From: Propionibacteriaceae bacterium
Lineage (GTDB): Bacteria > Actinomycetota > Actinomycetes > Propionibacteriales > Propionibacteriaceae
Assembly: GCA_017882685.1 (NCBI GenBank)
Contig: JADGPA010000125.1
Location: 1-34,565, forward strand
Direction: 5' to 3'
Length of the DNA: 34,565 bases
The stretch's first letter is position 1. Each line of letters opens with the position of its first letter. The notes under the pieces are model-generated. The model ran no database searches. It saw nothing but the letters and a program-made list of their open reading frames with translations, and was not told where the DNA came from. This document shows, piece by piece, positions 1 to 34,565 of the stretch. The position numbers were made by a program, and so were the translations under genes.

Positions 1-122
1 AGAAGCACGACCAGCTGCTCGTCGACGCGTGCGAGGCCACCCTGCGCGGCTGGCTGGGCCGGATTCCGCGGTTCGTGTGGGCCGACCACGGCCTGCGGGC
101 TCCGCCGTACCTGGTTGAGTAG
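1..122 (+). CDS. C-terminal fragment of an unidentified protein
   Basis: An open frame enters from the left edge (first full codon at base 3) and stops at TAG 120-122, giving 39 visible residues that begin KHDQLLVDAC and end APPYLVE. I do not recognise the family. The fragment is rich in Trp and Arg around WLGRIPRFVW and shows no membrane segment. The next gene starts 9 bases after its stop with the same orientation, so the two are probably co-transcribed. The coding call rests on continuity to the window edge, high-GC third positions and tight spacing to a clear gene. Confidence 0.55.
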   Translation, partial: KHDQLLVDACEATLRGWLGRIPRFVWADHGLRAPPYLVE

Positions 123-131
123 GGTGGTCAC

Positions 132-1388
132 GTGAGCGATCCGGTGACCGTGACCGAGGCTGCGCTGCTGGCCCGTGACCAGCAGTCCCAGCCCTGGCAG
201 CAGGCTTTCGTCACGGTGGTTTCCGGCGGTATCACCCGAGCGGAACTGATCGACCGCGTCACCGACCGCATCGAGTACGCGCCCCGGTTCCGCCGCCTGG
301 TGGCCGGCTGGCCGATCCCGGGCTGGGTGGACGACCCCAACTTCAGCGTCGCAGGTCATGTTCGTGAGGCCACCCTCGAACCCGGCCAGCGGCTCGAGGA
401 CTGGCTGTCAGCACGGCTGGCCGTCGCCCTCGACCGCGAGCATCCGCTGTGGGAAGCCACCTTGGTGCATGGCATCGCGCCCGGCACGCAGGCTCTGGTT
501 GTGTGCTCGCACCCCGCCCTCGTCGACGGCTACGACAACGTCCACCTGCTGCAGGAACTCTTCGACGAGCACGCCGAGACGATCGGGGAGGCCACCGACG
601 ACTGGCAACCGGCACAGGCCGACGTGCCCGGGCTGGCCGACGTCGCACAGGCGCTGGGCGACCCCCTGCGCATGGCCACCGGAGCAGCTACCGGGCTGAT
701 CGGGATGGTGGAGAACGCGGTGCGGACGATGGCCGCCACCCCCCGGCCGCAGCACGTCGCCGGCGTCGAGGTGGACCTCGACGTACTCGGCGTGGTGCGC
801 GACACGTTCGGCTGCACCACACACGACGTGCTGGTGTCGCTGGCTACCGCCGGCGTTCGCGGCTGGCTGATCGACAACGGCCGCGAACTTGCCGACCCGG
901 TAGCCCTGGTGCCGCTGGCAGTTCAGGAGCCCGCCGTGCTGGAAAGCGCGATCGGCTGCCGCGTGGCGCCGTCATGGCTGGGCCTGCCGGTGCGGGCGAC
1001 GTCGCCGGGGGACCGGCTGCGAGCCATCGCAACGCTGACCCGGGCCCGGACCGACAGCGGCGCAAGCGTCCCGGTCCCTGACCTCACGGGTCTGGCCGGT
1101 TTTGCACCGCCCACGCTGCACAGCGTCGCGGCAGGCACCGTTGCCGCCGGTCGTCCACACACTGTCGTGGTGTCGAACGTGCCCGGCCCGATGGGAGAGC
1201 GATTCCTCGGCCGCGCCCGCGTCCGTCAGTTGCACGCCCTCACGTCGACAACGGACGACGAGCAGGTCAGCGTCACCATCACCAGCTACAGAGGCCGCGT
1301 CACGCTGGACGCGACCGCCGTCGCACCCCTGCTCCGGTGGGCGCGTGACATCTCAGACGAACTCGGCGCACTACGGGCCGAGGCCTGA
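132..1388 (+). CDS. WS/DGAT-like O-acyltransferase with altered catalytic motif
   Basis: This 418-residue protein looks like a wax ester synthase/diacylglycerol acyltransferase-family member, enzymes that move an acyl group from acyl-CoA to an alcohol or diacylglycerol. The N-terminal part has the family pattern APRFRRLV followed by [16 protein letters not shown] (about residues 50-79), and near the C-terminus [12 protein letters not shown] matches the conserved NVPGP stretch of the DUF1298-type domain. The catalytic motif HHxxxDG is changed: residues 127-133 read HPALVDG, so the second His, held to be the general base in characterised enzymes, is Pro. Length is somewhat below the usual 450-480. 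GTG start at 132 lies 9 bases after the upstream stop. It may be catalytically dead or use another acceptor chemistry. The downstream gene overlaps it by one base (TGATG). Confidence 0.8.
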
Positions 1389-1855
1389 TGACCCTGCTTT
1401 TCCTGCCCGTGACGGGCCCCCAACTGGCTGACTGGGCAGCGGCGGGAGTGCTTGCCGGGCCACTCAAGGCCTACGCGGCGACCCCGGGACTGAGCGCTGC
1501 GTTCGAGCCGTCCGCCGACGAGGAGGCCGAGCACCTCGCGTTGCTGGTGGCCTCCGTTGCTGCGCTTGCCGCCAGCGGCGTCCGGCAGGTCGCCGTGCTG
1601 GAGGGCGCGGCCGAGCCGATCACCGACGGTGACGTGGACTTCGGTGCGGTTGTCACCGGAGACCTGCGGTTCGAAGCCATCCAGAGCCTGTTCGCCGACG
1701 AGCCAGAGGCCCCCGGTCTTGCCGAGGCGGCCACGGCGGCGATGGGACTGGCATTGCAGGATGCGTGGAACCATCCCGCGGTCACCGTCCTGCTGGAAGA
1801 AGGCGACCTGCTCTGGCACGGGGCGGGGGAATGGCAGAGCCTGGGTAGAGGTTGA
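1388..1855 (+). CDS. DUF6912-like hypothetical protein
   Basis: A 155-residue acidic, alanine-rich protein of unknown function. The opening [13 protein letters not shown], then [14 protein letters not shown] and [16 protein letters not shown], resembles the small actinobacterial family I remember as DUF6912 (start MRVFLPAT, a TPALREAY-like stretch, then an acidic EEELEYAA helix). No membrane segment, signal peptide or metal motif is visible. It starts with an ATG that shares its A with the TGA of the acyltransferase gene, so translation is probably coupled. The Ku gene follows after 30 bases with its own strong ribosome binding site. The family call is from memory; the coding call is firm. 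Confidence 0.7.
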
Positions 1856-1885
1856 GCAGGCGACGGCTGAGCAAAGGAGACGGGC

Positions 1886-2686
1886 ATGCCCAGGTCGATC
1901 TGGAAGGGTGCAGTGTCCTTCGGGTTGGTGACGATCCCGGTGAAGCTGTACGGCGCCACCGAGGAGAAGGACATCAGTTTCCGGCAGGTGCACGCCGCTG
2001 ACGGTGGCCGCATCCGCTACAAGCGGGTCTGTGAGGTGTGCGGCGAGGAAGTGCCGTTCGCGGAGATCGCCAAGGGCTATGAGGCCGCGGATGGCAGGGT
2101 GGCCATCCTCGAGGCCGACGACTTCGCCGATCTGCCCGCAGCCAGCGGCAAGACGGTTGACGTGGTGCAATTCGTCGACGTCGAGGAGATCGACCCCACC
2201 TACTTCGACCGCACCTACTTCCTCGAGGCCGAGAAGACCGGCGCCAAACCCTACGTCCTGCTGCGGCAGGCGCTGGCCGAGACCGGGAAGGCTGCCGTGG
2301 TCAAGGTCGCGCTGCGCTCCCGAGAGACGCTTGCTCTGATCCGTCCGGTCGGCGATGTCCTGCGGATGCACACAATGATCTGGCCCGACGAGCTGCGCGA
2401 CAGCGATTTCGCCGCCCCGACCGACGAGGTCAAGGTCAGCGACGCCGAAGTGGGCATGGCCCGGATGTTCATCGAGCAGCTGTCCGGGGCGTTCGACCCG
2501 AGCCAGTTCACCGATACCTACCGCGAGGCGCTGGAGCAGGTCATCACCGCCAAACTGGACGGGGTCGAGCTGCCGGTGACAACCGACGAGGCCCCACGCG
2601 AGGCACAGGTCGTCGATCTCGTCGCTGCCCTGCGGGCGTCCGTCGACGCGGCGAAGGCGCGGCGCGCGGAGGCGGCAGCCAGCTGA
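1886..2686 (+). CDS. ku: Non-homologous end joining protein Ku
   Basis: Bacterial Ku forms a homodimeric ring that threads onto double-strand DNA ends and recruits the ligase LigD for end joining. The 266-residue sequence starts with the diagnostic MPRSIWKGAVSFGLVTIPVKLY and contains HAADGGRIRYKRVCEVCGEE and FDRTYFLEAEKTGAKPYVLL, all hallmarks of the Ku core. The C-terminal extension is short and ends in an Arg/Ala-rich tail (AKARRAEAAAS), less lysine-rich than the extended tails of mycobacterial or Streptomyces Ku. The ATG is preceded by AAAGGAG at good spacing. No ligD is present in the window. It is in tandem with pruA, but pruA has its own promoter starting right after the ku stop. Confidence 0.95.
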   Translation: MPRSIWKGAVSFGLVTIPVKLYGATEEKDISFRQVHAADGGRIRYKRVCEVCGEEVPFAEIAKGYEAADGRVAILEADDFADLPAASGKTVDVVQFVDVEEIDPTYFDRTYFLEAEKTGAKPYVLLRQALAETGKAAVVKVALRSRETLALIRPVGDVLRMHTMIWPDELRDSDFAAPTDEVKVSDAEVGMARMFIEQLSGAFDPSQFTDTYREALEQVITAKLDGVELPVTTDEAPREAQVVDLVAALRASVDAAKARRAEAAAS

Positions 2687-2715
2687 TTCGACGCCGGCTC
2701 GAGCGGCGGTAGAGT
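2687..2715 (+). promoter_or_regulatory. Candidate promoter of pruA, probably leaderless
   Basis: TTCGAC (2687-2692) and TAGAGT (2710-2715) are separated by 17 bases, a good sigma-A type arrangement for a high-GC actinobacterium. The -35 box begins at the base after the ku stop codon. Transcription would start around 2722-2724, at or just before the GTG of pruA at 2724, and no Shine-Dalgarno lies between, so the mRNA is likely leaderless or nearly so. Confidence 0.55.
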
Positions 2716-2723
2716 CGCATCTC

Positions 2724-4361
2724 GTGGATGCCATCACCCGAGTTCCCGCGCCCGTCAACGAGCCCGTGCTTCTCTATGCGCCCGGCAGCCCCGAGCGGGC
2801 AAGCCTGAAGCGCGAACTGGCCTTCCTCGCAGAGGAGCCGGTGGACGTCTTCGGCGTCATCGGCGACGGCTGGACGCCGCGTCCGGGTGGTGTGGTGCAC
2901 GAGGTGCGGATGCCGTCGGACAACTCCACCCTGCTTGCCCGCGTGCACCAGACCACCGCGGCCGATGCCGCAACGGCCATCACCGCTGCCAAGACGGCGA
3001 AGGCCGCCTGGGCCGCCACCCCGTTCGACGAGCGCGCAGCTGTCTTCCTTCGGGCTGCAGAGCTCCTGGCCGGACCGCGGCGCGACCAGCTGAACGCGGC
3101 CACGATGCTCGGACAAGGCAAGACCGCCCAGCAGGCCGAGATCGACTCGGCCTGTGAGCTCATCGACTTCCTGCGGTTCAACGTGGCCTTCGCGCGGGAG
3201 CTGTACAGCAACCAGCCGTCCAGTTCGCCTCAGGTGTGGAACCGCATGGACTATCGGCCACTGGACGGCTTCGTCTACGCCATCACCCCGTTCAACTTCA
3301 CTGCCATTGCCGGCAACCTGCCGACCGCTCCTGCGCTGATGGGCAACACGGTGATCTGGAAGCCGGCGCTCACCCAGACCTTCTCCGCGCACCTGTGGAT
3401 GCAGCTGCTGGTCGAGGCCGGCCTGCCTGACGGCGTGATCAACATGGTTCCGGGCCACGGCGCGGAGGTATCCAGCGCTGCCCTCAGCCACCCCGACCTT
3501 GCCGGCATCCACTTCACCGGTTCGACCCGGGTGTTCCAAGGGCTGTGGGGCGAGGTGGGTGCCAACATCTCCGGCTACAAGGCCTACCCGAGGCTCGTGG
3601 GGGAGACCGGTGGCAAGGACTTCGTGGTCGCGCACCCGTCCGCCGATCCGGACGCCGTCACCACGGCCCTCATCCGTGGCGCGTTCGAGTACTCCGGGCA
3701 GAAGTGCTCGGCCGCGTCCCGTGCCTATCTGCCGCACAGCCTGTGGGTCACCATCAAGGACGACCTGGTCGCCCAGACCGAGGCGTTGGCAGTTGGCGAC
3801 GTTCGCGACTTCAGCAACTTCACCAGCGCTGTCATCGACGAGCGCGCGTTCGACAAGCTGTCCGGGGCGATCGACAAGGCCCGCAGCTCTGCTGATGCAG
3901 AGATCATCGCGGGCGGCACCTACGACCGCACCGACGGCTGGTTCGTGCGGCCGACCCTGATCGTCAGCGACAACCCGCACCAGGACATCTTCACCACCGA
4001 GTACTTCGGGCCGATCCTCGCCCTCTTCATCTACGAGGACGACAAGTATGACGATGTACTACGGATGGTGGACGAGACCTCGACCTACGCGCTGACCGGG
4101 GCGATCTTCGCCACCGACCGGGGAGCTGTCGACCAAGCGTCACGTGCGTTGCGCCACGCTGCCGGCAATTTCTACGTGAACGACAAACCGACCGGCGCGG
4201 TGGTTGGGCAGCAGCCCTTCGGCGGAAGCCGGGCCTCTGGCACCAATGACAAGGCCGGCTCACTGTGGAACCTGATGCGCTGGGTGAGCCCGCGCTCCAT
4301 CAAGGAGAACCTGCTGCCGCCGGTGGGTATCGGATATCCGCACATGCTGGCCGAGGACTGA
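2724..4361 (+). CDS. pruA: L-glutamate gamma-semialdehyde (P5C) dehydrogenase
   Basis: Catalyses the NAD-dependent oxidation of 1-pyrroline-5-carboxylate/glutamate semialdehyde to glutamate, the second step of proline breakdown. The 545-residue protein carries the aldehyde dehydrogenase core: FNFTAIAGNLPTAPALMGN and VIWKPA for cofactor binding, the LVGETGGKD segment with the general base near Glu294, and the nucleophile Cys328 in SGQKCSAASRAY. Length and the N-terminal start (NEPVLLYAPGSPERASLKREL) fit stand-alone type-1 P5CDH; no proline dehydrogenase domain is fused and no putB-like gene is adjacent. GTG at 2724 fits the family N-terminus and the leaderless promoter. The product links to the glutamate dehydrogenase encoded at 13935-18671. 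Confidence 0.95.
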   Translation: MDAITRVPAPVNEPVLLYAPGSPERASLKRELAFLAEEPVDVFGVIGDGWTPRPGGVVHEVRMPSDNSTLLARVHQTTAADAATAITAAKTAKAAWAATPFDERAAVFLRAAELLAGPRRDQLNAATMLGQGKTAQQAEIDSACELIDFLRFNVAFARELYSNQPSSSPQVWNRMDYRPLDGFVYAITPFNFTAIAGNLPTAPALMGNTVIWKPALTQTFSAHLWMQLLVEAGLPDGVINMVPGHGAEVSSAALSHPDLAGIHFTGSTRVFQGLWGEVGANISGYKAYPRLVGETGGKDFVVAHPSADPDAVTTALIRGAFEYSGQKCSAASRAYLPHSLWVTIKDDLVAQTEALAVGDVRDFSNFTSAVIDERAFDKLSGAIDKARSSADAEIIAGGTYDRTDGWFVRPTLIVSDNPHQDIFTTEYFGPILALFIYEDDKYDDVLRMVDETSTYALTGAIFATDRGAVDQASRALRHAAGNFYVNDKPTGAVVGQQPFGGSRASGTNDKAGSLWNLMRWVSPRSIKENLLPPVGIGYPHMLAED

Positions 4362-4383
4362 TCGTGCCCGCGGGGGCCAGGGC

Positions 4384-4764
4384 ATGAACCTGGGGGTTTA
4401 CGGCCTCATCATGCTGGCCGCCCTCCTGATCCTCGGGATGGTGTTCTGGGCGCGCGGCCGGCGTCTGGGGGCTGGCGGGATGGCCAGCTGGCGTGGCCGG
4501 ATCGACCTTGCCAAGGGTTTTCCGCACACCCGCCAGAACGGCTACCTTGCCTCCGACGTCGACGAGGTGCTGGATGGCGTTTACGCCCTGTCCGCCGGCG
4601 AGCAGGGTCGTGCCGCAGCCCTCGACGGGCTGCATGCCGCTCAATTCGGGGTCGCGCGAGGAGGCTACGATCCGACGGTGGTCGACCTGCACGTGGACGC
4701 CATGATCGTGGCCCTGCAGACCGGCCGGGAACTGCCGGTCCGTCCCGGAGCTCCGCGCACGTAA
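4384..4764 (+). CDS. Small membrane-anchored DivIVA-motif protein
   Basis: A 126-residue protein with one N-terminal membrane segment (about residues 4-22, LGVYGLIMLAALLILGMVF) followed by a basic stop-transfer WARGRRLG, so the rest should be cytoplasmic. Two stretches resemble the DivIVA N-terminal motif F-x3-R-x-GY-x3-VD: FPHTRQNGYLASDVDEVLD (about residues 43-61) and FGVARGGYDPTVVDLHVD (about 82-99). Such DivIVA-domain proteins occur in actinobacteria beside the full-length polar-growth protein Wag31/DivIVA, but this one lacks the long coiled coil. It lies 22 bases after pruA in the same orientation. Function unknown; a septum or membrane-curvature role is only inference. Confidence 0.75.
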   Translation: MNLGVYGLIMLAALLILGMVFWARGRRLGAGGMASWRGRIDLAKGFPHTRQNGYLASDVDEVLDGVYALSAGEQGRAAALDGLHAAQFGVARGGYDPTVVDLHVDAMIVALQTGRELPVRPGAPRT

Positions 4765-4930
4765 CCGTACGACTCCGTCATCCACCCCTCCCGTCGAGCA
4801 GCCGCGCTCCGTTCATAACGGCGGCCCTGCATCCGAACGCCCTTGGGCAGGCCACGTATGCCACGCTGCTCACTCTCAAGGGGTCATCCGGTAAGGGTCC
4901 CGCACTGCCCCTGCCTGGAGCGGAGTGGGC
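4765..4930. other. Gene-free spacer before the SOS operon
   Basis: About 165 bases with no convincing gene. Short possible open frames lack start context. I see no clear terminator for the upstream gene; the only structured element is the promoter/SOS box at the right end (listed separately). Confidence 0.5.
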
Positions 4931-4959
4931 TTGACGAAATCGAACGGGTGTTCGATCAT
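4931..4959 (+). promoter_or_regulatory. SOS-controlled promoter of imuA'-imuB-dnaE2
   Basis: A -35 like TTGACG (4931-4936), a 17-base spacer and a -10 like GATCAT (4954-4959, four of six consensus positions) place the start of transcription near 4966, which is the GTG of imuA'. No Shine-Dalgarno lies upstream of that GTG, so the message is probably leaderless. The LexA operator occupies the spacer and overlaps the -10, an ideal position for repression. Confidence 0.65.
4940..4955. promoter_or_regulatory. LexA operator (SOS box)
   Basis: TCGAACGGGTGTTCGA is a perfect match to the actinobacterial/mycobacterial LexA site TCGAAC-N4-GTTCGA, with both half-sites intact. It sits 10 bases before the imuA' start. 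In mycobacteria the imuA'/imuB and dnaE2 genes belong to the LexA/RecA regulon, so both sequence and position support DNA-damage induction of the operon. Confidence 0.9.
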
Positions 4960-4965
4960 CAGTAG

Positions 4966-5646
4966 GTGACACCGGCCGAGCTCCCGAGGACCGAACTGCT
5001 GGCACGCCTGCGTGCGCAGGTCGCCGTCAAGGAGTCCCGGATTCGGCAGGCTCCGTTCCCCGTCCATCCAGAGCTGGCAGCCCTGCTGCCGGACAGGGGT
5101 TTGAGGCCCGGTTCGGCCTACAGCCTCACCGGGGCGGGCGCTTTGTTGCTCGCGCTGCTTGCAGAACCGTCCCGCGAGGGGCACTGGTGCGGGGTGGTCG
5201 GCATGCCCGACTTCGGTGCCGAGGCTGCCGCGCATGCGGGGGTGGCGCTCGACCGTCTGGCCCTGGTGCCCGACCCTGCCGAGCAGTGGCTCGCGGCCAC
5301 AGCTGCGCTCCTGGAGGCGTTGCCGATCGTCGCCGTCCGGCCGACGGGAAGGGTGAGTGAGGGGGACGCGGCCAAGTTGATGTCCCGCCTCCGCGACCGG
5401 GAGGCGGTGCTGCTGGTCGACGGGCCCTGGCCGCGCGCCGAGGCCCAGCTCTCGGTGAGCAATCTGCGCTGGTCCGGCGTCGGCGTGGGATGCGGCTATC
5501 TCTCCAGCCGCGAGGTGACCGTGACGGTGAGCTCCCGGCGCGGCCCGCTGCGTCGAAGCGCCCGCCTTGTCCTCCCGACCCCGACCGGGCACCTGGCCGC
5601 CGCCGCTGCTGTTGAGCCCATCAGCAGCCTGAGGGCGGTCGGGTGA
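4966..5646 (+). CDS. imuA': ImuA'-type mutasome accessory protein
   Basis: A 226-residue protein at the head of the SOS operon, matching ImuA' by position and features: a distant RecA-like fold with LRPGSAYSLTGAGALLLALLAEPSREG (about residues 46-70) at the place of the RecA Walker A region, but without a GxxxxGKT nucleotide-binding loop, then HWCGVVGMPDFGAEAAAHAG and LDRLALVPDPAEQW. ImuA' is an adaptor of the translesion mutasome with ImuB and DnaE2, giving damage-induced mutagenesis. GTG at 4966 coincides with the predicted transcription start. Its TGA overlaps the ATG of imuB. RecA and SulA-like alternatives are unlikely because of the missing ATP loop and the operon context. Confidence 0.85.
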   Translation: MTPAELPRTELLARLRAQVAVKESRIRQAPFPVHPELAALLPDRGLRPGSAYSLTGAGALLLALLAEPSREGHWCGVVGMPDFGAEAAAHAGVALDRLALVPDPAEQWLAATAALLEALPIVAVRPTGRVSEGDAAKLMSRLRDREAVLLVDGPWPRAEAQLSVSNLRWSGVGVGCGYLSSREVTVTVSSRRGPLRRSARLVLPTPTGHLAAAAAVEPISSLRAVG

Positions 5647-7190
5647 TGGCCAGAGCAACCGGGGCGGGCGATCGCTGCCTCGTGCTGTGGTTCCCAGGCT
5701 GGCCGGTCACCGCCTGGGCACTCTCCGAGGGCGAGGACGCCGCCAGGCCGGTAGCCGTGGTGTCCGCCAACCGCATCGTTGCGTGCTCGCCCGAGGCGGC
5801 AGCAGAGGGAGTCGCCACCGGCCAGCGTCGCCGGGAGGCGCAGTCCCGCTGTCCCACCCTCCTGGTACTCCCGGCTGACGAAGCAAGGGACAGCCGCGAG
5901 TTCGGCCAGGTGGTCGAATGCGTCGAGCGGCTGGCGCCGGGGGTGCAGGTGGTCCGTCCTGGCGTGTGCGCGCTGCGGGCGCGGGGTCTGTCCGGCTACG
6001 TCGGAAGCGAGGCTGAGGCTGCCGAGGTGCTGCTCGAGGCTGTCGTCGTTGCACTAGGTCCAACCTCAGGCCGGGTGGGCGTCGCCGACGGCCTTTTCAC
6101 CGCCTTGCAGGCCGCCTACGCAGCGAATCCTGTGGGCATCGTCCCCGCAGGGGGGTCGGCCGGCTTCCTCGCTGCCTTGCCGGTGTCACGCCTGGGGGAT
6201 GAGTCGCTGTCCACCTTGCTGCCACGCCTCGGCGTCCACACCCTTGGCGACTTCGCAGCGCTGGACGCAGCTGCCGTCCGTGACCGGTTCGGACAGCAAG
6301 GTCTCCGGCTGCACACCCAAGCCTGTGGGCAGGACCCCAGCCTCGTGCAACCGCGCGTGCCGCCGCCCGAGCTCACCAGGCAACTGGACTTCGAGCCGCC
6401 GCTGACATTGGTGGACCAGGTCGCCTTCACGTCGCGGGCGATGGTGGAGGAGTTCATCGGCGGGCTCACCGCAGCCGGGCTCGCCTGCACGGAACTGCGG
6501 GTCGAGCTGACCGGCGAGCTGGACGAGCTTGTGGCCCGGACGTGGCTCACTCCTGGGGTCTTCGAACCCGCAGCCGTCATCGACCGCATCCGCTGGCAAC
6601 TGCAGGCGGCCGCCGGTGGCCAACTGAACAGCGGCATCGTCAGCCTGCGACTTGAGCCGGTGGCCGTGGACGCCCTGGTCAACCACGTACCCGGCCTGTT
6701 CGGTTCGGGCACCGACGAACGCGTCCACCATGTGCTGTCCCGCGTGCAGGGCATGCTCGGCCACGACGGGGTGCTCACACCCCGGATCGGGGGCGGTCGC
6801 TGGCTGGCCGAGCGTCAGGTGATGGTGCCGTGGGGCGATCGACCGGTGCTGGGAACGCCGGCCGAACGCCCCTGGCCGGGACGCGTGCCCGACCCGTTGC
6901 CCGCAGCGGTGTTCGCCGAGCCGCGACCCGTCCAGCTCCAAGCCCAGGACGGCGAGGCTGTACGGCTTGACGACAGGGGCCAGCTCTGCGGGCAACCCAG
7001 CGTCCTCCGCGTCGGCGAAGAGCGGCTTGAGGTGGCGGGTTGGGCGGGACCCTGGCCCATCGACGAGCGGGCCTGGGACCCAGCGCGTCACCGCAGCGCC
7101 GGCCGCTTCCAGGTGGTCGACGACGCCGGAACCGCCTGGCTGCTCGTCCTCCAGGCCGGACGCTGGTGGGCAGAGGCAAGGTACGACTGA
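5646..7190 (+). CDS. imuB: ImuB, catalytically inactive Y-family polymerase-like protein
   Basis: ImuB is the hub of the mutasome: it binds ImuA', DnaE2 and the beta clamp but does not polymerise. The 514-residue protein has a Y-family-like body starting RCLVLWFPGWPVTAW, where active Y-family polymerases carry a catalytic Asp (hhhDxDxFFA); here the acidic residues are Trp/Pro, as expected for ImuB. LDFEPPLTLVDQVAF (about residues 244-258) is a conserved ImuB segment. QVMVPWG at residues 391-397 lies where ImuB proteins have their clamp-binding motif (QLPLWG in M. tuberculosis), so it is a candidate. I chose ATG 5646, sharing its A with the imuA' TGA; an in-frame GTG one codon earlier is possible. 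The next gene uses the same TGATG junction. Confidence 0.9.
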   Translation: MARATGAGDRCLVLWFPGWPVTAWALSEGEDAARPVAVVSANRIVACSPEAAAEGVATGQRRREAQSRCPTLLVLPADEARDSREFGQVVECVERLAPGVQVVRPGVCALRARGLSGYVGSEAEAAEVLLEAVVVALGPTSGRVGVADGLFTALQAAYAANPVGIVPAGGSAGFLAALPVSRLGDESLSTLLPRLGVHTLGDFAALDAAAVRDRFGQQGLRLHTQACGQDPSLVQPRVPPPELTRQLDFEPPLTLVDQVAFTSRAMVEEFIGGLTAAGLACTELRVELTGELDELVARTWLTPGVFEPAAVIDRIRWQLQAAAGGQLNSGIVSLRLEPVAVDALVNHVPGLFGSGTDERVHHVLSRVQGMLGHDGVLTPRIGGGRWLAERQVMVPWGDRPVLGTPAERPWPGRVPDPLPAAVFAEPRPVQLQAQDGEAVRLDDRGQLCGQPSVLRVGEERLEVAGWAGPWPIDERAWDPARHRSAGRFQVVDDAGTAWLLVLQAGRWWAEARYD

Positions 7191-10100
7191 TGGGCTTCAA
7201 CAATCCGCCAATGACGTGGCGTGACCTCGAGCGCACGCTGAGCACTCCGGAGGGAAAGCCGTTCCCCGCTCATGACGTCCCCGTGTCGTGGCGTCGCCAT
7301 CCCTACGTCGCCCGCCCGATCGAGCGTCCCGAGGACGCCGTCCCGTACGCAGAGCTGCACGCCCACTCGTCGTTCTCGTTCCTCGACGGAGCCTCCGGCC
7401 CGGCCGAGCTCGCAGATGAGGCAGAACGGTTGGGCTTGCACGCCCTGGCTGTCACCGATCACGACGGCCTGTATGGCATCGTACGGTTCGCCGAGGCTGC
7501 CGAGTCGATGCGCCTGCAGACCGTGTTCGGCGCCGAGCTGTCCCTGGAGTTGCCGGCGCCCCAGGCCGGACAGCCGGACCCGGCGGGCTCCCACCTGCTG
7601 GTTCTGGCCGTCGGCGAGGAGGGCTATCACCGGCTAGCTGCTGGGATCACGGCCGGCCAGCTGACCGGGGGAGAGAAAGGCCGTCCGTGGTACGACCTGG
7701 ACGAGCTGGCCGAGCGCTCCGGTGGCCACTGGGTGGTGCTCACTGGGTGCCGCAAGGGGGCGGTGCGACAAGCCCTGGCCACAGAGGGGCCACACGGTGC
7801 CCGGCGTGAGCTCGCGGATCTGGTGCACCGCTTCGGCGCAGAGCGGGTCTTCGTGGAGCTCACCGACCATGGCCAGCCCCTCGACTCGTCCCGCAACGAC
7901 GCGCTCGCCGCGCTGGCCTCCGACCTGGGGCTGCCGACACTCGCCACCGGCAACGTCCACTACGCCACGCCCGCCCAGCACCCGCTGGCACAAGCGGTTG
8001 CCGCTGTGCGGGCGAACCGCAGCCTTGACGCCCTCGACGGCTGGCTGCCCGCAGCCGGGACGGCCTTCCTGCGCTCCGGTGCGGAGATGTCCACCCGGTT
8101 CGCCCGTTACCCGGGCGCCATCGCTCGCACCGTCGGGCTCGCCGATGAACTGGCCTTCCCGCTGCGGCGGGCAAAGCCCGCCCTGCCCAAGCAGGACGTG
8201 CCGCCGGGCCACACGCCGATGTCATGGTTGCGCCGCCTGGTCTGGGATGCCGTGCCCGTTCGTTACCCGGACCTGTCCCAAGCGGACGTCGAGCGGATCG
8301 AGCGCGAGCTGGCGGTGATCGAGTCAAAGGACTTTCCCGGCTACTTCCTGATCGTCCACGACATCGTTGCGGAGGCCAAGCGCCGGGGCATCCTGTGCCA
8401 GGGCCGCGGCTCGGCAGCCAACTCCGCCGTCTGCTACCTGCTGGGCATCACCGCCGTCGACTCGATCGCCTACGGACTGCCGTTCGAACGCTTCCTTTCC
8501 GCCCTGCGGGATGAGGAGCCCGACATCGACGTCGACTTCGACGCCGATCGCCGCGAGGAGATCATCCAGTGGGTCTTCGACCGCTACGGCCGGGAACGCG
8601 CAGCCCAGGTCTGCAACGTGATCCAGTACCGGCCGAAGAACGCGATCCGCGACATCTCCCGTGCGCTGGGCTACAGCCCCGGCCAGGGGGACGCCTTCGC
8701 GAGGCAGGTGGAGGGGTGGGCAGCGACCATCGCCGCCGACCCTTCCTCAACCTCCGGGAACGACCCTTCGACAGGCTCAGAAGGGGCCATACCTGCCCCG
8801 GTGATCGACCTGACCAGCCAGCTGTTGAAGGCGCCTCGCCACCTGGGCATCCACTCGGCAGGCATGGTGCTCACCGAGCGGCCGGTGGGCGAGGTGGTGC
8901 CGATCGAGCACGCCCGCATGGACAACCGCACGGTGATCCAGTGGGACAAGGACGACGCCGCCTGGATGGGGCTGGTGAAGTTCGACCTGCTCGGCCTGGG
9001 GATGCTGTCCGCCCTGCAGCACTGCTTCGACCTGGCGAGGGAGTGGACGGGGGAGACCTGGGACCTCGCCACCTTGCCCAAGGAGGAGGCGGGAGTCTAC
9101 GACATGCTCTGTCGTGCCGACTCGATCGGTGTGTTCCAGGTGGAGTCCCGCGCGCAGATGGGGCTGCTGCCACGGCTCCAGCCGCGGCGCTTCTACGACC
9201 TGGTGATCCAGATCGCCCTCATCCGTCCCGGCCCGATTCAGGGCGGCGCCGTGCATCCGTTCGTCCGACGGAAGCTGGGCCGGGAGGTGGTCACCTACCC
9301 CCACCCGAAGCTGGAGCCGGTGCTGAAGCGCACCCTCGGCGTACCGGTGTTCCAGGAGCAGTTGATGCAGATGGCGATGGCGGTAGGGGACTGCAGCGGC
9401 GAGGACGCCGACCTGCTGCGCCGCGCGATGGGCTCGAAACGCGGGCTGGAGCGCATCGAGTCACTGAAGCAGAAGCTGTACGAGGGCATGGCCCGCAACG
9501 GCCTGACAGGTGCAGAGGCCGACCACCTGTACGCACAGATCCAGGCCTTCTCCAACTTCGGCTTCGCCGAGTCGCACTCGCTGTCGTTCGCGCTGCTGGT
9601 GTACGCCTCCTCCTGGATGAAGCTTCACTACCCGGCCGCCTTCCTGGCTGGCCTGCTGCGCGCGCAGCCGATGGGGTTCTACTCCCCGTCCAGCCTCGTC
9701 TCCGACGCCCGCCGCCACGGTGTGGTGGTGCTGCGTCCCGACCTTGGGCGTTCCGGGGTGGACGCCGGCCTCGAGTTGGATCTGCTCCCTGGAGAGGCGC
9801 GTGAGGAAGGATCGTGCCATCACGAAGGGCTGGTAACGGGCCTGGCTTCTTGCGCCGACCGCCACCAGCCTCCGGTGGCCGACTTCGACGTTTCGGCCCC
9901 CGACGTCTCGGGGGCGCACCGTCGAGACGGTCGCTTCACCGTTCGGCTAGGGCTCTCCGGCGTCCGCGGCATCGGACGCGGCGTGGCCACCACGATCGTG
10001 ACGGAACGAGAATCGAACGGTGGCTACTGCTCGATGGAGGACCTGGTGCGCCGCACCGGGCTCAGGGCGGAGGACCTCGAGGCGCTCGCAGCCGCGGGGG

Positions 10101-10639
10101 CGCTGGAGTGCCTGGGCCTCACGCGACGTCAGGCGTTGTGGCGTGCTGGCAGCGCGGCACTCGACCAGCCCGGGTCTCTTCCGGGCACCCTTGTGGAGTC
10201 CCAGCCGTTGCTGTTCGGAGACCCGACACCGGTGGAGGTGCTGGCCGACGACCTTTGGGCCACAGGGGTGAGCACTGAAGACCACCCGATCGCACAGCTC
10301 CGCGAAGAGCTGGACGCCCGCGGAGTGCTGAGCACGGCCGGGTTGGCAACGGCCGAACCCGACCGGCGCGTCGAGGTGGGCGGGTTGGTCACGCACCGGC
10401 AACGTCCCGGAACCGCGTCCGGCATCACTTTCGTGAGCCTCGAAGACGAGTTCGGCCTCGTGAACGTTGTCTGCTCGGTGGGAGTGTGGCAACGCTTCAG
10501 GCGCGTAGCCCGCTCGTCGCCGGCACTGATCGTGCGCGGCAAGCTGGAACGCTCACCGGAGGGAGTCATCAACGTCGTGGCCGACCGCCTCGAGCCGCTA
10601 CCGATCATGGTGGTGCACCGCTCCCGCGACTTCCACTGA
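7190..10639 (+). CDS. dnaE2: Error-prone DNA polymerase DnaE2 (ImuC)
   Basis: C-family polymerase of 1149 residues that performs translesion synthesis after damage. It has an N-terminal PHP domain (YAELHAHSSFSFLDG, His57 and His59), the polymerase palm with PDIDVDFDADRRE (Asp447 and Asp449, matching E. coli alpha D401/D403) and the third Asp599 in KFDLLGLG, fingers with FQVESRAQMG, a helix-hairpin-helix region (LSGVRGIGRGVA) and a C-terminal OB fold (VEVGGLVTHRQRPGTASGITFVSLED). No C-terminal clamp motif is evident, as usual for DnaE2. ATG at 7190 shares its A with the imuB stop; a longer in-frame upstream start would run into imuB. Oddity: residues 517-532 (DPSSTSGNDPSTGSEG) are low complexity and encoded by a repeat-like element. 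Confidence 0.95.
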   Translation: MGFNNPPMTWRDLERTLSTPEGKPFPAHDVPVSWRRHPYVARPIERPEDAVPYAELHAHSSFSFLDGASGPAELADEAERLGLHALAVTDHDGLYGIVRFAEAAESMRLQTVFGAELSLELPAPQAGQPDPAGSHLLVLAVGEEGYHRLAAGITAGQLTGGEKGRPWYDLDELAERSGGHWVVLTGCRKGAVRQALATEGPHGARRELADLVHRFGAERVFVELTDHGQPLDSSRNDALAALASDLGLPTLATGNVHYATPAQHPLAQAVAAVRANRSLDALDGWLPAAGTAFLRSGAEMSTRFARYPGAIARTVGLADELAFPLRRAKPALPKQDVPPGHTPMSWLRRLVWDAVPVRYPDLSQADVERIERELAVIESKDFPGYFLIVHDIVAEAKRRGILCQGRGSAANSAVCYLLGITAVDSIAYGLPFERFLSALRDEEPDIDVDFDADRREEIIQWVFDRYGRERAAQVCNVIQYRPKNAIRDISRALGYSPGQGDAFARQVEGWAATIAADPSSTSGNDPSTGSEGAIPAPVIDLTSQLLKAPRHLGIHSAGMVLTERPVGEVVPIEHARMDNRTVIQWDKDDAAWMGLVKFDLLGLGMLSALQHCFDLAREWTGETWDLATLPKEEAGVYDMLCRADSIGVFQVESRAQMGLLPRLQPRRFYDLVIQIALIRPGPIQGGAVHPFVRRKLGREVVTYPHPKLEPVLKRTLGVPVFQEQLMQMAMAVGDCSGEDADLLRRAMGSKRGLERIESLKQKLYEGMARNGLTGAEADHLYAQIQAFSNFGFAESHSLSFALLVYASSWMKLHYPAAFLAGLLRAQPMGFYSPSSLVSDARRHGVVVLRPDLGRSGVDAGLELDLLPGEAREEGSCHHEGLVTGLASCADRHQPPVADFDVSAPDVSGAHRRDGRFTVRLGLSGVRGIGRGVATTIVTERESNGGYCSMEDLVRRTGLRAEDLEALAAAGALECLGLTRRQALWRAGSAALDQPGSLPGTLVESQPLLFGDPTPVEVLADDLWATGVSTEDHPIAQLREELDARGVLSTAGLATAEPDRRVEVGGLVTHRQRPGTASGITFVSLEDEFGLVNVVCSVGVWQRFRRVARSSPALIVRGKLERSPEGVINVVADRLEPLPIMVVHRSRDFH
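8738..8786. repeat. Repeat-like palindromic insertion inside dnaE2
   Basis: Two copies of GACCCTTC (8738-8745 and 8762-8769) lie 24 bases apart, and CCCTTC (8764-8769) forms an inverted repeat with GAAGGG (8780-8785) around the core GACAGGCTCA. The core string CCCTTCGACAGGCTCAG is of the type that recurs as a dispersed palindromic repeat in high-GC actinobacterial genomes (from memory, encoding peptides such as DPSTGSG or VEPVE depending on frame). Here it is in frame and codes for a 16-residue low-complexity loop. Confidence 0.65.
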
Positions 10640-10663
10640 CGCCTGCCCGGAGGTCGAGTCCGA

Positions 10664-11058
10664 TCAGGGAAGTCGGGCGACGGTCGTGCCCGTCCTCGGG
10701 GCACGGGGAATCTCTGCGACTCGATCCACGGTCCGCAGAAGCTCCTGCTTCGATGCCCGTCGGCGGGTGAGTTGATCTCGACGCGGTAGTTCACGCCGGT
10801 GGAAGCCCAGTCCGCGTCGAATCCACCAACGGCCACGACGCGGACTCCGTCCAGGCGTAGGCCGAGTGTGGCGGCTTCCCGGTAGAGGTCGTTCAGGATG
10901 CAGGCCGCCACACCGGCGTGGAGGAGGTGTGCACCGGTGAAGTCGGCCTCCACGTCGACGCCACCGTCGGTCCAGCGGTGGCCGAAGTGGGTCACGCCGC
11001 TGTCGGCGCCCGGTCGGAGTGTGCCGCTCCAGCACACGACGCGATAGCTGTCACTCAT
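10664..11058 (-). pseudogene. OsmC-family protein, frameshifted
   Basis: Reading from ATG 11058 the product starts MSDSYRVVCWSGTLRPGADSG and contains the OsmC-type helix GAHLLHAGVAACILNDLYREA with its conserved Cys, then NYRVEINSPAD. After that the frame drifts into an Arg/Pro-rich shadow. Shifting frame near 10756-10760 restores a typical OsmC end: ASKQELLRTVDRVAEIP then RAPRTGTTVARLP and a stop at 10664-10666. One missing base would explain this; repaired, the protein would be 131 residues. OsmC proteins reduce organic peroxides with a pair of Cys; the second Cys expected in the C-terminal half is absent even after repair. Either a decaying gene or a sequencing error. It is divergent from the DUF1801 gene, which has the same type of damage. 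Confidence 0.75.
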
Positions 11059-11128
11059 GACAGCAAGACCGCACCGTGGCCCCAACCGGACCCGAAGGAG
11101 CACAATCCTTGAGGAAGGCATCCGGGGG

Positions 11129-11526
11129 GTGACCGACGTGGACCAACGCAATGATCCTCGGGTGGACGACTACATCGCTTCGTTGCCCGACTGGCAGGCT
11201 CGGATCGCCCAACAGGTCCGCACCATGGTGCACCTGGCTGACGATGAGGTCGTGGAGACGATCAAGCGCACTCGTCTTCCCTACTTCGTGCTGAAGGGCA
11301 ACATCTGTGCCCTGCGGGCAGCCAGGGACCATCTCAACGTGTTCGTGTATGACCCGATCGCGCCCGACCCACAGGGCTGATCAACCAGGGCCACGACAAC
11401 GCGACTGCCCGGGCCATCCAGCTGCGGGAGGGCGACACCCTCAACGAAGACGCCCTCGTTGAGCTGTTCCGGGCAGTGATTGCGAACAATCGTGCAGGCG
11501 GCTGGCGGAAGCTGGTGGGAACCTAG
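11129..11526 (+). pseudogene. DUF1801 (YdhG-like) protein, frameshifted
   Basis: From GTG 11129, with AGGAAGG 10 bases upstream, the product reads VDDYIASLPDWQARIAQQVR, ETIKRTRLPYFVLKGNICAL and DHLNVFVYDP, a clear DUF1801 protein (small cytoplasmic fold of unknown function), but stops early at TGA 11378-11380. In the next frame from 11377 the remainder of the domain continues: LINQGHDNATARAIQLREG, LFRAVIANNRAGGWRKLVGT, ending TAG 11524-11526. Loss of one C in the GGC-CTG junction explains the break. Repaired length would be 132 residues, normal for the family. An upstream in-frame ATG at 11057 overlaps the divergent OsmC start and lacks a binding site. Could be a pseudogene or an assembly error. 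Confidence 0.8.
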
Positions 11527-11531
11527 GGGTC

Positions 11532-13136
11532 ATGCGGCAGATTGATACCGAGATCGCGATAATCGGCGGCGGAACGGGCGGTGTGGCCGCTGCCGTCGCC
11601 GCACTTCGCTCCGGCAGGCGCGTCGTGCTCACCGAGCAATACGCCTGGTTGGGCGGGCAATTCACGAGCCAGGCCGTTCCGCCGGATGAGCATTCCTGGG
11701 TGGAACAGTTCGGAGTCACGGCTACGAATCGAGCACTCCGTGAGTCGATCCGCCAGATCTACCGCTCCTCCTATCCGCTGACGATCCGGGCCCGGAACGA
11801 CTCCCGGCTCAACCCCGGCGCAGGCAGGGTGAGCAAGCTGTGTCACGAGCCACGTGTTGCCGTGGCTGCGATCAACCTGATGCTCGCCCCCTACCTGTCC
11901 AACGGTCAGCTCACGCTTCTCCAGCCCTGCTCCCCCGTGGCTGCCACCACGGAGCGGGACCACATCGTCGCCGTGGAGGTCGCGCCCCCGGGCGGCTCAG
12001 CGGATCATGTGGTGACCGCCCAGTACTTCCTGGACGCGACCGAAACCGGTGAGCTGCTGCGCCTCGCGTCCGCTGAGTACGTCACGGGAGCGGAGGCGCA
12101 CAGCGACACGGGGGAGCGGCATGCCCCCATGCAGGCCAACCCGATGAACATGCAGGCGATCACCTACTGCTTCGCAGTCGACCATGTCGACGGGGACCAC
12201 ACGATCGATCGACCGGAGATGTACGACTTCTGGCGCGCGTACGAGCCATCGTTCTGGGGCGGCCCCAAGCTGTCGTGGTCCGCGCCGGACCCGAGGACCC
12301 TGGAACTTGCGACGCGGACCTTCATCCCGAATCCTCAGGGCTCCGTCTCCGACTCCGCGAACTACCAGGGGGCCGAGGCGGGCGACAAGGATCTGTGGCT
12401 GTTCCGGCGGATCCTTGCCCGCGAGAACTTCGCGGAAGGCTTCTATGCCAGCGACATCACCCTCGTGAACTGGCCGCAGGTGGACTATTTCGTCGCCCCT
12501 GTCATCGACGTGCCCGACGCGGACAGGCGGCTGTGGGAGGCGAAGCAGCTCTCCCTCAGCATGCTTTATTGGATGCAGACGGAGGCGCCGCGGGCCGACG
12601 GCCGGTGCGGCTTGCCAGGCCTTCGCCTGCGATCGGACGTCGTGGGAACCGAAGACGGTCTGGCGCAGGCTCCCTACATCAGGGAGTCCCGGCGAATCAT
12701 CTCGGAGTACCGCATCGTTGAGCAGGATCTCGCGCTCGACGCGAGACGGGACCGAGGCGCTGTGAAGTACCCGGATTCCGTGGGGATCGGCATGTACCGG
12801 ATCGATCTGCACCCATCTACGGGTGGCGACAACTACATCGACGTCGCCAGTGCACCCTTCCAGATCCCGCTCGGTGCCTTGATTCCCGTCCGTATCGAGA
12901 ACCTGCTTCCTGCAGCGAAGAACATCGGCACGACCCATGTCACGAACGGTTGCTACCGACTCCATCCTGTGGAGTGGAACGTGGGCGAGGTTGCCGGCGA
13001 GCTGGCAGCGCACTGCCTGGATCTCGGGATCCCGCCACGCGCCGTCCGCGGGAACTCGTCACGCATGGCGGACTTCCAGAGACGGCTCGATGCGCGAGGG
13101 ATTGAGCGCGATTGGCCGAAAGTCGCCGGCTACTAG
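11532..13136 (+). CDS. FAD-dependent oxidoreductase (FAD_oxidored-like)
   Basis: A 534-residue flavoprotein. The N-terminus holds a Rossmann dinucleotide fold: IAIIGGGTGGVAAAVAAL (GxGxxG at residues 12-17) ending in the acidic residue of LTEQYAWLGGQFTSQ, where LGGxxTSQ is typical of the PF12831 FAD-dependent oxidoreductase group. A second FAD motif FLDATETGELLRLA (about residues 166-179) and the C-terminal AAKNIGTTHVTNGCYRLHPVEWNVGEVAGELAAH (split here: FAD pyrophosphate contact near NIGTTHV) support this. No signal peptide is visible. Substrate unknown; relatives are linked to sugar or organic acid oxidation, but nothing nearby tells. ATG 11532 lies 5 bases after the DUF1801 remnant with a weak binding site. 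Codon use looks somewhat less GC3-extreme than neighbours, consistent with transfer. Confidence 0.85.
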   Translation: MRQIDTEIAIIGGGTGGVAAAVAALRSGRRVVLTEQYAWLGGQFTSQAVPPDEHSWVEQFGVTATNRALRESIRQIYRSSYPLTIRARNDSRLNPGAGRVSKLCHEPRVAVAAINLMLAPYLSNGQLTLLQPCSPVAATTERDHIVAVEVAPPGGSADHVVTAQYFLDATETGELLRLASAEYVTGAEAHSDTGERHAPMQANPMNMQAITYCFAVDHVDGDHTIDRPEMYDFWRAYEPSFWGGPKLSWSAPDPRTLELATRTFIPNPQGSVSDSANYQGAEAGDKDLWLFRRILARENFAEGFYASDITLVNWPQVDYFVAPVIDVPDADRRLWEAKQLSLSMLYWMQTEAPRADGRCGLPGLRLRSDVVGTEDGLAQAPYIRESRRIISEYRIVEQDLALDARRDRGAVKYPDSVGIGMYRIDLHPSTGGDNYIDVASAPFQIPLGALIPVRIENLLPAAKNIGTTHVTNGCYRLHPVEWNVGEVAGELAAHCLDLGIPPRAVRGNSSRMADFQRRLDARGIERDWPKVAGY

Positions 13137-13380
13137 CCAGCCGCGAGTCTTCCGGTGCGGCATTTAGGCCGTTTTAGGTGGGTGTTGCGGGGCATTCGAT
13201 GATCTCGATCGAATTGCCTTGCACGAGACCTGGATGTGGGTGTGGAACAAATCTGAAGCCAGATGCCGCAGAACGTCGCCGGGTGCCGCTCCACGCCTGA
13301 CGAGCTGCAGATTCCTCCGAGAGATCGGCTCTGCGCTGGAACGACGATCATTGGCAGGAGTGTGCGTCGCTTCTTTCGCC
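13137..13380. other. Gene-free spacer with palindromes, 244 bases
   Basis: Between the FAD oxidoreductase and the convergent DUF2505 gene no convincing gene is seen. CGGC (13158-13161) and GCCG (13168-13171) around ATTTAG, followed by TTTT, could be a weak terminator for the oxidoreductase. ATTCGAT (13195-13201) and ATCGAAT (13209-13215) form a 7-bp inverted repeat with a 7-base loop, looking like an operator half-site pair. Local base composition is less GC-rich than the surroundings, in keeping with foreign or decayed DNA. Confidence 0.4.
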
Positions 13381-13884
13381 TCAGCCAGCGGTCGACTGGC
13401 CGGAGCGGCCAGCGAGCCATTCGTCGCCAACGCGCTGCTGCACGTCGAGGGCTTCCAGCAGCGCTGGGGCAGCCTGCTTGGCCAACCCGGGTCCGAGGAC
13501 GGGCACGTGCACGGTCAGCTCGCCGGCGTAGCTGAGTACCGAACCGCGTCCGCCGGGGGCGAGGGTGACGGTGCCCACCACGTCGGCAGGCATCCCCACG
13601 ACGCTGACGAGTGTCTTCCCGCGCCGGACGCCGTCGGCGGCGGCCGCTTCCCAGGCGATGTCATCGACGATGGTCATTGTCGGTCCGGCCAGCCGCTTCA
13701 CCACCGAGGGCGTCGGCATCATCCGGCGGGTGGAGGTCTGCAGGCCTTCCACCGAAACCTCGTGTTCGATGGGATCGGTCGCCAGGCACACCGCCCGAAG
13801 GAAGACGCGGTCGGTGAGCATTGCGAACACGGTCTCCACCGGAGCGGCGAAGTCGTTGATGGCGTGTATCTCCATGGGGGCCAT
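13381..13884 (-). CDS. DUF2505 domain protein (START-like fold)
   Basis: A 167-residue protein of the actinobacterial DUF2505 family, members of the Bet v1/START-like lipid- or ligand-binding superfamily by predicted fold. The pattern MEIHAINDFAAPVETVFAML then DRVFLRAVC, a central TRRMMPTPSVVKRLAG, and SYAGELTVHVPVLGPGLAKQ near the C-terminus is the usual layout: N-terminal strand, two short helices, sheet and long C-terminal helix. No ligand or function is known to me. ATG 13884 and a second ATG at 13875 (before EIHAINDF) are both possible; neither has a good Shine-Dalgarno. It is divergent from the glutamate dehydrogenase gene with a 50-base shared upstream region. Confidence 0.8.
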   Translation of the reverse strand: MAPMEIHAINDFAAPVETVFAMLTDRVFLRAVCLATDPIEHEVSVEGLQTSTRRMMPTPSVVKRLAGPTMTIVDDIAWEAAAADGVRRGKTLVSVVGMPADVVGTVTLAPGGRGSVLSYAGELTVHVPVLGPGLAKQAAPALLEALDVQQRVGDEWLAGRSGQSTAG

Positions 13885-13895
13885 TGTGGCGTGGA

Positions 13896-13901
13896 TAGGC
13901 T
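13896..13901 (+). promoter_or_regulatory. Candidate -10 element for NAD-GDH gene
   Basis: TAGGCT fits the TANNNT pattern and would start a transcript near 13908, leaving a leader of about 27 bases with AAGGAG (13924-13929) placed 5 bases before GTG 13935. No convincing -35 is seen, and the region overlaps the divergent DUF2505 start. Confidence 0.35.
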
Positions 13902-13934
13902 GAATGGAGCCCTACTCGCTGCGAAGGAGCAGTC

Positions 13935-16900
13935 GTGTCCAATGTGGTGCCCGGTAGTTCGATGGGGATGCGCGAGTCGCTGATGTCCGCCGCGATGGCC
14001 GAAGGACCCGCCGGCGACACGGGCTCACTGCTCGCCGCCTACCTCGCGCCCGTCCCCGAACCCGACCTGGTAGACATCGACCCCGCGTCCCTCGCGGGGA
14101 CGATCCAGCAGCACCTGCACCTCGGGAGCCGGCGCTCGCCCGGCCAGCACCTGCTGGAGATCCTCACCCCGGGGCAGACGCCCGGGGTGGGCCAGGACGG
14201 TTCGACGATGGCACTGATCGTGACCGATGACCGCTCGTTCCTCGTGGACACCGTCGCCATGGAACTCACCCGCCAGGAGTGGAGCCTGCGTCGGCTCTAC
14301 CACCCGCAGCTGCGGGTGCAGCGGGACGCCTCCGGCAAACTGACCTCCCTGGACGCAGACGCCGGGATCGCGGAGTCGTGGATTGCCGTGGAGATCTATC
14401 CTCCGCTGGGGGCTGCCGCCGAGAGCCTCTCCGACCAGCTCGTAGCCGGACTGCGCCAGGCACTGGCAGCCGTGACCGTCGCCGTCGAGGACTGGCAGCC
14501 GATGGTGCAGCAGGCCCGGGCAGCCGTCGAGGAACTCCGCGACGATCACACTCCCGCCGGCAGTGAGGCGGTGGCGCTGCTGGAATGGCTGGCCGACGAC
14601 CACTTCGTCTTCCTCGGCTACGCCGATTACGTGCTGTCCAGCGGTGCCCTGGTGCCTGTGCAGGGCAGCGGGTTGGGCATCCTGCGGGGGACGACCGAGT
14701 CCGACCGGCTCGCGGTCCCTGCGCACGGCGAGCGGGAGCCGCTGGTGATGGTCCGCGACCCGCGGCGTTCCCCGGTGCACCGCCCGGTGTACCTCGAGCA
14801 CGTCGTCGTCCGACGCTTCTCCGCCGATGGAGCGTTGCTCGGCGAGCGGCGGTTCCTTGGCCTGCTGGCCGCCTCCGCGTATACCGAGTCGGTGGCCAAC
14901 ATCCCGGTGCTGGTGGCCAAGGGCAGCCGCCTGCTGGCCGGCTGCGGCTTCGAGCCGCACTCCTACGGCTGGAACGCTGTGCGCCAGGTGGTGGCCACCT
15001 ACCCCCGCGACGAACTGTTCGAAGCCAGTGTTGAGGAACTCGCACCGATCGTTGCCGCGATCGCGGCCCTGCGTGAGCGCCGCCAAACCCGTGTGTTCCT
15101 GCGGCGGGCGCGCTACGGCAACTTCGCAACGGCGATCGTCTACCTGCCGCGCGACCGCTACAACACGGCGTCCCGCGTCCGCATCCAGGACATCCTGCTC
15201 GCCCGCCTCGGCGGCGTCGAGCTCGAGTTCACCACTCTTGTGAGCGAGTCGGTGCTGACCAGGCTGTTCTTCGTCGTGCGGCTCGGTCCGGATGCGCCCG
15301 ACGAGGTCGACGTCAACCGCATCCAGACCGAGGCCGCTGCGGCCACCCGCAGCTGGGACGACGACTTCGTCGCCCTTGTGGAGGCGCTGCCCAGCGAGCA
15401 GCGGGGTGTCGAGTTCAGCGAGGCCTACACCGCCGACTACCCGCCGGCCGTTGCCGTCGCCGACCTCGCCATGGCCAATCAGCTCACCGGCCCGGACGAC
15501 CTGCGGCTCTGCCTTGCCGAGCCGCTGGAGGACACCGACGAGTCCGACCTGCGGCTGAAGGTGATCAGCCACCGGTCGATGTCGCTCACCCAAGTGATGC
15601 CGCACCTGTCGGTGCTTGGGGCAGAAGTGATCGACGAGCGTCCCTACAGCTGGGACCTCCGCGGACGCCGCGTGCTGGTCTATGACTTCGGCCTTCGCCT
15701 GCCACCCGACACCGACGCCGCTTCGTGGGACGCGGAGGGGCGTCAGCGGTTCATGGACGTCTTCGTCGCCTCGTGGACGGGGGCCTGCGAGGCCGGCAAC
15801 CTGAACCGGCTGGTGGTCTCCGCCGGTCTGGACTGGCGCCAGGTCAGCTGGCTGCGGGGCATCTCCCGATACCTGTTGCAGGCCGGCGTGCCGTTCAGCC
15901 AGACCTACATCGCCAGCGCGCTCAACGCCTACCCGCGGGTCGCGTCCGGCCTGGTGGCGGCCTTCGAGACCCGGTTCGCCCCGGACCTCTACGACGACGA
16001 TGCAGAGCGATCGGTAGCGCTGGAAGAGCTGTACACCTGGCTCGGCCAGCAGCTGGACGCCGTCGCGAGCCTCGACCACGACCGGATCCTGCGGGCCTTC
16101 CTTGCGGTGATCCGTGCCGGGGTTCGCACGAACGCGTTCACCGGCAACCCCACCTGGGCCATCAAGCTGCTGCCCGCGGAGCTTCCGATGCTGCCCGAGC
16201 CGCGTCCGGAGTTCGAGATGTTCACGTACTCGCCACGGGTCCACGGCGTCCACCTGCGCTTCGGGCCGGTGGCCCGCGGCGGGTTGCGATGGTCGGACCG
16301 GCGGGAGGACTTCCGCACCGAGGTGCTCGGGCTGGTGAAGGCCCAGATGGTGAAGAACACCGTCATCGTCCCGGTGGGAGCAAAGGGCGGTTTCGTGCCG
16401 CAACTGCTTCCTGCGACCGCCAACCGCAGGGCCTGGCTGGCCGAGGGCACAGCCTGCTACCGGCTGTTCGTCGACGCCCTGCTGAGCCTCACCGACAACA
16501 TCGTCGACGGACATGTCGTGCCGCCGGAGGGCGTGTTGCGCTACGACGGTGATGACCCGTACCTGGTGGTTGCGGCAGACAAGGGCACAGCGACCTTCTC
16601 CGACCTGGCCAACGAGGTCTCTGTGGGACGCGGCTTCTGGCTGGGGGACGCGTTCGCCTCCGGCGGGTCCAGCGGCTACGACCACAAGGCGATGGGCATC
16701 ACCGCCCGCGGTGCGTGGGAGGCGGTGAAGCGGCATTTCGCCGAGCTGGGGCTCGACCCGGCCACCGACGAGTTCACCTGCGTCGGCATCGGCGACATGG
16801 CCGGCGACGTGTTCGGCAACGGCATGCTGCTGAGTGACCGGATGCGGTTGGTGGCCGCCTTCAACCACGTGCACATCTTCCTCGACCCGACGCCCGACCC

Positions 16901-18671
16901 GACCACCTCCTTCGCTGAGCGGCGCCGGCTGTTCGACCTGCCCGGCTCCACCTGGGCCGACTACGACAGCGCGTTGCTGTCCACCGGCGGCGGGGTGTAC
17001 CGGCGTGACGCCAAGTCGATCCCGATCGAGGCCGGCGTCCGGTTGGCGCTCGGGCTTGCCGACCACGTCGAGCACCTGAGGCCGAATGAGCTGGTCAGCG
17101 CCATCCTCACCGCACCGGTTGACCTCCTGTTCAACGGCGGGGTCGGCACGTTCGTGAAGGCCGCGACGGAGAGCAACGCCGACGCGGGCGACAAGGCGAA
17201 CGACGGCGTCCGTGTTGACGGTGGCCAGCTGCGCGCCCGTTGCGTCGCCGAGGGCGGCAACCTCGGTTGCACCCAGCTCGGTCGGGTTGAGTACGCCAGG
17301 GCGGGTGGGCGCATCAACACCGACTTCATCGACAATTCCGCCGGCGTCGACACCTCCGACCACGAGGTGAACATCAAGATCCTGCTGGCTCCAGAGGTCG
17401 CGTCCGGCCGGCTGAACGGCGCGGAACGTGATGGGCTGCTGGCGTCCATGACCGGCGAGGTGGCCCAGTTGGTGCTGGCGCACAACTTCGACCAGAACCT
17501 TGCTCTCGCCAACTCGATGTACCGCCGCGTGGTGCTCGCCGGCCAGCACGAGGCCTGGATACGGACGCTGGAGGCCGACGGCCTGCTGGACCGCCGGCTG
17601 GAGTTCCTTCCCTCCAGTGAGGAGATGAACGCCCGGATCGCCGTCGGTGAAGCCCTCACCCGCCCCGAGCTCGCCGTGCTGCTGTCGTACACGAAGATCG
17701 CGCTCAGCAGGTGGGTGCTGGCCTCCGACCTGCCCGACGACCCCTACCTCGCGGACCGGTTGGTGCAGTACTTCCCGCAGCCGCTGCGCGAGCGCTATGC
17801 CAACGCCATGCCCGGCCACCGGTTGGCGAGGCAGATCATCACGACGGTGGCGGTGAACAGGTTCGTCAACAGCCAGGGCATCACCGCCTACCACCGGCTC
17901 TCCACCGAGACCGGTGCGGGGGTTGCGGACATCATCCGGGCCCAGCTGGCGTCCCGCGCGATCTTCGCCGTCGGTCTCGACGAGGTGCGGCTGCGCCGCC
18001 AGCCGGGGCTCGACGCCGCGGCAGCCACCGAACTGCGGGTCACCCTGCGCCGCATGGTGGAGCGGGCCACCCGCTGGCTCCTGCACCACCAGCGCGGCCC
18101 GCTGGACGTCGCGGCTGCGGTCGCCGCCTACGGCCCGGGCGTGGCAGCGCTGCGTCCCGATCTGGACACCCTGCTCACCGGAGCGCCTGGGCGGACGGCC
18201 GCCGAGGCAGCCAACCGCTGGCAGGTGGCCGGGTTGGCGCCCGAGCTTGCCGAGAACATGGCCACCGCCGGGGAGGCGCACACGCTGTTGAGCGTGGTGC
18301 AGGTGGCGCATCGGCTCCATCTCGACCCGCGCCGTGTGGGGGAGGTGCACTACCAGCTGGCGGACGCCCTCGCCATCGACCTGCTGGACGCCGGGGTGGA
18401 CGTGCTGCCCCGCCAGGTGCGCTGGGACGCCATGGCCCGCGCGGCCCTGCGCGACGAACTGCTGGCAGCCCATGCCGACCTGACCGCAGAGGTGCTGTCC
18501 TCCGCCGACCCGAACGCTGCGCCGGAGGAGGTGGTGGCGGACTGGGTCGCCGCCAACCCGACGGTGGCGAACCGGGCGGCGACCATCTCCCAGTTGGCCG
18601 ACGGCACTCCCGACGTCGCCCGGATGAACGTCGGCCTCAGCCAGGTTCGGGGGATGCTCGGCGCCACCTGA
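13935..18671 (+). CDS. gdh: NAD-specific glutamate dehydrogenase, large (~180 kDa) class
   Basis: Catabolic glutamate dehydrogenase (glutamate + NAD to 2-oxoglutarate + ammonia). At 1578 residues it belongs to the GDH180 class (bacterial NAD-GDH, like Rv2476c of M. tuberculosis). The N-terminal half carries ACT-like regulatory domains (for example LIVTDDRSFLVDTVAMEL at residues 93-110). The catalytic core starts around residue 757 with YSPRVHGVHLRFGPVARGG, then LRWSDRREDFRTEVLGLVK and VKNTVIVPVGAKGGFV with Lys802, Lys807 and Lys817 as the conserved lysines. GIGDMAGDVFGNGML and NGGVGTFVKA are the nucleotide-binding parts; a long helical C-terminal domain follows. GTG start is supported by AAGGAG. 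In mycobacteria this enzyme is inhibited by unphosphorylated GarA under PknG control; a PknG-like kinase is encoded about 10 kb downstream. Confidence 0.97.
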   Translation: MSNVVPGSSMGMRESLMSAAMAEGPAGDTGSLLAAYLAPVPEPDLVDIDPASLAGTIQQHLHLGSRRSPGQHLLEILTPGQTPGVGQDGSTMALIVTDDRSFLVDTVAMELTRQEWSLRRLYHPQLRVQRDASGKLTSLDADAGIAESWIAVEIYPPLGAAAESLSDQLVAGLRQALAAVTVAVEDWQPMVQQARAAVEELRDDHTPAGSEAVALLEWLADDHFVFLGYADYVLSSGALVPVQGSGLGILRGTTESDRLAVPAHGEREPLVMVRDPRRSPVHRPVYLEHVVVRRFSADGALLGERRFLGLLAASAYTESVANIPVLVAKGSRLLAGCGFEPHSYGWNAVRQVVATYPRDELFEASVEELAPIVAAIAALRERRQTRVFLRRARYGNFATAIVYLPRDRYNTASRVRIQDILLARLGGVELEFTTLVSESVLTRLFFVVRLGPDAPDEVDVNRIQTEAAAATRSWDDDFVALVEALPSEQRGVEFSEAYTADYPPAVAVADLAMANQLTGPDDLRLCLAEPLEDTDESDLRLKVISHRSMSLTQVMPHLSVLGAEVIDERPYSWDLRGRRVLVYDFGLRLPPDTDAASWDAEGRQRFMDVFVASWTGACEAGNLNRLVVSAGLDWRQVSWLRGISRYLLQAGVPFSQTYIASALNAYPRVASGLVAAFETRFAPDLYDDDAERSVALEELYTWLGQQLDAVASLDHDRILRAFLAVIRAGVRTNAFTGNPTWAIKLLPAELPMLPEPRPEFEMFTYSPRVHGVHLRFGPVARGGLRWSDRREDFRTEVLGLVKAQMVKNTVIVPVGAKGGFVPQLLPATANRRAWLAEGTACYRLFVDALLSLTDNIVDGHVVPPEGVLRYDGDDPYLVVAADKGTATFSDLANEVSVGRGFWLGDAFASGGSSGYDHKAMGITARGAWEAVKRHFAELGLDPATDEFTCVGIGDMAGDVFGNGMLLSDRMRLVAAFNHVHIFLDPTPDPTTSFAERRRLFDLPGSTWADYDSALLSTGGGVYRRDAKSIPIEAGVRLALGLADHVEHLRPNELVSAILTAPVDLLFNGGVGTFVKAATESNADAGDKANDGVRVDGGQLRARCVAEGGNLGCTQLGRVEYARAGGRINTDFIDNSAGVDTSDHEVNIKILLAPEVASGRLNGAERDGLLASMTGEVAQLVLAHNFDQNLALANSMYRRVVLAGQHEAWIRTLEADGLLDRRLEFLPSSEEMNARIAVGEALTRPELAVLLSYTKIALSRWVLASDLPDDPYLADRLVQYFPQPLRERYANAMPGHRLARQIITTVAVNRFVNSQGITAYHRLSTETGAGVADIIRAQLASRAIFAVGLDEVRLRRQPGLDAAAATELRVTLRRMVERATRWLLHHQRGPLDVAAAVAAYGPGVAALRPDLDTLLTGAPGRTAAEAANRWQVAGLAPELAENMATAGEAHTLLSVVQVAHRLHLDPRRVGEVHYQLADALAIDLLDAGVDVLPRQVRWDAMARAALRDELLAAHADLTAEVLSSADPNAAPEEVVADWVAANPTVANRAATISQLADGTPDVARMNVGLSQVRGMLGAT

Positions 18672-18726
18672 GACCCCCTTCACCGAATCGGAAGGGCGGC
18701 GTGGGGGGACCGGGCAGGATGGGGGC

Positions 18727-19581
18727 ATGCGCATCGACCTGCACACGCACAGCTCTGTGTCCGACGGCACTGACAGCCCTTCCGAGCTGGTGGCCGCTGC
18801 TGCGGCTGCCGGGCTGGACGTGGTGGCGTTGTGCGACCACGACACCTTCGACGGGCTGGACGAGGCCGTCGCTGCCGGGCCGGGCGTAGGCGTCCGCGTG
18901 CTGCGGGGTCTGGAGATGTCGGCGCAGCACCAGTGGGATTCGGTGCACGTGCTCGGTTACGGCTGCCGGGCCGATGACACTGCGCTGGCGGCCGAGCTGG
19001 CACGGGTTCGCGAGGGACGCAACGGGCGGGTGCCGGCGATGCTGGCCAACCTCGCCCGCCACGGCATGCCGGTGCCTGTCGATGTGCTGCAGCGTCAGGT
19101 CGGGGCGAGCCCGTCGGTCGGTCGTCCGCACATCGCCGACGCGATGGTCGAGCTCGGCTATGTCGCCGACCGCAGGGAAGCCTTCGACACCTGGCTGGCC
19201 GACGACCGTCCGATCTTCGTCGGACGCTACGCCGCGCCGCTGGGCAGGGCACTGGACCTGATCCGGGGCGCCGGAGGAGTCGCGGTGATCGCCCACCCGT
19301 GGGGCAGGGGGAGCCGCGACCAGCTGCCACCCGCCCTGCTGGCAGAGCTCGCCGCCGCCGGACGCCTCGACGGGCTCGAGGTGGACCACCAGGACCACGA
19401 CGACGCCACCCGCGTCGAGCTCCGCGCCCTCGCCGACCGGCTCGGCTTGTTGGCCACCGGCTCATCGGACTACCACGGCCTGGGCAAGGCCGACCACGGG
19501 CTGGGCTGCAACACCACCGCCCCGGAGGTGCTCGCGGCGATCAGCGAGCGGGTCGGGGAGCGGGGCGGGGCGCTCGCCTGA
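18727..19581 (+). CDS. PHP-domain phosphoesterase (TrpH/RnmD-like)
   Basis: A 284-residue PHP-fold metal-dependent phosphoesterase. The metal-binding motifs are visible in order: MRIDLHTHSSVSDGT (His6, His8), VALCDHDTFDG (Asp37, His38, Asp39), LRGLEMSA (Glu), GRPHIADAM, VIAHPWGR and GSSDYHG near the C-terminus. The closest characterised relatives are 3',5'-nucleoside bisphosphate phosphatases (YciV/TrpH), which hydrolyse pAp and can trim RNA 5' ends; I expect a similar reaction. It follows gdh by 55 bases in the same orientation. ATG 18727 is preceded by a G-rich stretch, and CAGGAT (18714-18719) could be a weak -10. Histidinol phosphatase is less likely because the surrounding genes are not his genes. 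Confidence 0.88.
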   Translation: MRIDLHTHSSVSDGTDSPSELVAAAAAAGLDVVALCDHDTFDGLDEAVAAGPGVGVRVLRGLEMSAQHQWDSVHVLGYGCRADDTALAAELARVREGRNGRVPAMLANLARHGMPVPVDVLQRQVGASPSVGRPHIADAMVELGYVADRREAFDTWLADDRPIFVGRYAAPLGRALDLIRGAGGVAVIAHPWGRGSRDQLPPALLAELAAAGRLDGLEVDHQDHDDATRVELRALADRLGLLATGSSDYHGLGKADHGLGCNTTAPEVLAAISERVGERGGALA

Positions 19582-19620
19582 TCCCTCAGGCCGCCGTCCG
19601 GAGGAGCCTTGGCTTCGGTG

Positions 19621-19626
19621 TAAAGT
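19621..19626 (+). promoter_or_regulatory. Candidate -10 element for trpS
   Basis: TAAAGT fits TANNNT and stands out in GC-rich surroundings; it would start transcription near 19633, giving a leader of about 34 bases with a GAAGG before ATG 19667. No clear -35 is visible. Confidence 0.35.
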
Positions 19627-19666
19627 CACCAGTCGGTTCCCGATCGACGACGAAGGCAGCACACCC

Positions 19667-20779
19667 ATGACCGACCAGCCCCAGGACGCCGGGGAACAGC
19701 TCGCAGCTTCCACTTCGGAGGCGTCGCTGCGGCGGACGGAGGCAAGGAGCGTCGAGATCGAGGCGCAGATCGCCAAGGATCCGTCCGGGTTTCGGGTGAT
19801 GACCGGCGACCGTCCCACCGGCAACCTGCACCTCGGCCACTATTTCGGGTCGCTGGCCAACCGGGTACGAATTCAGGACGCCGGCGTTGACACGTTCATC
19901 CTGATCGCCGACTACCAGGTGATCACCGATCGCGACGGCACCGGCCCGATCCAGGAACGCGTGCTGAGCATGATGGCCGACTACCTCGCCATCGGCATCG
20001 ACCCGGCGAAGTCCACGATCTACGCCCATTCCGCGGTGCCGGCACTGAACCAACTGCTGCTGCCGTTCCTCTCGCTGGTTACCGACGCGGAGTTGCGACG
20101 CAATCCCACCGTGAAGGCCGAGCTCGAGGCCACCGGCGACCGCCCGATGTCGGGGCTGCTGCTCACCTACCCGGTGCACCAGGCCGCCGACATCCTGTTC
20201 TGCAAGGCCAACCTCGTGCCGGTCGGCAAGGACCAGTTGCCGCACCTCGAACAGACCCGGGTGGTGGCCCGCCGGTTCGACGAGCGGTACGGCCGCGTCG
20301 ACCCGGCGCGTCCGATCTTCCCGCAGGCGGAGGCGCTGCTGAGCAAGGCCTCGACAGTGCTCGGCCTGGACGGCACCAAGATGAGCAAGACCAAGGGCAA
20401 CGTGATCGAGATCGGCATGGACGCCGACACGACCGCCCGCCTGATCAAGAAGGCGGTCACCGACTCCGACCGCTTCATCACCTACGACCCGCAGGCGCGC
20501 CCGGAGGTCTCGAACCTGATCATGCTGGTCACCCTTTGCACCGGCCGCGACCCGATCGAGATCGCGGCTGACCTCGGGGACGCCGGTGGCGGCGGGCTGA
20601 AGAAGCTGGTGACGGAGGCCGTCAACGAGTTCTTCGCCCCGATCCGCGCCCGCAGGTCCGAACTCGCTGCGGATCCGGGCCACCTGCTGGACGTGCTCCG
20701 CAAGGGCAACGCCTACGCCAACGAGGTGGGTGACGCGACCCTTGCAGAAGTCAGGGCCGCCATGAACATGACCTACTGA
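19667..20779 (+). CDS. trpS: Tryptophanyl-tRNA synthetase, TrpRS II-like
   Basis: Class I aminoacyl-tRNA synthetase charging tRNA-Trp. The signature motifs are present: HLGH at residues 55-58 (HIGH motif, in GDRPTGNLHLGHYFGS) and KMSKT at residues 238-242. There is an N-terminal extension of about 40 residues before the catalytic start, charged and probably disordered. The DRPTGxLHLGH context and LANRVRIQDAG resemble the second TrpRS type (as in Deinococcus TrpRS II and some actinobacteria) rather than the common GIQPTG form; some such enzymes resist indolmycin. Whether another trpS exists cannot be seen here. Length of 370 fits. The stop codon lies within the left arm of a hairpin. Confidence 0.93.
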   Translation: MTDQPQDAGEQLAASTSEASLRRTEARSVEIEAQIAKDPSGFRVMTGDRPTGNLHLGHYFGSLANRVRIQDAGVDTFILIADYQVITDRDGTGPIQERVLSMMADYLAIGIDPAKSTIYAHSAVPALNQLLLPFLSLVTDAELRRNPTVKAELEATGDRPMSGLLLTYPVHQAADILFCKANLVPVGKDQLPHLEQTRVVARRFDERYGRVDPARPIFPQAEALLSKASTVLGLDGTKMSKTKGNVIEIGMDADTTARLIKKAVTDSDRFITYDPQARPEVSNLIMLVTLCTGRDPIEIAADLGDAGGGGLKKLVTEAVNEFFAPIRARRSELAADPGHLLDVLRKGNAYANEVGDATLAEVRAAMNMTY

Positions 20780-20808
20780 ACGGAAAAGGAACCGTCCCCT
20801 TTCCGTTC
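20778..20808 (+). terminator. Hairpin overlapping the trpS stop, possible terminator or REP-like element
   Basis: GAACGGAAA (20778-20786) pairs perfectly with TTTCCGTTC (20800-20808), with two further G-C pairs inside around a small loop. There is no T-run after it. The inner sequence GGAACCGTCCCC resembles a motif I remember from dispersed REP-like repeats in many bacteria, so a mobile palindrome that landed at the gene end is an alternative. Confidence 0.45.
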
Positions 20809-20829
20809 GCTGTCCTGACCAACGACGAA

Positions 20830-20854
20830 GGGCCCGGGCGTCATGCCCGGGCCC
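20830..20854. terminator. Strong GC hairpin between convergent trpS and helicase genes
   Basis: GGGCCCGGGC (20830-20839) and GCCCGGGCCC (20845-20854) form a perfect 10-bp stem with a 5-base loop. It lies between two convergent genes, 15 bases from the helicase stop, the expected place for a bidirectional terminator. U-tracts are poor on both sides, as is common in high-GC actinobacteria. Confidence 0.75.
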
Positions 20855-20868
20855 CTCGATGCTTGTTG

Positions 20869-22428
20869 CTACTCGGCTGCGGATGCGGCGCCGTCACGGT
20901 TGCCGCTGCTGCGGCGACGACGACGGCGAGGCTTGGTCTCGGTCTGGTCGCCGGCCGGGGCTTCTCCCTCGGAACTGTCGGCGCCTGAGCCAACTGCGGC
21001 CAGGGCGATGTCGGCAGCTGCCCCTTCCGCGACCTCCAACGGCTGTCCGTTGCGCAGACGACGGCGGGACCGGTCGTTGGCCGGACGCTCCGCCTTGCGC
21101 TCGCGGTGCCCGTCCTTGTGGTGCCCGTCCTTGTGGTGCCCGTCCTTGTGGAAGGAGTCCTTGTAGTCGGGACGCTCGCGGGGTTCGCGCGGCGCCGCGT
21201 CCTTCAGCCGGCCCTTGATGCCCTCGGGGATCTCGAGGTCGGAGAACAGGCGCGGGGAGTTGGAGTAGGTCTCGTCGATCTCGGGGATGCCGAGGTCGAG
21301 AGCCTTGTTGATGACCTTCCACCGCGTCACGTCGGCCCAGTCGACGAGCGTGACGGCGATGCCCTTTGCTCCCGCGCGACCGGTGCGGCCGATGCGGTGC
21401 ACGTAGGTCAGCTCCGAGTCGGGGCATTCGTAGTTGATGACGTGGCTGACGTCGGTGATGTCGATGCCACGGGCGGCGACGTCGGTGGCCACGAGCACAT
21501 CCACCTTCCCGTCGCGGAACTTCTTCAGCGCCTTTTCGCGGGCCACCTGGTTCAGGTCGCCGTGGATGGAGGTGGCCTCGAAGCCGCGGTCGACGAGTTC
21601 GTCGGCCAACCGCTGCGCCGCACGCTTGGTGCGGGTGAAGATCATCGTCCGCGTGCAGACCGGGGCCTGCAGGATGCGTCCGACGATCTCCGGCTTGTCC
21701 AGGTCGTGCGCCTGGTAGACGAACTGGGTGGTGTCCGGGACAGTGAGCTGCGCATCGTGGGTCTCGGCGCGCACGTTCACGGGCTGGTTCAGGTGCATGC
21801 GGGAGAGCGCGACGATCGCTGCCGGCATCGTGGCGGAGAACAGCAGGGTCTGGCGCGACTTCGGCGTCTTGGCGATCAGGCGTTCCACGTCGGGCAGGAA
21901 CCCGAGGTCGAGCATCTCGTCGGCCTCGTCCAGCACGAGCACCTTCACCTTGGACAGGTCGAGGGAGCGGCGGTTGGCGAGGTCGAGCAGGCGACCGGGG
22001 GTGCCGACGACCACGTCGACGCCGTCGCTGAGGGTCTCGAGCTGGGTCTCGTAGCCGACACCGCCATAGACGGTGAGGATGCGTGCCCTGCGGACGGCGG
22101 AGGCGACGTCAAGGTCACGGGTGACCTGCAGCGCCAGTTCGCGGGTGGGGGCCATCACGAGTGCCTGTGGGGCGCCGGGGAACGGCATCTCGGCGTAGCC
22201 CTCGTCGGTCTGGACGGTGATCCGCTGCAGCAGCGAGATGCCGAAGGCCAAGGTCTTGCCGGTGCCGGTGCGGGCCTGGCCGATCATGTCGGTGCCGCCG
22301 ATGGCGATCGGGATGGAGAGGCTCTGGATCGGGAACGGGTGCTCGATGCCGATCTTGGCCAGCGCGTCGACGATCTCGGGAATCACACCAAGATCCTCGA
22401 AGGTGAGATCCGGGATGGCAGCGGGCAT
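20869..22428 (-). CDS. DEAD-box ATP-dependent RNA helicase
   Basis: RNA-unwinding ATPase of 519 residues. Motifs in order: Q motif region (FEDLGVIPEIV, HPFPIQ), Walker A ARTGTGKT (52-59), PTREL (94-98), TPGR (143-146), DEAD (167-170), SAT (198-200), and HRIGRTGR (344-351) in the second RecA-like domain. Beyond about residue 420 comes a charged tail with a His-rich triple repeat (three HKDGH-type units encoded by 21105-21149), an acidic/Ala stretch and a terminal KPRRRRRR basic patch, suited to non-specific RNA binding. Such helicases act in ribosome assembly, mRNA decay or cold adaptation; which one is not decidable here. The ATG is preceded by a long untranslated leader. Confidence 0.93.
   Translation of the reverse strand: MPAAIPDLTFEDLGVIPEIVDALAKIGIEHPFPIQSLSIPIAIGGTDMIGQARTGTGKTLAFGISLLQRITVQTDEGYAEMPFPGAPQALVMAPTRELALQVTRDLDVASAVRRARILTVYGGVGYETQLETLSDGVDVVVGTPGRLLDLANRRSLDLSKVKVLVLDEADEMLDLGFLPDVERLIAKTPKSRQTLLFSATMPAAIVALSRMHLNQPVNVRAETHDAQLTVPDTTQFVYQAHDLDKPEIVGRILQAPVCTRTMIFTRTKRAAQRLADELVDRGFEATSIHGDLNQVAREKALKKFRDGKVDVLVATDVAARGIDITDVSHVINYECPDSELTYVHRIGRTGRAGAKGIAVTLVDWADVTRWKVINKALDLGIPEIDETYSNSPRLFSDLEIPEGIKGRLKDAAPREPRERPDYKDSFHKDGHHKDGHHKDGHRERKAERPANDRSRRRLRNGQPLEVAEGAAADIALAAVGSGADSSEGEAPAGDQTETKPRRRRRRSSGNRDGAASAAE
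21105..21149. repeat. Three perfect 15-bp tandem repeats in helicase tail
   Basis: The unit GGTGCCCGTCCTTGT occurs three times without a mismatch (21105-21119, 21120-21134, 21135-21149). On the coding (minus) strand it codes for repeated KDGHH. Being 15 bases long, gain or loss of units keeps the frame, so repeat number may vary between strains. Confidence 0.9.
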
Positions 22429-22678
22429 GGTCTCGGGGATTGATTCGGTCAGGGTCTTGCCTTATCTGTCACTGGGCCGCTTGGGCGCAGTAGTGCTGGA
22501 CCGCCGGCGGCGTGGTCTCGGCCGCTCCAGGCAGGCTCACACGTTGATGTGCGGCGGTGCCAGTCTAGCGTGCGGACGGCCGGACGGCCGCGAGGGCGCT
22601 CCACGGTCGATCCTGGCACGGCCTCCGGTGCGTGGCGGGACCGTCACCGTGGCGGTCCCGGCGCCCTAGGCTGGAGGC
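22429..22678. other. Divergent intergenic region, helicase leader and promoters
   Basis: No gene is seen in these 250 bases. On the minus strand TAGACT (complement of 22562-22567) is a candidate -10 for the helicase; transcription near 22555 would leave a leader of roughly 127 bases with GC-rich inverted repeats (for example CCGCCGGCGG near 22501-22510). On the plus strand a -10 for the next gene lies at 22667-22672. Confidence 0.4.
22667..22672 (+). promoter_or_regulatory. Candidate -10 of the toroid-protein gene, leaderless
   Basis: TAGGCT ends 6 bases before GTG 22679, so transcription would begin at the start codon itself. This is the same geometry as the imuA' start. No good -35 is visible, but the TANNNT hexamer at the proper distance from a start codon is typical of actinobacterial leaderless genes. 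Confidence 0.45.
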
Positions 22679-23689
22679 GTGGATGTGATGTCCTGGCTGC
22701 TCGATGGCGAGCCGGCCGTGCAACGTGCTGTACGCACACGGCTCCTCGGCGAGCCCCCGGACTCTCCGGAATGTCGGGTGCTTCGCAGCCGGCTGATGGC
22801 GGAGGGCACAGTCCCGGCGATTCTTGCCTCCCAGGACTCCGACGGTCACTGGGGAGGGCGCGACCGGTTCTACACGGCGAAGTACTCCGGGACGGTGTGG
22901 AACCTGGTCATCCTCGCCGAACTGGGAGCTGACGGCTCCGACGACCGCGTCCGGCGAGCGGTTACCGCGATCCTCGCCGACGGCCAGCATCAGGCTTCCG
23001 GTGGTTTCAGCACCACGAGGTCGAAGCGTGACGACGGCGCCCTGGCCTCGATGGTGATCCCCTGCCTGACGGGCAACATGGTGTTCGCCCTGATCAGGCT
23101 GGGTTACGGCGACGACCCGCGGGTGCGGCGGGCAGTCGACTGGATCACCACCTACCAGCGCTTCGACGACGCGGAGGGCGCCGCCCCGACGGGGTGGCCC
23201 TACGACCGCCTGGAGATGTGCTGGGGTCGCCACACCTGCTCGATGGGCATCGTGAAGGCACTGAAGGGTCTGGCGGAGTTGGGGTTCGGGCATACGGCCG
23301 AGGTGGACCAGACCCTCGGGGAGGGTGCGGAGTGGTTGCTGATGCATCACGTGCACAAGCGCAGCCACGACCTGGCCAGGGACTCAAAGCCTGGCTTGCG
23401 GCGCTTGGGCTTCCCGCGGATGTACCAGACCGACGTGCTGGAGATCCTGCTGCTCCTGACCCGGCTGGGTTTCAACGATCCCCGGATGGACGCTGCCTTC
23501 GATGTCCTGGAGAGCCGGCGGGACAAGAGCGGCCGCTGGATCCTGCAGGAGTCGTTCAACCCCAGGTTCTCAGAGCCGATCGAGGTCGTGGGTGAGCCGA
23601 GCCGCTGGCTGAGCCTCGCCGCCCTCGAGGTACTCGCGAGACGGAGTGCGCTCGCCGGCGCGCCTAGGGCAACGCTGCGGCGCTGGTGA
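22679..23689 (+). CDS. Alpha/alpha-toroid protein related to squalene/hopene cyclase fold
   Basis: A 336-residue protein whose repeated helix pairs look like the terpenoid cyclase/prenyltransferase alpha-toroid. Visible repeats include SQDSDGHWGGRDRFYTAKYSG (split: QDSDGHW is QW-motif like), VWNLVILAELG, CSMGIVKALKGLAEL, YQTDVLEILLLLTRLGF, DKSGRWIL and WLSLAALEVL. The cyclase acid motif DxDD is not seen, and the length is half that of a true squalene-hopene cyclase, so a cyclase reaction is doubtful. Proteins like this are often annotated loosely in actinobacteria. Role unknown; a protein or lipid-binding scaffold is possible. GTG 22679 fits a leaderless promoter; ATG 22688 is an alternative. 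It is convergent with the DUF3107 gene, 17 bases away. Confidence 0.75.
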   Translation: MDVMSWLLDGEPAVQRAVRTRLLGEPPDSPECRVLRSRLMAEGTVPAILASQDSDGHWGGRDRFYTAKYSGTVWNLVILAELGADGSDDRVRRAVTAILADGQHQASGGFSTTRSKRDDGALASMVIPCLTGNMVFALIRLGYGDDPRVRRAVDWITTYQRFDDAEGAAPTGWPYDRLEMCWGRHTCSMGIVKALKGLAELGFGHTAEVDQTLGEGAEWLLMHHVHKRSHDLARDSKPGLRRLGFPRMYQTDVLEILLLLTRLGFNDPRMDAAFDVLESRRDKSGRWILQESFNPRFSEPIEVVGEPSRWLSLAALEVLARRSALAGAPRATLRRW

Positions 23690-23706
23690 GTGGACCGGTC
23701 AGACGG

Positions 23707-23931
23707 TCAGAGTGCGCCGAACCCCACGGCGCGTACCTTGTCCTGCCCGAGGTCGATGTAGGCGATCTTGGTGGCCGGCACAAGCACCTTGCGACCCTTC
23801 TCATCGGTGAGGGCCACCACGCCGTCGTCGGCGAGGGCCTTGCGGAGGCTCGCCTCGATGCTGGCAGCGGTTTCCTCGGTCTCCACCGTGAGTTCGCGGA
23901 CCACGTGCTGAATGCCGATCTTGATCTCCAC
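23707..23931 (-). CDS. DUF3107 family protein
   Basis: A 74-residue actinobacterial protein of unknown function. The sequence VEIKIGIQHVVRELTVETEE, ALADDGVVALTDEKGRKVLVP and AYIDLGQDKVRAVGFG matches DUF3107, a small mixed alpha/beta domain. I place the start at the GTG (complement 23929-23931), because AAGGAG (complement 23938-23943) lies 6 bases upstream and the family normally begins with a MEVKIG-like sequence. A longer frame from 23961 would add 10 unsupported residues and bury the binding site. It lies downstream of a 24-bp hairpin that separates it from the signalling operon. Confidence 0.88.
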   Translation of the reverse strand: MEIKIGIQHVVRELTVETEETAASIEASLRKALADDGVVALTDEKGRKVLVPATKIAYIDLGQDKVRAVGFGAL

Positions 23932-24015
23932 CGTTATCTCCTTGCTGGACGCCGTCGCCAATCTACCTGCGGGACCGCCCGGACTCCGACCGCGTACGCC
24001 GAGAGCGCAATGCCC

Positions 24016-24073
24016 CTCCGACTTGTCAGAATCTCACTGACCTTGGGCGCAGTGAGATTCTGACAAGTCGGAG
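24016..24073. repeat. Perfect 24-bp inverted repeat (large hairpin)
   Basis: The left arm 24016-24039 (starts CTCCGACTTGTC, ends TCTCACTG) is the exact reverse complement of the right arm 24050-24073, around a 10-base loop ACCTTGGGCG. It stands 7 bases beyond the stop of the FHA gene on the minus strand and upstream of DUF3107. It is AT-richer than its surroundings and lacks a T-run. It may end the signalling operon, but its length and perfect symmetry also suit a dispersed palindromic or MITE-like element. Confidence 0.85.
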
Positions 24074-24079
24074 AGGGGG

Positions 24080-24895
24080 TCAGCCGGCGAAGGCGACCTT
24101 CTCGTCCTCGGTGGCCTTGCGCACCACGATCCGGGTCCAGGCGCCCACGTAGATGCGCTGCCCGGGGTTGAGCTCCACCCGTCCCTGTGGGATCGGCATC
24201 CCCGGCAGCGGCCCGGCAGCCGCGCCGACGAAGGTGCCATTGGCAGAGTCGAGGTCCTCGATCCACCAGCGGCTGCCGTCGGTGCTGAGCATGGCGTGGC
24301 GGCGGCTGCAGCCCGTGTCGAGCTCGCAGTCGATGTCGGGGAAGATGCCGCGGCTCTGCGAGACCCGGCCGATCAGGTTGCTCTCCTTCATCAGCGGCGC
24401 GATGTCGGGCAGGGACGGTGACGGCATCGGGTCCGACGATCCCTGCGCGGCGTACCAGTCAGGGTCGATCCACAACTCGGCCACCCACTCGACCACCGGA
24501 CGCGTCGGCGCGACCGGCGCGAGGGGAACTGGCGCGGCGGGTGCCTCGGGTGCCTCGGCGATGGGCGCATCTGCAGGAGCCTCCGGCGGAGGATCAGCGG
24601 GGGTTTCTGGAGCAGATTCGTCACCAGCGTCAGCGACAACGGCCGGTTCCTCCGCTGGAGCCGGAGCCTCCGGCAGGCTGCCCGTGGTGAAGTCGTAGCC
24701 ACACGCCTCGCAGAACAGTGCGTCGGCAACGTTCGGGGACTGGCAGTGCGGGCAGATCACCGGTTGCGCGGCGGACGGAGCGTCGACGGGAGGGACCTCC
24801 ACAGCCGATACCGGTGATTGAGCCTGTACCGGGAGCCCGCAGGTGTCACAGAAATCATGCGCACTGGTCACGTGTCCGGCCGGACAGATCGCCAT
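24080..24895 (-). CDS. FHA-domain protein with N-terminal zinc ribbons
   Basis: A 271-residue cytoplasmic phosphothreonine reader. Domains: a Cys-rich start (Cys4, Cys16, Cys19; CDTCG), a zinc ribbon (CPHC at 48-51, CEAC at 62-65), a Pro/Ala/Glu-rich linker (about 72-133), then a C-terminal FHA domain with GR (176-177), SRRH (197-200) and DLDSANGTFVG with Asn219-Gly220, the key phosphopeptide-binding residues. FHA proteins bind phosphothreonine made by Ser/Thr kinases; the PknG-like kinase and PP2C phosphatase of the same operon are natural partners. Unlike GarA (about 150-160 residues) it shows no ETTS-type phosphosite at its N-terminus. It starts one base after the VWA stop (TGACATG) and is the last gene of the operon. 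Confidence 0.9.
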   Translation of the reverse strand: MAICPAGHVTSAHDFCDTCGLPVQAQSPVSAVEVPPVDAPSAAQPVICPHCQSPNVADALFCEACGYDFTTGSLPEAPAPAEEPAVVADAGDESAPETPADPPPEAPADAPIAEAPEAPAAPVPLAPVAPTRPVVEWVAELWIDPDWYAAQGSSDPMPSPSLPDIAPLMKESNLIGRVSQSRGIFPDIDCELDTGCSRRHAMLSTDGSRWWIEDLDSANGTFVGAAAGPLPGMPIPQGRVELNPGQRIYVGAWTRIVVRKATEDEKVAFAG

Positions 24896-24896
24896 G

Positions 24897-26177
24897 TCAG
24901 CCCCTGATTCGCGTGGTCTTCGTGGATGCCGTGTCCAATGCCATCTCGTCCACCTTGTCCACGGCCTTCTTCAGTCGAACCGTACCCGTACGGGCGTCGG
25001 TGATGTCGACAACCTTCCGCAGTTTCGATGTCGCCTCGGTGTTGCCGCTCTCGGTTGCCAGCTGGACGGCTCGTCCGAGCTTGGTGGTCGCGGTGACCTC
25101 GTCGCCGGCGGATTTGGCCGCAAGACCCTCCTGGATCACCTGCGCCAACTCGGCCTGCCCGGTGTAGTGGGCGACCTCGGGATTGATCTGCGCGGTCAGG
25201 TTGGTGTCGGCCGACCACTTCGCCTTCACCAGGCCCTGCGTGAGCAGGTCGGCACCGACGGCAAGCTGCGCCCGGGCAGCGAGCTGCTCCTGGCCGACGG
25301 TCTTGGCCGCCAGCCGGATGGCGACGTGGTAGTCGCGCTCCTCGTCGCCCCACGAACCCGTGGGGTAGCTCATCGTGAGCTGGTTCACCGGGGTGCCCCG
25401 GTGGGTAAGGTCCTCGACGGTGGGGGAGACCTGGCGGATGAACAGCACCTGGGCGCCCTGCGGGATCCAGACCCGCAGGTCTGCACTCGCAACGCCGCGG
25501 GCCATCGAGTTGCGCATCAGTTCCTCGAACACGGCGCCGAGCCGCGCCGGGTCGCCGATGATGTCGACAGTGCCGAGCATGGCCTGGGCGATCTTGCGGA
25601 TCTCGGCCACCTTCCAGTCGACGCCGACCCCGCGGGCGTCCACCTGGAAGTCCCCGGCGCAGTTCGCTATCGCCGCGTCCAGCTGTCCCTGGGTCTCGTT
25701 GTGGTTCTCGCCGTCGGTAAGCAGGATGACGTGCTTCTGGGCCAGGATGCCGATCGAACCGAACAGCGCCCTGCACAGGTTGAGCCAGGTGCCCATGGCG
25801 GTGCCACCCTCGGCACGGAAGTAGCTGATCTGCTGGCGCGCCTCGGCGCGGGTGCGCGCGTCCATGCGCACCATGCCTGCCCCGGTCTGCACCATCGGGT
25901 AGGCGAGGTAGGCCTTGTGGTTGCCGGCGACGACCGCGAAGTACGTGCCGTCGAGGATGTTGTCCAGGGCGATCATGGCTGCCTGCTTCGCGGCGTTCAT
26001 GTTCGCGACGCCCATCGAGCCGGAGGTGTCCACGACGACGATCTCGCCAGCGTCTCCGCTACCGGTCCGGCCGGCGGCCCCGGCACCGGTGCAACGGATC
26101 GTCACGATCGCGTTGACGTCGGTACCGCCGTCCGGCAGGAACTCGTTCTGGTAGACGGCAGAGGTGAACTCAGCCAT
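24897..26177 (-). CDS. VWA-domain protein with intact MIDAS site
   Basis: A 426-residue soluble protein. A von Willebrand factor A domain spans about residues 20-225 with a complete metal-ion-dependent adhesion site: Asp50-x-Ser52-x-Ser54 (VVVDTSGSMG), Thr126 in GGTAMG and Asp155 in ILLTDGENHNE. The rest holds a beta-rich part (VRVWIPQ-like, residues 235-300) and a helical C-terminal region with repeated Lys/Ala/Thr-rich helices. VWA proteins often work with MoxR/CbbX-type AAA+ ATPases as client recognition factors, and such an ATPase is encoded in this operon. No signal peptide. The ATG at 26177 has GGAAGGAG upstream and overlaps the PP2C gene end by 8 bases. It resembles VWA proteins of actinobacterial phospho-signalling loci. 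Confidence 0.9.
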   Translation of the reverse strand: MAEFTSAVYQNEFLPDGGTDVNAIVTIRCTGAGAAGRTGSGDAGEIVVVDTSGSMGVANMNAAKQAAMIALDNILDGTYFAVVAGNHKAYLAYPMVQTGAGMVRMDARTRAEARQQISYFRAEGGTAMGTWLNLCRALFGSIGILAQKHVILLTDGENHNETQGQLDAAIANCAGDFQVDARGVGVDWKVAEIRKIAQAMLGTVDIIGDPARLGAVFEELMRNSMARGVASADLRVWIPQGAQVLFIRQVSPTVEDLTHRGTPVNQLTMSYPTGSWGDEERDYHVAIRLAAKTVGQEQLAARAQLAVGADLLTQGLVKAKWSADTNLTAQINPEVAHYTGQAELAQVIQEGLAAKSAGDEVTATTKLGRAVQLATESGNTEATSKLRKVVDITDARTGTVRLKKAVDKVDEMALDTASTKTTRIRG

Positions 26178-27489
26178 GCTCTGCGGGCTCCTTCCCTTGG
26201 TCGCTGGGGGTCGCCCCTAGAGTAGGCGCTCCCGCGGGGACGCTGGCGAGCGCCACCGTCACGTTGTCCTTGCCGCCCTGGCCGTTGGCCCACACCACCA
26301 GGCGTCGGGCGATCTCGGTCGGATCGCTGGAAACGGCAGCCGCCGCGTCCACCTGGACAGCGAGCTCCTCCGGGCTGGAGGCGTAGTTCCACAGTCCGTC
26401 TGAGCACACCACCAGCCAGCCGCGTTCTGTCACCGGCTGGTGGCCGGTGCGCGGCACGGTGTCGTTGGCGTCGCGTCCGAGCCACTTGGTGATGCCGTGG
26501 GCGCGGGGGAGCGCCTCCGCCTCCGCCCGCGGCATTCCCTCCGCGATGAACGCCTGCGCCATCGAGTCGTCAAGGCTCAGCAGCAGCTTCTCGGTGGGCG
26601 TGAGCAGGTACACCCGGGAGTCGCCCAGGTTGGCGTAGTGCACGCGATCGTTCAGCACGACAGCAGCGGCGAACGTCGCAGACGCCGCGTTGGTCGAGTC
26701 GGGCTCGGTGTGGGCGATAACGGCCTTGTTGGCCTCCTCCGTGGCCGTGACAAGGGCGGACGCCAGCGCGGTGTCCTCGCTGTCGTCACTGCCGAGGCCT
26801 TCGGAGCTCAACGCGACCAGAACGTCCCGGGCCTTCTCTGCACCGGCGAGGGCGGCCACGTCTGAGTCGATGCTGCTCGACACCCCGTCGCAGACCACCA
26901 GCACGGCCCGGTCGCCCTCTGCCCACAGGGCCATGGCGTCCTCGTTGCGAAAGTGCGTGACGCCGCGGTCACACACCCCGCCGACCCACGGTGCCGGGGC
27001 CGAGGTGAAGTGGTCGCGGGCGCTCGGGGCCTTCGCCCCGCAGGTCTGGCAGTAACCGTCGGCGCCGACGCTGCCGCCGCACACCGGGCAATCAGCCAGC
27101 GCGCTGGCACGCTCGCCCAGACGCCTGGTCTGGGTCGAGGAGTCGCCGGGTGAAGGGGACGACGGGGCTGCGACGACGCTGGGTTTCAGCGGGTTCCCGC
27201 AGGCTTCGCAGAACCAGGCCGCCGGGTCGATCGGACGGCCACAGGCCGGGCAGGCAGGTTCCGGGGCTGCCGGCGGGATGGGCTCTGCGGCAGGCTGTGC
27301 GGCAGGCTCTGCGACAGGCTGTGCGGCAGGCTCTGCGACAGGCTGTGCGGCAGGCTGTGCGGCGGACGGTGCGGGCGCTTGCGCAGGTGCGGGAGCCTGC
27401 TCGTCAGGCGGCTGTATGCCCTCCGGAGCGGGGTGCGCGTTGTCTGGGGCTGGTGTCCCGACGGACCACAGCGGCCATTCCGTACTCAT
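26170..27489 (-). CDS. PP2C-type Ser/Thr phosphatase with zinc ribbons
   Basis: A 439-residue protein expected to remove phosphates from Ser/Thr. A Pro/Ala repeat linker (about residues 32-76) precedes two zinc-ribbon pairs (Cys80/83 with Cys94/97; Cys134/137 with Cys147/150). The PP2C domain follows from about residue 165: RNEDAM (181-186), VVCDGVSSS with Asp201-Gly202, LGDSRVY (288-294), CSDGLW with Asp364-Gly365, and GKDNVTV with Asp408-Asn409, so the metal-binding acids are present. It should oppose the PknG-like kinase encoded just upstream, whose stop overlaps its ATG by 4 bases (ATGA). No membrane segment. The FHA protein and kinase carry similar Cys-rich modules. Confidence 0.93.
   Translation of the reverse strand: MSTEWPLWSVGTPAPDNAHPAPEGIQPPDEQAPAPAQAPAPSAAQPAAQPVAEPAAQPVAEPAAQPAAEPIPPAAPEPACPACGRPIDPAAWFCEACGNPLKPSVVAAPSSPSPGDSSTQTRRLGERASALADCPVCGGSVGADGYCQTCGAKAPSARDHFTSAPAPWVGGVCDRGVTHFRNEDAMALWAEGDRAVLVVCDGVSSSIDSDVAALAGAEKARDVLVALSSEGLGSDDSEDTALASALVTATEEANKAVIAHTEPDSTNAASATFAAAVVLNDRVHYANLGDSRVYLLTPTEKLLLSLDDSMAQAFIAEGMPRAEAEALPRAHGITKWLGRDANDTVPRTGHQPVTERGWLVVCSDGLWNYASSPEELAVQVDAAAAVSSDPTEIARRLVVWANGQGGKDNVTVALASVPAGAPTLGATPSDQGKEPAEHG
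27280..27360. repeat. Imperfect 24-bp tandem repeat coding Pro/Ala linker
   Basis: Alternating 12-base units of the type GGCTSTGCGRCA are tandemly repeated, coding for AAQPVAEP-like repeats at about residues 44-70 of the PP2C protein. The array keeps frame and is probably variable in length between strains. Confidence 0.8.
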
Positions 27490-29795
27490 AGCAGGCTCCA
27501 GGGACGCAGGGTGTTGGCCAGGTCGACGTAGCCCGCCCGCACAGCCGGGTCGTCGGTGAGCCGGCCCAGCTCGAGGTAGGAGGCAACCAGCAGGTCGCGA
27601 AGCATCGACTCGGTCATCGTCTGCCCGGAGAGCTTCACGTTCCCCTTGGATGCCATCGCCATCGCCCGCCGGTACAGGATCACGCGGTACTCAGCCTCCA
27701 GTTCGGGCTCCAGCCGCGCCTGCCCGATGGCCTTGAAGGCCTCGGTCATCCCGTCCGGGCTGACGGCGAGGCTTACCAGGTGGCGCGCCCGCAGCCGCTG
27801 CGACTCCGGGTAGCCGCGGGACGTGCTCGGCACGAGCTCGAGGGCGGCCAGCGACCCGGGAAGGTCGTTACGCGCCGCCCGCACCCGGGCGAGCCCGAAC
27901 GCGGCCGGCGTCACGTAGGACGCGTCGGTGGAGGCGCAGGTGCGGTACAGATTCTCTGCGATGTCCAGCTCGCCGCCGAGCTCGCAGGCGAGCGCGAGCG
28001 CCAGCTTCGGAGCCAGTTCACCGGGCACCTGGCCGTAGACGGCGTTGAACGAGCTCTGTGCTGTGGCGAAGTCCCTGCCCTGCAAGGCGTTCAGCCCGGC
28101 CAGCCAGACCGCCCGCCACTCCCACGGGTCGTTCAGCAACAGTTGCCGGACACAGTCATCGGCGAGCTTGCGGTTGTTGGCCTCCAGCGCAGCGTCCCCG
28201 CGGGCCAGCAGCACCTCTGCCGACATCCCGGGCGGCGCGTCAAGGGCGGCAAGTCGCTGCACCGGGTCCACGACGCTGACGCGGGCCAGCCAGCCGGCCT
28301 GAGGATCGGACGGGTCCATCCGCAGCCGGGGGAGCTGTCGCATCCCGTAGCGCTCGGTGGCCACCGTCGGGGCCTCGAACAGGGCAGAAGACGCCGCCGT
28401 CGTCGCGACGCCCGCCGTGGCGGTGGCCACCACTTCGCGCAGCACGCCCAGCATCTGCAGTCGCAGTTCCTCCGCGGAAGTGAACCGGTCGTTGGGATCG
28501 GCGGCGCAGGCCTTCAGCAGGAGCCGGTACAGCGAGTCGTGCGCTGCCAGGGCAGGGATGTCCTCAGCAGGCGGAATCCTGAACTCGAACTCCGACTGGT
28601 AGCCGGGCACCTCGGCGCACAGCACGAGCAGCGTGCGTCCCACGGTGAAGATGTCGGAGGCGATGGACGGCCCGAGGGTCGCCAGCTCCGGCGCCTGGAA
28701 GCCGACCGTGCCGTAGATGGCCGAGTCCTCGTCGCCGATGTGCCGGACGCCGCCGAGGTCGATCAGCTTGAGCGCGTCGCCGACCTGGATCACGTTGTCG
28801 GGCTTGAAGTCGCAGTAGAGCAGGCCGAGCTCGTGCAGGTAGCCGAGCGCGGGCAGGATCTCGATCAGGAACGCCAGTGCCTGCTCGACCGGCAGGGGGT
28901 CGGCCACGCCCTTGTTGGTGGTCATCCGCTGCTTCAGCAGTTGTTTCAGCGAACGGCCGCCCACGTACTCCATGACGATGTAGCCGGCGTCGTCGTGCGT
29001 GACGAAGTTGTAGATCTCGACGATCAGTGGGTGCTCCACCCGGGCGAGGAAGCGCTGCTCGCCGATGGTTGCGGCGAGCGCGTCGGCGTCCCCGGTATTG
29101 AGCAGGCCCTTCAGCACCACCCACCGTCCGGAGACGTTGCGGTCCTTTGCCAGGTAGATCCAGCCCATGCCGCCGTGGGCGAGCGCACCGACGACCTCGT
29201 ACTGCCCGGCCACCACGTCTCCGGGCTGCAGCTTCACCGTGAACGAGTACAGCGAGCCGCAGGCCGGGCAGAAGCCCTCTGAGCGGGCCGCCACGTTCTC
29301 CGCACCCTGGCCCACTTTCGCCCCGCAGCGCGGGCAGACACGGGCGTCCAGCGGCACCTCGGGGTTGGCCAGCACGGCCTTGGACGGGTCGATCGCCGGC
29401 GCCGGCGGCACCCGGGTGAGTCCTGCGCCGATCCGCGCTGTGGTGAGGCGTTCGGTGCTGCTGTGCCGGGTGGGCCGGCCGCCGAAGGACGCGGCCCGGG
29501 CGGAGCCGAGGGCCGTCGAGCCCAAGTGCACCGACGTGCGGGTGCGGGACGTGGCCGGCGCGGATGCCGGAGATGGGGCAGTGTCGTTGACGTCGGGAGA
29601 GCCGCAGACATCGCAGTAGCCGTCGACGATGCGCCCGCTGCAACCGGGCTGGCGGCAGGGTCCGCTGGAGCGGGTGGACGGGCGGATGCCGGGCCGGGCC
29701 CGTCCAACCGGGGAGTCTGCGGGGCCGGGCATGCCGCAGACGTCGCAGTAGCCGTCGACGATCGTGCCGGTGCAGCCCGGCTGGCGGCACTTCAC
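27486..29795 (-). CDS. PknG-like Ser/Thr protein kinase with zinc knuckles and TPR tail
   Basis: A 769-residue cytoplasmic kinase. Order: two near-identical Cys motifs CRQPGC-x8-CDVC (Cys3/8/17/20 and Cys47/52/61/64), a linker, a rubredoxin-like pair (CPRC 154-157, CPAC 176-179) placed as in PknG, then the kinase domain from about residue 192: GALAHGGMG, Lys229 in VVLKG, catalytic Asp329 in YCDFKPDN, and Asp346 in IDLGG instead of DFG, followed by YGTVGFQAPE. DLG, the missing Arg of HRD and the APE context are PknG marks. The C-terminal 300 residues are TPR-like helices. GTG start (complement 29793-29795) is preceded by GGAGG and overlaps the upstream stop by 4 bases; a longer frame would double-code the upstream gene. 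Confidence 0.92.
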   Translation of the reverse strand: MKCRQPGCTGTIVDGYCDVCGMPGPADSPVGRARPGIRPSTRSSGPCRQPGCSGRIVDGYCDVCGSPDVNDTAPSPASAPATSRTRTSVHLGSTALGSARAASFGGRPTRHSSTERLTTARIGAGLTRVPPAPAIDPSKAVLANPEVPLDARVCPRCGAKVGQGAENVAARSEGFCPACGSLYSFTVKLQPGDVVAGQYEVVGALAHGGMGWIYLAKDRNVSGRWVVLKGLLNTGDADALAATIGEQRFLARVEHPLIVEIYNFVTHDDAGYIVMEYVGGRSLKQLLKQRMTTNKGVADPLPVEQALAFLIEILPALGYLHELGLLYCDFKPDNVIQVGDALKLIDLGGVRHIGDEDSAIYGTVGFQAPELATLGPSIASDIFTVGRTLLVLCAEVPGYQSEFEFRIPPAEDIPALAAHDSLYRLLLKACAADPNDRFTSAEELRLQMLGVLREVVATATAGVATTAASSALFEAPTVATERYGMRQLPRLRMDPSDPQAGWLARVSVVDPVQRLAALDAPPGMSAEVLLARGDAALEANNRKLADDCVRQLLLNDPWEWRAVWLAGLNALQGRDFATAQSSFNAVYGQVPGELAPKLALALACELGGELDIAENLYRTCASTDASYVTPAAFGLARVRAARNDLPGSLAALELVPSTSRGYPESQRLRARHLVSLAVSPDGMTEAFKAIGQARLEPELEAEYRVILYRRAMAMASKGNVKLSGQTMTESMLRDLLVASYLELGRLTDDPAVRAGYVDLANTLRPWSLL

Positions 29796-30919
29796 CGCTG
29801 CCTCCGGGCAAGGAAGTCGAGCTGGGCTGTGTAGGCCTGCAGCAGCTGGTGCACCACCGGCAGCACCACCGGCGATTCCGCCAGCCGGCGTCCGACAAGG
29901 GCGGACAGCTCGAGGAGGTCGGGTTCGCCTGCCTGTCCCAGGGCGGCGGCCTTCGCCTGCAGGGCTGAACTCAGCGAGGCGGCAGCATCCCGCTCGGCGA
30001 GCGTCGCGGTCAGGTCGGCCTGGGCCTTGTTCAGCTGGCCGGCGACCGCGCCCAGCCCGTCCACGAAACCGATGAGGGCCGTGCGGGTGTTGGGCACCGG
30101 GCCGAGCCCGGCGACGCTGGGCAGCGCGCCGTCCGGTGCGGGCCACACGGCGGCGGCAGCCTGGGCCGCCAGCGTGCGGACGGCCTGCTCGCGGGCGGTG
30201 ACCTCCGCCAGCTGCTCCCGGGCCCGCACGAGCAGGTCGCGGGCCTCCCTGCGCTTGGCCGCGCCGACGATCAGGTCACGTTCCAGCCGGGCTGCGTCGA
30301 TCTCCAGCGCACCCAACAGGCCGCCGATGTCGCCGCCACGCGTCCGCTTGTCGACGAGGTCCCCTGTGCGGGCGGCGAGGCTGGAGAGCTTTGCCGACGC
30401 GGCGGGCGCGAGGGTGGGCGGCTCGAGCTTCACCTGGTCGCGGATACGTTCCAGCTGGGCCCGCAGGTCGCGCAGCCGGATCTGCTGCTGCTCGGCGGTG
30501 GGGTCGGTGTTCAGCCTGGTGCGCAGCTGGGCGACCAGCGCGTCACACAGCCGTCCGGCTTCCGGCAAGGACACCGACATCGACTGCAGCTGGGCGAGAC
30601 CGGCGTTGGCCGTGTCGAGCCGGCCCCAGATGAGTGCGGAGAGCCGTTCGCGCTCCTGCTGCCCGACCCTGCCCGAGTCCCACGTGGACAACAGCAGGTT
30701 CTGCCGGGTCTTCGCCGCCTGCCACAGCGCGAGGGCTAGGGCCATGTCGGAGGTGAGTTCGGTCTGTCGGCCGGAGTCGATGATCTGGGCGTCGAGGGCG
30801 TCCAGCTCGCTGCGGCGCTCTCCCAGCCAGGCGTCGAGCTGGCCGAGGTAGGTCATCAGTTGCTGTGGCGTTGCCGCCACGCCCAGCTGGCCGGGAGCTG
30901 AGGGTGTGCTCGTGCTCAT
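29792..30919 (-). CDS. Helical, probably coiled-coil protein of the kinase operon
   Basis: A 375-residue Ala/Leu/Arg-rich protein with no transmembrane segment, no signal peptide and no Cys pairs. Long amphipathic helices are evident, for example LRDLRAQLERIRDQVKLE, AARLERDLIVGAAKRREARD and LVRAREQLAEVTAREQAVR, so a coiled-coil or four-helix scaffold is likely. I do not recognise the family. Its place between the GlnX-like membrane protein and the PknG-like kinase is where mycobacteria have glnH (a secreted Asp/Glu-binding lipoprotein), but this product is not a GlnH homologue. It may connect the membrane protein to the kinase. Both ends overlap neighbours by 4 bases, so it is translated together with them. 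Confidence 0.85.
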   Translation of the reverse strand: MSTSTPSAPGQLGVAATPQQLMTYLGQLDAWLGERRSELDALDAQIIDSGRQTELTSDMALALALWQAAKTRQNLLLSTWDSGRVGQQERERLSALIWGRLDTANAGLAQLQSMSVSLPEAGRLCDALVAQLRTRLNTDPTAEQQQIRLRDLRAQLERIRDQVKLEPPTLAPAASAKLSSLAARTGDLVDKRTRGGDIGGLLGALEIDAARLERDLIVGAAKRREARDLLVRAREQLAEVTAREQAVRTLAAQAAAAVWPAPDGALPSVAGLGPVPNTRTALIGFVDGLGAVAGQLNKAQADLTATLAERDAAASLSSALQAKAAALGQAGEPDLLELSALVGRRLAESPVVLPVVHQLLQAYTAQLDFLARRQR

Positions 30920-32211
30920 CGGTACTCCACCAGTCGTTGGGCCACGCCGGCAACGGCGAGGCCTGCGCCGACCAGGGCAGCAAGGATCACCGCTGCGAGC
31001 TGCCAGGGCAGCCCGCCGCGTACCTCTTCCGCGGTGTCGGCTGCGGCGGTCGTCGCCTGCTTGCGGCCTTCGGCGATGGTCCTCTGGAAGGCGGCGGACG
31101 TCACAGCGACGCTGGACTTCTCGCTGCTGAGTGCCAGCTTGTCTGCCCCTGCCCAGTCGGCCTTCGCCATCAGCGCGGCGAGCGAGCTCTCGGCCTTGCG
31201 GTAGTCGGCAAGGTCGCTTCTTGCAGCATTCGCGTCGGCGGCCTTCTCCGCTGCGTCGATCGCGCCGGTGACGGCCTTCGCCTGCGCATCCGGCCAGCTG
31301 CGCGCCAGCAGGGCCTCGGCCTGCACGCGTCGCGCGGTGTCGACCTGGCTGGACGCCTCGTTGAGCCCGGTCACGCGGGCGAACTGTGCACCGCGGCTCT
31401 GGCCCGCGGCCACGGCCGTGCCCTGCTGGGCGGCAAGCGTCACCCAGCTGATCACGAGGACCGCAACGATGGCGCCGACGAGTCCGAGGTTCAGCACGCG
31501 GCGGCTCCGCTGGGCGAGCACCCAGCTGACCCAGATCACGAAGGCCGCCGCGGCGAGCCCGAGCACCGGCATGACGAATGCCAACCCGGTCGAACGCGCG
31601 GACGCTTCGGTGGCCAGCGCCTTCTGCAGCGCTGCGAGGTCGGGAAGGATCTGCTCGTCGAGTTGCCTGCCGGCCCTGGCGAGCAAGCCCTGCGCCGTCG
31701 CGGTGTCGCGGCCGTCGGCTGCCCGGAGGGCTGCGCCGTAGGCGCTCACCTCGCTGCTGAGTTCGGTCAGGCCTTTGGCGTCCTGCGGGCGGGCGGTGGC
31801 GGCCTCGACCAGCAACCCTGCGGCCTCACCCACCCGGGTGCCTGCGTCGGCGGCCTGGCTGGTGGTGGCGCCCTTGCCCTTCAGGATCCCCTCGGCGGCG
31901 AGGGTCGCAGCACCGAGCAGACGGGTTTGCACCTCCCCGAGCCGTGCCGACTGGGCGGCCACCTGGGGTGCGGAGTCCAGGTCGGTGCGGAGCTGGGTGA
32001 TCAGAAGGGTTCCGACCCCGCCCAGCAGCAGCAGGACGAGTGCTGCGGCGGCCTGCAGCCGGCGCAACAGTTGCGGCGTCCTGCTCGGCGGAGGCGGGGA
32101 GAACTCCGGCTGGCCAGGCGGGGCCGTCGCCGGGGTCGGCAGGTTGCGTCCGGGCACGGCAGCGGCAGTGGCAGCTGCGAGCCCGGTCGTCACCTGGGTG
32201 GGAGCTGTCAT
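30916..32211 (-). CDS. Four-TM membrane protein with GlnX-like topology
   Basis: A 431-residue membrane protein. After a Pro-rich cytoplasmic start come four hydrophobic segments: about residues 53-72, 209-233, 240-261 and 401-424. Two helical stretches of about 135 residues (74-208 and 262-400), rich in Ala, Gln and Leu, should face outside, as in methyl-accepting-type sensor domains. This is the topology of GlnX, the mycobacterial protein that passes extracellular Asp/Glu binding by GlnH to the kinase PknG. Its C-terminus ends in a short basic AQRLVEYR tail inside the cell. Primary sequence similarity to GlnX cannot be measured here, so the match rests on topology and on the PknG-like gene two positions downstream. 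Start overlaps the AAA+ gene stop by 4 bases. Confidence 0.85.
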   Translation of the reverse strand: MTAPTQVTTGLAAATAAAVPGRNLPTPATAPPGQPEFSPPPPSRTPQLLRRLQAAAALVLLLLGGVGTLLITQLRTDLDSAPQVAAQSARLGEVQTRLLGAATLAAEGILKGKGATTSQAADAGTRVGEAAGLLVEAATARPQDAKGLTELSSEVSAYGAALRAADGRDTATAQGLLARAGRQLDEQILPDLAALQKALATEASARSTGLAFVMPVLGLAAAAFVIWVSWVLAQRSRRVLNLGLVGAIVAVLVISWVTLAAQQGTAVAAGQSRGAQFARVTGLNEASSQVDTARRVQAEALLARSWPDAQAKAVTGAIDAAEKAADANAARSDLADYRKAESSLAALMAKADWAGADKLALSSEKSSVAVTSAAFQRTIAEGRKQATTAAADTAEEVRGGLPWQLAAVILAALVGAGLAVAGVAQRLVEYR

Positions 32212-33839
32212 GCCTGGTCCTGTGGCGCGGCGGGGAACTCGACCGGCGCGATGGTCGCTGCGGCGTCCGGCGGTTGCAGGCGGCCCTCGGCCACGACCGG
32301 TGCCGGTGGTGCCTGCGGTTCGACCAGATCCTCCGGAAGAACGGTGCGCAGCTGCTCGAGCGTCGGCTCGGTCACATCGCGAAGCCGCCAGGCATGACGT
32401 CCGATAGCTGCCTCCAGCAGGTTGCGCGCGAACCGGCCGTTGCCGAAGTTCTCGTCGCGCGCCTGCGTGGCCAGCTGGGCGCTGAACTCGTCCAGCACGC
32501 CCTCGCCGAGGTCGTAGTCGGACTTGGATGCCATCTGGGTGAAGATGTTGCGCAATTCCTCGTCGGTGTAGTCGTCGAAGGTGATCGTGGTGCGGAAGCG
32601 GCTGGCAAGCCCCGGGTTGTTGGAGATGAAGATCTCCATCGGCACCGGGTAGCCGGCGACGATCACCACGAGGTCGTCGCGGTGGTCCTCCATCTCCTTC
32701 ACCAGGGTGTTGATCGCCTCCTCGCCGTACTGGTCGCCGTTGAGGCTGTAGGCCTCGTCGATGAACAGCACGCCGCCGTAGGCCTTCGCCGTCACCTCAG
32801 CGGTCTTGATGGCGGTCTGGCCGAGATAGCCAGCCACCAGCTCCGACCGGTCGACCTCGACCAACTGGCCTTTGCTGAGCAGCCCGATCGCCTTGTAGAT
32901 GCCGGCAACAAGGCGCGCGACGGTGGTCTTGCCGGTGCCGGGGTTGCCGGTGAAGATCAGGTGCCGGGTGATGGTGGGGCTCTTCAGGCCGGCCTTGGTG
33001 CGCAGCCCGTCGACGCGCAGGATCGCGGTCTGGCGGCGGATCTCGCTCTTCACCGTGGCAAGGCCGATCAGTTCATCGAGCTCAGCCAGCCATTCCTCGA
33101 CGGTCTTCTCCGGCTCTTCGGGCTCGGGTTCGGGCTCGGCGGTGGCCTGGGCCGGCTCGGCAGGTGCAGTGGCCGGGCCAGGGGCGCCCACGTCAGCGGC
33201 CCTTCGTGACGCCGGCTCGTTCCTCACCGGCTCCTCAGGGAGCATTGAAGGGGTGGGGAAGGAGACGCCACCGAGACCGGGGAAGGCGCCGGCAGCGTGC
33301 GGGTCGAGCCGGCCCACGTCGAGCAAGCGGTCCTGGTTGGCGGCCGACAGCCGCGACAGCACGTCGGACAGGATCGCCGGGGCCTGGCGTACGAACTCGC
33401 GTTGCGCGGCTTCGTCGGGCGTGGCTGGCCGTGCCGGGCGCGAGTGGGAGGCGCCGGGAAGCTGTGCAGCGGCGGCGAGGCTGGCGGCACCGAGAGCGGA
33501 CGGGCCGGGCTCGCCGAGGGCAGCAGCCGCCTGGCAGACGTCGGCGAGCGCCTTCTGGTACCCGGCCGAAGCCTTGCTCGCAGAGGCTGCGGCCTGGCTG
33601 GCCAGCGGGGTGGCCGATGCCCGGTAACGGCGTCCGCGGACGGCCGCGTCCATGAAAGTGGCGGCGGAGGTCTCGACGCCGATCTCGCGGCACCAGTCGA
33701 CGAACGCGCCGCGGTTCGACTCGGCGACGGCTGCCGAGAGCACGAGACCCTCTTCCGCCGCGGCTGCCGGGTCGAGCCCGGCGGCGACGGCGGCGGCGTC
33801 CAGGGCGGCAAGGGCCTTGCCCAGTTTCATCGTGCTCAT
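32208..33839 (-). CDS. CbbX/SpoVK-type AAA+ ATPase
   Basis: A 543-residue ATPase. The N-terminal half is an Ala-rich helical domain (about 1-190) and an acidic Pro/Glu linker (PAEPAQATAEPEPEPEEPEK region). The AAA+ module starts near residue 255 with ELDELIGLATVKSEIRR, Walker A GNPGTGKTT with Lys304, Walker B VLFIDEAYS with Asp361-Glu362, a sensor region VIVAGYP and arginine finger candidates in LASRFRTTITF; NGRFARNLLEAAI is sensor 2-like. The family (CbbX, CfxQ, EccA of type VII secretion, SpoVK) forms hexamers that remodel partner proteins. EccA is an alternative, but no ESX gene is near; partners are more likely the VWA or TelA proteins. Four-base overlaps at both ends. Confidence 0.92.
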   Translation of the reverse strand: MSTMKLGKALAALDAAAVAAGLDPAAAAEEGLVLSAAVAESNRGAFVDWCREIGVETSAATFMDAAVRGRRYRASATPLASQAAASASKASAGYQKALADVCQAAAALGEPGPSALGAASLAAAAQLPGASHSRPARPATPDEAAQREFVRQAPAILSDVLSRLSAANQDRLLDVGRLDPHAAGAFPGLGGVSFPTPSMLPEEPVRNEPASRRAADVGAPGPATAPAEPAQATAEPEPEPEEPEKTVEEWLAELDELIGLATVKSEIRRQTAILRVDGLRTKAGLKSPTITRHLIFTGNPGTGKTTVARLVAGIYKAIGLLSKGQLVEVDRSELVAGYLGQTAIKTAEVTAKAYGGVLFIDEAYSLNGDQYGEEAINTLVKEMEDHRDDLVVIVAGYPVPMEIFISNNPGLASRFRTTITFDDYTDEELRNIFTQMASKSDYDLGEGVLDEFSAQLATQARDENFGNGRFARNLLEAAIGRHAWRLRDVTEPTLEQLRTVLPEDLVEPQAPPAPVVAEGRLQPPDAAATIAPVEFPAAPQDQA

Positions 33840-34354
33840 GCCTGTCCCAGGTTCAGTTCGGGAGCCTGCGTGTGGCCGAAGCGCTCCTGGAGGAAGCGGC
33901 CGTGACTGATCAGGGCTGCGGCGTCCGTGGTGTTGGCTGCGTCGTAGATGGCGTCCATCGTCGTCGCGAGCAGGTCGAGCTGGTCGATCAGCAGCAGCAG
34001 CGAGGTCTTCCCGCCGTCCACCGGACGCGAATCGGCCCAGTCGCGGGGCAGTCGCAGGTAGGCGCCGATCGCCTCGGGCAGGTAATCGGTTGCTGTCGCC
34101 ACCACCGAGTAGGCGTCGTAGCTGCCCAGGCCGAGGATGGCAAGGCGTGGCAGGGTCTGCCGCACGGCGTCGGTGACGTGGAGTGCGCGGGCGCGCACCA
34201 CTCCCGGAACGGCGGGGTCGTTGACCAGCGCGTCCACGCCGGCGAGGGAGGCGTTGATGTCGTCGGCTGTGGGCGCGGTCGCCACCTCGTCCGCACCCTC
34301 TTCGGTGGGTGCGGACGTCTCCTCACGTCCGAGCAACCGGTCCCAGAAGCCCAT
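33836..34354 (-). CDS. XpaC-like helical protein next to telA
   Basis: A 172-residue soluble protein starting MGFWDRLLGREE, an amphipathic start often seen in peripheral membrane proteins, then an acidic linker (about 13-35) and a helical domain. The C-terminal half, with DYLPEAIGAYLRLPRDW, GGKTSLLLLIDQLDLLATTMDAI (given in part) and HGRFLQERFG, reminds me of the XpaC/TelA-partner domains (LPxxxxxYxxLP pattern and a conserved GKTSxxLL stretch). In Bacillus, xpaC and telA homologues are neighbours, and here too this gene comes 7 bases after the telA-like stop. The family link is a pattern match from memory; the gene itself is certain from its operon position and codon use. Confidence 0.7.
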   Translation of the reverse strand: MGFWDRLLGREETSAPTEEGADEVATAPTADDINASLAGVDALVNDPAVPGVVRARALHVTDAVRQTLPRLAILGLGSYDAYSVVATATDYLPEAIGAYLRLPRDWADSRPVDGGKTSLLLLIDQLDLLATTMDAIYDAANTTDAAALISHGRFLQERFGHTQAPELNLGQA

Positions 34355-34361
34355 CCGCGCC

Positions 34362-34565
34362 CTAGCGGTCGATGCTGATCGTAGGCAGCGTTGCCGCCCG
34401 TGAATCCTGTTGCGAGACCCGCTCCAGGTAGGACTTGCTCTTCGCGACCTCGGTCTCCAGCGTCCCGATGGTGGCAGCCATCGAATCCAGCGCCTTCAGC
34501 TTGAACTGGTCGATGGAATCCATGGTCTGGTAGATGTTCGCGAACGCCGCCTGCAGCTGCTCCAG
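34362..34565 (-). CDS. TelA-like (toxic anion resistance) protein, C-terminal end
   Basis: The frame enters from the right edge and ends at TAG (complement 34362-34364); 67 residues are visible. The stretch LQAAFANIYQTMDSIDQFK followed by LKALDSMAATIGTLETEVAK and SKSYLERV matches the end of TelA/KlaA family proteins, where a helical segment with DxxDxFK, LDxM and SKxYL patterns is conserved. TelA proteins are linked to resistance to tellurite, peptides and cell-envelope stress; they are cytoplasmic helical proteins of unknown mechanism. The N-terminal majority lies outside the window. It is probably the first or an early gene of the nine-gene minus-strand operon. Confidence 0.8.
   Translation of the reverse strand: MEQLQAAFANIYQTMDSIDQFKLKALDSMAATIGTLETEVAKSKSYLERVSQQDSRAATLPTISIDR

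Follow-up and report, generated by a model that had tools for sequence, protein, structure and literature searches.

A dispersed palindromic repeat of actinobacteria and its association with the gene of a predicted AbiEi-Vsr nuclease

Background

Directly behind an FHA-domain gene of a Propionibacteriaceae bacterium lies a long and perfect palindrome. What kind of element is it, and does it have anything to do with the genes beside it? The window, i.e. the whole stretch of DNA that was analysed, comprises 34,565 nucleotides (contig JADGPA010000125.1). The original prediction placed the palindrome at the end of a signalling operon and offered a dispersed palindromic unit, a MITE remnant or an RNA-processing signal in place of a simple terminator; a single genomic copy, with a transcript 3' end mapped right after the stem, was to speak for an ordinary terminator.

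Dispersed palindromes are widespread in bacteria. For one large group of them, RAYT has been proposed as the mobilising enzyme; for another, the CGTC REPs, a dedicated transposase is reported to be missing (PMC3733652). Here we describe a family of palindromes for which a different kind of enzyme can be suggested.

The palindrome and its site

The two arms are as they had been described, 24 perfect bases each around a 10-base loop directly after the FHA gene. Read on the plus strand, positions 24016-24039 (CTCCGACTTGTCAGAATCTCACTG) and 24050-24073 are exact reverse complements of each other, with 12 of 24 arm bases being G or C by direct count. If one mismatch is allowed, the arms lengthen to 27 nt (24013-24039 and 24050-24076, 96% paired), giving an extended inverted repeat of 64 bp (24013-24076) with a C-rich left and a G-rich right edge. 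Within it lies a 54-bp core, CCGAC TTGTCAGA - N28 - TCTGACAA GTCGG (24018-24071), which is palindromic and so present on both strands. The hairpin centre ACCTTGGGCG (24040-24049) is atypical compared to the CTATAG-like self-complementary centre of most aligned copies. When 23996-24095 is folded, the energy is -63.6 kcal/mol, whereas shuffled versions average -34.0 (sd 3.5); this gives z -8.4, and none of 200 shuffles matched it. The palindrome is real and far beyond chance.

The extended palindrome starts 3 bases behind the stop codon (24080-24082) of the FHA gene, which occupies 24080-24895 on the minus strand and also encodes a double zinc ribbon (Pfam FHA E 2.6e-10). About 80 bp downstream of the palindrome follows a DUF3107 gene (23707-23931, minus strand, E 5.6e-28). 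Both genes are context and lie outside the repeat system. The FHA-DUF3107 spacer is 148 bp here, in comparison to 86 bp in G001 and 81 bp in G018, both without the repeat, and these differences are near the length of the extended repeat. Such a simple length difference does not fit G025 and G026, where the same junction without the repeat measures 157 and 112 bp. G014 and G028 have an additional gene at the junction, and G011, G017 and G015 have a different palindrome there, of the AAAGGGGAC-GTCCCCTTT type. This comparison covers those genus members whose junction was readable by script. Since relatives have no palindrome or another one at this place, the tie to a signalling operon looks incidental.

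A second palindromic repeat of the window, at 20778-20808 (GAACGGAAAAGGAAC / GTCCCCTTTCCGTTC), resembles the AAAGGGGAC-GTCCCCTTT palindromes, which adjoin two RAYT genes of the genus.

A dispersed family and its anatomy

The genome (2.99 Mb in 215 contigs, 88.9% complete) contains 29 forward and 30 reverse matches to the arm with up to 3 mismatches, and the control gave 0. A covariance model built from 27 copies finds the repeat at 36 distinct places (72 hits over both strands). The dispersed palindromic unit that had been suggested is thus what the genome contains, and an ordinary single-copy terminator is not. The repeat unit can be written as CCGASTTGTCAGA-N28-TCTGACAASTCGG, 54 bp. Rfam gave chance microRNA hairpin models only, far below their gathering scores.

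Among the 27 aligned copies the outer arms are nearly invariant and therefore look like a DNA recognition sequence; both ends are symmetric (CCGAS...STCGG). Total length also seems to be fixed. A scan of the genus with gaps of 18-26 allowed gave 54 bp in every copy among the matches listed, and with the gap left free all exact-arm copies in the loci of this genome had one single span; length was free to vary within the genus only, N28 being fixed by the search pattern in other taxa. The inner stem, on the other hand, differs by genome and covaries. Over 114 copies, pairing within a copy exceeds that of between-copy shuffles at inner positions 2-10, and at position 7 it is 0.87 within copies versus 0.32 between them. 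Such covariation could also come from correction of quasi-palindromes by template switching. An extension of the palindrome into the flanks beyond 54 bp was considered and rejected: pairing there is barely above that of shuffled flanks and is largely due to the C-rich left and G-rich right edges.

Location behind genes

Of the 36 places, 34 fit a regular expression and were examined for their neighbourhood (C16:21849 and C57 were left out), with gene positions taken from a simple custom caller. Twenty-nine of the 34 lie within 30 bp behind the 3' end of a gene; for just 2, a 5' end alone is as close as this. For random 54-bp windows in spacers, 3'-end proximity is expected at 12%, or at 27.5% if spacers are weighted equally. 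In two more copies (L353 and L358) the end of an ORF runs through the copy. The location behind genes may reflect purifying selection, an insertion preference or a function at transcript ends. It allows processing or protection of RNA ends, as the original prediction had it, as a side effect of the repeat.

Could the copies then be ordinary or tailless intrinsic terminators that share their sequence by chance? A very stable hairpin and the strong 3'-end location would suit this idea. However, a U-tract (at least 5 T of 9) accompanies just 1 of the 34 copies, and no terminator was called at the palindrome of the window. The outer sequence is conserved across several families. A search of 30 genomes of the genus left 24 without a match to the repeat, and matched palindromes bracket one gene family but none of 200 control genes (see below). 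We consider terminators highly improbable.

Gene ends can also enter the repeat. At L341 1877-1930, the stop codon of the nuclease gene described below lies within its own downstream palindrome, and the ends of other genes enter copies as well. Hence the repeat sometimes supplies the stop codon of the adjoining gene.

Spread among genomes

Many copies were thus found when the arm was searched in its own genome, whereas among relatives the family is patchy. By a strict pattern, 6 of 30 genomes of the genus are positive (G000 with 29 copies, G024 with 33, G011 with 43, G027 with 22, G017 with 3 and G015 with 1). With up to 1 mismatch, 56 copies are found in G027 and 278, the highest count, in Microlunatus speluncae. 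Other carriers among the matches listed are Propionicimonas, Isoptericola, Luteimicrobium, Krasilnikoviella, Oerskovia and Cellulomonas, together with metagenome-assembled genomes of Propionibacteriaceae, Nocardioidaceae, Frankiales and Geodermatophilaceae. All 7 Oerskovia genomes carry the repeat, in 4 to 88 copies. In an even sample of the class, TGTCAGA-N28-TCTGACA occurs in 9 of 393 genomes, with a single hit in four of these. The repeat of the window had no blastn match in phages and plasmids; the viral pattern matches listed represent all allowed lengths, and none of the 13 of the right length that were read is palindromic inside.

Copies may also stand in series. Tandem palindromes with a period of 60-63 bp, about six helical turns, occur in Oerskovia and Luteimicrobium (L428 5301-5409 and 16842-16950; L430 17848-17956; L437 257-551), and Microlunatus has arrays of palindromes with a spacing of 104-107 bp.

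The size and location of the repeat are REP-like, and so we asked about classical REPs moved by RAYT tyrosine transposases. Within the genus, a Y1_Tnp gene is present in all 6 repeat-bearing genomes versus 8 of the 24 others (P 0.005). Yet a search of 18 further genomes with the repeat gave no Y1_Tnp in any of them (PF01797, E<=0.01), and the 12 RAYT loci of the genus that were fetched are without this repeat; 2 of 7 examined adjoin another palindrome, the AAAGGGGAC-GTCCCCTTT type. On these grounds mobilisation by RAYT was rejected, and we give it hardly any credence.

The partner protein

Several copies occur in pairs ~1.1 kb apart (1.1-1.4 kb), and it was through these pairs that a partner gene was traced. 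In the genome of the window it lies on contig C181 (L341 949-1911, 321 aa) between two copies of the repeat. Clustering of neighbouring genes by blastp had ranked ABC transporters and ordinary genes first, with the nuclease appearing as a two-genome cluster only.

An AF2 model based on 36 homologues has a pLDDT of 91.5. Residues 4-199 match the AbiEi structure 6y8q (Z 11.4, 184 residues aligned, 4.6 A) and Rv2827c (Z 7.8). Residues 198-307 match NGO0050 (3hrl, Z 10.2), I-Bth0305I (3r3p, Z 9.7) and Vsr (1cw0, Z 8.8). AbiEi models of PADLOC recognise all 3 of 3 members (E 1.1e-17 to 4e-20); with Pfam at E<=1, 5 of 7 members have a DUF559 match, the best at 1.2e-5, and 3 of 7 have an AbiEi_4 match that does not reach the cut-off of that family. 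G201, E207, D239, E253, G256 and H259 are invariant in the 36 homologue sequences, E207, D239, E253 and H259 being candidates for an acidic/His catalytic set. The partner is predicted to consist of an AbiEi-antitoxin-like DNA-binding N-terminal region and a PD-(D/E)XK endonuclease domain of the Vsr/EDxHD type.

A second homologue in the same genome, on contig C120, is without palindromes. A search of viral_contigs confirmed no relative of the nuclease. The cassette on C181 is preceded by a gene at L341 1-807, presumably for isocitrate dehydrogenase; in both G011 and a JAJTCL metagenome-assembled genome, homologues of this gene also neighbour copies of the repeat.

Pairing of gene and palindrome

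A profile search of the stop-to-stop ORFs in the fetched loci gave 10 matches, none of them more than 6 bp away from a copy; one broken gene accounts for two of the matches, one for each half. In a search of 80 genomes, 14 matches of at least 300 bits were found in 13 genomes, all among the 32 genomes that bear the palindrome, although this co-occurrence is biased by a profile that was seeded beside palindromes. Most high-scoring genes have a palindrome no farther than ~220 bp away.

Thirty loci were fetched by protein similarity; seven hold the profile's own genes, and the other 23 are independent of it. By manual count, 15 of these 23 have palindromes on both sides. In 11 they are of the TGTCAGA type or a near variant (G096, G105, G103, G104, G100, G135, G098, G097, G202, G218 and G126), and in 4 they are of other sequence (G125, G102, G061 and G130). 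The palindromes are one-sided in G106 and in G170, the latter at a contig end, and six loci are without a counted pair (G318, G144, G384, G151, G101 and G024), G384 having an imperfect palindrome on each side.

An automated test used 47 homologues (L341 replaced L489, and three loci truncated at contig ends, L498, L501 and L513, did not enter it) and 200 control genes drawn from 235 available. Of the 47 homologues, 24 are flanked on both sides by matched palindromes, versus 0 of 200 controls (P ~1e-20): 15 of 27 top matches and 9 of 20 further paralogues. Palindromes of any kind were on both sides of 25 homologues and 2 controls. The test misses imperfect stems, and its seeding bias is smaller than that of the search for co-occurrence in 80 genomes. 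Some of the 23 homologues that failed it have visible imperfect palindromes and others have none, so that a part of the nuclease family may not be linked to palindromes. That palindrome and nuclease gene are associated we regard as extremely likely.

The association extends to palindromes of other sequence, spanning 36 to 58 bp around distant homologues. A protein of a Rhodococcus ruber plasmid, 25.5% identical, is bracketed by CCGAATGTCACAT palindromes. For a homologue on an unannotated phage clone, palindromes are confined to one flank. Within 200 kb, G125 has seven CGTCCGA pattern matches, five of them judged palindromic; a 200-kb sample of G061 has 2, which are non-palindromic, and three CGTCATA matches, two of which are the gene's own flanks.

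Other AbiEi-Vsr homologues, in L515, L517 and L531 (G011, G017 and G026), are bracketed by CAAAGTGGAC...GTCCACTTTG palindromes. By the strict pattern, G026 is without the TGTCAGA repeat.

Do the dispersed copies follow the nuclease of their own genome? In 9 of 12 comparisons, several of which use sets of just 2-4 copies, the inner stems flanking the gene find their closest resemblance among dispersed copies from the same genome or from its own Oerskovia clade. The matching fails in G046, in one gene of Microlunatus speluncae and, after the gene's own flanking copy had been taken out of the set, in G103. The two nucleases of Microlunatus speluncae differ in the inner stems that flank them; 34 of 41 dispersed copies are more like the one type and 7 more like the other, and one of these 7 is identical to a copy that flanks a gene. 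In Oerskovia, the 4 genomes with the nuclease gene have 11-88 copies and the 3 without it have 4-9. Palindromes also occur where no nuclease can be recognised: none was found at E<=1e-10 in the palindrome-bearing G108, G111, G112, G099 and G155. G027, G024, G015, G017 and G209 have palindromes and only low-scoring homologues (67-181 bits), G024 being 72% and G027 80% complete.

For AbiEi, binding to 23-bp inverted repeats that form a pair in its own promoter has been reported (PMC7319586), and the arms of our palindrome are close to this length. The same source gives binding to inverted repeats in their own promoters for AbiEi and Rv2827c alike, and it is conceivable that the partner is an autoregulator that binds palindromes at its own gene, with dispersed copies being a regulon or titration sites; the short distance to most high-scoring genes would be expected from this. 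Nevertheless, the palindromes flank both sides of the gene, the dispersed copies gather at 3' ends with hardly any near a 5' end alone, and a residue set resembling an active site is invariant. An operator or decoy role is, in our estimation, quite unlikely.

Alternatively, the nuclease could be a defence enzyme, the palindromes marking or regulating self DNA. AbiEi-type regions are indeed part of the PADLOC defence library, and genome-specific inner stems could serve as labels. It is hard to see, however, why such marks should vary from a few copies to 278 and be lacking in near relatives, and we find the idea very improbable.

Dynamics in Oerskovia

At one Oerskovia locus, G107 and G110 share a nuclease with its palindromes, and G109 and G113 have a diverged nuclease in opposite orientation with other palindromes. 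In G112 only a remnant of a palindrome is left; the place is taken in G108 by 3.7 kb of other DNA, which contains no copies, and only a single flank was found in G111.

One dispersed copy of O. enterophila is absent in four aligned relatives. The 118 extra bp begin with a 29-bp near-direct repeat (27/29) of the sequence that follows. It is the only clean insertion, and among the further Oerskovia sites listed there is no clear target duplication. These observations bear on the suggestion of a MITE remnant, for which as such we see no support. In a search limited to PF01797, no parent transposon with these ends was seen; the palindromes bracket a gene whose predicted product is a nuclease and not a classical transposase.

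The Oerskovia locus with its two nucleases could be read differently, the gene being a guest. Palindromes would spread by replication slippage, template switching or an unseen enzyme, and the nuclease gene would merely insert into or between them. Two diverged alleles in opposite orientation within different palindromes, a remnant alone in G112 and several genomes with palindromes but no nuclease gene would agree with this, and ISPpu9, an IS reported to lie inside REPs (PMC8450116), would be a precedent. But most comparisons show the palindrome type tracking the lineage of the nuclease, also where distant homologues have palindromes of a different sequence, and matches of at least 300 bits occur once per genome in 12 of 13 genomes. 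We therefore think a guest gene unlikely.

Presentation of the hypothesis

We propose, with a probability of roughly 60%, that the palindrome of the window belongs to a REP-like family whose cognate enzyme is an AbiEi-Vsr nuclease. Each arm would be the binding site for one AbiEi-type module, and a pair of proteins would grip one palindrome; the predicted fold and the AbiEi precedent make this quite probable. The nuclease might then cut at a palindrome, next to one, or at a single-stranded hairpin. When the break is repaired, a palindrome might be copied to another place, either alone or with the complete palindrome-gene-palindrome cassette. Of the mechanisms that we can think of, cutting followed by copying during repair appears to be the best route of spreading, and we would put it at about even odds. 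Solitary copies, such as that of the window, would be non-autonomous progeny or scars, kept directly after stop codons as the least harmful place; the hairpin may there also influence the end of the transcript.

How does this compare with known systems? The REP/REPIN palindromes with their RAYT genes (GTAG REPs, REPtrons) are alike in being short dispersed palindromes behind genes, often paired, in enclosing a gene between copies of themselves, and in their genome-specific variants. Here, in contrast, the bracketed gene encodes an AbiEi-Vsr nuclease, the palindrome is longer and symmetric, and its TGTCAGA arms are conserved; GTAG REPs carry an unpaired GTAG tag at one end, whereas both ends are symmetric in our 27 copies. 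CGTC REPs, as described in PMC3733652, are likewise short dispersed palindromes and occur mostly in alpha-Proteobacteria; they have a stem of 8-9 bp and an unpaired tag at one end, and their terminal CGTC may read TGTC. Our repeat differs, in a comparison by description only, in its symmetric arms of ~20 bp and its actinobacterial hosts.

On the protein side, genes for EDxHD/Vsr-like homing endonucleases such as I-Bth0305I share the fold of the C-terminal domain (Z 9.7) and the idea of a selfish nuclease, but here that domain is joined to an AbiEi region, and the gene is associated with dispersed palindromes. The AbiEi antitoxins (6y8q, Rv2827c) share the fold of the N-terminal 200 residues, and their family binds inverted repeats (PMC7319586, in the part available); in our protein a nuclease-like domain is attached. 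Vsr/DUF559 endonucleases, e.g. VsrA of Caulobacter, are comparable in view of the DUF559 match and the Vsr fold, although flanking palindromes are not mentioned in the available part of PMC12907096.

A broader suggestion can be made more tentatively. The system may be a new class of prokaryotic mobile element, in which a homing-type AbiEi-Vsr gene bracketed by its own long palindromes increases these palindromes in number, and at times itself as well, by way of cuts and their repair; every lineage of the nuclease would have evolved a palindrome sequence of its own. It may also explain other dispersed palindromes without a transposase, e.g. the CGTC REPs. For this wider claim our confidence falls a little short of an even bet. 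We found no link between palindromic repeats and AbiEi, DUF559 or Vsr-like genes in a literature search to which subscription journals were mostly outside the scope, and novelty is to this extent provisional.

Implications of the hypothesis

If correct, there would be a second, unrelated family of enzymes with its own palindromes, and the origin of such repeats would become testable. A set of genes of the AbiEi/DUF559 type, so far known by domain only, would gain a function. Naturally matched pairs of a DNA-binding nuclease and its target would also become available.

In Luteimicrobium album (L464-L468), several pairs of copies stand 1.25-1.4 kb apart. Only L468 gave a nuclease ORF, which a frameshift seems to have split, and the other pairs may be decayed cassettes.
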